Assembly (NCBI RefSeq): GCF_002007645.1
Contig: NZ_CP019791.1
Span: 620,001-684,000 of the forward strand
Direction of reading: 5' to 3'
Origin: Anaerohalosphaera lusitana
GTDB lineage: Bacteria > Planctomycetota > Phycisphaerae > Sedimentisphaerales > Anaerohalosphaeraceae
Length of the DNA stretch: 64,000 nucleotides
Shown here: in pieces, positions 1-64,000 of the stretch
Layout of the letters: each line of letters begins with the position of its first letter
Position numbering within the stretch: position 1 is the stretch's first letter
Notes under the pieces: model-generated
Databases searched by the model: none
What the model was told of the DNA's origin: nothing
The model's input: the letters and a program-made list of their open reading frames with translations, nothing else
Position numbers and translations under genes: made by a program

Positions 1-1014
1 GTAGTGAGCGTCTTCGAGCACACCAAGGACCAGTCCGCCGGTGTTGAGATCGCGGGTCTTACCGCCGCGCATCAGCAGGCCCGGCTCATGGCCGCAGTTG
101 CAGTAGGTCATTTCCATCTTGTCAATGTCAATGTAGCCGAAAAACAGCGTGATGAACTCGCCGTTGCGGCATTCCTTGTATGCGACCTTGTTGAGCTTGT
201 CTACGATCTCACTCATAGAGCGTTTCTCGAAGGCCTTATCAGCATACGCTCGAAATGCACCTCGGAACAGGCTCATCATCATCGCAGCGGGGATGCCCTT
301 GCCTATGACATCTGCGATGCCGATTGCGATTGTGTGATCGTTGATCTTTATGAAGTCGTACAGGTCGCCGCCGATCTCGAAGCACGGCTGATATGTCGCA
401 GCGACATCGAGGCCGCACATCTTCGGTGCGTGATTGGGTATCATTCGCCTCTGGATGACTGCGCCGAGCCGCATCTGTTCGGACACTTTTGCGCCGCGGA
501 TCGCTCTGCTGTAGAGTTTTGCGTTCGTGATGGCAATTGCGCACTGGGTTGCCACTAGTCGCGCGATCGCGACGGAGTCTTCGTCAAACCGTCGCGGTTC
601 CGGGCTGTAGAGCCGGAGTACGCCGATAGGTTTATTCTTGAAGGTCATCGCGACAGTGAGCTGACTGACGAGCCCTTCGTCTGCGATGGCCTGGGGATAC
701 TGTGACCGTCCGTCTACACGCATATCATCGAGCACGACCGCCTGTCCGGAGAAAGCTTCTTTGACGACAGGGTCCTCGCGGGTGACGGGTCCCTTGTTTC
801 GCCAGGATTCGCTCAGGCCGTAAGTACTGCGCATGGCGAGGTCTCCGCTTTCTTCATCGAGAAGGCGGATAGAACATGCCGTGGTGCTGGTGATCTTGAC
901 GGCGGCTTCCGCAAGTCGGTCCAGTACCTCCTGTAAACTGAAGTCGCCCGCGACCATGGTGGCCATATCAAGGATCTTGTCCAGCTCTATATTTTCGTTT
1001 GTCTTGCCTAGCAT
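1..1014 (-). CDS. GAF domain plus SpoIIE-type PP2C phosphatase (3' end beyond window)
   Basis: Predicted cytoplasmic serine/threonine phosphatase of the RsbU/SpoIIE type, a family that dephosphorylates anti-sigma antagonist proteins in partner-switching regulation. The visible 338 residues hold a GAF sensor domain at about 15-165, a helical linker with MRLGAVIQRRMIP, then the start of the PP2C domain with GGDLYDF near 215-221 and the metal-binding GIADVIGKG near 232-240, followed by CGHEP. These acidic motifs are intact. The gene reads off the left edge, so the C-terminus is unseen. The start is the ATG at 1012-1014. No STAS or anti-sigma partner is visible in the window. The domain call is firm; the regulatory target is unknown. 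Confidence 0.88.
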   Translation of the reverse strand, partial: MLGKTNENIELDKILDMATMVAGDFSLQEVLDRLAEAAVKITSTTACSIRLLDEESGDLAMRSTYGLSESWRNKGPVTREDPVVKEAFSGQAVVLDDMRVDGRSQYPQAIADEGLVSQLTVAMTFKNKPIGVLRLYSPEPRRFDEDSVAIARLVATQCAIAITNAKLYSRAIRGAKVSEQMRLGAVIQRRMIPNHAPKMCGLDVAATYQPCFEIGGDLYDFIKINDHTIAIGIADVIGKGIPAAMMMSLFRGAFRAYADKAFEKRSMSEIVDKLNKVAYKECRNGEFITLFFGYIDIDKMEMTYCNCGHEPGLLMRGGKTRDLNTGGLVLGVLEDAHY

Positions 1015-1340
1015 TCAGTTAATCTGTTGTCGCAACTACACTTATGTTTTGGCTGCGAAGCTGACTGCAGCCGATTTCGTCTAAAACAATATTCACACAA
1101 TCACTAAAATTTTATCAGAAATTGGCTCATACTTACAATTAAATCCACCTTAAATGGCAAGCTTTTTCTTCCGGGCCGGTCTATCCTTTACAGGCCGGAT
1201 GACCGAGGTTACTATTAAATCGAACGAGGTAGCTTATTGACAACAGTTATTTGCAGGTTTGGCTAAGTTTTTTGAAATGTGATCCAAAAGCCCCAAATTT
1301 GCGAATGCAGATGGGGCATTATGTCCGGAAGGAGTACTAC
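1015..1340. other. Intergenic region between divergent genes, one GC-rich hairpin
   Basis: No convincing gene lies here. Most of it is AT-rich, but about 1172-1218 is GC-rich and can fold: CCGGTCTAT and ACAGGCCGG flank a short CCTTT loop. A TTGACA at 1237-1242 resembles a -35 box but has no good -10 at 16-18 bases. Transcription of both flanking genes should start in this region. Confidence 0.4.
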
Positions 1341-1616
1341 ATGGCCGATACTGCCAAGAAGATCATATACAAGGGGCGTGTGCAGGGGGTTGGTTTTCGG
1401 TACACAGCCAGTAGAATTGCTGACCGGTACGAGCTCAAGGGCTACGTGAAGAACCTGCCCGACGGTTCAGTGGAAATTTTCGCCCAGGGGCATCCGGACG
1501 ACATTCAGGATTTTATCGCGGACCTGCAGGAGACATTTGCAGCGCATATACGAGATCGTGAAATGCACAAGCAGGAGCCGAGCGGCAGATACCAAGGCTT
1601 TGGCATTGCTTTTTAG
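1341..1616 (+). CDS. acyP: Acylphosphatase
   Basis: Small cytoplasmic enzyme that hydrolyses acyl phosphates such as acetyl phosphate or 1,3-bisphosphoglycerate. The 91-residue product is family-sized. It carries the signature GRVQGVGFR at 12-20, whose Arg20 binds phosphate, and [10 protein letters not shown] with the catalytic Asn38. The ATG at 1341 is preceded by GGAAGGAG at 1327-1334 with ideal spacing. An upstream in-frame ATG at 1251 would add 30 residues unlike the family, so it was rejected. The next gene starts 43 bases downstream on the same strand. Confidence 0.95.
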
Positions 1617-1659
1617 ATTCGACGGGAAATAAAGAATGGAGGTTTGACGAAAGTTTTAT

Positions 1660-2388
1660 ATGCATAACGTGGTCATATTGCCGGCTTTGGGGGATAATTA
1701 CATTTATTTGTATCGTTACGACGGTCAACGAGTGTTCGTTGTAGATCCGGGGGATGCGGGGGTCGTTCTTGAGAATTTGCAAAAACATGCGCTGGACCTG
1801 ACACATGTACTGATCACGCATTCACATGGGGACCACAGCGCGGGTGCTAAAAAGCTCAAGGCCGAGACCGGCGCAACGATTTTTTCGCCGGACAGTTCAG
1901 CGATCCGCGAGACGGACTGCGATATCACCGACGGGCAGACGCTTGCGCTGCCGGGATCGCCGGTCGTTGTCATCGGAACGCCTGGGCATACCTCGTCGGC
2001 TGTTTGTTATTATGTGCCCGCAGGACTGGATCGCCCCCAGCCGCTTCTGTTTACCGGCGACACGATGTTCATCGGTGGGTGCGGCAGGATCATTGGCGCG
2101 ACCGCCCGGGATTTCTTTGATTCGCTGTGCCGACTGAAAAAACTGCCCGACGAGACGCTGGTATTTCCGGGGCACGATTACACCGTCGAGAATTATGAAT
2201 TTGCGCTGCAGGTCGAACCAGGCAGCAAGGTTCATGAAAAGCGGCTGGCTGAGCTGCGGAAAATATCAAAGCAGGCAGATATGGTGCCTTCCTCAATCGG
2301 CCGTGAGAAACGAGAAAATCTTTTCATGCAGGCGGGTTCGGCGGAGGAATTTGCAGAGCTTCGCAGAAAGAAGGATATTTTCGGCTAG
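1660..2388 (+). CDS. Metallo-beta-lactamase fold hydrolase, hydroxyacylglutathione hydrolase (glyoxalase II) type
   Basis: Predicted thioester hydrolase of the glyoxalase II branch, which releases D-lactate from S-lactoylglutathione. The metal site is complete: THSHGDH with His54, His56, Asp58 and His59, then His110 in GTPGHTSS, Asp134 in FTGDTMF, and His172 in FPGHDYT. The C-terminal part resembles the substrate-binding region of GloB, and the 242-residue length is close to the family norm. GGAGG at 1639-1643 is rather far upstream of the ATG, so translation may be modest. Whether the physiological thiol is glutathione cannot be told here. Confidence 0.85.
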   Translation: MHNVVILPALGDNYIYLYRYDGQRVFVVDPGDAGVVLENLQKHALDLTHVLITHSHGDHSAGAKKLKAETGATIFSPDSSAIRETDCDITDGQTLALPGSPVVVIGTPGHTSSAVCYYVPAGLDRPQPLLFTGDTMFIGGCGRIIGATARDFFDSLCRLKKLPDETLVFPGHDYTVENYEFALQVEPGSKVHEKRLAELRKISKQADMVPSSIGREKRENLFMQAGSAEEFAELRRKKDIFG

Positions 2389-2440
2389 CAGGTGGAGCTG
2401 AATGGCGGAGGGCGGGCGATCGTTGAGCGTCAGGGTGGCA

Positions 2441-2477
2441 GAAAAAATGCCCCGCCCAGATAACCGAGCGAGGCATT
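2441..2477 (-). terminator. Intrinsic terminator after the Gfo/Idh gene
   Basis: On the minus strand AATGCCTCGC and GCGGGGCATT form a stem followed by a run of T. It lies 27 bases past the stop of the Gfo/Idh gene and ends the four-gene carbohydrate operon. Confidence 0.75.
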
Positions 2478-2504
2478 GAAAGTGCTTCAGGACTGATCAT
2501 CAGA

Positions 2505-3827
2505 TCATATCTTCGGTTCCCAGCCCGGTGCGTATTCGCGAGACCACAGTGCCTGAGCGGTCTTGTTGTTCTTGATGTGGCCGTTAGCCGCGTCGCATTC
2601 GAGCATGGTACCTGTTCGTGCAGCGATGTTGCCGAGGTGCCCGAGCAGTACGCTCTTGTGACCTTCGTCGATTGGCGAGTTGACCTTTTCTACGCCGCGG
2701 ATGGCCTGGATGAAGTTGCCCGCGTGGTTGTCCTTCAGGCCTGGGTCGGTGGTGTCTGTCTGGTCGGCGTTTTCGTCAGCCTGCACCGAATCGACCTTAT
2801 TGACAAGATTGTGGTTCTTGTCGAATACTTCGTAGCGGTCGGCGTAGTAGTCGATCTGGCCTTCGTCGCCGAGTATCATCACGCCGCGGCCCTGCTTGTT
2901 GATCGGTGTATTACCCGCGCTGATGCCTTCCCATGTGATCAGCTTATCGCCGCCGAACTCGATGGAGATATTCTGCGTGTCAAAGCATTCCCAGTCGTCC
3001 TTGTCAGGATATGCATATCGGCCTGCAAGACTGGTAACCTTTGTGGGAAATTCAACGCCGAGTGCCCAGCGTGCGATGTCCAGTTCGTGTGTACCGTTGT
3101 TGAGTGCTTCGCCCGTGCCCCAGCGCCAGAACCAGTGCCAGTTGTACGGATGCACGTTGCTGCGGTATGCGGTTCTCGCAGCCGGTCCCTGCCAGAGGTC
3201 CCAGTCGAGGTAATCTGGGACATCCACTTCCTTGCCGAAGCCGATGGGTTTGCGATTTCTGGAGTACCATGTGCGTGCGAAATAAGGATTGCCGATGACG
3301 CCGTCGCGGATCTCTTTGATCATTCGCTGGGTTGCGCCGATAGAACGACGCTGGTTACCCATCTGAACGACCTTGCCGTATTTCTTCTGAGCAGCCACGA
3401 AGAGCTCGCCTTCTGCGGGATTATGGCTGCAGGGCTTTTCTACGTAGACATGTTTGCCCGCGCTGAGTGCAGCGATGCCCATCGGTGCGTGCCAGTGGTC
3501 GGGTGTCGCGATTACGATTGCATCGACGTCTTTGTCGTCAAGGGCCTTGCGGAAGTCGCTGATCTGCTGGGGCTTTTTACCTTGTGTCTTTTCGACGCCT
3601 GCCGCACAGCTCGGCAGATACCTGCTGTCTACGTCAATGACGTATTTAACTTCGCAGTTCTTCAGGCCGGCGAATTTGTTTGCCAGGTAATTTCCCCGGC
3701 TGCGGATGCCCGCGACAGCGACGATCACTTTTTCATTCGGCGCGGCTTTGGCTACTGAGCCCAGGCCCATTACACCCAGACCGAGTGTTGCTGCGCTTGT
3801 GGATTTGATGAAATCTCTTCTATTCAT
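2505..3827 (-). CDS. Tat-exported Gfo/Idh/MocA family oxidoreductase
   Basis: Predicted NAD(P)-dependent sugar or sugar-derivative dehydrogenase acting outside the cytoplasm. Residues 1-28 form a twin-arginine signal (NRRDFIKS, hydrophobic stretch, AKA cleavage site), as in Zymomonas glucose-fructose oxidoreductase, which is exported with its cofactor bound. A Rossmann domain follows at about 33-150, with VEKP at 129-132 carrying the family lysine, then the alpha/beta substrate domain to residue 440. The start ATG has AAAGGA upstream. It is the last gene of a minus-strand run behind an aldo/keto reductase, a PL8 lyase and a DUF1080 protein, 34 bases after the DUF1080 stop. That context suggests oxidation of a glycoside to its 3-keto form for the DUF1080 enzyme. 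Substrate unknown. Confidence 0.85.
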   Translation of the reverse strand: MNRRDFIKSTSAATLGLGVMGLGSVAKAAPNEKVIVAVAGIRSRGNYLANKFAGLKNCEVKYVIDVDSRYLPSCAAGVEKTQGKKPQQISDFRKALDDKDVDAIVIATPDHWHAPMGIAALSAGKHVYVEKPCSHNPAEGELFVAAQKKYGKVVQMGNQRRSIGATQRMIKEIRDGVIGNPYFARTWYSRNRKPIGFGKEVDVPDYLDWDLWQGPAARTAYRSNVHPYNWHWFWRWGTGEALNNGTHELDIARWALGVEFPTKVTSLAGRYAYPDKDDWECFDTQNISIEFGGDKLITWEGISAGNTPINKQGRGVMILGDEGQIDYYADRYEVFDKNHNLVNKVDSVQADENADQTDTTDPGLKDNHAGNFIQAIRGVEKVNSPIDEGHKSVLLGHLGNIAARTGTMLECDAANGHIKNNKTAQALWSREYAPGWEPKI

Positions 3828-3861
3828 AAATCTGTCCTTTCGTGTATTGGAAGAAAGTCAG

Positions 3862-5226
3862 CTATTTGAGTTCCCTGATTTTAATGCTTCTGAAGTGTAC
3901 CAGGTTGCCGTGGTCCTGCAGCAGGATATTGCCTTTTTCGGCTTCACCGAAATCGGGCCAGTCCTTGTATTTGCTGTAGTCAACGAGTGCACGCCACATC
4001 TGGGTTGAGCGTTCGTATTCGAGCATCATGAGATTGTTCATCCAATGCTCAACGTGCTTGCCGTCAGCCAGAATGCGTGCCTGGTTCCATCCGTTGCGTT
4101 TTTCACGCTTGCCCCAGGGGTTCCATGCCGGGATCAGATCGTACAGAGACGCAAGTGTGCGGTTCCCGTTTACACCCTTCTTCGCATCGGGATGGTTGCG
4201 ATCGTCAAGGATCTGGAACTCACAGCCGATCGCAGAGCCGGGACCCTTGTTGAGCTTGGGATCGACGAAGTACTTGATACCGCTGTTCGCGCCCTTGGTG
4301 AACTTGAAGTCGACCTTAAGCTCGAAATCGCCGTATTTTTTCCTCGTGACGATGTCGCCGCCGTATGCGGATTCAGCACCGCCGGAGGGCATTACAGTCA
4401 GTACGCCGTCTTCGATCTTCCAGCCCTTTTCGGGGAAGTCGTCGAGCTTTGCGCCGCGCCAGCCGTCAGTCGTCTTGCCGTCCCAGAGGAGCTTCCAGCC
4501 CTCGGCTTTTTCGCGTTCGGAAAGGTAGTTCGGCACGAGGTTGACCTGGTGAATGGCCATATAGTCTTCGCTGAGTTCGTCTTCGAGATCGTCGGTCATG
4601 ATGCGGATATTACGCCAGGTGATCTTCATGCCGTCATGCCTTTTGGGTACGCTGTGGACCTGCAGACCAATAAAACCTTCCGCGGTCATGTCGTCGACCA
4701 GGTCCGCACAGGGTACGCCGTTCACGAATGTCTTGATGTGCGGGCCTACCGCTTCGACGCGGAATTTGTTCCAGCCCGTTGGATTGAACGCGGCCCGGCC
4801 TTCGTGTCCGCGGTAGAGCGGGTACAGCCAGCCGCGTCTTGCTTCGTCATAGATGCCGCCGCTCCATGCGCGGTCGCTGGGATCGCATTCGACCTGGTAG
4901 CCGTGAACCCTGCCGTTACCGTACTCGGGCTTGCTTTCACTGCGGATCTGCACGCCTGAGTTGATCGCGCCGCCCAGCTTCATTTCATATTCCAGGATGA
5001 AGTCCGAGTAAGTGTCGGTGGTGCACAGGAAGCTGTTCGGCTGGCCTGCTACGGTCTGACCGACAAGCACGCCGTCCTCGGCGTAATATTTGGCCTTGCC
5101 GTTCTTCCGTTCCCAACCATCTAGGTTTTCGCCGTTGAAGAGCTTTTTCCATTCACCTGCAAAGCTGGGCTGACAGATAACGGCCAGAATAGAGATGATT
5201 AAGAGTGATTTTGACAGTTTGCTCAT
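3862..5226 (-). CDS. Secreted protein with two DUF1080 (3-keto-disaccharide hydrolase) domains
   Basis: Predicted periplasmic or exported glycan-processing protein. A signal peptide occupies about residues 1-24 (MSKLSK, hydrophobic core, SFA). Two beta-sandwich DUF1080 domains follow at about 25-205 and 235-454; each has the typical LFNG or LWDG plus GW opening, and each has the NSG motif ([16 protein letters not shown]). Family members cleave 3-keto-glycosides made by Gfo/Idh oxidoreductases, and such an enzyme is encoded immediately downstream. The start at 5226 is chosen because GGAGG stands 7 bases upstream; an earlier in-frame ATG at 5265 would spoil the signal peptide. The domain duplication is seen directly; the reaction is inferred from family and context. 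Confidence 0.85.
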
Positions 5227-5409
5227 GTTCGAGGCCTCCAAAAAATATAAGTAGTCATAATGCAATTGTGATCTGCAAGTCCCACCTGCTCAGAGGTGAT
5301 ACCAAATTCTGCTACGCCAATAAATCAAAGCATGAAATATTTTAAGTGCAAGACAGTCAGATTGCAACTATAATCCGAGTAGATTCAAATATGAACTTGG
5401 AGTAGGCTG

Positions 5410-7569
5410 TCAGTTTAGTTTTTTTACCGAAACAAAGGTGCTCCCGCCTCTCTGCCCTTTTCCCGTCGGCAGCTCTATCAGGCAGGAGGTCACGTCATTT
5501 TCACCGTCGTAGGTGCAGTTTTCGCCCTCGAATTTACCGCTGAGCGTCAGCTTGAAACTGTCAATATCTTTGTTCGCGGTCGGCTCGGCGACTGAGATGT
5601 TCACCGTATCGCCTTTTCGTTCGAGCATCACCAGTCCGGGCTTGTCGAGTGCTGTGTGCGGACTTTCGGGTATTTTTACCGAGCCTGCTTTGTGGAAAAT
5701 TATGCCCGCCCAATCATCACAGGTTGCCGCCTGAATATTTTCAGTATTTGCGATCACTTGCAGCTCACCGATCTTGCCTTTAAGTAAAGTACTGGGCTTC
5801 ACGCCGGGCAGGATCTTGTAGGCATAGCTTGCGTTCTGGGGCGCTTTGCCATGCTCAATCTGCGCCCTGAAGACCTCTTTGCTGACCTGCTTGTCCGACC
5901 CTGCCGAGTATACGCTGCTCCATTTCCCGGTCTGTTTGTCGGCACTGACGTAAACGCCGCTATTCTCGAGGAGGGCATAGCCGATTCTGTTGTGCCACAT
6001 CCACGCGGGCCTGCCGAGTATATGCTTGCCGACCATCGGGGACCCGTCCCTGCCGTAGACAACTGCTTCGCCGTTCAGTAAACATTGATCGATCGTGGTT
6101 ACGACATACTGGTCCTTATCGGTGCTGATCCCTGCTCCCAGGCAAAGTATCTCATCGCCGTGGAAGAACCACACCTTCTTCGCTCGCAGCCCGTCGCGGT
6201 CGTAATCCATCACAGTCACGCCGTTGTTCCCGTCTGACACTCCGCCAACAAAGTCGCTGCCGTTGTGATAGCCGGACCAGCTCAACTGCGGCAAAGGCTC
6301 ATCACTCTGCAGACATGTTGTGCCGGGCAGTTTTCGCCAGTCCCAAACGGGGAAGATGTCGCGGTATTCATCGCCGTTGCGGTAAATATAGGTTGCACCG
6401 TCAGCAAGATGATAGCCGAGCAGGTTTTCTGAATTTCCCGATTCAGCGCCGATCACGCGAGGCGAACACATCTTCACAGAACAATAAAAGTCCGGCCTGC
6501 GATGCACGGTAAAATCTGACCTCCAGAAATGCTTATGACCTGTGAACGCATTTTCGGTTGTACCGTCATCAAGGTACCGTCTTGTAAATGCCATATACTC
6601 GGCCATGTGTTCCTTATCCGCCGCAGCCATGACCGGGAAAATCTCGGCAAGCAGACGTGCCTTTTTGCGGGGCTGTCCCGGAAAGAGCTGTCGTCCGCAT
6701 GCGCTGATGTCCATGCTTCTGTTCCAGACGACCCACTGCTGTCCGTTCAGCAAGTAGTTTCGCAATATTTCGATCTTCGCATCGTCAAACGCGAAACGTG
6801 TGCCGCGAAGGATGTTCGCCCACATCGCGCAGTCGTTTGCGTACGACAGACCGTAGTTTCCGAACTGAAGCTGCGGTCCGTGCTGGTGAAAGCTCCAGTC
6901 AGGCTGAACGCCTTCAGCGGTGGTGACGCGGACCTCAGCGGCAATCGCGTTGGCCGCTTTGGTGACGAGTTCGGCATCATCCGTAAGCAGCCCTCGCATG
7001 AACACATTGCCCGCCAGCCAGATCCTGTTCTGACCGGTCATACGTATCCGAGCCCGCGCCATTACCATTTCTATAGAACGTTCTACGACTTCTTCGGGCA
7101 CTCTATCGCCTACCAGTATAAGAGTACGTCCCACCTCGCGCGGAACTCCGATCTGGTTGTGCCACCAGTTGGGGCTGACAAAATCGTTCTCCAGCCAGAA
7201 CTGCAGCGCTTTGCGGATGGCACCAAGCATCTCGCTGCTTTGGCTGTATTTGCTGTTCCGCGAGCAGTAGGCCTTCGCCATCGTTGTGACACGCGACATG
7301 TGACCGTTGACGGGCCAGCCGCCCCGGCGTTTGCTCGTGTAATCGATACTTTTCCAACTGCCGTCCGATTGCATAGACTTCATGAACCTGCCGGCTTTTA
7401 GAAATTTGTCACTGTCATGCTCGGGATTGATCGTGTCGAACAGATTGCTGTATTTGTTAGTGAGCAGATACTCTTTGAGCTGTCTTTCGAGCTGTGCCAG
7501 GTCGTCGGCAGCAAACGTGGTGCCTGTGATGACAATTAGCAGACATACTGAAAAGGCGAACTTTGTCAT
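5410..7569 (-). CDS. Polysaccharide lyase family 8-type secreted lyase
   Basis: Predicted exported lyase of the hyaluronate/chondroitin/xanthan lyase family, which cleaves uronic acid-containing chains by beta-elimination. Residues 1-20 are a signal peptide. The catalytic alpha/alpha domain shows NWWHNQIGVP with Asn134, and SFHQHGPQ with His230 followed nine residues later by Tyr239 in FGNYG, the spacing of the catalytic pair in chondroitin AC lyase. Arginine-rich CGRQLF and HRRPDFY segments follow, then the beta-sandwich C-terminal half. The 719 residues fit the family. The ATG is preceded by GGAG, and the gene starts 17 bases after the aldo/keto reductase stop, so the two are probably cotranscribed. 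Substrate not resolved. Confidence 0.85.
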   Translation of the reverse strand: MTKFAFSVCLLIVITGTTFAADDLAQLERQLKEYLLTNKYSNLFDTINPEHDSDKFLKAGRFMKSMQSDGSWKSIDYTSKRRGGWPVNGHMSRVTTMAKAYCSRNSKYSQSSEMLGAIRKALQFWLENDFVSPNWWHNQIGVPREVGRTLILVGDRVPEEVVERSIEMVMARARIRMTGQNRIWLAGNVFMRGLLTDDAELVTKAANAIAAEVRVTTAEGVQPDWSFHQHGPQLQFGNYGLSYANDCAMWANILRGTRFAFDDAKIEILRNYLLNGQQWVVWNRSMDISACGRQLFPGQPRKKARLLAEIFPVMAAADKEHMAEYMAFTRRYLDDGTTENAFTGHKHFWRSDFTVHRRPDFYCSVKMCSPRVIGAESGNSENLLGYHLADGATYIYRNGDEYRDIFPVWDWRKLPGTTCLQSDEPLPQLSWSGYHNGSDFVGGVSDGNNGVTVMDYDRDGLRAKKVWFFHGDEILCLGAGISTDKDQYVVTTIDQCLLNGEAVVYGRDGSPMVGKHILGRPAWMWHNRIGYALLENSGVYVSADKQTGKWSSVYSAGSDKQVSKEVFRAQIEHGKAPQNASYAYKILPGVKPSTLLKGKIGELQVIANTENIQAATCDDWAGIIFHKAGSVKIPESPHTALDKPGLVMLERKGDTVNISVAEPTANKDIDSFKLTLSGKFEGENCTYDGENDVTSCLIELPTGKGQRGGSTFVSVKKLN

Positions 7570-7586
7570 CTAATCTCCGTTTCGAA

Positions 7587-8732
7587 TTAGTTATCATCCT
7601 CAGGCAGGTTGGTTCTCCATTCAGCAATCTCAGCAAGTCGGTTCATGATGTCCAGATGCTGCGTGCATACTTGTTCACACTTGGCGCATTCGATGCAGTC
7701 CTTGGCGCGGGAGACCTTTTCTGCAAGTCTGCCCCATTCCAGCTCGAACTTGAGCTTTTTCTTCATCTCTTGTTCGTCCTTGCCGAAAAGCGGCTTGTCA
7801 TTGTAATACTGCATATAGCTTGCGATCGGAATATTCTGCGGACAAACCCCTGCCATGCAATAATTACAGCCCGTGCATAGCGAATTCATGTGGTCCGACA
7901 GATTCGCCTTTACCCGTTCGATATCTTCCTCAGTAAAGGACTTTGCCTGATCAGCTACACGACAGGCCATATCGATATGCTCTTTGTTTTCAAATCCGAC
8001 CAGTGCGACATTTACCTGTGGACAACTGATTATAAATCGCAGTGCCGCTTCTGTAGCACTTTCGCCTTCCTCGCCGAGGAAAGAAAACTCCTTCTCATGT
8101 TTTGGTATTAGCCCCCCGCTGAGCGGGTTCATCGCAACCACGCCATAACCGAGGTCGTGTGCCTTCTGTACGCCTTCCCAGCGATACATGAAGTTCAATA
8201 TATTCAAACCGAGCAGCACGGCTTCATATTCTTTCTTTTTCATGATCTGCGCAATATGATCGCCTCGCAGATGAGAAGATATGACAATATTTTTGATGAG
8301 TCCTTCCTCTTTCGCCTTGAGCAGGCCTTCGTACTGACCGCCCGGCTTCATCGCCAATTCGTATTCACTCATCCGGCGGATGCACCAGACGTGATAAAAA
8401 TCTATGTAATCCGTGTTCAGGCGCTTGAGCGATTTCTCGACCGCTTCCCGAGCCTTGTCCGCTGTGTCATAAGTGGCCGGCATGCCCTTGGTGGTAACGT
8501 AGAACTGATCACGTTTGTCCGCCATTTCTTTGATGGCAAGGCCGTAAATGTCCTCGCTCTTGTCATCGCAATAGCCCGGTGCCGTATCGAGGTAGTTGAT
8601 TCCTTTATCGACTGCGTAAGTGAGCAGCTCGGCGTTTTCCTCATTTGACTTGTTTTTGGTGTCGAATCTCATGCCGCCAAACCCGACAGCACTTACTTTG
8701 GCACCTGTTTTCCCGAAATCGCTGTAAATCAT
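7587..8732 (-). CDS. Aldo/keto reductase with C-terminal 4Fe-4S domain
   Basis: Predicted cytoplasmic NAD(P)H-dependent carbonyl reductase fused to an iron-sulfur module. The TIM-barrel part (about 1-270) begins DFGKTGAKVSAVGFGGMRFD and has the DTAPGY region with catalytic Asp and Tyr. The tail has two cysteine clusters, CTGCNYCMAGVCP and CIECAKCEQVC, as in ferredoxin-type domains. The start at 8732 is favoured by GGGAG six bases upstream; the in-frame ATG at 8798 would add residues unlike the family. It is the first gene of the operon leading into the PL8 lyase. A role in reducing sugars or keto-intermediates from that pathway is inference. Confidence 0.88.
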   Translation of the reverse strand: MIYSDFGKTGAKVSAVGFGGMRFDTKNKSNEENAELLTYAVDKGINYLDTAPGYCDDKSEDIYGLAIKEMADKRDQFYVTTKGMPATYDTADKAREAVEKSLKRLNTDYIDFYHVWCIRRMSEYELAMKPGGQYEGLLKAKEEGLIKNIVISSHLRGDHIAQIMKKKEYEAVLLGLNILNFMYRWEGVQKAHDLGYGVVAMNPLSGGLIPKHEKEFSFLGEEGESATEAALRFIISCPQVNVALVGFENKEHIDMACRVADQAKSFTEEDIERVKANLSDHMNSLCTGCNYCMAGVCPQNIPIASYMQYYNDKPLFGKDEQEMKKKLKFELEWGRLAEKVSRAKDCIECAKCEQVCTQHLDIMNRLAEIAEWRTNLPEDDN

Positions 8733-8795
8733 GAAAACTCCCACATATAGAACTCGTGTTTTTAAATACAAACCCTGTGCGTTGGTCGCCCAAAC

Positions 8796-8805
8796 CATTA
8801 TAAGG
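8796..8805 (-). promoter_or_regulatory. Possible -10 element (CCTTATAATG) for the carbohydrate operon
   Basis: The minus strand reads CCTTATAATG 64 bases upstream of the aldo/keto reductase start, containing a perfect TATAAT. No good -35 is present at 16-18 bases, so an extended -10 or activator-dependent promoter is possible. A similar element precedes the ferredoxin (19552) and the GH95 gene (23189). Confidence 0.35.
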
Positions 8806-8935
8806 ATTATGCTCTTAATTAAAAGTCTTAGGTAAGAAAAGCTCTTAAACGGTCCTATATTCTAAAGCTTTATTGCTTGATAATCCGATTAGTTCTATAG
8901 AAATACATCATGCTCCGGCTCGAGGAGGCTACTGA

Positions 8936-9385
8936 ATGTTGGCGGCTAAAACAATATTGTTTGCAGAGGACAACCTGGGTAATTTTGTCCTCACTAAACG
9001 ACACCTGAGAAGATGGGGGATCGAAAGCTCCTTGATCCGGTTTGGTAGTGGGCAAAAGCTGCTTGATTATGTCGACAATAACATTGCTCAGGCTAACTGC
9101 TCGGGCTATATCGTGATTCTTGACATACAGTTGCCCGGTCTCAACGGCGTTGAGGTCCTGAAAGATATTCGCCGGTCCAAAAAGAGCTGTGAACTCCCTG
9201 TACTCATGCTCAGCACCACGGACCGGCAGACAACGATCGACAAATGCATGCAGATCGGTGCTGATGCATATTTCGTCAAGCCTCTCTCTAAGCCTGCATT
9301 CTTCCGTGCTCTTGACAGACTGGGCATGCCGGAGGATAATCTGGATGATTCGGGTATCTCGCAAGCTCAGCATGTAAGTTGCTGA
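8936..9385 (+). CDS. Single-domain response regulator (CheY-like receiver)
   Basis: Cytoplasmic phosphotransfer receiver with no output domain in its 149 residues. It has the acidic pair in FAEDN, the phospho-acceptor Asp in [12 protein letters not shown], the switch Thr in MLSTTD and the conserved Lys in FVKPL. The ATG follows GAGGAGG closely. No histidine kinase lies nearby, so it is an orphan here; such proteins often signal by binding other proteins. Confidence 0.92.
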
Positions 9386-9513
9386 GTTTGCCGGCACTTA
9401 CCCCTTTTCGCTTTACAGATGCCGTCTGGGAGCAAACCTTTACAATATCAATGTGCAGTCCCGAACCCTCTTTGTGGTGTTTGCGTATCAAAGGTGAGTT
9501 GAAAGGTGTAATC

Positions 9514-10155
9514 ATGAGGCTTAATAAAACTATTCTATTTTTGTTTACGGCTGCTGTAATCATTTCGCTGATGGCGGGTTGCGGCGCACACGGGAAGGAA
9601 GCCCATATGAATAATACGGAACTGAGATCTGTACAGCAGGCAAGTATCGTTGGTGAAAAAGCAATATCTGAAAATGTTCAATCTGCCACATTTGCGGGCG
9701 GCTGTTTCTGGGGTGTCGAGGCCGTTTTCCGCCAAACTGAAGGCGTAGTAGCAACCGCGGTCGGATATACGGGCGGCAGCAAGGAGAATCCGACATATCG
9801 CGAAGTCTGCACCGGGCGGACGGGCCACGCCGAGGCTGTGCGGGTTTATTACGATCCGGACAAGACAAACTATGCGAAACTGGTGGATAAGTTCTTCGCA
9901 TCGCATAACCCGACAACACTGAACCGCCAGGGGCCCGACGTTGGCACCCAGTATCGTTCCGCAATATTCTACCATGACGAATCACAGAAGGAAATCGCTA
10001 AGAAGACCAAGGAGGCATTGCAGGATTCGGCGAAGTTTGAGAGGCCGATCGTGACCGAGATTAAGCCCGCAGGCCCGTTCTATATGGCAGAGGATTATCA
10101 CCAGCGGTACTTCGAGAAGAACAAGGGCGCGTACTGTCCGCATCCCGTTGAATGA
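9514..10155 (+). CDS. msrA: Peptide-methionine (S)-S-oxide reductase, lipoprotein form
   Basis: Repairs methionine-S-sulfoxide in proteins. The catalytic motif GGCFWG has Cys64, followed by [15 protein letters not shown] and YRSAIFY, all typical of MsrA. Residues 1-23 form a lipoprotein signal with lipobox LMAGC (Cys23), placing the enzyme outside the cytoplasmic membrane, where oxidised envelope proteins would be its substrates. The start at 9514 is chosen because it gives a proper lipoprotein signal and has GAAAGGTG upstream; an earlier ATG at 9379 overlaps the response regulator. MsrB is not adjacent. Confidence 0.93.
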
Positions 10156-10180
10156 AGTTAGGCAATGATCCTGCGGTTTG

Positions 10181-11317
10181 CTAAGCGGTGAAGCTTGTGT
10201 CCCAGTCCTTCCAAACAGCTTCTCGGCCTGCCCGTTTGATCATCTTGGCGACTTCCGATGGGTCGCGGTCGTCCGCTATGACGAACTGTTCAGTAGAGTC
10301 ATCTTCTTCTGAATAGCCGCCCGGATTCGTCTTGCTGCCCGCGCTGATCCGCGTCACGCAAAGATTAACCGCATTGTTTCTCAGCTCAGCACTTTCGCGG
10401 GTGCTCAGGACGATCCCTGCGTCGGCGAAACACAATCGCAATGCAATCATCATCTGCACCAGTTCCCGTTCGCCCACGAGGTGTTCATATTCTTCGGCTA
10501 CATGCGGCGCGGGTCTAAGACGCGGGAACGAAAACGAAACCTGCGACCGCCAGTATTTTTTCATAAGGTACGCCGCGTGCTCAGCGAGTGCTAGCGTCTC
10601 CTGTCGCCAGTCCGCAAGTCCCAGCAGCACACCCAGCCCGAGCCTTCGCATGCCCGCTCGTGCGGCGCGGTCATAAGAATCTAGCCTTTGGTCATAGTCC
10701 GCCTTGGGCCCTGCGATGTGGTAACGTTCGTAAGTATCGCGGTCGTACGTTTCCTGGTACAGCGTCACGCCGTCGATGCCCGCATCGAAGCAGTTCTTGT
10801 AGCCCGCTTCGTCCAGCGGATAGATCTCAATCGAAACGCTGCTGAAGTCCTCGCGAAGCCGTTGTGCCAGTTCCGCGAGGTAATCGTTCGTCACGTATTT
10901 CGTATCCTCGCCGCTGACAAGAAGAATATGGCGAAAGCCTTCCGACGCGATCACCTTGCCGTCCTTTACCGCCTGGTCGATCGTCAGGCGGGTACGGCTG
11001 AACTCGGTTTGACAGTTGAAGCCGCAGTACAGGCAACTGTTCACGCAAACGTTCGAAACGTACAGCGGGGCGTACATTTGGACGGTCCGCCCGAACCGCT
11101 GGATCGTTAGCTGTCTGGCTTGCTGTGCCATCTCTTCCAGCAGCTCGCTCGCAGCCGGAGAAAGCAGCGCCATGAGCCTGTCGATGCTGTACCGACCGGG
11201 CGGCTGGGCGAGGTGTCGGCGGACCTGGTCGGTCGTTATGTTATCGATCATTGTTGACGTGTCCGGTGATTGCCGATCCAGCTTTTTGTCACGTAATATC
11301 TGTGCGAATTCGCTCAC
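10181..11317 (-). CDS. thiH: 2-iminoacetate synthase (tyrosine lyase), radical SAM
   Basis: Cleaves tyrosine to dehydroglycine and p-cresol for thiazole synthesis, the anaerobic alternative to the ThiO glycine oxidase. The radical SAM cluster is CVNSCLYC (Cys91, Cys95, Cys98), preceded by MALLSPAA and QRFGRTVQMYAPLY as in ThiH. The 378-residue length matches the family. The start used is GTG at 11317 with AAAGG further upstream; an ATG at residue 23 is an alternative. Third gene of the thiS-thiG-thiH operon, 21 bases after thiG. Confidence 0.93.
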   Translation of the reverse strand: MSEFAQILRDKKLDRQSPDTSTMIDNITTDQVRRHLAQPPGRYSIDRLMALLSPAASELLEEMAQQARQLTIQRFGRTVQMYAPLYVSNVCVNSCLYCGFNCQTEFSRTRLTIDQAVKDGKVIASEGFRHILLVSGEDTKYVTNDYLAELAQRLREDFSSVSIEIYPLDEAGYKNCFDAGIDGVTLYQETYDRDTYERYHIAGPKADYDQRLDSYDRAARAGMRRLGLGVLLGLADWRQETLALAEHAAYLMKKYWRSQVSFSFPRLRPAPHVAEEYEHLVGERELVQMMIALRLCFADAGIVLSTRESAELRNNAVNLCVTRISAGSKTNPGGYSEEDDSTEQFVIADDRDPSEVAKMIKRAGREAVWKDWDTSFTA

Positions 11318-11338
11318 TATCTATGTGCCTTTCGTGTA

Positions 11339-12109
11339 TCAGTCACGCAGGAACCCGGTAAGCGGGCTCGATGCATTTGCTGTTTTGCTGATCGCCGCTT
11401 TGCCCGCCAGGTACGCGGTTCTGCCTGCCTCGGTCGCGAGCTTGAACGCCTCAGCCATCGCTGCCGGATCGCCCGCTGTCGCGATCGCTGTATTGACCAG
11501 CACGGCGTCCGCGCCCATCTCCATCGCTTCGGCGGCATGGCTCGGCAGACCGAGTCCCGCATCAACGACGACAGGTACTGTCGCCTGTTCTATAATGATC
11601 TCGATTGCCGCTCGCGTGGTCAGTCCCTGGTTCGAACCGATCGGGCTGGCCAGCGGCATCACGGTTGCGGTGCCGACGTCCTGCAGCTTTTTCGCCAGTA
11701 TCGGGTCCGCGTTGATATACGGCAGCACCACGAACCCGTCATTGACCAGCGTCTCGGCAGCCTTCAGCGTCTCGCCGCCGTCGGGCAGCAGGTAGTACGG
11801 GTCGGGCGTGACTTCGAGCTTGACCCAGTTGATCCCGCTTGCCGCACGCGTCAGCCTTGCCAGCCGGACGGCTTCTTCCCCGTCTCGTGCGCCGGAAGTG
11901 TTCGGCAGCAGCACGCACCTGTCACGATCCACGGCCGCGAGCATATCGTCGTTCTCGTTCCGGATGTCCACCCGGCGAAGCGCGACTGTGACCATCTCAC
12001 TTCCCGATGCATCGATAGCTTTCGCCATGTCCGCATTGGACGAATACTTGCCCGTGCCGATGAACAGCCGGGAGGTGAATTCTTTGTCTGCGATCTTAAG
12101 TTTTTCCAT
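11339..12109 (-). CDS. thiG: Thiazole synthase
   Basis: Condenses deoxyxylulose 5-phosphate, dehydroglycine and ThiS-thiocarboxylate into the thiazole phosphate of thiamin. It is a TIM-barrel protein of family length (256). Lys97 in NWVKLEV is the expected Schiff-base lysine; FIGTGKY near the start and [16 protein letters not shown] and VDAGLG later are family motifs. The start overlaps the ribosome-binding site at the end of thiS, only two bases after the thiS stop, so translation is probably coupled. Confidence 0.96.
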
Positions 12110-12111
12110 TA

Positions 12112-12327
12112 TCAGCCTCCGCCTACGAATCTTATCAGTTCTATCTGCTGGCCCGGCTGCAAGGACGTTTCAGCAAAATTTTTACGTTCAACGATCTGCC
12201 CGTCGATCTCCGCAACAACTGTCGCCGCGTCGATCTCGAGCTGCTGGAGAAGCTGCGATATGTTAGCGGGCATCGCATCAGCCTCGTAGCTGTGCTCCTC
12301 GCCGTTGATCTTCAATTTGTGTTCCAT
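12112..12327 (-). CDS. thiS: Sulfur carrier protein ThiS
   Basis: Ubiquitin-like 71-residue sulfur carrier whose C-terminal glycine is converted to a thiocarboxylate for thiazole formation. The product starts [11 protein letters not shown] and ends IRFVGGG, the required Gly-Gly tail. An ATG-initiated reading from 12327 excludes an upstream in-frame extension that would run through the riboswitch. First coding gene of the thi operon. Confidence 0.93.
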
Positions 12328-12362
12328 ATTTGTCTCGCTTTTGACCAGTTCGGCTGGTCCAT

Positions 12363-12393
12363 AAAAAAACGCGCCCTCGAATGAAGGCGCGTC
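12363..12393 (-). terminator. Attenuator hairpin between TPP riboswitch and thiS
   Basis: On the minus strand GACGCGCC and GGCGCGT pair around a TTCATTCGA loop and are followed directly by seven T. It sits 18 bases past the aptamer and 36 bases before the thiS ATG, the place of the expression platform. Ligand-dependent termination is the natural reading. Confidence 0.85.
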
Positions 12394-12410
12394 GAAAAGA
12401 TCGTTTTCGT

Positions 12411-12503
12411 GCCTCCCTTCGCTGGCATTATCCAGATCAGGTACTAAGGGTTCCCGACTGCGGGATCTCAGCTCGGACCGATCGAGTCCGAGCACCCCTG
12501 ACA
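12411..12503 (-). promoter_or_regulatory. TPP riboswitch aptamer (THI element)
   Basis: The minus strand has the aptamer landmarks in order: GTCAGGGGTGC, then CTGAGATCCCGC (the CUGAGA pyrimidine-binding segment), ACCCTT, ACCTGATCTGGATAAT and GCCAGCGAAGGGA. It leads the thiS-thiG-thiH operon and is followed by an intrinsic terminator, so TPP should switch the operon off at the transcription level. Confidence 0.96.
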
Positions 12504-12602
12504 TTGTTTTCTGCGATTGTAATTCGTGGCTGGCCAAAAAGCAAGGCTATTGTGCAGTCAAACAATTTGAACAATACTCTCGCCGGGCGACAATCGGTCT
12601 GA

Positions 12603-14066
12603 TTAGAATTTCTTGCGGAACCTTGCGGATGGTATGTTCAGCAGCTTGCGGTACTTGGCCACGGTCCTGCGGGCGATATTCTCGATGCCCTTGTCCGCAA
12701 GTGCCTGCCGGATCTGATCATCGTTGAGTGGTTTTGACTTGTCCTCAGCCTCGACGATCCGCTGCAGCTCGGCCTTGACCGCGTCCCAGCTCTGCATCTT
12801 GCCGCTGGCGTTTTTGGTGCCGCCGCTGAAAAAGCCCCTCAACGGCACAAGTCCCTGCGGACACTGCATATACTTGCCCGCAACGGCTCGCGATACGGTC
12901 GCGACGTGCACGCCCACTTCATCTGCGATAGTTGCCATAGGCAGCGGTTTTAGGAACAGCTTGCCCTTTTCGAAGTACTCCTGCTGGTGGTTTACGATCG
13001 CCTGCGCGACCTGCAGCAGCGTCTGCTTTCGCTGGACGATAGCGTCCATGAGCCATTGGGCGGAGTGGATGTTTTTCTGCAGGAACTGACGTGTTTTATC
13101 GTCCACTTTGCGATTACGGGCCATCTGCGAATAGAAGCGGTTCACCCGCAGATTCGGCATATTTGCCTCGGCCAGCGATACTGAATATCCTCCGTCCGGG
13201 CTCGGTTCGACGATCACATCGGCGGTTATCGGGTGATTTTCGTCCCTGCCCACACGCAGGCCGGGCGACGTATCGAGCTTGCTGAGCCGTTTGATTGCAT
13301 GGTTTATCAGCTCCACAGGCACGTTCATTTTTTTCGCTATCTGCGGCAGGCGATTTTCCAGCAGCTCTGACCAGTGATCCTCGACCAGCTTGCGTTCCAG
13401 CGACATGTCCTCGGGGAACTGATCGATCTGAATCAGCATGCACTCACGCAAATCCCGTGCCCCCACTCCTGCCGGCTCGAGTTTCTGCACGAGCTGCAGC
13501 GCCTCGCGAAGGTGATCGATATTGAACGGATGCTTTTCTTTGTCAAGCTCTTCAACCGGGGTCGTCAAATAGCCCTTTTCGTCGATGTAGTCGATGATGT
13601 GTTCGCCCGCCTGCTTGACCTCGTCTTCGGCGTCGATCAGAGCCCACTGCTGCAGCAGCGAGTCGCGAAGTGACAGGCCCGAGCTCGCGGTGTTCTGCAT
13701 CGCTTCGAGCTTTTTGTCCTTTTCGGGTGTCTTCGGCCGGGCCGAGACGCTCATGGACTGGTCGAAATAATCGCCGAAATCATCGTTTATACTGTCAAGA
13801 CGCTCGAAATCGTCAGTATTGTCGCCTTTCTCATCGACCACGAGCTCTTTTTCGTCCAGGTTCTCGCATGCGGACTCTTCCTGCTCATCGCCTGCCTCAA
13901 TGCGTTCTTCAGCGATCTCGAGCACCGGGTTGCTGTTGAGCTCCGCTTCTATTTTTTCCTGCAAGGCCAGCAGAGGCAGCTGCAACACCTCCATCGACTG
14001 TATCATGCGGGGAGCCAGCTTCATCCGCTGTTCCAGCCGCATCTGGCCTGTCATTGACATCTTCAT
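12603..14066 (-). CDS. rpoN: RNA polymerase sigma-54 factor
   Basis: Alternative sigma factor that recognises -24/-12 promoters and needs an AAA+ activator. The 487-residue product begins with the glutamine-rich region I (RLEQRMKLAPRMIQSMEVLQLP), has an acidic region II at about 60-110, the core-binding region, and ends with the RpoN box ARRTVAKYRK at 465-474, close to consensus. A strong candidate target promoter lies before clpB at 33765. No activator gene is seen in the window. Confidence 0.96.
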   Translation of the reverse strand: MKMSMTGQMRLEQRMKLAPRMIQSMEVLQLPLLALQEKIEAELNSNPVLEIAEERIEAGDEQEESACENLDEKELVVDEKGDNTDDFERLDSINDDFGDYFDQSMSVSARPKTPEKDKKLEAMQNTASSGLSLRDSLLQQWALIDAEDEVKQAGEHIIDYIDEKGYLTTPVEELDKEKHPFNIDHLREALQLVQKLEPAGVGARDLRECMLIQIDQFPEDMSLERKLVEDHWSELLENRLPQIAKKMNVPVELINHAIKRLSKLDTSPGLRVGRDENHPITADVIVEPSPDGGYSVSLAEANMPNLRVNRFYSQMARNRKVDDKTRQFLQKNIHSAQWLMDAIVQRKQTLLQVAQAIVNHQQEYFEKGKLFLKPLPMATIADEVGVHVATVSRAVAGKYMQCPQGLVPLRGFFSGGTKNASGKMQSWDAVKAELQRIVEAEDKSKPLNDDQIRQALADKGIENIARRTVAKYRKLLNIPSARFRKKF

Positions 14067-14277
14067 AAGTCTGTCACCACTAATTCTTCGCTGTGATAAA
14101 ATTCTAATGCAAACCGCATACCATGATACTGTTTCAGCTTGTAAATGTTAATGGTTAACCGCCAAAGTTTAGTAAATTCAGCAGAAAATGCCCCTTTCCG
14201 AGCGGTCTTACAATTAAAACTCGCGTAAAAGTTTTAAGAAGTGCTGGAAAATGAGTGTGTGTGAGGCTGTAAGGGCC

Positions 14278-14883
14278 CTAGTCCATGTTTGATCGGCCAA
14301 GGATCGCCTCAGCCAGGATGGACCCGCTGCTGTACTCGATGCTCGAACCGCTCGGCAACCCTCGAGCGAGCCTTGTGATCTTCACCCCCAAGGGTTTGAC
14401 CAGCGAGCCTATATACAGTGCCGTGCCGTCGCCTTCCATGTTCGGATTGGTCGCCATGACCAGCTCTTTTACCTCGCCCGAGCGGACCCGCTTGAGCAGT
14501 GCATCTATCGTCAGGTCGGTCGGCTCGATACCCTCCAGCGGGGCGATATGCCCGCCGAGAACGTGGTAGACCCACTTGCAAAGTCCTGTCTTTTCGAGGT
14601 TTATGATGTCTTTGGACTGCTCAACCACGCAGATGACGCTGTGGTCGCGCTTCGGATCAGCACAGATTGCACATTTTTCGCCCTCGGCCAGATTATAGCA
14701 TACCGAGCAATGCCGCGTGTTCTTTTTGACGCTGCTGATCGCGTCCGCAAGCCCCAGTGCTTCCTTTGCATCGGCTTTGAGTATGTGGAACGCCAGCCGC
14801 TCGGCAGTCTTTGGGCCTATGCCGGGCAGATTGCTGAATTCCTCGATGAGTTTGTTGAGGCTTTCGGTGTATGCCTGATTCAT
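14278..14883 (-). CDS. recR: Recombination mediator protein RecR
   Basis: Part of the RecFOR pathway that loads RecA on gapped DNA. The 201-residue product has the N-terminal helix-hairpin-helix (LPGIGPKTAERLAFH), the zinc finger with CSVCYNLAEG and CAICADP, then a Toprim domain with CVVEQSKD and the Walker-like ATNPNMEGDGTA. It lies 12 bases downstream of dnaX, the usual pairing, but without the common ybaB gene between them. GGGAG precedes the ATG. Confidence 0.96.
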   Translation of the reverse strand: MNQAYTESLNKLIEEFSNLPGIGPKTAERLAFHILKADAKEALGLADAISSVKKNTRHCSVCYNLAEGEKCAICADPKRDHSVICVVEQSKDIINLEKTGLCKWVYHVLGGHIAPLEGIEPTDLTIDALLKRVRSGEVKELVMATNPNMEGDGTALYIGSLVKPLGVKITRLARGLPSGSSIEYSSGSILAEAILGRSNMD

Positions 14884-14895
14884 TGCAATAACTCC

Positions 14896-16602
14896 CTATG
14901 CGGACCTGTTCTGATCCTGAGGCACACGTTCGATCATTGCGATATTGGCGTCAAGGCCGTTCCGCAGCAGTTTGACCGCGGGGTCTTTCTCGGCCTCATC
15001 CCGCTCTTCGGCGCTTAGTTTGCTTCCTGGCGACTGCGGCTTGGGTATGTGCTTGCCGCTGGCTTTGGCTTTTTCGATCTTGACGATTAGTTTCTGGCCC
15101 GTCGCAGCCGACAAAAACTCCTCGATTCGTCCGTGCAGACTTTCGAACCTTTTCATCACGAAGCTCGTTGCCGCACCGAGGGTCAGTGTGTTGCCAGCCA
15201 GCTCCTGCGGCACTGTCTGCTTCAAAAAGCCGGGCAGTTTTGCGTATGGACCGACCGCTGAATCGAGTATCGCTGTCCAGTTATCTTTTAGCGACTCGAG
15301 AGTGACAGGTCCGTTAAGTACCTGCTGCTGCTGAGGTTGCGCCGGTTCTGACGAGTTTTGCTGCCCTGGCTGTGGTACGCCTGTCGGCCCGGCAGATGCG
15401 GATTTTTTAGCGTCTAAACTGGGTGGAAAGTTTTTTTTTAAGCCCGCACCGCCGGCATTGCCGCCGCCGCTCTGTATTTTCGCCAGTAACTGTTCGACAC
15501 CCAGGAAATGTTCGCTCAGTGCGAATCGCAGTATCGAAGCTTCCAGCAGCGCACGCGGCGTTTCGCTGTTCTTGATGGTCCAGCGGAGCTTTTCCAGCGC
15601 GGTTATATTATAGATAAGCCCGGGGATATCGAATTTTTCAGACAGTTTCGAAAGCGTATCCCGTTCGCTCGGCGTGAGGATGAGCAGGTCGCTTTCCTTG
15701 CTCGCGGCCTTAAGCACCATCATATCCCGCATCTGGTCGATCAGCGAATCCACGATCAAAATCGGCGTCTGCCCGGTCTTGATCAGTGATTCTATTGCCT
15801 GCAGAACAGCCGCAGCCTCACTGTCGCCGATATAACCGATCAGTTGTGCGACCTGCTCCCGGCTGGGTTCGCCGAGAAATTCTTCAAGTAGCTCCACCGT
15901 CAAAGGTTCGACGCCCGCACTTATGAGCTGATCGAGCAGGCTCAACGCGTCACGCATGGATCCGTTCGCAAGCCTTGCGACGTGCAGAACCAGCTCATCT
16001 TCGTACTTGATCCCCTCGTTCTGCAGTATCTTCTTGAGCTGTGCGCAGATCGTTTCAGGGTTTATGCTGCTGAAATCGAACCGCTGGCACCGCGACTGGA
16101 TCGTCGGCAGCACCTTGTTAGGCTCGGTGGTCGCGAAGATGAATTTGACGTGTGCGGGCGGCTCTTCCAGGATCTTCAGAAGGGCGTTGAACGCGTCAAC
16201 CGTTAGCATGTGCACTTCGTCAATGATATAGATCTTGAACCGCGATCGGGCGGGGCGGTATATCGCGTTCTGCCTCAGTTCACGTATGTTCTCGATGCCG
16301 CGGTTCGAAGCGCCGTCGATCTCTATTACATCGATATCCTCGCCCGTATTGATCGCCACGCAACTGTCGCATTCGCAGCAAGGCTCTGCTGTCGGCTCGT
16401 CTGCATTGAGACAGTTAAGCGACTTGGCCAGTATCCTCGCCATCGTCGTCTTGCCCACCCCTCGCGTACCGCTGAACAGGTACGCATGCGCGACTTTGTC
16501 CTTCTTTATCGCGTTTTTGAGCGTCTGCGCGACGGCATCCTGTCCGACTACGTCGTCGAACGTCTGCGAGCGATATCTTCTTGCGAGTACTGTGTAGGCC
16601 AT
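14896..16602 (-). CDS. dnaX: DNA polymerase III subunit gamma/tau
   Basis: Clamp-loader ATPase of the replisome. The N-terminal AAA+ domain has YRSQTFDDVVGQ, Walker A GTRGVGKTTMAR, a four-cysteine zinc module (CLN, CCECDSC), Walker B IIDEVHML and sensor FIFATTEPNK. Domain III follows at about 230-370. A proline- and glutamine-rich linker near 400-430 leads to a C-terminal tau-like domain, so the 568-residue protein is a short tau. It is cotranscribed with recR. Confidence 0.95.
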   Translation of the reverse strand: MAYTVLARRYRSQTFDDVVGQDAVAQTLKNAIKKDKVAHAYLFSGTRGVGKTTMARILAKSLNCLNADEPTAEPCCECDSCVAINTGEDIDVIEIDGASNRGIENIRELRQNAIYRPARSRFKIYIIDEVHMLTVDAFNALLKILEEPPAHVKFIFATTEPNKVLPTIQSRCQRFDFSSINPETICAQLKKILQNEGIKYEDELVLHVARLANGSMRDALSLLDQLISAGVEPLTVELLEEFLGEPSREQVAQLIGYIGDSEAAAVLQAIESLIKTGQTPILIVDSLIDQMRDMMVLKAASKESDLLILTPSERDTLSKLSEKFDIPGLIYNITALEKLRWTIKNSETPRALLEASILRFALSEHFLGVEQLLAKIQSGGGNAGGAGLKKNFPPSLDAKKSASAGPTGVPQPGQQNSSEPAQPQQQQVLNGPVTLESLKDNWTAILDSAVGPYAKLPGFLKQTVPQELAGNTLTLGAATSFVMKRFESLHGRIEEFLSAATGQKLIVKIEKAKASGKHIPKPQSPGSKLSAEERDEAEKDPAVKLLRNGLDANIAMIERVPQDQNRSA

Positions 16603-16622
16603 AACCGTAAATGCATTAAAAA

Positions 16623-16674
16623 ACGAAAAAATGGACCGATCCGCGGATTATCATCCTGTCGTCCCGGTCCATTT
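16623..16674 (-). terminator. Intrinsic terminator after the second Gfo/Idh gene
   Basis: A ten-base perfect inverted repeat, AAATGGACCG and CGGTCCATTT, encloses a 26-base loop and on the minus strand runs into TTTTTTCG. It separates the sugar oxidoreductase unit from dnaX-recR. Confidence 0.7.
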
Positions 16675-16747
16675 ATGTAATCTCTAATCGGCCCTTTTTG
16701 CAAGCACAAATTTCGAACGCTGCAAAATGGCTTGTCAGGTGCAACGA

Positions 16748-18211
16748 TCAAACCTTTTCCGGAACCACAAAAGGCTCACGGTATGTGCCCCGGCCGAGCT
16801 TATTCGCCCAGAAAGCGGGGCCGAAGTCCTCTTTTTCGACGAATGTTTCTTTTTTAGAATCCATTTCGAGCCACGGACCTACCACAACACCTTCTTTTTG
16901 CAGATCGATCCAGTTCATGAACAGGTGCTCTTCCAGCCGCCGCCAGACTTTTGCTGCATGGCTGTTCTCGCCTACCGCCTCCTGCGCCTTTTCGGGGTCG
17001 CTCTTCTGCCCCATGCGATAGGAGTAGTGAGCCATGTGGCAAAGTGCCGAAGATTTATGTCCCTTTTCAATTTCCGCAGCGAGGTTCTCCCGTTTTCTGC
17101 TTCTTACCGCGTCTATGAAGTTCTGCTGATGGTTGCCCCCGCCGTCGCCCCGGAACTGCTTGATCTTGTTGCCGTCATTGTCATAGATCCAGCCGCCCCC
17201 GCGGCCGCCGGCGAAATATCCGTCCTTGCACTGGATAATAATGCCAGTCTTGATCCCCCGATAATAATCCATCGAGTTGCGGTTTTTGTTCATAGGCAGA
17301 TTCTTCACTTCACAGATAACAGGTGCGGACTCGTAGTCGAGTATGGATACCATGGTATTCGGCGTCTCACCGTCATCGTCATAACCGTAACGGCCGCCGA
17401 CACTTAGCACACGCGGCGCGAGCTTATCCTCCTGCAGTGCCCACATTGCAAGATCGACCTCGTGGATTCCCTGATTGCCGATCGAGCCGTTGCCGTAATC
17501 CCATACCCAGTGCCAGTCGTAATGCAGTCTTTCCCGCATCAGCGGCTGAAGCTCGGCAGGACCGGTCCAGAGGTCATAGTCGATATGATCCGGTATAGGC
17601 TGCGGTCCGGGCACTTTGCCGATGCTTTTGCGACGGCGATATGTGAGCGTATGCACATACTCGATCTCGCCCAGGCTGCCTTCGTGAATGTACTGCATCA
17701 TAGGTATCAGTCCGATGTCCGAGCGGTTCTGCGTGCCCGCCTGTACGATGCGGTCGTATTTGCGTGCTGCTTTGACGAGTTGTCGGCCTTCCCAAATATT
17801 GTGCGAAACCGGCTTTTCAACATACACGTCCTTGCCTGCCTGACACGCCCAGATCCCTATCAGCGAATGCCAGTGATTCGGAGTCGCGATTACGATCGCG
17901 TCTATGTCCTTGCTGTCAAGCATCTTACGAACGTCGGTATAGGTTTCCACCGTCTGCTGGTCGTCGGTAAACTTCTTCTTTTCACGTGCGAGCAGATTGG
18001 TGTCCGGGTCGCAGATAGCGACTACGCGTGCGCCTTCAAGTCCACGTAAGTGTTCGATATGGTGTGCACCCTTGCTTCGTATGCCCGCCACGCCGATACG
18101 AATATCGTCATTGGCACCGCGAACCTGCGCCCAGGCGCTGCCGGCCATCGTCAGGCCCGCTGTTGCGGCAATGGAACCCTTTACAAAATCTCTTCTGCTG
18201 ATGCTGCTCAT
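16748..18211 (-). CDS. Tat-exported Gfo/Idh/MocA family oxidoreductase (second copy)
   Basis: Predicted exported NAD(P)-dependent dehydrogenase. A twin-arginine signal (SRRDFVKG, AWAQ cleavage) occupies residues 1-29; the Rossmann domain at 36-150 includes GVAGIRSKG and VEKP at 131-134; the long C-terminal domain reaches residue 487. It is only distantly similar to the 2505-3827 copy outside the shared motifs, so it is probably not a recent duplicate. GGAG precedes the ATG. It lies 34 bases downstream of a TIM-barrel lipoprotein gene, suggesting joint action on one sugar derivative. Substrate unknown. Confidence 0.86.
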   Translation of the reverse strand: MSSISRRDFVKGSIAATAGLTMAGSAWAQVRGANDDIRIGVAGIRSKGAHHIEHLRGLEGARVVAICDPDTNLLAREKKKFTDDQQTVETYTDVRKMLDSKDIDAIVIATPNHWHSLIGIWACQAGKDVYVEKPVSHNIWEGRQLVKAARKYDRIVQAGTQNRSDIGLIPMMQYIHEGSLGEIEYVHTLTYRRRKSIGKVPGPQPIPDHIDYDLWTGPAELQPLMRERLHYDWHWVWDYGNGSIGNQGIHEVDLAMWALQEDKLAPRVLSVGGRYGYDDDGETPNTMVSILDYESAPVICEVKNLPMNKNRNSMDYYRGIKTGIIIQCKDGYFAGGRGGGWIYDNDGNKIKQFRGDGGGNHQQNFIDAVRSRKRENLAAEIEKGHKSSALCHMAHYSYRMGQKSDPEKAQEAVGENSHAAKVWRRLEEHLFMNWIDLQKEGVVVGPWLEMDSKKETFVEKEDFGPAFWANKLGRGTYREPFVVPEKV

Positions 18212-18245
18212 GTTCTTACTCCATGTCCGATCTTGAACAAATAAC

Positions 18246-19157
18246 TTAGTACTCAGGACTTACTTTTACCGCTTCTATTTGCATTTCTAGGAAGTCAACG
18301 GCTTGGCCTACTTCGTTCGGAAAGTCCGACCACCTGCATTCCATAGAAATGCCGCCATTATAGCCGATATCCTTCAAGGCCTGCAAGTAGGGCGTGAAAT
18401 CTTCGCCGTTCTTGCCCGGATACCATCTTCCCTCGTTTTCCGCAATATGACAGTGCCGCAGATATTCACCAGCAGCGATTATCGATTCGGGTCCCTCGCC
18501 TTCCTGCATCATGTGATAGAAATCCGCGAGCACCCGAATATTCGGATGATGCACATCCTTTGCGATCGCCAGCGCCTCGTCAACCCTGTTTATGAAGTTG
18601 CATTCTTTACTTCGGAGTGGCTCGATCACGACGGTAACGCCGTCTTTGCCCGCAACTGGCCCCATCCTGCCCAAAAGTTCCACGAACTGCTCGCGAGCCC
18701 GGGTCGGGTCGAATCCGTCCGGTATTCGTCGCGAAGCTCCGCTGCCGAACACGATGTATTTGACGCCCGCCTCCTCTGCCCGCCTGAATGCGGTCTCGCA
18801 GTAAGTTATTATCTCATCGTGCTTTGCGTCAGGTCCGACCGATTTGAGCGATCCGGGCAAAAACCCGTTGCAGGCATATGTTTTCACACCTTCCTCTTCA
18901 TATTTGCGGTTTGCAGCTTGGAATACATCCTCTTCTTTCGTAGGCACTAGAAAACCCCGTACAGAAGATTCTATGTAATCCAGGCCTGCCCTTTCCATGA
19001 ATTGCGAGTCCGCTTTGGAAGTGCAAACGCCGATTTTGGGCGAGAAAGGCTCATTTTTGAGCTTAGCCGACTGCCGGGCCGAACAGGAACATAAAAGAAG
19101 GGCGATGCAGAGGAATTGGACAAAAAAGAATGTGCGAAGGGGCTGGATTTTTGCCAT
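18246..19157 (-). CDS. Sugar phosphate isomerase/epimerase-like TIM-barrel lipoprotein
   Basis: Xylose isomerase-like TIM-barrel protein (AP endonuclease 2 superfamily). Metal-ligand candidates are the Glu in VVIEPL, the Asp in VLADFYHMM, the His in RHCHIAE and the Glu in SMECRW. Residues 1-27 are a hydrophobic leader with a possible lipobox (LLCSC), so it is probably membrane-anchored outside the cytoplasm, beside the exported oxidoreductase encoded next. GAGGAG precedes the ATG. In this superfamily such enzymes isomerise or epimerise keto-sugars; the exact reaction is not deducible. Confidence 0.8.
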   Translation of the reverse strand: MAKIQPLRTFFFVQFLCIALLLCSCSARQSAKLKNEPFSPKIGVCTSKADSQFMERAGLDYIESSVRGFLVPTKEEDVFQAANRKYEEEGVKTYACNGFLPGSLKSVGPDAKHDEIITYCETAFRRAEEAGVKYIVFGSGASRRIPDGFDPTRAREQFVELLGRMGPVAGKDGVTVVIEPLRSKECNFINRVDEALAIAKDVHHPNIRVLADFYHMMQEGEGPESIIAAGEYLRHCHIAENEGRWYPGKNGEDFTPYLQALKDIGYNGGISMECRWSDFPNEVGQAVDFLEMQIEAVKVSPEY

Positions 19158-19222
19158 CAGAAACTCCTCAGAAAATTGCCGGAACCGTACCCGTTTCGAT
19201 AAGCCTTATAATGGCCGCTTAA

Positions 19223-19243
19223 AGCAGTGAATGCTCACTGCGG
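19223..19243 (-). terminator. Hairpin ending the SRP RNA gene
   Basis: GCAGTGA and TCACTGC pair around a four-base loop and are followed by TTT on the minus strand, 13 bases beyond the SRP RNA 3' end, which itself runs into UUUUAUUUU. Confidence 0.55.
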
Positions 19244-19255
19244 ATCAAAATAAAA

Positions 19256-19355
19256 GGTGGCCGGGTTTGCCCTACACAACGAGACTAACGCTTATGGCTG
19301 CTCGGTTCCCCGCCTGACCAGGTTCACGCGCCCCGCTTGCAGGGGACCCGACCAT
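19256..19355 (-). ncRNA. ffs: Signal recognition particle RNA, small bacterial type
   Basis: About 100 nt. The minus strand carries the SRP apical core: CCTGGTCAGG, a GGAA tetraloop closed by CGG/CCG, then AGCAGCC, the 5S-like order of the Ffh-binding domain. The ends pair as a long helix: GGTCGGGT at the 5' side with ACCCGGCC at the 3' side, and CCCCTGC with GTAGGG. A U-rich tract follows. The tetraloop stem CGG-GGAA-CCG differs from the usual UCC-GGAA-GGA but keeps pairing. The RNA binds Ffh for cotranslational membrane targeting. Confidence 0.88.
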
Positions 19356-19531
19356 CAAATATATCGATCCAACCCGACGATAGTTCGAAAAACATGCGTT
19401 TTTGCGATTCGCCCGGGTTTATTGCGTCCATTATTCTGTTTTGACTGAGCTCCCTTTTCTGCTACGCCTTCATGCAGGGCAGGCAGTATAGCAGACACCA
19501 AAAAAATTTCCAGAAAAACCTTTTTATAATG

Positions 19532-19560
19532 TTAATTTCCACCGGCACGGGCCTTATAAT
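19532..19560 (+). promoter_or_regulatory. Candidate sigma-70 promoter for the ferredoxin gene
   Basis: A perfect TATAAT at 19555-19560, within CCTTATAAT, lies 60 bases before the ferredoxin ATG. A weak -35 (TTAATT, 19532-19537) stands 17 bases upstream. Confidence 0.4.
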
Positions 19561-19620
19561 ACCTCAAAAGATTGGAGCTTTTCAATTCTACTTTGGTTTA
19601 ATTTTCGAAAGGGGGCTTCT

Positions 19621-19803
19621 ATGAAAGTCAGAGTCGATGATAGTTGTACAGCATGTGGTCTTTGCGTAGACACCTGTCCGGAAGTGTTTCAAATGGGTGA
19701 TGAGTTTGCCGAGGTTATTGCCGATCCCGTCCCGCCCGAACATGAAGACTCCGCACAGCAGGCAGCGGATGAGTGTCCGGTAGATGCCATTCACGTCGAA
19801 TAG
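19621..19803 (+). CDS. Small 4Fe-4S ferredoxin
   Basis: A 60-residue cytoplasmic electron carrier with one cluster motif CTACGLCVDTCP and a distal CPVDA, the pattern of single 4Fe-4S ferredoxins of the Thermotoga/Desulfovibrio type. It is strongly acidic, as expected for a redox partner. GAAAGGGGG lies just before the ATG. It is monocistronic with its own terminator. Partner enzymes are not adjacent. Confidence 0.93.
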   Translation: MKVRVDDSCTACGLCVDTCPEVFQMGDEFAEVIADPVPPEHEDSAQQAADECPVDAIHVE

Positions 19804-19852
19804 ACGACCATACCTTTCTATATAAGAAGGTACTATACGGTACAGTTTCTCC

Positions 19853-19887
19853 AAGCCGTGCGATGTTTTTGCGCACGGCTTTTTTTG
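19853..19887 (+). terminator. Intrinsic terminator of the ferredoxin gene
   Basis: AAGCCGTGCG and CGCACGGCTT form a ten-base perfect stem followed by a run of T. Confidence 0.92.
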
Positions 19888-20100
19888 TTCTCAGGGCCGG
19901 TCACAGATGATTCTCCCAGCTATCGGCTATGCTGAATCGAGGTCCAATCGCGGTTAATTGGCCTGAAAACGCTGATTTAAAATCTTTCTTGCCCTGCGAA
20001 TTTGCTGGAAATGTTCTGTCATAACCTTTAAGCTGGCGGTTCGGTTTTTGCTAAAGAGAAAATCCTATACGGTAGCTAAAGTTTATGAAAGGTGTGCGAG

Positions 20101-21729
20101 ATGCAGAATACGTCCAGTAATGTCCCAAAACCAGCAAATGAACCGGTATTGAGTTACGCTCCCGGTACTCCCGAGCGAGATCTGCTCAAAGAAGAACTGA
20201 ACAGGCTCGAAAGCGAAGTCATCGAGATACCGCTTATAATTGGCGGCAAAGAGATCAAGACCGGAAACACCGGCAAATGCATCCAGCCTCATGATCACCA
20301 GAAGGTTCTTGCGACTTTTCACAAGGCCAGCGAAGCAGAAGTAGAGCTCGCGATCGAAGCGTCCCTGAAAGCCAAGGATCAGTGGGAAGCACTGCCGTAT
20401 CAGCAGCGTGCGAACATTTTCCTAAAGGCCGCCGAGCTGCTCAGCAAAAAATACCGCTATACTCTCAACGCTGCCACGATGCTCAACCAGGGCAAGAACG
20501 CCTACCAGGCCGAGATCGACAGCGCGTGCGAACTGATCGACTTCCTGCGTTTCAATGCATACTACATGCAGCAGATGTACAAGATCCAGCCGGACCACTG
20601 CCCAACAGGCATCCTCAACAGCATCGAGTATCGTCCGCTGGAAGGTTTCATATTTGCGGTAACCCCGTTTAATTTCACCGCTATCGGCGGAAACCTGCCG
20701 ACATCACCGGCCATGATGGGTAACACCGTACTCTGGAAACCCGCATCGACGGCTGTTTACTCGGCATATTTCTTCATGAAGATCCTCCAGGAAGCCGGTG
20801 TTCCCGACGGCGTTATCAACTTCATCCCCGGCTCCGGCAGAGAAGTCGGCGATCCGGTACTGCGTTCGCCTGACTTTGCAGGCATCCACTTCACCGGCTC
20901 CACTCCCGTGTTCCAGAACATGTGGAAGACCATCGGCAACAACATCGCCAGCTACAAGAGCTACCCGCGTATCGTCGGCGAAACCGGCGGCAAGGACTTC
21001 ATGGTAGTTCACAACTCAGCCGACATCGACGCCGCAGCGGCGGCCATCGTTCGCGGTGCATACGAATACCAGGGTCAGAAATGCTCCGCTCTTTCACGCA
21101 TGTACGTGCCCAAGAGTATCTGGCCTGAACTGAAGGAAAAGGTCTTCACACACGTCAAGTCGATCAAAATGGGGCCGCCTCAGGACTTCAGCAACTTCTT
21201 CAACGCGATGATCGACAAGGCCGCATTTGATACATGCAAGGGCTTCATCGACCGCGCCAACGAAGCCAAGGACGCCGAGGTCATCATCGGCGGCAAGTGC
21301 GATGATTCTGTCGGCTACTTCATCGAGCCCACCATCATCGAGACCGACAACCCGCAGTATGAATCAATGGTCGAAGAGATCTTTGCGCCTGTCCTGACCG
21401 TCTTCCCCTATGACGATGCGGACTTTGAAAAGACCCTCGAACTGTGCAACCAGACCAGCATGTACGGCCTGACCGGCTGCATATTCGCCCAGGACCGCTA
21501 CGCTGTTCAGAAAGCACACGATGTGCTGCGTCACTCTGCGGGCAATTTCTACATCAACGACAAGCCCACCGGAGCTGTCGTCGGTCAGCAGCCCTTCGGC
21601 GGTGGCCGCGGTTCAGGTACGAACGACAAGGCAGGAAGCATGTTCAACCTTATGCGTTGGATATCCGTTCGAACCGTCAAGGAAAACTACAATCCGCCGA
21701 TCGACTACCGCTACCCGTTCATGGGCTAG
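20101..21729 (+). CDS. pruA: L-glutamate gamma-semialdehyde (1-pyrroline-5-carboxylate) dehydrogenase
   Basis: Oxidises glutamate semialdehyde to glutamate with NAD, the second step of proline breakdown. The aldehyde dehydrogenase fold is complete: TPFNFTAIGGN, FTGSTPVF, the general base Glu in VGETGGKDF, and the nucleophile Cys in GQKCSALSR near residue 328. The stand-alone form of 542 residues lacks the PutA proline dehydrogenase domain, which is not in the window. The ATG at 20101 is preferred over a GTG at 20092 because GAAAGG is correctly spaced from it. Its terminator has been split by an insertion sequence. Confidence 0.95.
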   Translation: MQNTSSNVPKPANEPVLSYAPGTPERDLLKEELNRLESEVIEIPLIIGGKEIKTGNTGKCIQPHDHQKVLATFHKASEAEVELAIEASLKAKDQWEALPYQQRANIFLKAAELLSKKYRYTLNAATMLNQGKNAYQAEIDSACELIDFLRFNAYYMQQMYKIQPDHCPTGILNSIEYRPLEGFIFAVTPFNFTAIGGNLPTSPAMMGNTVLWKPASTAVYSAYFFMKILQEAGVPDGVINFIPGSGREVGDPVLRSPDFAGIHFTGSTPVFQNMWKTIGNNIASYKSYPRIVGETGGKDFMVVHNSADIDAAAAAIVRGAYEYQGQKCSALSRMYVPKSIWPELKEKVFTHVKSIKMGPPQDFSNFFNAMIDKAAFDTCKGFIDRANEAKDAEVIIGGKCDDSVGYFIEPTIIETDNPQYESMVEEIFAPVLTVFPYDDADFEKTLELCNQTSMYGLTGCIFAQDRYAVQKAHDVLRHSAGNFYINDKPTGAVVGQQPFGGGRGSGTNDKAGSMFNLMRWISVRTVKENYNPPIDYRYPFMG

Positions 21730-21778
21730 TATGATCATTCTAGATCAATTAACAGAAGGGCCGGCTCATTTTTCAGGG

Positions 21779-21788
21779 GGGTGCATCA
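21779..21788 (+). repeat. Left terminal inverted repeat of the ISKra4-type element
   Basis: GGGTGCATCA, the exact reverse complement of 23131-23140; preceded by one copy of TTTCAGGG. Confidence 0.9.
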
Positions 21789-21794
21789 CAATAT

Positions 21795-23062
21795 TTAGGC
21801 ACAGTCTTTTATAGCATATTCCCATAAATCGCTGTGCAGTGCGGTTCTGACTTCCAGCATAGCGGATGCTCCTTGTCGGCTCCACCGCATCCCTGAGCTC
21901 TTCAGGCGGGCCTGCACAACGGTTTTGCATGAACTTTCTATCGGTCCGCTGTCCACGCGAAGCCCCATAGCCAGCAATTTCGGATAGTCGATCCGCTCAA
22001 TCCGCCGAGACAGGAAGTTGATCAGCTTCGACAAGGCCTCGGCGTCTTCGCTGCTCGCAACCCGGCTTTTGCTGATTCGCAAGCTCCTGATCAGTTTTTT
22101 GGGCCCCTTATCTCGAAGTACATGACAGTATTTGCTTCGCCAGCGATTGCTCCTCTTCGAATTTTCACCGTAAAGCAAACTGGCACACTCGCCAATGTGC
22201 TGACAGCAGTGCCAGTAATCAACTACTTGTTTTGCATTAGGAAGATTGCTTTTTATATGCCTGTGAAAACCTTCCGCACCGTCCATTAAAAACGTCATGT
22301 CTTTGGCTTTCGATGCTCCAATCCGAATCGCCTCACGACGGGCAAGAGAGCCGAACTGCTTGATCGGACCGAGCACAGCACGATGGCTGACCTTACTACA
22401 GGCGTCATCCTCGTAACGCAGAAGTTTGACTTCCTTCCACCCTTCACGACGTACGTTTATCAACACTCCGTCGGCATAGCCATACAGCTTACTGCCGGCA
22501 ATTTCGTCCCACTTCCGGTCGTCGCTGCTGCAATCACGGTTTTGTCTGATAGAGCCTGAAACCGCCAATATCCGCCTTCTCAGCGATTCGTGAGATATAT
22601 GAATACTGAAGTCTTGACGCAAAAATCGGCTAACCTCTTTATAAGGGCCACTTGCCGTATGACGCAATACCAGCTCGTTGGCGATCCGGCTGTATTTGCG
22701 GCCGCTGCTGACAAGATTGCTGATCGGCTTGCTGCTGCCGCAACTGCAATGATAATAAGTGCCGGTAAGACTTATATTGCCACGCTTGGTGATGAACTCG
22801 TAGGATTTGCTGCCCTTGTGTCTCATTTTTTTTTACACTTGCCGCAACGCCGGTAGTCCGAATCAGTCTGGGATTTTTCCAATGCCGTCTGGATAGCCTT
22901 TCGCTGCACATCCTTGAGTAAAGGCTCAAGCGTTCTGACGATCTGATCATCGCTGACATCCAGCAACGTCCCATTAGCCGCGGAATCGAGCTCGTCGTGG
23001 AGCTCCTGGCAACCCTTGCGAAATTCGGCAACCGCTTCTTCAATCCAATCCTGCTGTGACAT
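21795..23062 (-). CDS. ISKra4-family transposase, made by -1 frameshift from two frames
   Basis: DDE transposase predicted to be translated as one 422-residue protein. The first frame (23062-22823, 79 residues) ends CGKCKKK then stop; the second (to 21795, 343 residues) begins at the last A of a run of nine A (22834-22826), so a -1 slip on A-AAA-AAA joins them. The fused sequence rebuilds a zinc ribbon, CGKC before the slip and YHCSCG after it, as in other ISKra4 transposases. Acidic catalytic candidates are the Asp in YADGV, the Asp in LMDGAEGF and the Glu in GPIESSCK. Transcriptional slippage on the A run is the alternative mechanism. Confidence 0.88.
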
Positions 23063-23130
23063 GATATACCTCGAAAAATAACCTTTTCTCTAAGTTATAC
23101 CATATCCAAAATGTTCGCGCCACCTTTTTT

Positions 23131-23140
23131 TGATGCACCC
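23131..23140 (-). repeat. Right terminal inverted repeat of the ISKra4-type element
   Basis: TGATGCACCC on the plus strand, reverse complement of the left end; followed by the second copy of TTTCAGGG. Confidence 0.9.
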
Positions 23141-23507
23141 TTTCAGGGTCGGCCCTTTTTTTGTGCTAAAAATTGCATGACCGATTCCTTATAATGTACG
23201 TGGGTGTACGTGGGCATTTGGGGCGGATCCCGCTGCACGGAAGTGAAATCTTTTTTGTGGGAGTTTTTCAATGTCTCGATTTTCGATCATGACCCTTTCG
23301 ACGGTTATTATTGCAATTATTCTTTCCGCATCCCCGGCTCATGCTGCCATGCAGGAAGAGTTCATAATGTGGTACGACAAACCTGCGGACGATTACGGCT
23401 TCAAGAGCCCCCTTCGCTGCTGGGAAGTTGAGAACCCAAACCGAACTCACAAGCCCAATCCTGACCAGGCGTGGGAAAAATACGCACTTCCGCTGGGCAA
23501 CGGCTTA

Positions 23508-23518
23508 TACGCATTGTG
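23508..23518 (+). repeat. Left terminal inverted repeat of the IS630-type element
   Basis: TACGCATTGTG, the exact reverse complement of 24653-24663. Confidence 0.88.
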
Positions 23519-23602
23519 AAATTTTTTCGCGCGCCACGGTTTTAGACTTGCGCCATCGCTAATGATGTGTCATAATTCCTAAAAAATGAAAGGAAATATG
23601 GC

Positions 23603-24651
23603 ATGCACATCAGTGAGATCAAGTACGGTGACCTGCAAAAGTTAAAAGAAAAAGCTCGGATTGAAACCAATGCAAAGCAGCGAGATCGATATCGGGTGGT
23701 AGCCCTGGCATTGGAGGGATGGCAAACAAAAGCGATCATGACAAAACTTGATCGCAGCAAAAACTTCGTTCAGCGATGGTGTTATTTCTACCGTGATGGC
23801 GGCATTGAGGCTATCGCACCAAAACGTCAAAGCGGCAGGCCTACAAAACTGCCACGCAAAAAAGAGCCTGAGTTGATCAAGCGAATTCAAGATGGACCAA
23901 CCGATTCAGACGGTGGTGTATGTGTGCTACGCGGCAGAGACATAAGACGGATTCTTGAAAGAGAATTTGGCGTAAAATATTCGCTCTTCGGCGTCTATGA
24001 TCTAATGCATAGATTGGGGCTTTCATGTCTAAAACCAAGGCCTAAGCACCGAAAGAACGATCCGGAAAAAATGCAGCAGTGGTTGGAGCAAGCCCCCTTT
24101 TTGTCCAAAAAGTCCGAACAGAAAACCCCGAAAAGAAAATTGAGATCTGGTTCCAGGACGAAGTGCGAATAGGCCAGCAAGGAACACTGACCAATGTTTG
24201 GGCTCCAAAAGGATCCAGGCCTACAGCAGTAAAGCAGACCGAGTATGATTGGGTATATATTTTTGGAGCTGTCAATCCTGTCAATGGCAAATCGTCGGCT
24301 GTGATTACTCCGACTGTTAACACTGATTATATGAATCACCACCTGAGATTTATAAGCGAGGAGGCAGGCAAAGATGTACATGTGGTTCTGGTTCTTGATC
24401 AGGCTGGTTGGCATATCGCTAAACAGTTGGTTGTGCCGAAGAATATCAGCCTGCTTCACCTGCCTGCATACAGTCCGGAATTGAATCCGATAGAACGTCT
24501 TTGGGCCTATATGAAGAGTCACTACTTGAGCAACCGCATTTACAAAAATTATGAGGAAATATTCAACGCAGGAACAGTTGCATGGAACAATATAACCTCA
24601 GAAATGTTCTGCTCAATATGCAATACTGAATGGATTAAGCATGAGAATTAA
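23603..24651 (+). CDS. IS630-family transposase, two frames joined by -1 frameshift
   Basis: DDE transposase of about 349 residues when the frames are joined. The first frame encodes N-terminal helix-turn-helix DNA-binding segments (about 30-135, including AKQRDRYRVVALALEGW) up to WLEQAP. The second frame continues LFVQKVRTENPEKKIEIWFQDE. The switch fits a -1 slip at CCCCCTTTTTG (24093-24103). Catalytic residues are the Asp in WFQDEVRIG, the Asp in LVLDQAGWH and the Glu in ELNPIERLW. AGGAAA precedes the ATG. Such splitting is common in this family and probably limits transposition. Confidence 0.88.
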
Positions 24652-24652
24652 T

Positions 24653-24663
24653 CACAATGCGTA
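24653..24663 (-). repeat. Right terminal inverted repeat of the IS630-type element
   Basis: CACAATGCGTA on the plus strand, reverse complement of the left end; the TA duplication follows at 24665-24666. Confidence 0.88.
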
Positions 24664-26892
24664 TTAATCGGCGCGATGGTCTACGGCGGTGTCTCTCTAG
24701 AACGCATCCAGCTCAACGAGCACAGCCTCTGGAGCGGCGGACCTGGTTCAGCAGGCTGGATGAAGGACCAGAACAAACACGACGCGCACGAACACCTTGA
24801 CGAAATCCGCAAGGCACTGCTGGCTGGCGACAAGCGAAAGGCGCAGCAGCTCAGCACCGAACATCTGCGAGGTCTCGGGCCTGACGACAGAAACGAAGCG
24901 GACAAGAATTTCGGCCGATACCAGACTTTCGGCGAACTGCACATCGATACCGGCCACGACAAAGAGAACGCCAAAAACTATCACCGCGAACTGAATCTCT
25001 CCACCGGTGTTCAGACGATCACTTATGACCTTAACGGCACAAAGTTTACGCGTACAAGCTTCTGCTCCAATCCCGACCGCTGTCTGGTCCTGCATTTTGA
25101 TGCGGATAAGCTCGACAAGCAGAACATCGCCCTGAAATTTGCAACACCGCACGCGATCGAGACAACAGCACAGGACGGAGTCTTCATCGCAAACGGCAAG
25201 GTCGAAAACAACGGCCTCAAACTCGACGGGCGGATCGCAGTACTCAACGAAGGCGGCCAGGTCGACGTTACCAATGAAGGCATTAAAATCGCGAACGCGG
25301 ACACGGTCACCTTTATTATCGTCCTAGGCACCGACTACGCAAACAACTGGCCCGTATATCGCGGCGAGGATCCAAAGGCGGAAAACATCAGCCGACTGAA
25401 TGCCGCTGTCGCAAAAGGCTACGACCAACTGAAGACCGACCATATCGAGGACCACAGCTCGCTGCACGGCAGAGTCACCGTCGACCTTGGCACCACTCCC
25501 GAAGACGTGCGCAAACTTCCCACGGATGAACGTGTGAAGCTCAACAAACAGACGCCGGACCACGACCTCGAAGAACTGTATTTCCAGTTCGGCCGATACC
25601 TGCTGATCGCATCCTCGCGCCCCGGCGGTCTGCCTGCCAATCTGCAAGGTATATGGTGCAACGAGACCGTCCCAGCATGGAACAGCGACTATCATCTCAA
25701 CATCAATCTGCAGATGAACTACTGGCCCAGCGGTCCATGCAATCTCATCGAATGTCAAAAACCGCTGATCACCTACACCGACGCACTCCGCAAACCCGGC
25801 CAGGCAACCGCCCAAGCGTACTTCAACGCAGACGGCTGGACCGCAAATCTCTCCAGCAACCTCTGGGGCTACACCACACCCCATCCAGGCAAGAACCGTC
25901 CGCGGTACTGGGCCTTCTTCCCAATGGGCGGAGCATGGCTGACAACCCACGCATTCGAGCAGTACGCGTTCGGCATGGACGAAGATTACCTGCGGCAGAT
26001 CTCCTGGCCGATCATCGCAGGCACCGCGGATTTTCTCATGGACGCGCTCTACGAACTGCCCACCGGCGAACTCTCCAGCACCCCGAGCTGGTCGCCCGAA
26101 CATGGCCCGATCTCAAAAGGCACAACGTGCGACATCGCTATGGCGCGCGAGGCTCTCAAGGGCGCGATCATCGCTGCCGAAGTACTCAACGAGACCGGAC
26201 CGCGGGTGCAGCAATGGAAGCAGGCGATGGAAAAGCTCGTCCCGTACAAGATCGGTCAGCACGGCCAGCTCCAGGAATGGTACGAAGATATTGACAACCC
26301 AAAGGACAAACACCGCCACCTCAATCACCTGTTCGGCCTGCACCCCGGAACCCAGATCGATCCCGTACATACGCCCGAACTCGCGAAGGCCGCCAAAACA
26401 ACACTGACCCAGCGGGGCGACGGCGCTACAGGCTGGTCAATGGGCTGGAAGATCAACTTCTGGGCAAGAGTCCATGACGGCGATCATGCTTATACGCTCA
26501 TTCGCAACCTGCTCAAACGCGGCACCAATCCAAATCTGCTGGACGTGCATCCGCCTTTCCAGATCGACGGCAACTTCGGCGGTACAGCAGGCTTTGCCGA
26601 AATGCTCATGCAGAGCAAATACCGTCGCGACGGCGGCGAGATCATGCTCCTGCCCGCACTGCCCAGCGCTTGGGCCGACGGCTCAGCCAAAGGACTGCGT
26701 GCCCGCGGCGGCTTCGTCGTAAGCGATCTGCAGTGGCAGGACAGCAAGCTCACCGCTGCAAGCGTCCTCAGTGAAAACGGCGGCGAACTGACCGTCAGAT
26801 GTGCCGGCAAGAAATGGGACTTCAAAACCGAGCCCGGCAAAACTGTTGAAATACCGCTGGACTAAAAGGCCGGCATTAAATCGCAAACAGAA

Positions 26893-26928
26893 AGGGCCGG
26901 CTCATTAATATGGGTTGGCTCTTTTTTT
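26893..26928 (+). terminator. Intrinsic terminator of the GH95 gene
   Basis: AGGGCCGGCTCAT pairs, with several G-U pairs, to TGGGTTGGCTCT, followed by seven T. Its left arm shares the 15 bases AAGGGCCGGCTCATT with the pruA terminator. Confidence 0.8.
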
Positions 26929-26945
26929 GTTCACTGTGCCGAAGC

Positions 26946-27899
26946 TCACAGCAGCCACTTCTGCCCCAGCGCCACCCATGCAGGTATCGTCGCAAAGCCC
27001 AGCAGCGTCGTCGTCGCGATTATCACAAGAGCGGTCACCGGCTCACCCTTGTAATGCCGTGACAGCACCAGCGTAAACATCGCTGCAGGCATCGCGGCCT
27101 GCACGATCAGTATCTCGCGTGTCTGCACATGTCCCGCCGCAAAGCTCGCAACCGTCAGCACCAGCAGCGGCATCACCGCAAGCCGAATGATCGACCCCGC
27201 CACTGCCGTCTTCAACAGCGACCGATCCGTGAACCGCACATGCTGCAGCCGCTCGGCCAGCGTAGAACCCGAGATCAGCAGACCCAGCGGGATCGCCACC
27301 GCACCGGCAGACGAAAAAAACTTCTGCACCGGCACGGGCACCGGGTTAGCGTCGAACGCGTTCTTTATGAGCAGCGCCACTATCAGCGAAATCAGCGGCG
27401 GATTTATAATCTTCTTCCAGCAGTTACGATCGAACTTGCCGCTCAGCACTGTCACACCGACCGACCACAGACAAAGCTCAACGCCCGAGGTGAATATGAA
27501 CACAAGCCCCACCACCTGCTGCCCGAAAAGACTCCCGATAAGATACAGCGGGATGTACGCGTAATTGTGCATGCCCGAACATGTCGCGAAAGTGTGCCTC
27601 GTGCTCGGCTGATCACGAAAGACGAACCAGCCGACCGCAAGCGATATCATGATGCCCACCAGCGGCATCGCAAACCCCCACGCGAACAGCTCCGCGATCA
27701 GGCCCGCCGATGTATCCGTCGCCTCATCGGTTATCGACGCGAATATCAAACACGGTATGAACACGTTGATGATCAGCCGCAGCATCTGGTCCTCGCTGTT
27801 GCGGTTGAGCCATCTAAGTTTGTGCGCCGCCGCCCCCACGCCCAGCAGCATAATGATCGGTATCAGTGAATTTATAACAGCCGTAAAATACATATCCAT
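26946..27899 (-). CDS. AEC (auxin efflux carrier) family membrane transporter
   Basis: Integral membrane permease of about 317 residues with roughly ten hydrophobic segments in two halves, the AEC fold; bacterial members export or import small carboxylates and related compounds. Motifs such as FIPCLIFASI in the first half and PLGLLISGSTL in the second fit the family. The start is uncertain: the ATG at 27899 (MDMYFTAV) is chosen because the longer reading from 27920 begins inside the terminator of the upstream phosphatase gene; the ATG at 27893 is also possible. No clear ribosome-binding site. Substrate unknown. Confidence 0.8.
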   Translation of the reverse strand: MDMYFTAVINSLIPIIMLLGVGAAAHKLRWLNRNSEDQMLRLIINVFIPCLIFASITDEATDTSAGLIAELFAWGFAMPLVGIMISLAVGWFVFRDQPSTRHTFATCSGMHNYAYIPLYLIGSLFGQQVVGLVFIFTSGVELCLWSVGVTVLSGKFDRNCWKKIINPPLISLIVALLIKNAFDANPVPVPVQKFFSSAGAVAIPLGLLISGSTLAERLQHVRFTDRSLLKTAVAGSIIRLAVMPLLVLTVASFAAGHVQTREILIVQAAMPAAMFTLVLSRHYKGEPVTALVIIATTTLLGFATIPAWVALGQKWLL

Positions 27900-27902
27900 C
27901 CA

Positions 27903-27938
27903 TAAAAAAATGGGCAACACGTTATCCGTGCGCCCATT
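27903..27938 (-). terminator. Intrinsic terminator of the alkaline phosphatase gene
   Basis: AATGGGC with following ACACG and the matching CGTG plus GCCCATT form a near-perfect stem; on the minus strand it runs into seven T. It abuts the AEC transporter start. Confidence 0.85.
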
Positions 27939-27975
27939 GTATGCGATGCCGCTCTAATTGAAAGCTTAAACGCTC

Positions 27976-29364
27976 TTATTCGCTCAGCAGCTCAAAAACA
28001 TAGTCCGCGATGTCAGTGTTGTCGATATAGTGCCCGCGAACCGGGTCGAACCCGTCCGCCCGCATCACGAATTCTCGTCCCGCCCGCCCCTTCACGTAAA
28101 ACGGAACCAGCGAATTCGTATGTCCGCCGCTGTGCCATTCTCCGCCGGGCATTTTCCCCTTGCCGTTGTTTACGATCTCCTTCCATACAGGCCCGTCCTC
28201 GTTCGCACCCGACCCCGGCCCTGTCAGATACCCCGTCTCATGGTCAGCCGTCACGACCAGCATCGTTTCCTGCCAGTTGGAATTCTCCTCGACCCAGTCC
28301 ACGACCGTCTCGACCGCTCGGTTGAACTCGATCTGCTCCTCGATCATCCTCGGCAGATTGTTCCCGTGCCCCGCCCAGTCGACCGCTCCGCCCTCGATCA
28401 TCATACACAGGCCGTCTTCGTCTTCATCCAGCACGTTTATAGCGGCCCTGACCATCGTCGCAAGCGCAGGCACGCCCTTGTTTCGCTCCACTGCGTAAGG
28501 CTCCTCCTGTTCCCTGCCGCCTGCCCGGTTATACTGCAGCGTGCTGCGAACTCGCGGAATCCCCAGCACCCGCTTAGGCGTATCACCCTCGCCGATCTTC
28601 TCAAAACCGTCCCCCGTATCAACAAACGTCCAGCTATCGCGTTTACCGTCGCCGTCCGCATCCGCGCCTTCAACCTCACCGTCCGAAATATCCGCCCACG
28701 CATCCGCACCGCCGACAAATTTAAAATCCTTAGGCTCTTCCACACTCTTTGCGTTTTCGTCATACAGCGGATGCCCGCAGCCCATGATCACCTCCAGCCC
28801 ACTCTCGTATATCATCTCACGCGCGATCTCGGCATAGTTGCCCCGCGCGACATTGTGCGCCGAAAAGCCCGCAGGCGTCGCGTGTGCGAACTGGACACTC
28901 GTGACCACCCCCGTCGCCCGTCCGCTCTTTTCCGCAGCTTCGAGTATGTTGGCAAGATCGAACCTGTCCAGATCAACGCCGATCGCGCCTTTGTAAGTCT
29001 TCGTGCCCGTGCTCATCGCGGTCGCAGCCGCCGCAGAATCCGTACACCGCGCGTATCCGCCGCCCTCGACATAATTAAAATACTTCCACGCCTGCTCAGG
29101 CTCATACGTCTGGCCCGCCGCATACGTGCTCATCGCGATCTTGAACGGAAACTGCTCATACACCTGCCTGCCCTTGTGCCCATACTGATAATAGCTCGCA
29201 GTGTCCACATGATTGAACCCGCACCCGTCCGCGATCATGATAATGATGTTCTTCGGTGAAGCTGCCCGGCCCGCCTCTTCAGCCGGACAGACCCCCGCCG
29301 CAAAAAACACTACCCCGACACACGCAAAAACAACGCTCAGCTTCTTAACCCCGCGTAGGTACAT
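27976..29364 (-). CDS. Secreted alkaline phosphatase (PhoA family)
   Basis: Periplasmic or secreted phosphomonoesterase of 462 residues. Residues 1-30 are a signal peptide. Metal and catalytic residues are visible: Asp46 in IADGCGF, the Ser110 nucleophile in CTDSAAAATAMSTG, MIEGGAVDWAGH, TADHETGYL and HSGGHTNSLVP. The start at 29364 is chosen for its ribosome-binding site (AAAGGATAGG) and because it gives a clean signal peptide; an in-frame ATG at 29478 would add 38 residues. No Pho box was recognised upstream. Confidence 0.92.
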   Translation of the reverse strand: MYLRGVKKLSVVFACVGVVFFAAGVCPAEEAGRAASPKNIIIMIADGCGFNHVDTASYYQYGHKGRQVYEQFPFKIAMSTYAAGQTYEPEQAWKYFNYVEGGGYARCTDSAAAATAMSTGTKTYKGAIGVDLDRFDLANILEAAEKSGRATGVVTSVQFAHATPAGFSAHNVARGNYAEIAREMIYESGLEVIMGCGHPLYDENAKSVEEPKDFKFVGGADAWADISDGEVEGADADGDGKRDSWTFVDTGDGFEKIGEGDTPKRVLGIPRVRSTLQYNRAGGREQEEPYAVERNKGVPALATMVRAAINVLDEDEDGLCMMIEGGAVDWAGHGNNLPRMIEEQIEFNRAVETVVDWVEENSNWQETMLVVTADHETGYLTGPGSGANEDGPVWKEIVNNGKGKMPGGEWHSGGHTNSLVPFYVKGRAGREFVMRADGFDPVRGHYIDNTDIADYVFELLSE

Positions 29365-29533
29365 ACCTATCCTTTCCAAAAACAATGTCTCAATCCCTAA
29401 TCCCACCGCACCAGCCATATTACAATAAAATCCCGCCAATTTCTGCAAATTTTCCGTTAGAACCCAATCTGACCGCAATTAATTCGCCAAATTGAAGATT
29501 TTCTAAATTTATACGAAAGCGAACAGGGCAATA

Positions 29534-30877
29534 TTGACAAAAATCCCTTTCATTACAAGTTCTACCCCTTATAATGACTACGATTACGATGACATAGACA
29601 GGGTATCAGGCGTGACATATCACGACACCACAACCGAGTCTTTCGGCATGGACGACCTGGGCAACCGCGGCACGGTCGGCCTTCGCGACAACACCACGGA
29701 TACGTACGTGGTACAGCCTTACGCGGCCAACGAATACGCCTCCATCGACTCCGTATCCCTCACCTACGACAACGCAGGCAACATGACCGCCGACCATCGC
29801 GGCTTCGAGTACGAGTACGACTACGAAAACCGCCTCGTCAAGGTCACCAACCCCGGCCAAAGCGTCACCGTCGCTGAATTCGACTACGACGCCCTCGGCC
29901 GACGCATCCGCAGGATCAAACACGACATCAGCGAGACCCGGCTGTACTTCTACAATGACAACTGGCAGGTGCTGGAAGAATACGACGATTCCAACGTCAT
30001 GAAAAAGCTCTACGTATACGGCAACTACATCGACGAGGTGCTGGCTGCGGGCGGCACTAGCTCCGTCTACTACCTCCAGGACCATCTCTACAGCCCGGTC
30101 GCACTGCTCGACACCAACGGCAGCACCGTTGAACGCTACGAATACAACGCTTACGGCCAGGCCACCGTCTACACCGACAAGGGCACCGACGGCACATGGC
30201 TAACCGCCGACGACACCACCTCGCCCATCAGCGCACTGGACAACGAATACACATTCACCGGCCGACGCCTAGACTCACTCCACGCCAACCAGCTCCCCCT
30301 GATGCAGTACCGCCACCGCTACTACGACCCGCAAATGGGCAGATTCCTGACACGAGATCCGTTGGGAATAGATCCTGGGGTTATGTCTTTTCCAAATTTG
30401 TTTGCTGTGCGAACGCAGTATATGGGTGGATTGAATCTATACGAATATGTTGGTAGTACTTCGATACTTTATACGGACCCTTATGGATTGTGCAAGGCCG
30501 GAGAAACAAACGTCTGTACTAAAACATGGTTTCTAAATAAAGATTTTAAATTCAGGTATAGAGGACAAATCGACCCATGGGGCTGGTTTCCTAGTATCGG
30601 GTACATAAAGGAGATATTTGTGAGAGCTATTTGGGATGAGAAAACAGTTACACTTTCTGTCCCCTGCGATTCCTGTACCGGAAAGTGGGACTATGCCAAT
30701 TCTGAACGCAAGGAGGATGTCGAATCTAAAAAAGGAACAGAGCATTCATCAAACGATGCTGTTACTTATCCAGTTAAAGGCAGAACGGAAGAGGTGAAAG
30801 CTGCTCTTCGTGAGTATGCCCGGCCAGATTTGCCGACAGAAGATTCAACTGATTGGTCTTGCGTGATTAAACCTTAG
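29534..30877 (+). CDS. Rhs/YD-repeat core fragment with C-terminal tip 1 (5'-truncated)
   Basis: The C-terminal end of an Rhs-type polymorphic protein. YD-repeat core sequence starts abruptly at YDYDDIDRV (near 29575) and continues through YEYDYENRLVKV and the core end RYYDPQMGRFLTRDPLG. A tip of about 170 residues follows, AT-richer than the core, with NLYEYVG and DPYGL and then no recognised domain. Intact Rhs proteins are usually far longer and carry an export or delivery N-terminus, absent here; upstream sequence shows no Rhs coding, so this is a truncated or orphan copy. Only a TTG (29534) with a weak ribosome-binding site could start it. Tips of this class are often toxins; none is identified here. 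Confidence 0.8.
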   Translation: MTKIPFITSSTPYNDYDYDDIDRVSGVTYHDTTTESFGMDDLGNRGTVGLRDNTTDTYVVQPYAANEYASIDSVSLTYDNAGNMTADHRGFEYEYDYENRLVKVTNPGQSVTVAEFDYDALGRRIRRIKHDISETRLYFYNDNWQVLEEYDDSNVMKKLYVYGNYIDEVLAAGGTSSVYYLQDHLYSPVALLDTNGSTVERYEYNAYGQATVYTDKGTDGTWLTADDTTSPISALDNEYTFTGRRLDSLHANQLPLMQYRHRYYDPQMGRFLTRDPLGIDPGVMSFPNLFAVRTQYMGGLNLYEYVGSTSILYTDPYGLCKAGETNVCTKTWFLNKDFKFRYRGQIDPWGWFPSIGYIKEIFVRAIWDEKTVTLSVPCDSCTGKWDYANSERKEDVESKKGTEHSSNDAVTYPVKGRTEEVKAALREYARPDLPTEDSTDWSCVIKP

Positions 30878-30898
30878 TGTTGTTTTTTGGAGTAAGAC

Positions 30899-31759
30899 AT
30901 GAGGCGTTTGCCGCTAATATTAATTCTATGTGTTATTGGCTTTGTGCTGATCTATATTGCCCTCCGAACTGACATCTTTACAAGACACAAGTCAAAGCAG
31001 GCTATCAGCCGTGAAGAATATTTAGCAAGATTAAATAAGCCTGATATCTCTGTAGAGAAACTGATAAACGAGATAGAGTATGCAACAGATGACTGGCAAG
31101 AAAGATATAGAAATCAATTGGATTATTATCTTTCTCGCCGTTACGCTAGATTGATCGCTTTTCTTGTCGAGCAAATGGCCGAAGAAGGGCATTTTAGATT
31201 ACGTTTTGACGAAGAATGGCGGAAGGCTATATACGAGGACCATAAGCCATACAAGATGGAGGATCCATTTGATATCGAACCAATTTGGAGATATACAGGA
31301 AAACGAACTTGCTTTGAAGTGTTAAAGGAGGATTATGGGCCCGGTAATGAGTCCATCCTGCAGGCCGTGCGAGAAGAAATAGCTGATTGTTCTGAAAAGC
31401 AATGTAAGCCTCATTTTATTTACTTTCTCTTGAAGCTTTTCAACGAGAAACTCAAAGCAGATCGTTACGTTTATACAGATGATGACGGCGCAATAATACA
31501 GGTATTTAACAAATACCGTACCTATCGCGCTGAATATGTTTACCAGGATATCCAACGGTTGCTTGAGATTTATAAGCAGTATGAAAAATGGCCTAAAATA
31601 CGTAACGAAGTGTATTTTGCGATTTTATTTGTAACTTTGGATTTTGATTTGAGAGATGAACTTTTGCAAGAAGTCGATGATCATGGGCTAATAAGTGCAT
31701 ATCAAATGCTCGATAGTTACAAAGATCAGATATGGCAAAAAAGCAAGATTATGCAATAA
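30899..31759 (+). CDS. Membrane-anchored protein, candidate partner of Rhs tip 1
   Basis: No family recognised. The 286-residue product has one N-terminal membrane segment (about residues 4-24) followed by a charged, mostly helical soluble part rich in Lys, Glu, Tyr and Arg. It is AT-rich like the preceding tip and unlike the surrounding core. It starts 21 bases after the Rhs tip stop with GGAG upstream, the position where Rhs loci carry an immunity gene. Its end at 31759 lies 10 bases before core homology resumes, so it appears to travel with tip 1. The immunity role is inferred from position only. Confidence 0.65.
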   Translation: MRRLPLILILCVIGFVLIYIALRTDIFTRHKSKQAISREEYLARLNKPDISVEKLINEIEYATDDWQERYRNQLDYYLSRRYARLIAFLVEQMAEEGHFRLRFDEEWRKAIYEDHKPYKMEDPFDIEPIWRYTGKRTCFEVLKEDYGPGNESILQAVREEIADCSEKQCKPHFIYFLLKLFNEKLKADRYVYTDDDGAIIQVFNKYRTYRAEYVYQDIQRLLEIYKQYEKWPKIRNEVYFAILFVTLDFDLRDELLQEVDDHGLISAYQMLDSYKDQIWQKSKIMQ

Positions 31760-32835
31760 TACTTTGCAAATTCGACTACGATGCACTCGGCCGACGCATC
31801 CGCAGGATCAAACACGACATCAGCGAGACGCGGCTGTACTACTACAACGACAACTGGCAGGTGCTTGAGGAGTATGAGTGCGTTTCCCTGCATGGTACGA
31901 CTATGGTGAACAGGTACGTCTATGGCAACTATATCGATGAGGTGCTGCGTAAGGACGATGGCACAGACGCTTACTATTACAGCCAGGATCATCTGTACAG
32001 CCCCGTTGCCCTGCTGGACACCAACGGCACCGTCGTCGAACGTTACGAATACAACGCCTACGGCAAGGCCACCGTCTACACCGACAAGGGCACCGACGGC
32101 ACATGGCTAACCGCCGACGACACCACCTCGACCATCAGCGCACTGGACAACGAATACACCTTCACCGGCCGACGCCTCGACTCACTCCACGCCAACCAGC
32201 TGCCCCTGATGTACTACCGCCACCGCTACTACGACCCACAAATGGGCAGATTCCTGACACGCGATCCATTGGGATACTATTTGGATGGATTAAACCTTTT
32301 CGAGTACACCAAGTCACTACCGTTAAATCGGCTGGATCCATCAGGGCTTTTCTATATGGTCCCCCCACACGTACCTAAACCCTCACCCGAAGAATTGTGC
32401 GATGATTGGATCGAAGATGAATCTGACGATATGAATTGGATCAATGACATACCTCACTGTCCCACAAATTTGCCTTGTGACGGCAGCAATCCGGACTCTG
32501 ACATATGGGAAGATCCAAAAGATGCCGATCAAAAATATCATCCCGGGGCTGACAAGTGTATCAGAGGTAAATATGAAGACATAGAATCAGGACAACAGTG
32601 TTGTTATAGCGAGGATGGCAACCTAATTACAGACGGATTGGGTGCTGGGACCCCTGATCGGATTTCTCCAGTTGGAGGAATCAAGAACATAAAAGGCGTC
32701 AGAGGTCATCTTTGGGAGGATGTAAGGATGTATAAATATTGCAAAAAGCATCTCGGCGACGATTGGGTTGAGGAGAAGTATAATAAGGTTAGACCCCCGT
32801 GCTTAGGTGAGGAACGATGTGATCTTCAAAAATAG
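31732..32835 (+). CDS. Rhs core fragment with C-terminal tip 2 (orphan)
   Basis: Second Rhs fragment. Core homology begins at FDYDALGRRIRR (about 31770) and is nearly identical at DNA level to the first copy through RYYDPQMGRFLTRDPLG (about 32265), then switches to a different, cysteine-rich tip of about 180 residues with QQCCYSEDG, GAGTPDRISP and HLWEDVRMYKYC. The first 13 residues from the ATG at 31732 are not Rhs and overlap the preceding gene; there is no ribosome-binding site. This is the layout of an orphan Rhs cassette: short core, alternative tip, small partner gene. Expression would need recombination into a complete rhs gene or readthrough. Confidence 0.8.
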   Translation: MAKKQDYAIILCKFDYDALGRRIRRIKHDISETRLYYYNDNWQVLEEYECVSLHGTTMVNRYVYGNYIDEVLRKDDGTDAYYYSQDHLYSPVALLDTNGTVVERYEYNAYGKATVYTDKGTDGTWLTADDTTSTISALDNEYTFTGRRLDSLHANQLPLMYYRHRYYDPQMGRFLTRDPLGYYLDGLNLFEYTKSLPLNRLDPSGLFYMVPPHVPKPSPEELCDDWIEDESDDMNWINDIPHCPTNLPCDGSNPDSDIWEDPKDADQKYHPGADKCIRGKYEDIESGQQCCYSEDGNLITDGLGAGTPDRISPVGGIKNIKGVRGHLWEDVRMYKYCKKHLGDDWVEEKYNKVRPPCLGEERCDLQK

Positions 32836-32851
32836 CTAAGGAGCCCACTAT

Positions 32852-33229
32852 ATGTCTAAGGATGTTCGTAAATGTTTCCTTGCATCGCTTGTGATATGGA
32901 ACGTAGCATCTATAGGTGCTTGGTTGTGGATTTGGTCTTTATTTAATATGGCCGATATTTCAAGGCAAGAAAAAAATGAGGTTACGGTTATCTTTGCGCT
33001 TACTGAGGCATGGCTTATTCTTACATTAGTTTATTGCCTCGGCTGGCATACAAAGCTGTTTCGGATATTATCGGATATTACAAATGCTCTCGCTGTATTG
33101 GCCGGAATTTATTACTTATTCATGATCCATCCCGGTATCGTAAACTTACTTGTTCCCGCTATTTATTTGATATCCGCATTATTTTACTTCTGTAGTCAAC
33201 ACTGTCCGGTGAAAAGACAAACAGGATAA
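32852..33229 (+). CDS. Small four-helix membrane protein, candidate partner of Rhs tip 2
   Basis: No family recognised. The 125 residues form about four hydrophobic segments (near 10-32, 46-65, 72-92 and 95-115) with short loops, ending in a basic tail. The ATG has AAGGAG upstream and lies 16 bases after the stop of Rhs tip 2, the usual immunity position. A membrane protein here would fit protection against a membrane- or envelope-acting tip, but this is inference. Confidence 0.65.
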   Translation: MSKDVRKCFLASLVIWNVASIGAWLWIWSLFNMADISRQEKNEVTVIFALTEAWLILTLVYCLGWHTKLFRILSDITNALAVLAGIYYLFMIHPGIVNLLVPAIYLISALFYFCSQHCPVKRQTG

Positions 33230-33264
33230 GGTAAAAGCAGGATGGAGGGGTGAACTAAAAAACT

Positions 33265-33360
33265 ATGAAAGCCAGATACCCCGAGGACGAATATGTTATA
33301 TTCGCCCCGAAACGTGCTCGTCGCAGTGACGGCACAAAAATTTACTCACGTAAATTTTAA
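33265..33360 (+). CDS. Small unrecognised ORF in the Rhs debris zone
   Basis: A 31-codon ORF encoding a basic peptide with VIFAPKRARRSDG. GAGGGG lies 14-20 bases upstream of the ATG, which is poor spacing. It sits between Rhs tip 2's partner gene and a possible transposase remnant. Whether it is expressed is unknown; it may be a relic of a mobile element. Confidence 0.3.
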   Translation: MKARYPEDEYVIFAPKRARRSDGTKIYSRKF

Positions 33361-33372
33361 GGAGTATCTGAC

Positions 33373-33408
33373 ATGGAAACTATTGTAGCAATCGACCTGA
33401 AGAGATGA
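33373..33408 (+). pseudogene. Possible N-terminal remnant of an IS110-type transposase
   Basis: GGAG then ATG opens METIVAIDLKR and stops. IS110-family transposases often begin with a similar strand leading to the first catalytic Asp (V-x-IDL-x-K). Only 11 codons remain, so the assignment is tentative. Confidence 0.3.
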
Positions 33409-33488
33409 AGTAAAAGGGCCGGACACCTTTACAACGTAAACACTTGCTATGAATGGGCTTACAGGTAGCTGCGCGGAAGGAAATGCAA

Positions 33489-33683
33489 GAATACGTCGAT
33501 TCGAACGTCATGAAAATGAAAAATCTTTACGTCTACGGCAACTACATCGACGAGGTGCTGGCTGCGGGCGGAACGAGCTCCGTCTACTTCCTCCAGGATC
33601 ATCTCTACAGCCCGGTTGCGGTGCTCGACACCAACGGCAGCACCGTCGAACGCTGAGAATACAACGTCTAAGGCAAGGCGACC
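33489..33683 (+). pseudogene. Third Rhs core fragment, decayed
   Basis: About 195 bases closely matching the first Rhs core from EEYDDSNV through LDTNGSTVER. Two conserved Tyr codons of the YEYNAYG motif have become stops (TGA at 33654, TAA at 33669). It has no tip. It is the 3'-most and most decayed member of the Rhs array. Confidence 0.8.
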
Positions 33684-33764
33684 TGTCATAATGGCATGAT
33701 CAACTAAAGGCTCTGTGTGCGTAAATGCTTGCTGGGCCTTGTTTTATGCGCGTTGAGGGTCTGC

Positions 33765-33780
33765 TGGCACAGAGTTTGCA
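33765..33780 (+). promoter_or_regulatory. Sigma-54 (-24/-12) promoter upstream of clpB
   Basis: TGGCACAGAGTTTGCA matches the RpoN consensus TGGCAC-N5-TTGCA at every fixed position, with GG and GC exactly 12 bases apart. The expected start is near 33790, giving a leader of about 85 bases to the clpB ATG. rpoN is encoded in this window; its activator is not. No sigma-70-like or CIRCE site was seen at this position. Confidence 0.72.
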
Positions 33781-33801
33781 ATATTGCTAAGAGGTGGTTT
33801 T

Positions 33802-33828
33802 ATGTCAATCCATAAGGCTTCCCGATAA
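33802..33828 (+). other. Eight-codon ORF in the clpB leader
   Basis: ATG TCA ATC CAT AAG GCT TCC CGA TAA, with GAGGTGG five to eleven bases upstream. It would encode MSIHKASR at the very start of a sigma-54 transcript. It could be a leader peptide or chance. Confidence 0.25.
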
Positions 33829-33875
33829 CCAGACAAAGTAAGTTACATTGCAAACTCGACAGAGGTATCATATTT

Positions 33876-36467
33876 ATGAAATTCGACAAATTCACAATGA
33901 AAACGCAGGAAGCCATCGCCAGCTCGCAGCAGCACGCGATGGCCGAGTCCCACACCGTCGTCACGGCCCTGCACCTGCTCAAGACCGTACTCGACGAGGA
34001 AGAAGGGCTCATCATAGACATACTCAAGAAGATCGGCGCCAACCCCGACCGCATCAAGCAGATGGTCGAAAGCGAACTGGCCCGCGTCCCCAAGGGCGCC
34101 CAGAAGGGCCAGATGATCATGCCCGACTCCGCATATCAGCAGGTCATCCTCGACGCGCAGAACCGCGCCGACCGCATGGGCGACGAATATCTCAGCCTCG
34201 AACATCTGTTCATGAGCCTGGCCGACATCCCCAGCGACGCAAAAGAAATTCTCAGCGTCAACTCCATCACCGCCGACAAGATCGAAGAAGCATCTAAGGA
34301 CCTCCGCGGCGGCGAAAAGGTCACCGACGCCAACGCCGAATCCAAATACAAGGTGCTCGAAAAGTACGGCATCGACCTGCTCGAACTCGCACGCAAAGGC
34401 AAGCTCGACCCGGTCATCGGTCGCGACCAGGAGATCCGCCGCTGCATGCAGGTGCTCAACCGCCGTACGAAAAACAACCCCGTGCTCATCGGCGAACCCG
34501 GCGTCGGTAAGACCGCCATCGTCGAGGGCCTCGCCCAGCGGATCGTCGAAGGCGACGTCCCCTCGGGCCTGAAGGAAAAACGCATCATCGCGCTGGACAT
34601 GGGTTCGATGGTCGCAGGCACGAAATTTCGCGGTGAATTCGAGGAACGCTTCAAGGGCGTCCTCAAGGAAGTCACCCAGAGCGAAGGCAAGATCATCCTC
34701 TTCATCGACGAGCTGCACACCGTCGTCGGCGCCGGCAAAACCGAAGGCAGCGTAGACGCGGGCAACCTGCTCAAGCCCTCCCTTGCACGCGGCGAACTCC
34801 GCTGCATCGGCGCGACCACGATCGACGAATACCGCAAGTACATCGAAACCGATGCGGCCCTCGAACGCCGCTTCCAGCCGGTCAAGATCGACCCGCCGAC
34901 CATCGAAGAAACCATCGCGATACTCCGCGGCCTCAAGGACAAATACGACACCCACCACGGCGTACGCATCACCGACAGCGCTCTCGTCTCCGCCGCCATG
35001 CTCTCGGACCGCTACATCTCCGACCGCTGGCTGCCCGACAAGGCAATCGACCTGATCGACGAGGCCGCATCGAAATTGCGCATCGAAAATGATTCGCTGC
35101 CCGCCGAGCTCGACAGCATCCGCAGACGCGAGATGCAGCTCGAGATCGAACGCGAAGCGCTAAAAAAAGAAAAAGACGAAGCATCCGCCACCCAGCTCGG
35201 GAAGGTCGAACAGCAGCTCGCCGAACTGCAGCAGCGCGACAACGAACTTACCGCGAAATGGGAAACCGAAAAGGAAGGCATCGACGGCATAAAACGCGTC
35301 AAGGAAGAGATCGCCGACGCCCACACCGAGCTCGAAGATGCCCAGCGCCGCGGTGATCTAGAAACCGCCGCCCGCCTCAAATACGGCACCATCTCCGAGC
35401 TCGAAAAGAAGCTGCACGGCATGGAAGAGGAACTCGCGAAAAAAGACGGCACCGAAATGATCCACAACGAAGTGACCAACGATCAAGTCGCGCAGGTCGT
35501 CGCAAAATGGACCGGCATACCTGTCGCAAAACTGATGACCGGCGAGCGCGAACGACTCATGCAGATGGAAAAACAGTTGGCGAAGCGAGTCGTCGGCCAG
35601 CAGGAAGCAGTGCACGCAGTATCCAACGCTGTCCGCCGTAACCGCGCAGGCCTCGGCGACAAGAACCGCCCCATCGGTACGTTCCTGTTCCTCGGTCCCA
35701 CCGGTGTCGGTAAGACCGAGCTCAGCAAGGCGCTTGCCGAATTCCTGTTCAACGACCCCAACGCAATGGTCCGCATCGACATGAGCGAATTCATGGAATC
35801 GCACTCGGTCGCCCGGCTGATCGGTGCACCTCCCGGCTACGTCGGTTTCGAGCAAGGCGGCAAACTCACCGAAGCCGTCCGCCGGCAACCTTACTGCGTC
35901 GTTCTGCTCGACGAGATCGAAAAGGCCCATACGGACGTGTTCAACGTTCTGCTGCAGGTCTTCGACGACGGCCGACTGACCGACGGTAAGGGTCGAACGG
36001 TCGACTTCAAGAACACGATCATTATCATGACCAGCAACTTTGCCGGCGATCAGATCATGCAGATGACCGAAGAAGAAGGCGCGGACTGGGAGATCGAGGC
36101 CCACGTCAAGGACGCCCTCAAGCAGGCGTTCCGGCCCGAGTTCCTCAACCGTATCGACGAGACGATCGTCTTCCACATGCTCACGCAGGAGGACCTCATG
36201 CGTGTCGTAGACATCCAACTTCGCTATCTCACCGAACGGCTCAAGGATCGCAACATCGAGCTCGAATTCACCGACGCAGCCAAACAGCTCGTCATGGACG
36301 AGGGCTACGACCCCGCCTACGGCGCACGTCCGCTAAAGCGTGCGATCCAGAACCGCATCGAGAACCGGCTCGCCGCCGAGATCCTCGCAGGCAAGTTCAA
36401 CGACGGCGACAGGATCAAGGTCGACGCCGAAAACTACTCACTGCAGTTGACCAAGCTCAACGAGTGA
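33876..36467 (+). CDS. clpB: ATP-dependent chaperone ClpB
   Basis: Hexameric AAA+ disaggregase that works with DnaK to rescue aggregated proteins. The 863-residue product has the N-terminal Clp repeat domain (1-145), first nucleotide-binding domain with Walker A GEPGVGKT at 206-213 and FIDELHT, the coiled-coil M domain (about 405-535), and the second domain with GPTGVGKT near 610 and GAPPGYVG. There is no ClpP-binding loop, as expected for ClpB. GAGG lies 9-12 bases before the ATG. The gene has its own terminator and a sigma-54 promoter rather than an obvious heat-shock element. Confidence 0.97.
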
Positions 36468-36504
36468 TCAAAATCAAATACAGTTCCTTTCCTCCGTTTC
36501 GATG

Positions 36505-36535
36505 GGCGTGGCAGATGCAACTGTCACGCCTTTTT
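36505..36535 (+). terminator. Intrinsic terminator of clpB
   Basis: GGCGTGGCAG and CTGTCACGCC form a stem around ATGCAA and are followed by five T, 37 bases past the clpB stop. Confidence 0.85.
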
Positions 36536-36552
36536 GATCCGATCAGCGCATG

Positions 36553-36578
36553 GAAAAGGCCGACAACCGCCGGCCTTT
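36553..36578 (-). terminator. Intrinsic terminator of the ETF/ETF-QO operon
   Basis: AAAGGCCG and CGGCCTTT pair; on the minus strand the stem is followed by TTTTCC, just beyond the stop of the quinone oxidoreductase gene. Confidence 0.65.
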
Positions 36579-36588
36579 ATCGTGATCA

Positions 36589-38253
36589 TTACATCGTCTT
36601 ATACCGCGGTCCGCCCCCGCCCTCGGGCACGGTCCACCGAATGTTGTCAAACGGACACTTCCGCTGACACGTCTTACAGTGCAGACAGTTCGACGGATTC
36701 GCGGGCTTGACCACATCGTGGATCATCTCGTACACACCCGCCGGGCAGAACGTGATGCAGGGCCGTTCAAACTTCCGTCCGCACTCATCGCATTTCGCAG
36801 GATCCAGTATCGACAGATGCGAAGGCTGTTCCTCACGGTGCTCCGTATCCGCCATCGCGGTGAACGTATCCTTATCAAAATCCATGTCGGGCCTGAGCCG
36901 ATACTCCATCGACGTCATGACCTCGTAATCCGGCTCGATATCAAACTTCGGCAGCATCCCACCGAATACGCTGAACGGCATGCCCTGCAGCGGGCCGAAC
37001 TTCGCAACCGTCTGACGGAAATTTTTCGCCGTCCGCATTTCATCGAGCACGCCCGCCTCTTCGACCAGCCTGGTATACTCGACCGCCAGCTCATCGAGAG
37101 CGCCGAGCTTCGAAGTGATCGCCTTGCCCGCCGCAAGCCCCGAAGAGATCGCATTATGCAAACCCTTGATCTTGTTCATGTTCACAAAGCCCGCCGAATC
37201 GCCCAGGATGACCGTGTTCGCCTTGCCGATCGCGTCGGTAGATCCCTCACGCGGGATCGCAAAATATCCGCCTTCCGGGATCATCTTCGCTCCGCCTTCG
37301 ACCACCGTTCCGCCATCGACGAACTGCTTGACGAACTTATGCTCCTTAAATCGCTCCAGCGCATCCTGCGGATTGAAGTCGTAATATTTCCAGTCTAGCC
37401 CGACGATCATCCCCACGGCGATCTTGTTATCGCCCATCGGATACATAATCCCGCCGCCGAACATCGCGGGCCCGATCACCGGCGTCCAGATCGGATAGCC
37501 CATCGCATGAACGACCCGCCCGTCGGTGAACTTTGCGTACTGCTCATCTGTGACCTTGATGTTTTCCTTAACACCAATCGAGTAAAGCTGCGTCGCTTCA
37601 CGCTTCAGCCCCGCCTTCTCGATGAACTTCTCCGTAAGCAGCCCGTCACAGCCCTCCGCCAGCACAACCGCATCAGCCTCGACCACCTCACCCGGCACAA
37701 AATTCGGCAGCGGCTCACCGTCATGACCCCGCCCCTGATCCACCAGCTTCACGCCGGTCGCCTTGCCCGTACTGTCGAGCAGAATGTCCTCAGCCGCAAA
37801 ACCCGTCATCAACTCAACACCGACGTTCTTCGCAACGCCCGCAAGATACCCCGTCAGGCTGCTGATCGACACGATATAGTCGTCCTCGTGCACCATCTGC
37901 CCGAATCCGATCTTGCACGCCTTCGCAGCCTTGATCGCCGGCATCATGCTGAACGAGGCCTTCTTGCCGGCCAAAAACAGAACGTCATCCTTATCGACCT
38001 TGCGCGAAAACAGCTTCTGCGCCTCTTCGTCCTCCCGCCAGTCACCCGCCGCCATATCTAGCAGCTCATGTATAGGCCCCGGTTCGAGCACCGCACCGGA
38101 AAGATTGTGGTTGCCCGGTTCTGCCGCCTTGTCGATCACGCAGACATCGGTGCCAGGACTTTGTTTTTTAAGAGTGATCGCGGCCGAGAGACCCGCGGGC
38201 CCCGCCCCCACGACCAGTACTGAAACCTTATTGTAATTTGTCGAGTCAGCCAC
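36589..38253 (-). CDS. Electron transfer flavoprotein:quinone oxidoreductase with C-terminal ferredoxin domain (FixC-FixX type)
   Basis: Passes electrons from ETF to the quinone pool, or takes part in a Fix-type bifurcating complex. The FAD-binding motif VVGAGPAGLSA spans residues 14-24, with the second FAD segment VILGDSAGFVN near 345. Residues about 470-554 form a FixX-like ferredoxin domain with CDECGRKFERPC, CPAGVYEMI and CLHCKTCQRKCP followed by IRWTVPEGGGG. Two extra cysteines in the first cluster region are unusual. It starts one base past the stop of the fused ETF gene, so the two are translationally linked. The 554 residues match ETF-QO. No transmembrane helix is evident; these enzymes are monotopic. 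Confidence 0.92.
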   Translation of the reverse strand: MADSTNYNKVSVLVVGAGPAGLSAAITLKKQSPGTDVCVIDKAAEPGNHNLSGAVLEPGPIHELLDMAAGDWREDEEAQKLFSRKVDKDDVLFLAGKKASFSMMPAIKAAKACKIGFGQMVHEDDYIVSISSLTGYLAGVAKNVGVELMTGFAAEDILLDSTGKATGVKLVDQGRGHDGEPLPNFVPGEVVEADAVVLAEGCDGLLTEKFIEKAGLKREATQLYSIGVKENIKVTDEQYAKFTDGRVVHAMGYPIWTPVIGPAMFGGGIMYPMGDNKIAVGMIVGLDWKYYDFNPQDALERFKEHKFVKQFVDGGTVVEGGAKMIPEGGYFAIPREGSTDAIGKANTVILGDSAGFVNMNKIKGLHNAISSGLAAGKAITSKLGALDELAVEYTRLVEEAGVLDEMRTAKNFRQTVAKFGPLQGMPFSVFGGMLPKFDIEPDYEVMTSMEYRLRPDMDFDKDTFTAMADTEHREEQPSHLSILDPAKCDECGRKFERPCITFCPAGVYEMIHDVVKPANPSNCLHCKTCQRKCPFDNIRWTVPEGGGGPRYKTM

Positions 38254-38254
38254 T

Positions 38255-40351
38255 TTACGCCTCTTTCAATTCTTCAACCAGTTTCGGTACGATATCATCA
38301 GCCGTTCCGATCATGTAGTAATCGCATTGTTTCAGGATCGGTGCGTTCGGATCCGAGTTGATCGCCACGATCGTCTCGCTGTTCGAAACGCCGATCATAT
38401 GCTGTATCGCTCCGCTGATGCCGATCGCGATGTAAAGCTCGGGCCCCACCGCTGTTCCCGTCTGTCCGACCTGGTGCACCCTGTCGATGAAGCCCTGTTC
38501 TACCGCTGCACGGCTTGCGCCTTTTTCCGTTGACACGCCGAACTTATCGCCGATCACGCCGTTGAGCATGTCGATCATGCTGTCGAACTCATCGCGGTCC
38601 TGCATACCCTTGCCGCCAGCCGTGATAACATCCGCCTCGAAATTGACCTGCCCAGTTGCCATCTCCGTCTTAATGATGTCCAGGCTCTGATCCTCGGGCT
38701 TGAGTTCTACCTTGTGCTCGATCACCTCACCCGTCCGCGAAGTGTCCGGCTCCAGCCGAGTCATTACGCCCTCGCGCGCCGTCGCCATCTGACATTCGCT
38801 GTCCTTCGTCACGATGGTCGCCATGATATTACCACCCAGCGCCGGCCGCGTCTGGAACAGTATCGCAACCTGCCCCTTCCTGCTGCTGTCGCGGATCTCC
38901 AGCCCCGTACAGTCCGCCGTCAGCCCGCACTTGAGCCGATACGAAACCATCGGAGCCAGCACCCGGCCCTGCGGCGTCGCGCCATACAGCACGATCTGCG
39001 GATCATACTTCGCAACACAATCCGCAACCGCCTTGCGGTATACCGTCGGATCGAATTCCTTCAGCAGCGGGTCCTCGATCACATAGACCTTATCCGCCCC
39101 CGCGTGTATCAGCTCGTCCGTAAACTTCTTGACCGCGTCGCCCGCAATGCAAACGCCCACCTTCGTACCCAGCGAATCCGCCAGCTCACGAGCCTTGCCC
39201 GTCAGCTCGAACGTCGCCGAGTTGATCTTATCCTCGCCATGCTCAGCCATCACCCACACTTCGCCTGAGTAACTCGTCTCGGTGCTCTTGAGTGCGTTGA
39301 GCATGTCCTCCAGCGCCTTCTTGTGAAAACCGCCGTCACTCTTTTCGAGTATCTCGTCGAACTGCTTACCGTCGATCTTATTCACGTCCTCGATCTTCAT
39401 CTCAGACAGCAGCCGATTAAGTTCCTTGAAATCGTCGTTCTCCTTGTCCGTCCCCTCATAAGAGCGGTCGAATTTACTCTCGCGCCTGGCCGGCGGCACA
39501 TATGAAGGCCCGGCTTCAGTTTTGTCCTCCTTCTCGCCTGCACCGCCTTTACCCGCGGCGCCCGCGATCAGCTTCGCCAGCTCTTTAACTTCCGTCACTT
39601 CCTGACACTTCCGCGTCGTCTTGCCCGGCGGGAACACCCTGATCACACGCGTCTTAGAACCTTTCACGCCGACGTTGTCCGCGCCGATGTCCTTGGCAGT
39701 CCACTGCGTCATCTCCGCCCGCTCAGCTTTTCGGCTCGCCGCGAACGTTGCGAACAGCGGATACTCGTATTTCGCCACCGTCACAACCGCGGGCATCTGA
39801 TGCGCTTCCACCACCTGGCTCCCGCCTGCGATGATCCGTGTGAATCTGAACTTGCCGTTGATATATTCCGCATCGGTCGCGTACGGTATACAGGGCACCT
39901 TCATCTCTTCAGCGATCTGGGCAGGCACCTGAGCCGTGTCCCCGTCCACCGACTGCATACCGGATACGACGAAATAATCATCCGTCCCGCCCAGCTTGTC
40001 CTTGACGATCTTGCGTATGCCATATGCCAGCGGATTCGCTGTCGCAAACGTATCCGCTCCGCCCAGCGCCCGGTCCGTCAGCAGCACCACATCATCGGCA
40101 CATCTGCTCAACCCGTACTTGAGCACCTCCGCTGCCATCGGCGGCCCCATCGTCAGGCATATAACTTTCGACTCAGGATCGTTCTGCAGATTCCGCATCT
40201 TCCAAGCGAACGCCAACCCCTGTGCATCCAGCTCATTGATTACGCTAGGCAGCCGGGTGCGGATCAGGTTCCCCGTTTTCGGATCGAACGCGTTGTCCGT
40301 GATCTGCGAAACGTCGGGAACCTGCTTTACCAATACGATATAGTGACTCAT
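38255..40351 (-). CDS. Electron transfer flavoprotein, beta and alpha subunits fused
   Basis: A single 698-residue polypeptide. Residues about 1-265 are EtfB/FixA (IVLVKQVPD, GVQS-like SGMQSVDGDTAQVPAQIAE, and the TVAKYEYP region). A charged linker of about 90 residues follows (KEDKTEAGP to STETSYSG). Residues about 360-698 are EtfA/FixB with GATPQGRVLAPMVSYRL, GGNIMATIV and the FAD-binding GQTGTAVGPELYIAIGISG. Separate subunits are the rule, so the fusion is notable. AAAGGTG precedes the ATG. The partner oxidoreductase follows directly. Whether it bifurcates cannot be settled from this reading. Confidence 0.92.
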   Translation of the reverse strand: MSHYIVLVKQVPDVSQITDNAFDPKTGNLIRTRLPSVINELDAQGLAFAWKMRNLQNDPESKVICLTMGPPMAAEVLKYGLSRCADDVVLLTDRALGGADTFATANPLAYGIRKIVKDKLGGTDDYFVVSGMQSVDGDTAQVPAQIAEEMKVPCIPYATDAEYINGKFRFTRIIAGGSQVVEAHQMPAVVTVAKYEYPLFATFAASRKAERAEMTQWTAKDIGADNVGVKGSKTRVIRVFPPGKTTRKCQEVTEVKELAKLIAGAAGKGGAGEKEDKTEAGPSYVPPARRESKFDRSYEGTDKENDDFKELNRLLSEMKIEDVNKIDGKQFDEILEKSDGGFHKKALEDMLNALKSTETSYSGEVWVMAEHGEDKINSATFELTGKARELADSLGTKVGVCIAGDAVKKFTDELIHAGADKVYVIEDPLLKEFDPTVYRKAVADCVAKYDPQIVLYGATPQGRVLAPMVSYRLKCGLTADCTGLEIRDSSRKGQVAILFQTRPALGGNIMATIVTKDSECQMATAREGVMTRLEPDTSRTGEVIEHKVELKPEDQSLDIIKTEMATGQVNFEADVITAGGKGMQDRDEFDSMIDMLNGVIGDKFGVSTEKGASRAAVEQGFIDRVHQVGQTGTAVGPELYIAIGISGAIQHMIGVSNSETIVAINSDPNAPILKQCDYYMIGTADDIVPKLVEELKEA

Positions 40352-40732
40352 ATGACACCTTTAATTCAAGTGTGCTGTCATTTCCATACCCTAAGTTACT
40401 TTACCTGCGAGTGTTTTGCAATATAGCAGGAATTCAAATAATAACAAAGCACCGCCCTATATCTATCAATATCCACCACTGGTAGATTTTGAACAGGATT
40501 CACGACTCTTCAATCTTATTTCACGTGTCAAAACAGAACATCTGCCCGCACGACCAACATGTATTTGTACTCAACTTGCTGTTTTATGCTCGTATTTTAT
40601 CAAAAACCGCATTGTTGACGCCAAACCCTTGATTTTGCCGATATTATCCTGTTACATATTAGCGGAAATCACTGTGGAGCTGCTGGAAACAGTTCCCGAA
40701 TGGAAATGGTAATCGCAGTTAGGAATTAAAAT
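40352..40732. other. Divergent intergenic region, 381 bp
   Basis: Lies between the ETF operon and the corrinoid protein gene. AT-rich, with no ORF of substance and no recognisable cobalamin riboswitch despite the B12-binding product downstream. A possible promoter for the plus-strand gene is TTGATT, 17 bases, TTACAT near 40629-40657. Confidence 0.35.
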
Positions 40733-41356
40733 ATGGCAGATTTACAGGCACTCGCAGATGCGGTCATCAAGGGTGACCAGAAAACAGCAGTAGATCTTAC
40801 AAAATCAGCCCTCGAAGAAGGTACCGGACCCGGCAAGGTACTCGAGGAAGGCCTTATCGCCGGCATGAACGTCATCGGAACACGGTTCAAGGCCAACGAA
40901 GTCTACATCCCAGAGGTCCTCATCTCCGCCCGCGCCATGAAAATGGCAATGGAAATCCTCGAACCCAAACTCGTTGAAGCCGGAGTAGAACCTATCGGCA
41001 AGGCCATTATCGGCACCGTCCAGGGCGATCTGCACGACATCGGCAAGAACCTCGTCATGATGATGCTCAAGGGCGCAGGATTCAACGTGATCGACCTCGG
41101 CGTGGACGTCTCACCCGAAAAATTCGTCGAGCAGGCAAAAGAAAACGGTGCCCAGATCGTCGGCCTCAGCGCATTGCTGACCACAACAATGCCCGCAATG
41201 GAAAAATCCGTCAAGGCCCTCAAAGACGCAGGTCTCGACGCAAAAGTTATTGTAGGCGGCGCTCCAGTAACGCAAGGCTACGCAGACAAGATAGGCGCAG
41301 ATGGCTACAGTCCCGACGCCGCAAGCGCGGTCGATCTCGCAAAATCACTCGTTTAA
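40733..41356 (+). CDS. Corrinoid (B12-binding) methyltransferase-partner protein
   Basis: Cytoplasmic methyl carrier of the MtbC/MttC type. Residues 1-85 form the helical cap domain, and 90-207 the Rossmann-like cobalamin domain with DLHDIGKN (the DxHxxG motif, His101 as lower ligand), then VGLSALLTTTM and VIVGGAPVTQ. The 207-residue length is typical. Such proteins carry a methyl group between a substrate-specific methyltransferase and a tetrahydrofolate or other acceptor enzyme. No methyltransferase gene is adjacent and the gene has its own terminator, so it is an orphan component here. Confidence 0.92.
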   Translation: MADLQALADAVIKGDQKTAVDLTKSALEEGTGPGKVLEEGLIAGMNVIGTRFKANEVYIPEVLISARAMKMAMEILEPKLVEAGVEPIGKAIIGTVQGDLHDIGKNLVMMMLKGAGFNVIDLGVDVSPEKFVEQAKENGAQIVGLSALLTTTMPAMEKSVKALKDAGLDAKVIVGGAPVTQGYADKIGADGYSPDAASAVDLAKSLV

Positions 41357-41375
41357 GCAATTACGCAGATACAGC

Positions 41376-41408
41376 AGGGCGGCGCAAACCGTTGTGTCGT
41401 CCTTTTTT
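41376..41408 (+). terminator. Intrinsic terminator of the corrinoid protein gene
   Basis: AGGGCGGCGCAA pairs fully, counting G-U pairs, with TTGTGTCGTCCT around an ACCG loop, followed by T. Confidence 0.85.
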
Positions 41409-41543
41409 GATGCGCGCATTTGGTAAATGTTACTATGAATTGACCATATCTTGATTTTGCGTCGTCAATTGACGATAATAACAATGATCACAACCTAATC
41501 GCACAATATATGATCCCACCAGCCGCCCGCTGAGACGATAATT

Positions 41544-43172
41544 ATGGCAAAATTTCGTAACGACGATTTAAAGCAATTCTTCACCGAGCTCAAGTTCGCA
41601 CCCAGACCCAAACGCCTCGAACAGCTCTACGCCGCCCGGGATCTGCTTGCCATCGTCGAAGAGGACCGCGAATACCCTCTCGAATTCGTCTGTTTTCGCG
41701 TTACCGGCTACCGGCCGCGTCAGATACTCTCCGGCACACTGATAAAAGGCGATCAGCTCGCCAACGATCTGCAGACCTTCATGGATCGTCTCAGCACCGC
41801 CCTCAAACTCCGGGCCGACGAACAGCCCGAACCCGTCCTCACGATCGCCGATCTGTGCGAAAAATTCAACGTCTCCGCAAAGACCGTTCAGCGATGGCGC
41901 AAACGCGGGCTCTGGGGCTGCATGTACGTCTTCGGCCCACGCAAAAAACGCCTCGGCTTCCTCAAGTCGGATGTCGAACGTTTCATGAATAAAAACCCCG
42001 ACGCCGCGAAAAAGGCCACGCAATTCTCCCTCGTCACCGACAGCGAAAAACAGCAGATCGTCCAACTCGCCCGCGACCTTACCGCCGACAAAAAACTGAG
42101 CCGCCACCAGGTCATACTCAGCATCGTAAAACAAACCGGCCGCTCCAAAGAAACCGTCCGCTATATACTGCTCGAAAACGAAGAACAAACCGACAGCATA
42201 CCCGTCTTCGCCAAACCTTCCGGCGTCATCAGACCCGCCCAGGCCTCCCAGATCTATAAGCTCTACAGGCAGGGCACCTCCATCAAGGAACTGATGGAAA
42301 AATTCAATCGCAGCCGCAGTTCCATCTACCGCCTGATCAATAAGCGCCGCGCGAAGAAGATCGTTTCCGAAAAGATCGACTTCATCGCCAGCGACGAGTT
42401 CCTCACCGAAAATGCAAGACAGCAAATTCTCGGCGACAAATTCGAACTCCCCACCATCGGCAAAAAACGCATACTCTCACGCCCCCAGGAACTAGAACTG
42501 TTCCGCAAGTACAACTACCTCAAATACCTCGCCACCATCACACGCACCCAGATCGACTTTACCAGCCCCCGCGCAGGCCGTCTCGACGAAATAGAAAAAT
42601 ATCTCGATCAGGCCGAACAGATCAAACAGCTCATCATCGAAGCAAACCTCGGCCTCGTTGTCAGCATCGCAAAAAAGCACACCCCCATGACGGGTCACAT
42701 GCCCGATCTCATCAGCGAAGGCAACCTCGCCCTCATGCGCGCCGTCGAAAAATTCGACTACACACGCGGTTACCGCTTCAGTACCTACGCCTCGCTCGCG
42801 ATCGCAAAAGATTTCGCACGTAAAATTCCCGCCGAGATCACCCGTTTCGACAAAGCCAACGGCGGCCCGGACATCGCCGAATACGGCCGCGACATGCGAA
42901 ACATTGACACCGCACACGTCGAGTCCATCGAACGCGCAAACCTCAGCCTCGACGAAGTCATCTCCAACAATCTCACCGAACGCGAACAGTTCGTGATCCG
43001 CAATCATTACGGCCTTGCCAAACGCAAAGTCGGCGAAAAACCAATGACCCTCAAAGAGATCGGCGACAAACTCGGCCTCAGCAAAGAACGCGTCCGCCAG
43101 ATCGAACTGCTCGCTCTCCAGCAGCTTCGTCACTGTCTCCGCCCCGAACAATTCGATCTGCTCATCGGCTAG
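41544..43172 (+). CDS. Sigma-70 family RNA polymerase sigma factor with long multi-HTH N-terminal extension
   Basis: A 542-residue sigma factor. Residues 365-430 are region 2 (EANLGLVVSIAKKH, DLISEGNLALMRAVEKFDYTRG, RFSTYASLAIAKDF) and 475-530 region 4 (LTEREQFVIRNHYGL, TLKEIGDKLGLSKERVRQIE). Region 1.1 is absent; instead about 350 residues precede region 2 with three helix-turn-helix-like segments: 99-122 (IADLCEKFNVSAKTVQRWRK), about 184-210 (SRHQVILSIVKQTGRSKETV) and about 230-270 (SIKELMEKFNRSRSSIYRL). Region 3 is shortened. The factor is probably not the housekeeping one. Monocistronic. Its regulon is unknown. Confidence 0.88.
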   Translation: MAKFRNDDLKQFFTELKFAPRPKRLEQLYAARDLLAIVEEDREYPLEFVCFRVTGYRPRQILSGTLIKGDQLANDLQTFMDRLSTALKLRADEQPEPVLTIADLCEKFNVSAKTVQRWRKRGLWGCMYVFGPRKKRLGFLKSDVERFMNKNPDAAKKATQFSLVTDSEKQQIVQLARDLTADKKLSRHQVILSIVKQTGRSKETVRYILLENEEQTDSIPVFAKPSGVIRPAQASQIYKLYRQGTSIKELMEKFNRSRSSIYRLINKRRAKKIVSEKIDFIASDEFLTENARQQILGDKFELPTIGKKRILSRPQELELFRKYNYLKYLATITRTQIDFTSPRAGRLDEIEKYLDQAEQIKQLIIEANLGLVVSIAKKHTPMTGHMPDLISEGNLALMRAVEKFDYTRGYRFSTYASLAIAKDFARKIPAEITRFDKANGGPDIAEYGRDMRNIDTAHVESIERANLSLDEVISNNLTEREQFVIRNHYGLAKRKVGEKPMTLKEIGDKLGLSKERVRQIELLALQQLRHCLRPEQFDLLIG

Positions 43173-43262
43173 TCTTGGGCAACCGTATAACTGTTCTCGC
43201 TCCCACTGCTGGTCATTGCAAGCTTACCGCAATACAGGGTTGCAATAGGCCTCTTCGATCTG

Positions 43263-46200
43263 TCATTCCATGGCAATATTTGACTGCAATTCATAGCGTC
43301 CTGACTTGAGCTCCAGCACGGCCACTCCATCATCGAACGATATGACTTTTCCGAACGGTTCAGCTTGAACACTCTGTTTTGTTATCGCGGGCATATGCAC
43401 CTCCGCAGTTGTATTCGGCGGGATCACGACCGTACAGTTGAAATGTTTGCCGTCCAGTTTCCAGTCGGTCTCGATCGTTCCTCGAACGGAATCATATCGC
43501 GTCTTCGCCCACTTCAGTTCACCGCCGGGACGCGGCTTGAGAACGATATTCTCAAACCCAGCTCCCTCAGTCCTGATGCCGCCTATATTCTCGAACATCC
43601 ACTGACAAACCGCACCGAAAGAATAATGCGCGAACGAATTCATGCCCGGATTCGCAAAACCCTCATCGGGCGTCCAGCCGTTCCACCGCTCCCAGATCGA
43701 AGTGGCCCCATGCTTGATGGAAAAGCCCCACGATGGGAACGTGTCATTGTGAAGCAGCTTATACGCCACATCGTTCCGACCGATCTTCGCCAACACAAGC
43801 ATCAGATCCTTTGTTCCTATAAAGCCGGTGGACAAATGTCCGTCGTTTTCATCGATACGCCTTAGCAGATGCTCCGCAGCTTTCTTCTGCATATCCTCGT
43901 CCAGCAGATCGTGCGCGATTGCCAGCACATACGCCGTCTGACTGTCGCCCTTGATCTTGCCGTCTTCCGCAACGTAGGCCTCATTGAATGAAGCCTTGAT
44001 TTTCTCAAACAATTTGTCATAAGCAGCCGCATCGTCTTCATACCCCAGCACTCGGGCAGTTCGCGCTAATAGATCGGTGCTGTATGCGAAGTACGACATA
44101 AAGATAACGTCTTTCGGCGTATTGTCATCAATATTGAGCCAGTCACCGTAACAGTGAAATCTGGCAGGCGGCAGCAGTTCATCAGTACAGCGGTTCTTGC
44201 GAAATTCAATAAACTCTTTCATCGCCTCGTAATGCTTCTCCAGCACACGCTCGTCACCGTACATCTTATATATTGTCCACGGACAGATCACCCCCGCATC
44301 GGCCCAAGCGGGTCCGCCATCAGCGCCTGCAACCTTGAGCGGTGCCACCCTTGGGAACTGTCCGTCCGCCCGCTGCGCATCCTCGAGATCGACCAGCCAC
44401 TTGGTGAAGAACGCATGCACATCATTGTGATAGCAGGCCGTGTTGATATAGACCTGTGCGTCGCCCGTCCACCCCAGCCGCTCATCCCGTTGCGGACAAT
44501 CAGTGGGTATGTCAATAAAATTCGCCCTCTGGGTCCATACGGAATTCTGCTGGATCTTGTTTACCATCGGATCCGAACATTCAAACGTCCCCGCAGTCGG
44601 TGTATCACTGCTCAATGCAAGACCAGTCAGCATATCCAGATCAGGCTTAGCATCCAAACCCGTAACTTCCACATACTGAAATCCGTGGAACGTGAAATAA
44701 GGCTGCCATGTCTCTTCACCGTTACCCTTGCAAATGTAGATGTCTGTCGCATCAGCACTACGCAGATTTTCCGTGTAGATCGTTCCGTCCGATTGCAGCC
44801 ATTCGGCATGGCGCAGCGTGATCTTCTGTCCGCTTTCGCCGTTTATCTGGATCCGTACGACACCGGCAAAATTCTGTCCCATATCGAAAACGTACTGACC
44901 GGGTTTGGGCTCGGTAACTGAAACCGGTTTGACCTTTTCAAAAACGATAACAGGTTGATGAACGGCCGCCTGAATCTTAGGCTGCACCTCTTCACCGCCA
45001 ACAGCGACCTTTCGCCACTCAGCATCATCGAAATCCGCTGTATCCCAACCCGGCATCTCCAGTCTCGCGTCATAACTCTCACCCATAAGAAAATCTGCAT
45101 ACCCGATCGGCCCCAGAGACGCTTTCCAGTCCGGCCCCGAAGCAACCACCTGCGAACTGCCGTCATCATAAGTTATATGCAGTTGTGAAAGCAGCCTCAA
45201 CTTCTTGCCGTAATGGTTTCGCTGTCCGCCATAACCCACATAGCCTGCGAACCACCCGTCGGCGAGTATCGCACCGACTGCATTATTTCCCTGCTTGATC
45301 ATATCAGTCACATCATACGTGCGATAATAAATGCGTTTTTCGTAGTCGGTCCAGCCTGGCGAAAAATAATCTTCAGTCACTCGCTGCCCGTTAACGAACA
45401 TCTGATAGATGCCTAATGCGGTCGCGTACAGCCGCGCTTTCGCAATACGTTTTTCCTGCACAGCGAAGCTTCTCCTTAAGTACCGGGCCGGCGGCAGTTC
45501 TTTTACGTCAGTGCCCACCTCACCCCAGGGTTTGCACCCATAAGGCCCAAGCGTACGCGACGCCGACCAGCTAGCCGTATTGTGCTCGACTTGGGTCCAG
45601 CCGTCCTCTTCAGTCGAGGATGAGATCCACTGTTCATTCGTGACGAACTCCAGCGTTTCGCCTGCATCCGACTCAATAACGATAACTGCCAGCAGACCGG
45701 CAGGGTTAGCACTGCTCCCCACGTTTTCTGCCGAAACCGCAACGACATTCCGTCCTGTTTGTACTTCATCACTGATATCGATTGGTTTTATGACTTCCCA
45801 ATCTTTACCTTGCCCGACCGGCAGGCCATTGAGATTAAGCTCAAAACTGTTGTCGGCCGACACGTATGCCATGGCACGATCGACAGTAAAGTCTTTAGGT
45901 ACTTGGAAATTCTTCCGGAAATAGCACTGCCCCACAGGCACATTCTGCCCACGCTGATCCGCCGTCCATATCCAACTTGCTTTCTCGATCACCTTGGGCA
46001 GACCGTTCTTTTTATCCCGCACATCAAAACCAATCCACTCCGCCTGCCAGTCCTCCCGATCCAGAAGCCCCATCGACCACATTGCGGGCCCACTCCAATC
46101 ACTCGGCTCCCCGTCCTTGTCCCACACGCGAACCTTCCAATAGCAATCTATTTCGGACTTAAGTTCCGAACCTGCGTAAACAATTCCAAATGTCCTATCG

Positions 46201-46487
46201 CTTTCAACCTTGCCCGAATCCCACAGATCCGCCTGCCCGGCTTTCAGCTTATCCGGCTCAGTCGCTGCAAGTATTCGATAAGCGGTCTGTTTCTGACCGT
46301 ACCCATCCGAACTCAGTATCCAGCTCATACGCGGTGCTGCCGCATCGATGCCCAGAGGATCAGTTCGAGATTCGCATTTCAGATCCCCGACCGAAAGACC
46401 GTCGTTATCAGTTAATCGAGCTGCATTGCCGAAGCAGCCGCACAAAGCCATACAAAAACAAATAGTCAGAAGAATTTCCGTACGCAT
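43263..46487 (-). CDS. GH78 alpha-L-rhamnosidase, lipoprotein
   Basis: Removes terminal alpha-L-rhamnose from glycans. The 1074-residue product has a lipoprotein signal (CMALCGC lipobox), N-terminal beta-sandwich domains, a central accessory domain, and the alpha/alpha-barrel with the family signature DCPQRDERLGWTGD, which holds the general acid region, then GFIGTKDLM and TSIWERWNGW, and a C-terminal beta domain. The ATG at 46487 is chosen for GAGGGCG upstream and the correct lipobox; a start at 46526 would break it. Last gene of a minus-strand run after sulfatase and GH95, so it probably works on the same sulfated deoxyhexose polysaccharide at the cell surface. Confidence 0.93.
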   Translation of the reverse strand: MRTEILLTICFCMALCGCFGNAARLTDNDGLSVGDLKCESRTDPLGIDAAAPRMSWILSSDGYGQKQTAYRILAATEPDKLKAGQADLWDSGKVESDRTFGIVYAGSELKSEIDCYWKVRVWDKDGEPSDWSGPAMWSMGLLDREDWQAEWIGFDVRDKKNGLPKVIEKASWIWTADQRGQNVPVGQCYFRKNFQVPKDFTVDRAMAYVSADNSFELNLNGLPVGQGKDWEVIKPIDISDEVQTGRNVVAVSAENVGSSANPAGLLAVIVIESDAGETLEFVTNEQWISSSTEEDGWTQVEHNTASWSASRTLGPYGCKPWGEVGTDVKELPPARYLRRSFAVQEKRIAKARLYATALGIYQMFVNGQRVTEDYFSPGWTDYEKRIYYRTYDVTDMIKQGNNAVGAILADGWFAGYVGYGGQRNHYGKKLRLLSQLHITYDDGSSQVVASGPDWKASLGPIGYADFLMGESYDARLEMPGWDTADFDDAEWRKVAVGGEEVQPKIQAAVHQPVIVFEKVKPVSVTEPKPGQYVFDMGQNFAGVVRIQINGESGQKITLRHAEWLQSDGTIYTENLRSADATDIYICKGNGEETWQPYFTFHGFQYVEVTGLDAKPDLDMLTGLALSSDTPTAGTFECSDPMVNKIQQNSVWTQRANFIDIPTDCPQRDERLGWTGDAQVYINTACYHNDVHAFFTKWLVDLEDAQRADGQFPRVAPLKVAGADGGPAWADAGVICPWTIYKMYGDERVLEKHYEAMKEFIEFRKNRCTDELLPPARFHCYGDWLNIDDNTPKDVIFMSYFAYSTDLLARTARVLGYEDDAAAYDKLFEKIKASFNEAYVAEDGKIKGDSQTAYVLAIAHDLLDEDMQKKAAEHLLRRIDENDGHLSTGFIGTKDLMLVLAKIGRNDVAYKLLHNDTFPSWGFSIKHGATSIWERWNGWTPDEGFANPGMNSFAHYSFGAVCQWMFENIGGIRTEGAGFENIVLKPRPGGELKWAKTRYDSVRGTIETDWKLDGKHFNCTVVIPPNTTAEVHMPAITKQSVQAEPFGKVISFDDGVAVLELKSGRYELQSNIAME

Positions 46488-46619
46488 AGAATACGCCCTC
46501 AAAAAAGTATACCTGCCGTTTACCATTTAAAGAAAAGTAGAATTAGCCTCAAGGGTCAAACAAAAAACCGATCGCACCAAAAGATACGAACAATCTTAAT
46601 ATGCCCTGGCGAATCAGGC

Positions 46620-49600
46620 CTAATCCACTTCTACCACATAAGTCTTGCCTTTAGTAGTTTTAAACTCGATCACATTTTCGCTGACCCTCTTTACCTTCGG
46701 CCCGAACCACCCGCCGTCCAGATCCGCAGGCACGTTCGTCCGAACCCGACAGATATTGCCGCTCAGCGACCTGATCCTTGCTTCTTCCAGCTCGCCGTCT
46801 TCCCATTCGATATCCACCTCAAAACCGCCTCGCGCACGTAGCCCCTCGACCGAACCTTCCGACCATTCTTTCGGCAGGGCGGGCAAAAGCTCCACTTCAC
46901 CCGCATGCGACTGCACCAGCATCTCCGCGATGCCCGCGCATCCCCCAAAGTTACCGTCGATCTGGAAGGGCGGATGATTGTCAAACAGATTCGGATGCGT
47001 CGACTTCCTCAGCAGCGCCTGAATATTCTCCAGCGCCCTCTCAGCCTCATGGAACCTCGCCCAGAAATTTATGATCCACGCACGCGACCAGCCCGTATGC
47101 CCGCCGCCGTGCGCCAGCCGATATTCGATGCTCTTCCGCGCCGCTTCGACCATCTCCGGCGAATCCTGATATGTGAACTGATATCCCGGATGCAGCGCAT
47201 ACAGATGCGACAAATGCCTGTGCCCCGGCTCAGCCTCCTTGAACTCCTGCGACCATTCCATAAGACGCCCGTCCGAACCGATACCCGGCAGCATCAGCTT
47301 CTCACGAGCAGCCCGCACCTTCTGCACGAACTCGTCCTCGATCCCCAGCACCTCCGCCGCCTGCAGAACATTCGTAAAGTTCTCCCAGATGATCTCCTGG
47401 TCCATGCTCGTACCCATGTCCGCATTGACCCGGTTTCCATCCGGACCGATGAACGCATTCTCCGGCGAAGTCGAAGGCCCCGACACCAGCTTCCCGCTAC
47501 GCGGATCCTCGATCAGATAACCCAGGTAAAACTCAGCCGACTCCTTCAACAGCGGATACGCCCGCTCGCGCAGAAACTCCTCGTCACCCGTAAACCGGTA
47601 ATGCTCCATAAAGTGCGCCGAACACCACCCCAGCCCCATCGGCCACATACCGTAACCAACGTAACCTATAGGCGCCGTCCACTGCCACGCATCCGTTGTA
47701 TGCCCGGCCGCCGAACCCTTACTGCCCAGCGACTTCGCCATCTCCCTGCCGTTCGGCACAAGCCCTTCAACAAAATCAAAGAACGGCCCGTGCATCTCCG
47801 AAAGGTTCGTAACTTCCGCCGGCCAGTAGTTCATCTGCATATTGATGTTGATGTGGTAATCCGAATTCCAAGGCGCCGCGATATGCTCACACCACACCCC
47901 CTGCAGATTCGCAGGCATCGTCCCCGGCCGTGACGAAGTGATCAGCATATATCGCCCATACTGAAAATACAACGCTATCAACCCCGGATCATACCCGCCT
48001 TGCTTAACCGCTGCAAGCCGCTCATCTGTCGGCATATCTTCATTCTCGCTCTCGCCCAGGTCGATATCCACCCGATCGAAATATTTCGCATGATCCTCGA
48101 CCGCGGCTTCCTCTATAGACGCATAGCTATTACCAACAGCCGCATCGATCTTCGCTTCACAGACCGCAGCACTGTCCCGAACCAGCGGCTGATACGGATC
48201 ATCCTTGTTATAATCAGTCGCAGCCGCCACATAGATCGTCACCGCATCAGCGTCCGCGACCTCCAGCTTCCTGTAGCCTGCCTTCACCTCACCGCCCACA
48301 GCAACCGCGCGCACCTGCGTATGCCACTTCACACCCATCTGCGTCCCGTTGTGCTGCGCCTGCCCATACATCACAATCGAGTCATCACCCTTATTCTCAA
48401 CCTTATAATCCACCGGCCGATCCAGCGCAATATCAAACTCCAGCTCCTCCGGCCCGTCAGCCTCGATCCGCACCACGATCACATCGGCCTGCGGACTCGC
48501 GAACACCTTCCGCACATATTCCGTCCCGTCGATCTCGTAGCTCGTCCTCGCGACCCCCGTCGAAAGATCCAGCGACCGCTGATAATCCTCGACATCCCCA
48601 TCGACATCGAATCTCAGCGTCATGTCCCCGAGCGTCTGATAGCTCCGCGGCGATATTCGCCTGCTCATCACATTCTGCTGAACCACCCGCTGAGCTTCCG
48701 CATACTTACCCTCAAATATCAACTGCCTCGCCTTCGCGATATATTCATACGCCCCCTCAACCGGCTCCGGCACAGGTGGCCCCGCCCACACCGTATCCTC
48801 ATTCATTTGTATCCGCTCTTCCTTCACTCCCCCGAACACCATAGCACCCAGGTGCCCGTTACCCACCGCCAGCGCCTCCAGCCATCTTTCCGCCGGCTCG
48901 TTATACCACAGGCTCCACTCCTCATCCGGCGCTTCCCCCAACGGCTCAACGATCACTGGCAACTGGATCCTCAGCTCCTCGCCGCACACGCTTTCGAACC
49001 CGCCGTTTTCGACCTCGCTGAAATCCCAATTCGCAACGCACCCCTCAAGCCTGTTCGCCTCGTAATCGCCCTCATCCGCCAGATCCTCGATCTCGTCAGC
49101 CGTCAGCGCACGATCATAAACCGCCGCCCGCGCGATCGTCCCCCTGAACCGATTCGCACCGTTACTGTCCGCCCCGATCCGCAACGGCAGATCGTTCACT
49201 ATAAGCGCAGGCAGTTCCCCGCCCGACTGTTCCGCAACTTTCTCACCGTTTACATAAAGCTGCCACACATTCGCATCGCTGTCATACACCCCAGCCACAT
49301 GCGTAAACTCATCCGTCGGCAGATTCGCACCGAACCGCAGATGCCCCGCCGCCGTCACCATCCGCAGCGAGTTACCCGGGTAAGTGTCCAGCATATATCC
49401 GTTGTTCGTCCCAGCACCGCTCTTGTCGATTATCCTCGCACCACCGCCCGGCAGCTTCTCGGGCTTGACCCACGCCTCCAGCGTCACCGCCTCCCGCAGA
49501 TCCAGCGAAGCATCCCGCTCGCTCTCCAGCACGGGCCCCGCCCCGCTAAGCACCACGCCGTCATCATTGATCTCAACACCAGCCGCCCCGCAAAACCCCA

Positions 49601-49649
49601 AACAAAAACTCATAATAGCTGTAATTATCGCAAAATATCTCATGTTCAT
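46620..49649 (-). CDS. GH95 alpha-L-fucosidase with N-terminal LamG domain
   Basis: Secreted 1009-residue glycosidase. A signal peptide (1-23) precedes a concanavalin/LamG-like carbohydrate-binding domain at about 40-185 (LTLEAWVKP-like start, [15 protein letters not shown]). The GH95 part follows, with [28 protein letters not shown] carrying the active-site Asn pair, LMEWSQEF with the catalytic Glu, and DGNFGGCAG. It is a distant paralogue of the IS-broken copy at 23271-26865, which lacks the LamG domain. GAGG precedes two close ATG codons (49649 and 49643). Between the sulfatase and rhamnosidase genes in one operon. Confidence 0.93.
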
Positions 49650-49700
49650 GTCCTCACAAAGTTAATACTGTTATTCGTTGACCCCGCCAGTTGCATCTGC

Positions 49701-51152
49701 TCACTTGTAATCTTTACCAGCCAGACTTTCAGCACATGACCGCCGCCACTTATCTAATTTAGCGATCATTTCTTGTGCCGCATCCGGATGTTTTTCGGTA
49801 ATGTCCTCTGATTCCGAGGGATCAGTTAGAATATCGTACAATTCATAATCTTCCCCCTCATTTCGGCTGTAAAGCTTATATCTGTCACCGATCAGCGCAA
49901 CCTGCCTTCGTATCTCAAAAGCGATCGGCTCACCCCGCTCATCAGTCTTACCGTTGATCATATCCAGAAGGCTGACACCATCCACAGGTTCAGGCCCTTT
50001 CTTCACAGTACCTCCCACTGCATCCATTACCGTCGGCATGTAATCACTCGTACAGCACGGAGCCTTCACCGCATGAGCCTCCTTAACCCGCGCGGGCCAT
50101 TCCAGCAAACCCGGCACACGTATGCCTCCTTCATAAAGCGACCGCTTCCTTCCCCGCAGCCCGCCTGTCGACCCCGGTGCCTGTCCCTTCCTCCCCTCCG
50201 GCCCGTTATCACTGCAGAACCACAGCATCGTATCCTCCTCGATTCCAAGCTCTCTTAGCAGCTTCCGCAATCTGCCCATCTGCTCATCCATCGCAGTGAT
50301 ACACCCAAAGTAATTTTGCGAATACCCGTCAAGCCCCTCATATATCGCCCGATGCTCATCGCTTGCCACCACCGGCAAGTGCGGCGCATGAAACCATACA
50401 ACCGCAACGAAAGGCTCATCCTTTTTCGCCGATGCAGAAATGAACTCCACCGCCCGGTCCATTATGACCCGCGAATCGTCCCCCTCCAGATTCTCCGTCA
50501 CAAGCTCGTCCGCACCCGTCCAGTAGTGTGTTCCATATTCCTTCGACTGCTCTTTATCAACAGGGTTCCACCATTTATTACTGTGCTCTCCCGCCGGCTG
50601 TCTCATCGGATCATAAGTCGGCACCTTCGCCTCGGTCGAAAAGCACACATCAAAACCGTTCTCCCACGGCGGACTGTAATTCTTTACACCTCGTTCCCCT
50701 CCTCGGTTGGAATCTTTGATCTCCTTCGTAAGTGTCCCCAAATGCCATTTCCCAAAATGTCCCGTCCGATACCCCAAAGGCTTCAGTGCCTCCGCTATAG
50801 TCAATTCCTCCTTCCGCATATGCCCAACGTTCGCATAATGCACCCCATATCGTTCAGGATTCCTCCCCGTAATACAGCTCCCCCTCGTAGGCGAACATAC
50901 CGCCGATGCCGAATACCACCTGTCAAAACGAACCCCCGCCCTCGCCATCGCATCCAGGTTCGACGTCTTCACGACATCATTGCCGTTATACCCGACATCC
51001 CCCCATCCCAGATCATCCGCCATGCACAGAATAACGTTGGGTCGCTTACCTTTTCTGCTCAATGCTCCCTCAGCACCAACCGCCTTTGAAACGCACAGGC
51101 TCAACCCACCCACCGCGCACAAACGCAAAAAACCACGCCTTGTGATTCTCAA
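49701..51152 (-). CDS. Exported formylglycine-dependent sulfatase
   Basis: Removes sulfate esters from a glycan. A Tat-type signal (TRRGFLRL) covers about residues 1-27. Metal-binding Asp46 and Asp47 sit in MADDLGWGD, and the formylglycine motif CSPTRG has Cys86, followed by GKWHLG and FCSDNGPEG. The 483-residue length is typical of S1 sulfatases. The start is TTG at 51152 with GGAG well placed; no better ATG exists without losing the signal. An anaerobic sulfatase-maturating enzyme is not in the window. 51 bases upstream of the GH95 gene. Confidence 0.93.
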   Translation of the reverse strand: MRITRRGFLRLCAVGGLSLCVSKAVGAEGALSRKGKRPNVILCMADDLGWGDVGYNGNDVVKTSNLDAMARAGVRFDRWYSASAVCSPTRGSCITGRNPERYGVHYANVGHMRKEELTIAEALKPLGYRTGHFGKWHLGTLTKEIKDSNRGGERGVKNYSPPWENGFDVCFSTEAKVPTYDPMRQPAGEHSNKWWNPVDKEQSKEYGTHYWTGADELVTENLEGDDSRVIMDRAVEFISASAKKDEPFVAVVWFHAPHLPVVASDEHRAIYEGLDGYSQNYFGCITAMDEQMGRLRKLLRELGIEEDTMLWFCSDNGPEGRKGQAPGSTGGLRGRKRSLYEGGIRVPGLLEWPARVKEAHAVKAPCCTSDYMPTVMDAVGGTVKKGPEPVDGVSLLDMINGKTDERGEPIAFEIRRQVALIGDRYKLYSRNEGEDYELYDILTDPSESEDITEKHPDAAQEMIAKLDKWRRSCAESLAGKDYK

Positions 51153-51171
51153 AATAAAGCTCCTGCTTAAA

Positions 51172-51681
51172 CTATTCGATCTCCACCGGACCCATCTTCC
51201 AACCAGGCGCCACCGTATACAGCCGATTGACCTTCTCCGTATTCACATGCGAAGCGACCACTCTACCTATAAAGATAATATGGTCACCCGTCAACTTTTC
51301 CCCAGCCAGCTCGCACTCAAAATTCGCCACCGCATCATCAAATACGACCGAATCGATCATGCTCGCAGGCGATGTCGCCACTTTCATCTCGCCCACCTTG
51401 TCCACCTGCCGCCCGCTCTTCGTCCCGAAAAACAGCGCCTCGTCATGCTCATCCCCCGCCGGAAACACCAGTGTAAAGCACTTACTGTGCCGGATCGTCT
51501 TCACCGAATAACGCGTCGTAGCCACCGCGATAGCGAACATTGCAGGATCCCCGCTCGTCTGCATAAACCACCCCAGCGTGATAGGATTCGCCTTGCCGTG
51601 TTCATCCTTCGCAACCGCATACGCCACCGGCTCGGGATACTTAGTCTTCAGCGCTTCCGAAAATTCTACTCTTTCCTGCAT
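51172..51681 (-). CDS. Flavin reductase-like FMN-binding protein
   Basis: A 169-residue flavin reductase-domain protein. It has NPITLGWFMQTSGDP, TRYSVKTIRHS and the FTLVFPAGDEHDEAL region typical of the FMN-binding split-barrel group related to HpaC. AGGAGG precedes the ATG. It stops 19 bases before the sulfatase start on the same strand, an odd operon leader for a glycan locus. It may supply reduced flavin or serve an unrelated purpose. Confidence 0.85.
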   Translation of the reverse strand: MQERVEFSEALKTKYPEPVAYAVAKDEHGKANPITLGWFMQTSGDPAMFAIAVATTRYSVKTIRHSKCFTLVFPAGDEHDEALFFGTKSGRQVDKVGEMKVATSPASMIDSVVFDDAVANFECELAGEKLTGDHIIFIGRVVASHVNTEKVNRLYTVAPGWKMGPVEIE

Positions 51682-52035
51682 GATACCTCCTCAGGCATAA
51701 AATATAATTTGTGTACACAAAGCTGTCCCCGCAATTATAAACCGCCACTCACAACCCCGAAAGAATAAACTTGAAACTCACCGACCCCTCCGCCACAATA
51801 TCAAGCTCTCGGCCAATTTGTCCGATAACAATACTGAAACGCAAACTAAAGGATAGCTCTAATAATTGCTTTTGAGCGGCAAGTAGGAGATCTTTGCATC
51901 CCGGTAAGGAAGACAAATCAGCTTTAGTTGTAGCTAAAGCGGTTTTTGTCTGACGCCGCTCGGAATCAAAAAGATTCGCTTGTCCGCCAAAATGAATTGT
52001 TAGAGGTGCCCTAAATACGTACGGAAGGACGCACA
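51682..52035. other. Intergenic region before proC with two hairpins
   Basis: No convincing gene. Two local hairpins occur: GCTTTAG/CTAAAGC at 51921-51940, followed by GGTTTTT, and GAATC/GATTC at 51963-51977. They may belong to the proC leader or to a small RNA. GGAAGGA at 52023-52029 is the proC ribosome-binding site. Confidence 0.35.
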
Positions 52036-52845
52036 ATGAACAAAATCGGCTTCATCGGCAGCGGTAACATGGCAGAGGCTCTCATCAAGGGCATCATCTC
52101 GGCAAACCTCTACGCACCCGAAAATGTCCTCGTCAGCGACATCCGCCAGGACCGCCTCAAATACCTCGCCGAAGAATACGGCGTCCAGCCTGCCTCTTCC
52201 AACACCGAACTCGCCTCGCAGGTAGACGTCCTCGTTCTAAGCGTCAAACCCCAGAACATGGCCGCAGTCCTCGAAGAGATACAGGACTCCCTCAACGATT
52301 CCGCCGTCGTCATCTCCATCGCAGCCGGCATCACCACCGAACGCATCGCCCAGTTCCTCGGCGACGTCCCCATCATCCGCGCCATGCCCAACACCCCCGC
52401 GATGGTCGACCAGGGCGCCACCGCCGTCGTCATCCGCAACACCGGCCCACGCCAGTTCAAAGCCGGCCTCGACGTCTTCATGGCCGTCGGCAAGGTCGAG
52501 GTCCTCGAAGACGAATCGCTCATCGACGCGGTCACCGCCGTCAGCGGCACCGGCCCCGCATACTTCTTCCTGCTCATGGAAGAACTCATAAACGTCGCAA
52601 TAGATATGGGCCTGCCCGCAGACATCGCAAAAGAACTCGTCTTCCAGACCGCCAAAGGCGCGGGCCTCCTCGCAGAAATGGCATACTCACGAAACGAAAC
52701 ACCCGGCCAGCTCCGAGAACGTGTAACCAGCCCAGGCGGCACAACCGCAGCAGCCATGAAGGTCCTCAAGGACCTCGACTTCAACGGCATAATGACAAAA
52801 GCCCTGACCGCCGCAAGAGACCGCTCCCGAGAACTCTCACAATAA
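52036..52845 (+). CDS. proC: Pyrroline-5-carboxylate reductase
   Basis: Last step of proline synthesis, NADPH-dependent reduction of pyrroline-5-carboxylate. The 269-residue product has the Rossmann motif GFIGSGNMAEALIKG, the RAMPNTPA motif, and the C-terminal dimer domain with VSGTGPAYFF and ERVTSPGGTTAAA. It forms a reciprocal pair with pruA elsewhere in the window. GGAAGGA precedes the ATG. Confidence 0.97.
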   Translation: MNKIGFIGSGNMAEALIKGIISANLYAPENVLVSDIRQDRLKYLAEEYGVQPASSNTELASQVDVLVLSVKPQNMAAVLEEIQDSLNDSAVVISIAAGITTERIAQFLGDVPIIRAMPNTPAMVDQGATAVVIRNTGPRQFKAGLDVFMAVGKVEVLEDESLIDAVTAVSGTGPAYFFLLMEELINVAIDMGLPADIAKELVFQTAKGAGLLAEMAYSRNETPGQLRERVTSPGGTTAAAMKVLKDLDFNGIMTKALTAARDRSRELSQ

Positions 52846-52927
52846 ATTTATAGGGTTGCTCCAATTAAGGACCTCTGTTAAACTCAATACCTGACGCTTG
52901 AAAATCCGAATTCAAACAGGAGGTAGC

Positions 52928-53542
52928 ATGAAAATTCTCATCGTCTACTATTCCCTCTACGGCCACACCCTCAAACTTGCACGTGCCGCCGAGCAGGGCG
53001 CATCCCAGATCGAAAACGCCGAAGTCATCTTCCGTCGCGTCCGCGAGTTCCCCGAAACCGAAGTCGACATGCCCAACCACCCCCACGCCGACAAGGTCTG
53101 GCAGCAGCAGAAGGACACCCCCGAATGCACCCTCGACGACCTCAAAGCCGCCGACGGCATAATCTTCGCCTCACCCACCCGCTTCGGCAACATGATCGCC
53201 CAGATGAAACGCCTCTTCGACTCCTGCGCATCGCTCTGGATGGAAGGCGCCCTCGAAGGCAAACCCGCAGGCGTCCTCACCTCCACCGCAAGCACCCACG
53301 GCGGCCAGGAAACCACTCTCGTATCCATGATGATCCCAATCCTCCACCTCGGCATGGTCGTCGTAGGCTGCCCATACTCCATCGATGGCATGATCCACAC
53401 CGAGGCCCGAGGCGCAACCCCCTACGGCCCGACAACCCTAGCAGGCCCCGACAACTCACGCGAACCACACGAACAGGACATCGAAATAGCAAAACAATAC
53501 GGCAAACGCTTCGCAACCATAACCGCAAAAATGACACAATGA
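52928..53542 (+). CDS. wrbA: NAD(P)H:quinone oxidoreductase, type IV (WrbA)
   Basis: Flavodoxin-fold quinone reductase that gives two-electron reduction and limits redox cycling. The FMN phosphate loop is YYSLYGHT; SPTRFGNM and ASTHGGQETT are the other flavin loops. The 204 residues are typical. The start at 52928 is fixed by AGGAGG at 52919-52924; an in-frame ATG at 52898 lacks one. 82 bases after proC, perhaps independently transcribed. Confidence 0.95.
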   Translation: MKILIVYYSLYGHTLKLARAAEQGASQIENAEVIFRRVREFPETEVDMPNHPHADKVWQQQKDTPECTLDDLKAADGIIFASPTRFGNMIAQMKRLFDSCASLWMEGALEGKPAGVLTSTASTHGGQETTLVSMMIPILHLGMVVVGCPYSIDGMIHTEARGATPYGPTTLAGPDNSREPHEQDIEIAKQYGKRFATITAKMTQ

Positions 53543-53636
53543 CCCCGTTCAACCTACTTCAATCACCCGGTCCAAATAAAAAACCCGCTAGCTGCGTCCA
53601 TACTCGCCCAAATATAAGCAGCACCTGAGTTTGTCA

Positions 53637-53651
53637 TCCGCCTCAGGCGGA
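53637..53651. repeat. Perfect 15-base palindrome
   Basis: TCCGCCTCAGGCGGA, seven-base arms about one central base, between the convergent wrbA and ggt genes. The tiny loop makes it a poor RNA hairpin; it may be a protein-binding or repeat-family site. Confidence 0.4.
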
Positions 53652-53797
53652 CCCAGAGAACTCTGCGAGAACACATGCACGGCCGAAACACCACGGACCA
53701 GCCATACCGTGCAAAACGATCATGGCGCAAAACGCGCGCATGCTTCTGGCCTGCACATACAATGCAAGCAGACGGCTAAGCCCGCAAGAGTCCCCCC

Positions 53798-55489
53798 TCA
53801 ATACCCGCCAGCCTGCCCATCCTTCCGCGACTCCGACGCCCCGTGATAAACGCCGTTCTCCGCATCCCGCCGGATCGCCTGATACCCGCCGTATCCGCCC
53901 CGGCTGGATTCGATCATGTGCCCCTTCGCCTTCAGCCCCTCAACCGTCGCATCATCAAACCCGCTCTCCAGGTACACAACCCCGCCGTCCGCCATCTCCT
54001 CACCAGTCGGCTGACTCGACCCGCCATGCCTCATCCGCGGCGCATCCCCCGCCTCCTGCAGCCCCATCCCGAAATCGATCATATTCACCAGCACCTGCAC
54101 ATGCCCCTGCGGCTGCATCGCTCCGCCCATCACACCAAAGCCCATCCAAGGCTCACCGTCCTTCGTAACGAACCCCGGTATGATCGTATGGAACGGCCGC
54201 TTCCCCGGCGCATAGCAGTTATAATGTCCCTCATCCAGGCTGAACAGCTCCCCGCGATCCTGCAGCACAAATCCCAGCTTCCCCGGCGTCATCCCGCTGC
54301 CCATCCCCCGATAGTTGCTCTGTATCAGCGACACCATGTTCCCCGCCTCGTCCGCCGTCGTCAGATAAACCGTATCCCCATGCTCAGCGAAATTCCCCGC
54401 CGGATACGCATCCGCCGCCTTGTCCATGTCGATCAGCCCCCGCCTCTTCACCGCGTACTCATCCGAGATCAGCTCCGCCACCGGCAAGTCATTGAACGCC
54501 GGATCCGAATAAAACTTCGCCCGATCCTCGAACGCCAGCTTCTTCGCCTCGATCAGTAAATGCAGATACTCCGAACTGCCGAACCCGTACTCCGCCAGCT
54601 CGTACCCCTCCAGAACCTGCAGCATCTGCAGCGCTGCGATCCCCTGACCGTTCGGCGGCAGCTCCCACACGTCGTACCCACGATAATTCACACTCACCGG
54701 CTCCACCCATTCCGACTCATGGCTCGCCAGATCCTCATAGCTCAAAAATCCACCTTGCTCTTCCATATACTCCGCGATCTTCCGCGCGATCTCACCCTCA
54801 TAAAACACATCCCGCCCGCCTTCGGCTATCTTCTCCAGCGTATCCGCAAGATAAGGATTGCGAAATATCTCACCCTCTTCCGGCGCCTTCCCGCCCGGCA
54901 TGAAAACCTCCGCAAACCCCGCATACTCCTCCAGTATCTTTGCGTTGTGTCCCCAATAGTACGCTATAACCTCCGTCACCGGAAAACCCTCCCGCGCATA
55001 ACCTATCGCTGGCTTGAGCACATCCTCCATATCCAGCTTGCCAAATCTGTCATGCAGCTCGAACCACCCGTCCACGCACCCCGGCACCGAAACCGGCAAA
55101 GGCCCGAACGCCGGTATGTCCTCTATCCCGTTCTCCCCGAAATACTCCAGCGTCAAACTCTTTGGACTCCGCCCGCTCGCATTCAGCCCATAAAGCCGCT
55201 TCGTCTTCGCATCCCACACTATCGCGAACAAGTCTCCCCCGATCCCGCTCCCCGTAGGCTCCATCAGCCCCAGACACGCGTTCGCCGCGATCGCCGCATC
55301 CACCGCACTGCCGCCTTTCTGCAGAATATCAACCGCCGCTTGCGTCGCCAGCGGATGCGAAGTACACGCCATCCCGTGCTCAGCGATAACCTCACTTCTG
55401 CCCGCAAACTTCTTACCCGCTATTCGATCATACCCAAACGCTGACCCCGCAAGCAAAACCCCGACCAAAACCGCCCATACATATCGCAT
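53798..55489 (-). CDS. ggt: Gamma-glutamyltransferase
   Basis: Exported N-terminal nucleophile hydrolase that cleaves gamma-glutamyl bonds, for example of glutathione. Residues 1-19 are a signal peptide. The proenzyme is processed before Thr373 in HGDTVYLTTAD, preceding the small subunit; GSGIGGDLF in the large subunit and MGSGMTPG in the small one match the family. The 563 residues are typical. AAGGAAG precedes the ATG. Monocistronic, convergent with wrbA. Confidence 0.95.
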   Translation of the reverse strand: MRYVWAVLVGVLLAGSAFGYDRIAGKKFAGRSEVIAEHGMACTSHPLATQAAVDILQKGGSAVDAAIAANACLGLMEPTGSGIGGDLFAIVWDAKTKRLYGLNASGRSPKSLTLEYFGENGIEDIPAFGPLPVSVPGCVDGWFELHDRFGKLDMEDVLKPAIGYAREGFPVTEVIAYYWGHNAKILEEYAGFAEVFMPGGKAPEEGEIFRNPYLADTLEKIAEGGRDVFYEGEIARKIAEYMEEQGGFLSYEDLASHESEWVEPVSVNYRGYDVWELPPNGQGIAALQMLQVLEGYELAEYGFGSSEYLHLLIEAKKLAFEDRAKFYSDPAFNDLPVAELISDEYAVKRRGLIDMDKAADAYPAGNFAEHGDTVYLTTADEAGNMVSLIQSNYRGMGSGMTPGKLGFVLQDRGELFSLDEGHYNCYAPGKRPFHTIIPGFVTKDGEPWMGFGVMGGAMQPQGHVQVLVNMIDFGMGLQEAGDAPRMRHGGSSQPTGEEMADGGVVYLESGFDDATVEGLKAKGHMIESSRGGYGGYQAIRRDAENGVYHGASESRKDGQAGGY

Positions 55490-55721
55490 ATTCTTCCTTT
55501 CTCGATAAGCCCGTACAACGTGAACCCCCGCCGCCTGCTAATATACCACATAAACCGCCATGTTTCACGTCCTGCCTGCAATAAGTAATAACCCTTCCCG
55601 ATCTGCAAATTAGCGCACCGCAAATTCCTTGTACTGTTCCGCCGCAAATGTTATATTGCTTCCTTTCAAAACCAAGCGAAGAGTGTGTAGTGGGTATTTT
55701 GTAATTATCTAGGGAGTCGCA

Positions 55722-56822
55722 ATGGATACGTTCGTACGCAGGGCCGCCGGCAGCAACGCAGAAGAGATCTTCATCAACCTCGCCCCCACTCCGGATACGG
55801 AACTTGCTGACCAGCTCGAAGAACTCTACAGTACCGCAAAGGAGTTGCTCGCTGCCTCCAACGCAAAGGTCCTCCAGGAACGTTTCTTCGGCACCGACTC
55901 CGCAGCACAGCAAGCCTCCACCGCCCGTGCCCGGCTCCTCGCGGACTTCGACGACGGCGTACCCCCAACATACCTCTCCGTCCCCGCAGGCATCCGAGGC
56001 GAGATCTCCGGCATCCACATCCATGCCGTCACCGGCGACTGCACCGTCACCCCTATTGAACACGAAGGCAAAAAAGTAGGCCGCATCTGCACCACCCTCG
56101 ACCGCAAATTCATGACCGTCTCAGGCATCACGGGCGACCCCTCCACAGACCCCGCAACCCAGACACAGCAGATGCTCACCGCCGCCGAAGCCATTCTCAA
56201 ACAAAACAACGTCGACCTGCTCGCCGTCCCCCGCACCTGGATGTGGCTAGGCGACATCCTCGACTGGTACGACGACTTCAACGAGGTCCGCACCGCCTTC
56301 TTCGTCGAACGCGGCATGATCGCCAAGGGCAAACCTAGCCGCATGCCCGCCAGCACAGGCATCGGCATCGGACCCGCCGGCCCCTGCATCTGCGCAATGG
56401 AATTCACCGCCGTGCTCGAACCGGCAGGCGGACTCGAATACCTCGACGCAGGCGGCAACCAGCACAGCGCCTTCGAATACGGCAGCGCCTTCTCACGCGC
56501 CGCCAGCGCACTCACCCCCGCAGGCGAAACCATCTACGTCTCTGGCACCGCCTCCATCGACGAATCCGGCGCCACCACCAACATCGACGACGCACCCGCA
56601 CAGATCGACGCCACCATCGAAAACATTCAGGCAATCCTCCGCGACGAAGGCACCAGCGAGAACGGCATAACCTTCGGCTTCGTCTACTGCAAAACCGCCG
56701 AGATCGAACGCCAGTTCTGCGAAAAATGGTCCAACTTCGACTGGCCCGCATTCACCATGATCGCCGACGTATGCCGCCACGACCTCCTCTTCGAAATAGA
56801 AGCAACTGCCATCAAACCATAA
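55722..56822 (+). CDS. Chorismatase-like protein of the RidA (YjgF) superfamily
   Basis: A 366-residue protein resembling the FkbO/Hyg5 chorismatase group, which hydrolyse chorismate and have a RidA-like C-terminal fold. Supporting features are WLGDILDWYDDFNEVRTAFF, MPASTGIGIG (compare lPasTgIG in that family), a central FEYGSAFSRAASA segment, and the Rid-like end TIENIQAILRDEG with CRHDLLFEIEATA. The gene is preceded by AGGGAG and has no neighbours of chorismate metabolism. Other Rid-type functions (imine or enamine hydrolysis) are possible. Family placement is moderate, reaction unproven. Confidence 0.65.
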   Translation: MDTFVRRAAGSNAEEIFINLAPTPDTELADQLEELYSTAKELLAASNAKVLQERFFGTDSAAQQASTARARLLADFDDGVPPTYLSVPAGIRGEISGIHIHAVTGDCTVTPIEHEGKKVGRICTTLDRKFMTVSGITGDPSTDPATQTQQMLTAAEAILKQNNVDLLAVPRTWMWLGDILDWYDDFNEVRTAFFVERGMIAKGKPSRMPASTGIGIGPAGPCICAMEFTAVLEPAGGLEYLDAGGNQHSAFEYGSAFSRAASALTPAGETIYVSGTASIDESGATTNIDDAPAQIDATIENIQAILRDEGTSENGITFGFVYCKTAEIERQFCEKWSNFDWPAFTMIADVCRHDLLFEIEATAIKP

Positions 56823-57083
56823 GGTCAACACATAATATCGGCCAGCGGAAGCGAAATTCAAATACCTTCCTCCTGCGCCGAATGCTCAGCCGCATAATTT
56901 CACAGTCCGCCGGGAATAGACCCAACACAAAGTTCGTCGGAGGCGTCACTGTTAGATCTTGCGGCGACCCAGTCGCCCCCGCGCCCGAAAAAGCCTTGAC
57001 TTTCACCCCGGATTTTCACATCTTAATACAAGAACTGTCCGCCGCGAACTCGCGGTAAATACTGATATACGGAGACCTTGCAA

Positions 57084-58034
57084 ATGAACCTGAGGAATTG
57101 TCTGCTCGCACTCGTACTCGCACTCATCCTGCCCACTCTCACCGCCTGCACCGAGGCCCCCATCACCGGGCGCAGCCAGTTCATCATGGTCTCAGACGCT
57201 TCCATGCTCTCCGCCAGCCAGGAATCATACGCCGAGTTCCTCGAAACTAATGAACTCAGTGACAACACCGAACAGACCGCCGTCGTAAAACGGATCGGCA
57301 AAGACATCCAGAACGCAGTCGAAACCTGGGCTCAGGACACCGGCCAAACGGACCTGCTCGAAAACTACGAATGGGAATTCAACCTCGTCCAAAGCGACCA
57401 GGTGAACGCATGGTGCATGCCCGGCGGTAAGATCGTCGTCTACACCGGCATGTTCCCCGTCGCCGAAACCGAAGCCGGCCTGGCAACCATCATGGGCCAC
57501 GAAGTCGCCCACGCCATCGCACGTCACGGTGCCGAACAGGTCACTTCCAATATGGTCGTCGGCGCAGGCGGTGCACTCCTCGCCGCTGCATTCAATGACG
57601 ACGAACCCGGCGACCCCAACAGCACCGACGGCGGCTACTCCGACGAGCAGATCGCCATGATCTCCTACGGCATCCTGACACAGGTCGGACTCCTCCTGCC
57701 CCACAGCCGAACTCAGGAACGCGAAGCCGACCACCTCGGCCTCATCTACATGGCGATGGCCGGCTACAACCCCGAAAAGGCTCCCGAACTCTGGCAGCGA
57801 ATGGCAGACCGCGGCAAATCCTCCTCCGGCCTGCTAAAATCCTTCGAGACCATCCTCTCCACGCACCCCACCAATGAAGAGCGCATAATAAACCTCCGCG
57901 ACCTCGCCCCCGACGCAATGCGTTATTACCGAAACGCACCCACCCGGCACGAAGACAAAAAACTCCCCCTGACACCAGAACAGACGGCAGAAACAGAACC
58001 CGCAGACGCACAAACCCCCGAACCGCAAACCTGA
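57084..58034 (+). CDS. M48 family metalloprotease, lipoprotein
   Basis: Membrane-tethered zinc protease of the BepA/LoiP type, used in envelope protein quality control. Lipobox LTAC gives Cys22. The zinc motif is GHEVAHAIARH (His139, Glu140, His143) with the third ligand in EREADHLGLIYM. The C-terminal tail is Pro/Glu-rich. The ATG at 57084 is chosen over an upstream TTG because GGAG lies 9 bases before it. Its 316 residues match single-domain members lacking TPR repeats. Confidence 0.93.
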   Translation: MNLRNCLLALVLALILPTLTACTEAPITGRSQFIMVSDASMLSASQESYAEFLETNELSDNTEQTAVVKRIGKDIQNAVETWAQDTGQTDLLENYEWEFNLVQSDQVNAWCMPGGKIVVYTGMFPVAETEAGLATIMGHEVAHAIARHGAEQVTSNMVVGAGGALLAAAFNDDEPGDPNSTDGGYSDEQIAMISYGILTQVGLLLPHSRTQEREADHLGLIYMAMAGYNPEKAPELWQRMADRGKSSSGLLKSFETILSTHPTNEERIINLRDLAPDAMRYYRNAPTRHEDKKLPLTPEQTAETEPADAQTPEPQT

Positions 58035-58086
58035 TCCTCTACCCGCGGTAGCATCCGTCTGCGAGTACGCATGACTGGATCGGCCC

Positions 58087-58926
58087 CTACAGCTCCGTCA
58101 CGTTCTTCGACCGCGGATCATCAATCGTCTCCGGCCCGTTCGTCAGATTCCCCGCAACCGCAATATCGCGAAAATCCTTCATCGGATCGTATAGCTCGAT
58201 ATCCGTATTCACCTCATTGATCATCATCTGATCACGGTGCCACTCCAGCTCCTTCACGATCTTCCCGTCCGGCCTAATAAAACACGATGGATACGGACTG
58301 TACCACGCACTGCTGTTGTTCATGCTGATCCAGAAAAAGTTCGTCGCCGCTCGGCACTGCATCGTCTGCCGCATAATATCCGTATGCACACTCGGACCCT
58401 TCTGCCGCGCATTGTAAAACGACTGTATCACGAACTGCACGCCCCTCTTGTAAAGGTCCCGGTAAATCTCCGGAAACCGCAGATCAAAACATATCAGCAG
58501 CGCACACGTCACGCCTTTGAGCTCAAACGTAACCGCCCGATCCCCCGGAGTATAGAACGGCAGCTCGATCTCCGTACAGAACCGCTTGTCATACCTGTCG
58601 TGAATCTTCCCGTCCGGCCCGATCAGATACATACAATTGTGCGGCTTGTTCCCCGCGCTCAGCTCATGCATGCTCCCAAGCGCCACCCACACCTGCTTCT
58701 CCTTCGCAAGCTCCATGATCGCCCGCGTCCGGTCCCGAAGATGCTCCCAGTCAAACCCCTCCAGCGTCTCATGATCCACCCCCGCATACCCGCTCAGACA
58801 GCACTCACTAAGATGCACCAGGTCCGCACCCTCTTCCCCCGCCTGCCGAACAAAACTCTCGATATGCCCCGCATTATGATCCACATCCCCAGTAACCGCA
58901 AACTGACACGTCGCTATCTTAAGCAT
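58087..58926 (-). CDS. Carbon-nitrogen hydrolase (nitrilase superfamily)
   Basis: Cytoplasmic amidase-type enzyme with the Glu-Lys-Cys triad: Glu41 in HLSECCLSGY, Lys114 in RYDKRF and Cys146 in LICFDLRFPE. The 279 residues are typical of stand-alone members. AGAGGG precedes the ATG. Neighbours give no clue; candidate substrates include omega-amides and carbamoyl compounds. Confidence 0.92.
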   Translation of the reverse strand: MLKIATCQFAVTGDVDHNAGHIESFVRQAGEEGADLVHLSECCLSGYAGVDHETLEGFDWEHLRDRTRAIMELAKEKQVWVALGSMHELSAGNKPHNCMYLIGPDGKIHDRYDKRFCTEIELPFYTPGDRAVTFELKGVTCALLICFDLRFPEIYRDLYKRGVQFVIQSFYNARQKGPSVHTDIMRQTMQCRAATNFFWISMNNSSAWYSPYPSCFIRPDGKIVKELEWHRDQMMINEVNTDIELYDPMKDFRDIAVAGNLTNGPETIDDPRSKNVTEL

Positions 58927-59051
58927 AGACCCTCTGTATTAAATTCAACCTTATAAGTTGCTGTACTGCTTTTGTTAAATATATCTTCCCATCCAGTCTA
59001 GCAACCCTTACCCGTCGATACAATGACAAATTTCCAAACGGTCCGCGCATC

Positions 59052-59081
59052 AAAAAAGGGCGATCCCAATGACCGCCCTTT
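59052..59081 (-). terminator. Intrinsic terminator of the PEP-CTERM gene
   Basis: AAAGGGCG and CGCCCTTT with inner pairs form a stem; on the minus strand it runs into TTTTTTG, 28 bases past the stop. Confidence 0.85.
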
Positions 59082-59109
59082 ATAAATCTGAAGTTCTATA
59101 TCACAAACT

Positions 59110-59877
59110 TTACCTGCGTCTGCGTCTCAAAACGCCCAGCAGTCCAAGCCCAAGCATCGAAACAGTTGCAGGCTCAGGAACCGTCGTCGCGGTCACATCC
59201 ATTTCGAAACCGCCGCTTGCGTCCCACATCATCTGACTGACAGGCGTATAGATATCAGCATCAGAACTGGTCGTACCGTAAACACTATAAATCCCCGCAT
59301 CCAGTCTGACAGTAACGTCAAGATTACTGTACTGACTTGTCAGCGATATAATATTTTGGTTCGCTGAATCACGAAGGTAAAGGCTTGAAGAAGCTGAAAT
59401 CTCAAAATTCGAGTTGCTGAAGTCGTTAAATGCAGTAATCGCCAGATCGGACTCTTCCGTCAGTTCGAAAAGAAATGTTATCTGAGCGCTGGCCGAAGCA
59501 TTCCCTGGCCCGGTGGTAATGCCTGCATGGCTGTTGCCCATCAGAGAAAAGCTGTTGTCGCCCACCGTCAGAGAAACGTCACCCATCGCATCGCCCATCG
59601 GACCACCCTCGACGGTCCACATCCCAGGGTCGCCAGGGTCGCCGGGATCGCCGGGATCGCCGGGATCATCTATTGTCCCCATAGAAGTGGCGAATGAAGA
59701 GGTCGAACCGCCGCTCGGAGAAACAGTCGCTGAATCAGAAAAAAAGTCCGACGAACCGCCGTTGACATAGGCATCTGCCGAAGAGGACGTGTTGCCGCTT
59801 ATCACAACCAGATCTGCGGATGCTGAACCCGCTGCCGCAAGACACACTGCTGCCACTAAACACACAAAAATTCTCAT
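59110..59877 (-). CDS. PEP-CTERM sorting-domain surface protein
   Basis: A 255-residue exported protein with a signal peptide (1-22) and the C-terminal PEP-CTERM signal VPEPATVSMLGLGLLGVLRRRRR region: VPEP motif, hydrophobic helix and arginine tail, recognised by an exosortase. The middle is Ser-, Gly- and Asn-rich and low in Lys, as in matrix-associated proteins. Residues about 72-86 are a GDP/DPG tandem repeat encoded by 9-base units. AGGAGC precedes the ATG at 59877; an in-frame ATG at 59952 lacks a site. Function unknown; probably surface or biofilm matrix. Confidence 0.92.
   Translation of the reverse strand: MRIFVCLVAAVCLAAAGSASADLVVISGNTSSSADAYVNGGSSDFFSDSATVSPSGGSTSSFATSMGTIDDPGDPGDPGDPGDPGMWTVEGGPMGDAMGDVSLTVGDNSFSLMGNSHAGITTGPGNASASAQITFLFELTEESDLAITAFNDFSNSNFEISASSSLYLRDSANQNIISLTSQYSNLDVTVRLDAGIYSVYGTTSSDADIYTPVSQMMWDASGGFEMDVTATTVPEPATVSMLGLGLLGVLRRRRR
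59624..59668 (-). repeat. Five tandem 9-base units encoding Gly-Asp-Pro
   Basis: Five consecutive copies of CC(A/G)GG(T/A)TC(G/A) inside the PEP-CTERM gene. Two share one variant and three the other. Copy-number change would keep the reading frame. Confidence 0.9.
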
Positions 59878-60002
59878 CACCTTGCTCCTGAAAAATGGGT
59901 TATAAAGGTTCCACCTGCGTTGATTTGCGAAAAAAGCCTCCTTGCAAGACACGTATTATACAATGAAGGCCTATCAATGTCAACAAAAAAGAATCCTCAT
60001 TC

Positions 60003-61010
60003 TTACACCAGCCCCATCGCCTCATCGAAACCGCATACGATGTTCATGTTCTGCACCGCCTGCCCGCTCGCGCCCTTGACCAGATTGTCGATCACCGAAA
60101 AGCACACGATCTTGCCCTTCACAGCCGTCGCGAAAACCTGGCAGTAATTCGTCCCCGCCACATTCTTCACAGCCGGCGGCTGCCCCAGCACGCTCACGAA
60201 CCGCTCCCGCTTATAGAACGCCCGGTAAATATCCGCCAGATCGTCATTGCTCAACTCCCGCGTCGGATCACAGTAAACCGTCGACAGGATCCCCCGGTCA
60301 AACGCCCCGATATGCGGCTGGAACAGCAGCTCCACATCCGTCCCCGCCACCTCGCTCGCGATCTGCTCCATCTCCGGCATATGTCGATGCGTCCCCACCC
60401 CGTACGGCACCAGATTCTCATTCAGATTCGGATAATGACACAGCTTCGACGGCTTCTTACCGGCCCCGCTCGCACCCGAAACCGAATTCACCGCCATCCC
60501 GCTCGTCTCGATATACCCGTTCTTCAGCAGCGGCGCAACCGCTAGCATCGCCCCCGTCGGATAACACCCCGGATTTGCCACCAACTGAGCGCCTTCTATC
60601 TTGCTCCTGAACAGTTCGGGCAGCCCGAACGCCGCCTTCGCCACATTCGCCCGATCCGTATGCTCCACCTTGTAAAACTTCTCATACGCCTCCAGATCCC
60701 GCAGCCGATAATCCGCACTGAAATCCACCACCTTCAACCCCATATCCAGCATCTTCGGCACATATCCCATCGCTACCTTGTGCGGAAGACAGCACAGCAC
60801 CACGTCCGCCACCTCCCCCAGCTTATTAAAGTCCAGATGTTCCACCTCCAGCTCGCACCGCCCCCGCAGCCGCCCGAATATCTCGTCCACCCTCCCCGTC
60901 TCCGTCATCGCGCTCAGATACGTCACCTCCGCCTGCTCATGCCGCAAAAGTATCTCGATCGACTCAACACCCGTATATCCGCTAGCACCAACTATCGCAA
61001 CACGTACCAT
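60003..61010 (-). CDS. argC: N-acetyl-gamma-glutamyl-phosphate reductase
   Basis: Third step of arginine synthesis, NADPH reduction of N-acetylglutamyl phosphate. The Rossmann motif GASGYTGVE is at 8-16, the catalytic Cys149 sits in NPGCYPTGA, and the His in PHIGAFDRGI is conserved. 335 residues, family-typical. AAAGG precedes the ATG. Other arg genes are not present. Confidence 0.96.
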   Translation of the reverse strand: MVRVAIVGASGYTGVESIEILLRHEQAEVTYLSAMTETGRVDEIFGRLRGRCELEVEHLDFNKLGEVADVVLCCLPHKVAMGYVPKMLDMGLKVVDFSADYRLRDLEAYEKFYKVEHTDRANVAKAAFGLPELFRSKIEGAQLVANPGCYPTGAMLAVAPLLKNGYIETSGMAVNSVSGASGAGKKPSKLCHYPNLNENLVPYGVGTHRHMPEMEQIASEVAGTDVELLFQPHIGAFDRGILSTVYCDPTRELSNDDLADIYRAFYKRERFVSVLGQPPAVKNVAGTNYCQVFATAVKGKIVCFSVIDNLVKGASGQAVQNMNIVCGFDEAMGLV

Positions 61011-61092
61011 CTGGCTCGCCTTTCAAACTGTATCCCGTGTACTCTCTTCACCGGCAGGGCGATCACATCTAATGAGCCCCGTATGTGAACAT

Positions 61093-61131
61093 AAAAAAAT
61101 GGCCGCCGGAGCAACCTCCAGGCGACCATTG
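61093..61131 (-). terminator. Intrinsic terminator of the rplM-rpsI operon
   Basis: AATGGTCGCCTGGAGG and its partner CTCCGGCGGCCATT form a long stem on the minus strand, followed by seven T, about 26 bases past the rpsI stop. Confidence 0.9.
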
Positions 61132-61156
61132 TAATACCAAATCTGCTTTTTGCAAA

Positions 61157-61663
61157 TTAACGCTTCGAGAACTGGAAGCTCCGGCGTGCACCAACCTGAC
61201 CAGGCTTCTTACGTTCAACCATACGGCTGTCACGTGTAAGGTGTCCGCCGTCACGCAGAACAGGCAAAAGCCCATCATCATAAGTTGCCAGCGCTCTTGC
61301 AATACCAAGACGAACCGCACCGGACTGACCCGTCGTGCCGCCGCCCTTGACGTTTACGAACACGTCAAAAGACTTCTCGCCCTTAGCAGCCTGCAAAGGT
61401 GCAAGAACCAGCTCCTGGTCCTTCTTGAGTCTGAAGTATTCTATCAGCTCTTTGCCGTTGATCTCGAGCTTGCCGCTGCCCGGCTTGACCCGTACTCTGG
61501 CAACACTGCTCTTACGTCTGCCCGTGCCCCAATAAAAACCACCCTGGTCTGGGCCGGTCTTCTTCTGTTTCTTCTCTTCAGTGGCTTCCTTCTTGTCAAG
61601 TCCAAGATTCTCTGCCACGATTGCCGGATCTATCAGCGGACTGCCGTTTGTGTTTTCAGCCAT
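61157..61663 (-). CDS. rpsI: 30S ribosomal protein S9
   Basis: Small-subunit protein whose basic tail reaches the P site. The conserved part starts at YWGTGRRKSSVARVRV and ends RSFQFSKR, with GGGTTGQSGAVRLGIARAL in between. An N-terminal extension of about 42 residues, charged and Lys/Glu-rich, makes it 168 residues rather than the usual 130 or so. It is 19 bases downstream of rplM. Confidence 0.97.
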   Translation of the reverse strand: MAENTNGSPLIDPAIVAENLGLDKKEATEEKKQKKTGPDQGGFYWGTGRRKSSVARVRVKPGSGKLEINGKELIEYFRLKKDQELVLAPLQAAKGEKSFDVFVNVKGGGTTGQSGAVRLGIARALATYDDGLLPVLRDGGHLTRDSRMVERKKPGQVGARRSFQFSKR

Positions 61664-61682
61664 ATCTCTACTCTTTTACAAC

Positions 61683-62111
61683 CTATAGTTCAATCTTTTC
61701 GGGTTTCTGTGCCGAATGATTATGCTCAGGACCAGCGTATACCTTCAGCTTGTCCAGCATTTCCTTGCCCAGCCTGTTCTTAGGAAGCATCAGGCGTATT
61801 GCATTCGTCAGGATCCGCTCGGGATGCCGTTCGAGTACCTCAGCATAGCTCGATACCTTACGCCCGCCGGGATAACCGCTGAAGCGGTCGTATTCCTTTT
61901 TCAACTCCTTGTTGCCGGTGACTTTCACCTTCTCGGCGTTCACGATGACTACATAATCACCAGTGTCAACATTCGGAGTATACGTGGGCTTCGTCTTACC
62001 CATCAGTATCATCGCAACCTTGGATGCCAGACGCCCGAGGATCTGCCCCTCAGCGTCGACCAGCTTCCAGCTACGAGCAACTTCTTCTTTTTTCGCTACG
62101 TACGACTTCAT
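61683..62111 (-). CDS. rplM: 50S ribosomal protein L13
   Basis: Early-assembly large-subunit protein. The 142-residue product shows [28 protein letters not shown] and the RIMLP-like [19 protein letters not shown] motif with a terminal [14 protein letters not shown] precedes the ATG. It is the first gene of rplM-rpsI, behind a strong promoter. Confidence 0.97.
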
Positions 62112-62152
62112 TGTACAAAGTACTCCACACTTTTATTTTTAGAAAGCGCGAT

Positions 62153-62180
62153 ATTATAGTCGCCAAAAACGCAATGTCAA
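62153..62180 (-). promoter_or_regulatory. Sigma-70 promoter of rplM-rpsI
   Basis: On the minus strand TTGACA and TATAAT, both perfect consensus, are separated by 16 bases; the predicted start is about 35 bases before the rplM ATG. The rest of 62112-62466 holds no gene. Confidence 0.85.
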
Positions 62181-62411
62181 TGCTTTTTCAGCGCAAAAAT
62201 ACAAAACACCCCATCCGTGCGGCCTGAATCCCAAAAACAGGGTCCATTCCTTGTAAATACCTGTTTTTATCGTCCCGGCAGGGCGATTTACACCCGCCAA
62301 AACCATTGTAGGGCCGTCATAATTACCAGACCCGCCCCCATTAGTCAACCCAAATGTCCGCTTTTCCTCCTCCCCGACTAGAAATTATCACGTAATTTGC
62401 TTCCGCGCACT

Positions 62412-62442
62412 AAAAAAGGCCACCCTTATAATAAGGATGGCC
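62412..62442 (-). terminator. Intrinsic terminator of the ribonucleotide reductase gene
   Basis: GGCCATCCTTA and TAAGGGTGGCC form a stem with a TTA loop, followed by six T on the minus strand. Confidence 0.9.
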
Positions 62443-62466
62443 CTGAAAGTCTAGTCAAACTGTCTG

Positions 62467-64000
62467 TTAACTGCAGCCCATGCTGTTGCCGCAGTTGAAG
62501 CACTTATAACACGTGCCGTTACGAACCGTAAGCGATCCGCAAACATCACAAGCTGGCGCATCGTCCTGGAAATGCTCGAACTGGCTGTTAAACTGCTGCA
62601 TCACACCAGCCTCGCCGTCGCCGTTTCCGTCCTTGACCACCGTACTCACTGCAGCCACCGCCTTGTCAGCGATCGAATCGGTGAACCTCGGACCCTCAGG
62701 CTTCACACCCTTGCCGTCCTTGTCCCTGGGCTCGGCAGGCTTTTTCGCCTTCTCGGACCCGCCGTCCTTCTTGATGGCCTTAGCCTCATCGATCTTCTTC
62801 GCCAGATCCTTCGTCTTCTCCACTATCTGCTTGGCGGTGGCGCCTTCTTTTTTTGCTGACTTACTCTGCTTCGGTCGGTTAGGCGTGTTCTTCTCGGCAT
62901 AACCCGGAATGAACTGACAGCCCAGCCAGCAGAATATATAGTCGATCAGACTCTTCGCGAACGGAATATCACGGTTCGACGTCATACCCGCAGGCTCGAA
63001 CCTCGCATGCCTGAACTTGTCCACCAGCGTCACTAGCGGCACACCATACTGCAGCGACATCGAAACACAAGTCCCGATCACGTCCATCAGTCCCCCAACG
63101 GTGCTGCCTTCCTTGGCCATTGTGATAAACAACTCACCGGGCTGTCCGTCCTCATATAGCCCCACCGTAAGATAACCTTCATGGCCCGCAACGCTGAACT
63201 TGTGCGTCAAACTCTGACGCGTCTCAGGCAGTCGCCTTCTGTAAGGCTTCGCCACCGGAGCCTCTTCCGCCACGGCCTTCTTTTCCTTCTTCTTGCTCTT
63301 GTCGTCCGTATTAACCGGCTGCATCCGCTTACTGCCGTCACGATAGATCGCAACCGCCTTGAGCCCCAGCTTCCAGCCTTCCATGTACGCTTCCATGATC
63401 TGCTCGGTCGTGCTCTCGTGCGGCATATTGATCGTCTTGCTTATCGCACCGCTGATGAACGGCTGAACCGCCGCCATCATCCGCAGATGTGCAAGATAAT
63501 GGATATAACGCTTACCCTTGCGAGCCTGGAACGCACAGTCGAACACCGGCAGATGCTCTTCGTTGAGCACATCCGACGTCTCGATCGTATCGTCCTGATC
63601 GATCGTATCGCAGATCTTCTTGATCTCCTCGGCACTGTACCCCAGCGCCTCCAGCGCCATCGGCACCGTCCTGTTCACGATCTTGAACATTCCGCCGCCC
63701 GCCAGCAGCTTATACTTCACCAGCGCGATGTCCGGCTCAACACCAGTCGTATCGCAGTCCATCATGAACCCGATCGTACCCGTCGGCGCCAGAACCGTCG
63801 CCTGTGCATTGCGGAAACCGTACTTGCTCCCCGCCGAGATAGCATCGTCCCACGCATCCTTCGCCGCGTTGACCAGGTACTCCGGACAGTGCACCGTCGG
63901 GATGTTATACGCCCGCTCGCGGTGCATCCCGATAACCTTCAGCATCGGGTCCTTGTTCTTTTCGTACTCATCGAACGCACCCTTGATTCCCGCCAGCTCA
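62467..64000 (-). CDS. nrdJ: Adenosylcobalamin-dependent (class II) ribonucleotide reductase, C-terminal part
   Basis: Makes deoxyribonucleotides using coenzyme B12, so needs no oxygen. The visible 511 residues are the C-terminal part; the frame is open to the window edge (upstream residues FDEYEKNKDPML). The barrel motif APTGTIGFMMDCDTTGVEPD and MAAVQPFISGAISKTINMP fit the NrdJ family. A long Lys-rich linker (about residues 360-430 of the visible part) leads to a zinc-ribbon-like tail CDVCGSLTVRNGTCYKC then FNCGNSMGCS, carrying redox-active cysteines. The 5' end is missing. Confidence 0.93.
   Translation of the reverse strand, partial: ELAGIKGAFDEYEKNKDPMLKVIGMHRERAYNIPTVHCPEYLVNAAKDAWDDAISAGSKYGFRNAQATVLAPTGTIGFMMDCDTTGVEPDIALVKYKLLAGGGMFKIVNRTVPMALEALGYSAEEIKKICDTIDQDDTIETSDVLNEEHLPVFDCAFQARKGKRYIHYLAHLRMMAAVQPFISGAISKTINMPHESTTEQIMEAYMEGWKLGLKAVAIYRDGSKRMQPVNTDDKSKKKEKKAVAEEAPVAKPYRRRLPETRQSLTHKFSVAGHEGYLTVGLYEDGQPGELFITMAKEGSTVGGLMDVIGTCVSMSLQYGVPLVTLVDKFRHARFEPAGMTSNRDIPFAKSLIDYIFCWLGCQFIPGYAEKNTPNRPKQSKSAKKEGATAKQIVEKTKDLAKKIDEAKAIKKDGGSEKAKKPAEPRDKDGKGVKPEGPRFTDSIADKAVAAVSTVVKDGNGDGEAGVMQQFNSQFEHFQDDAPACDVCGSLTVRNGTCYKCFNCGNSMGCS

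Follow-up and report, generated by a model that had tools for sequence, protein, structure and literature searches.

A sigma-70 factor that has lost region 3 and carries three HTH domains

The window analysed here, a stretch of 64,000 nucleotides from Anaerohalosphaera lusitana, encodes a sigma-70 protein that has lost its middle domain (region 3) and has gained three helix-turn-helix (HTH) domains at its front, and the sequence comparisons indicate that this architecture is real and ancient. The best explanation, to which we give an even chance, is an alternative sigma factor to which promoter-binding modules of its own are fused and which is probably autoregulated. In bacteria, sequence selection beyond that of the sigma factor is usually the task of separate activators, and transcription in Planctomycetota has been little studied. 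If this explanation is true, a class-wide, single-copy sigma factor whose DNA-binding modules are covalently attached would represent a natural sigma-activator fusion, it would show how an RpoD-like sigma factor can dispense with region 3, and Planctomycetota would gain a core regulator that could be tested on a specific promoter; the candidate for this promoter, described below, makes the sigma-activator question directly testable.

The gene is an uninterrupted open reading frame of 542 aa at 41544-43172 on the forward strand, and its orthologues share 36-54% identity with it. Pfam recognised HTH_17 at residues 98-151 (E 2e-13), HTH_28, HTH_11 and HTH_7 at about residues 231-271, Sigma70_r2 at residues 365-417 and Sigma70_r4 at residues 476-530. 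A preliminary description had placed here a sigma-70 factor with three HTH segments ahead of region 2 and without region 1.1, and Pfam, structure prediction and hhalign bore this out, with the HTH segments at about residues 97-152, 163-212 and 228-272. The closest solved proteins were SigA, HrdB and RpoD, which matched two stretches, residues 302-427 and residues 466-534. Sigma region 2 (residues 360-440, 42621-42863, forward strand as are all features below) was paired by hhalign with RpoD region 2 at P 99.7%, and region 4 (42954-43163; Pfam E 3e-14) with RpoD region 4 at P 98.4%. Between the two lies a short linker (42864-42953) in the place of region 3: the orthologues have a median of 61 residues from Y430 (E. 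coli numbering) to region 4.1, compared with 121 in RpoD and 63 in short paralogues, indicating that region 3 is missing. A Pfam scan of one orthologue returned r2, r4 and HTH families only, while the genome's own RpoD, used as a positive control, yielded r1.1, r1.2, r2, r3 and r4.

Ahead of region 2, a remnant of region 1.2 together with the pre-region-2 segment (FRKYNYLKYLA) occupies 42453-42623, where the phmmer match to SigA begins at residue 302. The alignment revealed that region 1.2 is mostly deleted in the window's lineage, and that orthologues from other families keep GLPPYLASLYxxPLLTREQE. This deletion, the loss of region 3 and a conserved domain at residues 5-92 had been missed by the preliminary description. 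An 'I-x-[FY]-I-x-x-x-x-F' segment at residues 273-300 (42360-42443) was defined from the alignment, and a comparison by eye found it to be similar in the short paralogues.

The roles of individual residues in -10 melting and in reading the -12 and -35 positions are general sigma-70 knowledge, and we examined these residues across 55 orthologues (E. coli numbering throughout). In the -10 melting motif, F427 is retained in 55/55, T429 in 54/55 and Y430 in 54/55; W434 is lost. In region 2.4, Q437 is replaced by K in 53/55 and T440 by A in 55/55. E585, R588 and Q589 of region 4.2 are each kept in 54 of the 55, and R584 is replaced by K. From the retained region 4.2 residues and the substitutions at the -12 readers Q437 and T440, we predict that the protein reads a TTG-type -35 element and has a relaxed -12 position.

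Predicted DNA-contact residues are invariant in the HTH domains of the extension

The first HTH (HTH1; residues 97-152, 41832-41999) is a winged domain, and its proposed resemblance to an excisionase/MerR-type fold was upheld by several comparisons. Besides HTH_17, BldC was the sole match by sequence among solved proteins (E 0.013; structures 6ama and 6amk) and the top Foldseek match (6ama, probability 0.99 though E 0.27), with a VIA-align Z of 6.0; moreover, the phage excisionase family phrog_66 matched HTH1 at E 5e-14. In the BldC-DNA structure, Arg30 and Lys26 touch bases while Thr27, Trp31 and others touch phosphates, and the R30A mutation abolishes DNA binding (PMC5859096). BldC residues K26, T27, R30 and W31 align with K113, T114, R117 and W118 of HTH1. 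T114, R117 and W118 are invariant (55/55 orthologues), and position 113 holds K in 52 orthologues and R in 3. HTH1 carries both the DNA-contact residues of the recognition helix and the basic wing by which BldC/MerR-type winged HTHs are recognised.

HTH2 (residues 163-212, 42030-42179) is a predicted trihelical HTH that is weak in Pfam, and hhalign related it to HTH3 with P 74% and E 3e-6. HTH3 (residues 228-272, 42225-42359) resembles resolvase and Mor-type HTHs, with HTH_28 and HTH_7 matches and, in orthologues, a Mor match. The recognition-helix arginine is invariant in both (R206 in HTH2 and R263 in HTH3, 55/55 orthologues). Median net charge was +6 for HTH1, +4 for HTH2 and +7 for HTH3, compared with -1 for the domain that precedes them. 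Structure models came from single sequences, and the full-length model was poor (mean pLDDT 43); single-sequence AlphaFold gave pLDDT of about 75-85 for HTH2 and HTH3 and the HTH1 topology at low confidence. The preliminary description had named a disordered extension, or one of non-DNA-binding helices, as the result that would speak against it; the extension consists instead of predicted HTH modules, so that this result did not arise.

The domain at residues 5-92 (41556-41819) is conserved in the alignment, and in two genomes (G118 and G186) the N-terminal profile matches this part of the extension only. It is helical in an unreliable model (pLDDT <50), and hhalign found no match between it and the HTHs or sigma regions compared. 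These two genomes encode a variant of 370-381 aa (loci L212 and L211) that lacks the HTH modules, so that the sigma part comes directly after the N-terminal domain.

This domain bears on a different reading of the extension, in which the N-terminal modules form an autoinhibitory or regulatory head that, like region 1.1, keeps the sigma part masked unless released by a partner or signal, with the HTHs binding protein or acting as a scaffold. Region 1.1 lies at the same position in RpoD, where it inhibits the binding of free sigma to DNA (PMC6372665), protein contacts are possible for HTH folds, and the domain at residues 5-92 has neither positive charge nor a DNA-binding match. However, scaffolding would not require invariant arginines in three recognition helices together with a basic wing, and we consider such a head unlikely. 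Far less probable still is an origin of the N-terminal part as a displaced duplicate of sigma regions 3 and 4. Region 3 is absent from where it normally lies, and VIA-align matched residues 163-285 to regions 3 and 4 of solved sigma factors, but the rmsd of 18-20 A is what any two tandem HTHs would be expected to give. When the profiles of HTH2, HTH3 or the two combined were compared with RpoD region 3 or region 4, P was <1%, and this origin was rejected.

The gene is conserved in single copy across the class

Among close relatives, 54 of 59 had a match at E < 1e-40. The search of this architecture across Planctomycetota that the preliminary description had proposed was carried out with an N-terminal profile, which was positive in 91/392 genomes, including all 41 of the 41 sampled in the window's class. 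The profile E reaches 1e-118 and the orthologues span class-level distances, so the protein is not a product of chance. A single match per genome was found in 90 of the 91 positives; the exception (G394) has two matches on two contigs, which look like one gene split by assembly. Short ORFs among the positives (197, 239 and 269 aa) are probably contig-end fragments. In the subset of the 91 genomes whose loci were read, the N-terminal part is joined to the sigma part. The window's genome holds 40 region-2 genes in total, and in the tree the long forms, including one contig-edge fragment, make up one clade with support 1.0, apart from the short paralogues and RpoD. At the sequence level, the gene is conserved class-wide as a single copy.

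Outside the phylum, 299 genomes from two other phyla gave weak matches only (<26 bits), mostly single HTHs in small ORFs. The N-terminal profile had no match in viral contigs, where the full-length profile found sigma parts only; no relatives were found in phages and plasmids, and a single-protein scan of genome contigs returned distant sigma matches only. No description of the architecture was found in the literature searched, a scope that took in few subscription papers and does not prove absence. In the main text of a paper on essential genes of Planctopirus limnophila, the housekeeping sigma factor is the only sigma factor named.

A composite promoter precedes the sigma gene in part of the family

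Comparison of upstream regions in the window's family revealed a composite promoter consisting of GACAnnTGG, a spacer of 25-27 bp that often holds GAAAATT, TTGATT, 17 bp and nATAAT, often followed by GGACTTGAC. In the window, the upstream element CATTTGGTAA (family form GACACTTGGtaa) lies at 41417-41426, and the promoter core TTGATT-N17-GATAAT at 41451-41479. Across 39 genomes of the family, the strict composite pattern had 12 exact matches, of which 9 lie at the sigma gene; its reversed control had 0. It was present in 8/32 upstream regions (0.0 in shuffles), and a relaxed pattern in 10/32, the window included (0.03 in shuffles); because the pattern was derived from the same upstream regions, these shuffle counts overstate its significance, and near-uniqueness across the genome together with the reversed controls is the fairer test. 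The relaxed composite pattern occurs once in the window's 4.25 Mb genome, at the sigma gene. The strict pattern gives about 1 site per genome, which fits either a very small regulon or an over-strict pattern: a search for a wider regulon by strict promoter patterns returned essentially the sigma gene alone, with three other strict matches that were unconvincing, and a search by the relaxed promoter pattern returned scattered further sites.

It is somewhat short of evenly balanced that the upstream element is instead the site of a separate activator or an UP element, with the gene read by the housekeeping sigma factor and the HTHs acting elsewhere. This possibility concerns the promoter only and is compatible with DNA binding by the extension. 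TTGATT-N17-TATAAT has the form of an ordinary housekeeping-type promoter, and the A-rich GAAAATT stretch lies at the position of an UP element. Orthologues of another class carry instead a GAACTT-N15/16-GTC promoter (L043, L045-L048, L053 and L055-L057), a form typical of ECF sigma promoters, and the upstream element is therefore clade-specific. On the other hand, the element is nearly unique to the sigma gene, for which a general UP element is ill-suited, and the base before ATAAT is variable (G, T, C or A) at the few sites available, as expected of a sigma factor without Q437 and T440. In the class with the GAACTT-N15/16-GTC promoter, the sigma gene may be under ECF control.

Returning to a sigma factor fused to its own promoter-binding modules, the protein would belong to a region-3-less sigma family of Planctomycetota. 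Regions 2 and 4, judged by their conserved residues, would bind the polymerase core, melt the -10 element and recognise a TTG-type -35 sequence, and the N-terminal HTH modules would bind additional promoter DNA. By replacing both the lost region 3 and a separate activator, these modules would restrict the protein to promoters with an extra element. Its own promoter would probably be one target, which would result in positive or negative autoregulation. The preliminary description had suggested that such a sigma factor might choose promoters without separate activators, and the upstream element of the own promoter is compatible with activator-free choice by the HTH modules. Against the fusion reading stands above all the geometry: the element, at about -70 to -62, is distant from the site expected for a domain just before region 1.2, and with a linker of only about 30-40 residues, contact would require wrapping of the DNA or a second molecule. 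The N-terminal part could easily reach the GGACTTGAC stretch, which directly follows the -10 element. The upstream element is also confined to part of the family, and upstream sequences differ in other orders and classes. More tentatively, and with less confidence than in the separate-activator or UP-element reading of the promoter, we propose a full sigma-activator fusion, in which one polypeptide would use a promoter of at least three parts (the upstream element through its own HTHs, the -35 element and the -10 element), would replace region 3 and an activator, and would be kept class-wide as a core self-regulating transcription factor.

The protein fits none of Groups 1, 3 and 4 in full

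With regions 2 and 4 and the core-binding and -10/-35 contact motifs, the protein is a sigma-70 factor. Primary (Group 1) sigma factors have regions 1.1 and 3, both of which are absent here. Group 3 is usually defined by domains 2, 3 and 4 (PMC4598750), and region 3 is absent. Like Group 4 (ECF) sigma factors, the protein lacks regions 1.1 and 3, and only a short linker separates its region 2 from region 4. Group 4 sigma factors are without the first helix of region 1.2 (PMC4598750), which is deleted in the window's lineage and retained in other-family orthologues. However, its regions 2 and 4 are RpoD-like rather than of ECF type: the best family matches are RpoD/SigB-type models, and the general model TIGR02937 is also above its cut-off. 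Also unlike ECF sigma factors, orthologues keep the pre-region-2 segment and, in other families, region 1.2, and the protein has an N-terminal HTH extension of about 270 residues. The protein is thus a sigma-70 factor that fits none of Groups 1, 3 and 4 in full.

The RpoD/SigA/SigB proteins of Groups 1 and 2 give the closest matches of regions 2 and 4 and share the TTG-type region 4.2 residues, but the present protein lacks regions 1.1 and 3, has an altered region 2.4 and carries added HTH modules. The short sigma paralogues of Planctomycetota (about 290-360 aa) have the same kind of sigma part, also without region 3, and similar residues 273-300, whereas they have no HTH extension and stand apart from the long clade in the tree. 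The short sigma factors at L225-L242, mostly 290-360 aa long, have no region 3 but an RpoD-like region 4.2, and lie outside the usual groups. BldC, MerR-type winged HTH proteins and phage excisionases share the fold and DNA-contact residues of HTH1, but these are small stand-alone proteins, whereas HTH1 lies inside a sigma factor. MzaA, a sigma-like protein of the MZA anti-phage system, has a similar sigma region 2; identity with MzaA was rejected at 120.9 bits against an NCBIfam cut-off of 800.

Genomic neighbourhood of the sigma gene

In the window, a gene for a corrinoid (B12-binding) protein lies upstream of the sigma gene and a convergent alpha-L-rhamnosidase gene lies downstream. An Rfam scan of 38000-48000 found nothing, and a terminator-like stem-loop with a T tail was observed at 41376-41403, between the corrinoid protein gene and the sigma gene. 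In part of the window's family, the sigma gene precedes genes which, from reading their sequences, we take to be proC- and dnaX-like. In several genomes of another class, it lies just 5' of tRNA-Thr/Tyr/Gly/Thr, tuf, tRNA-Trp and a secE-nusG-ribosomal protein cluster. The tRNA order near the sigma gene is fixed in six loci (L204, L205, L208, L209, L210 and L215), and tuf is next downstream of it, or nearly so, in four loci.
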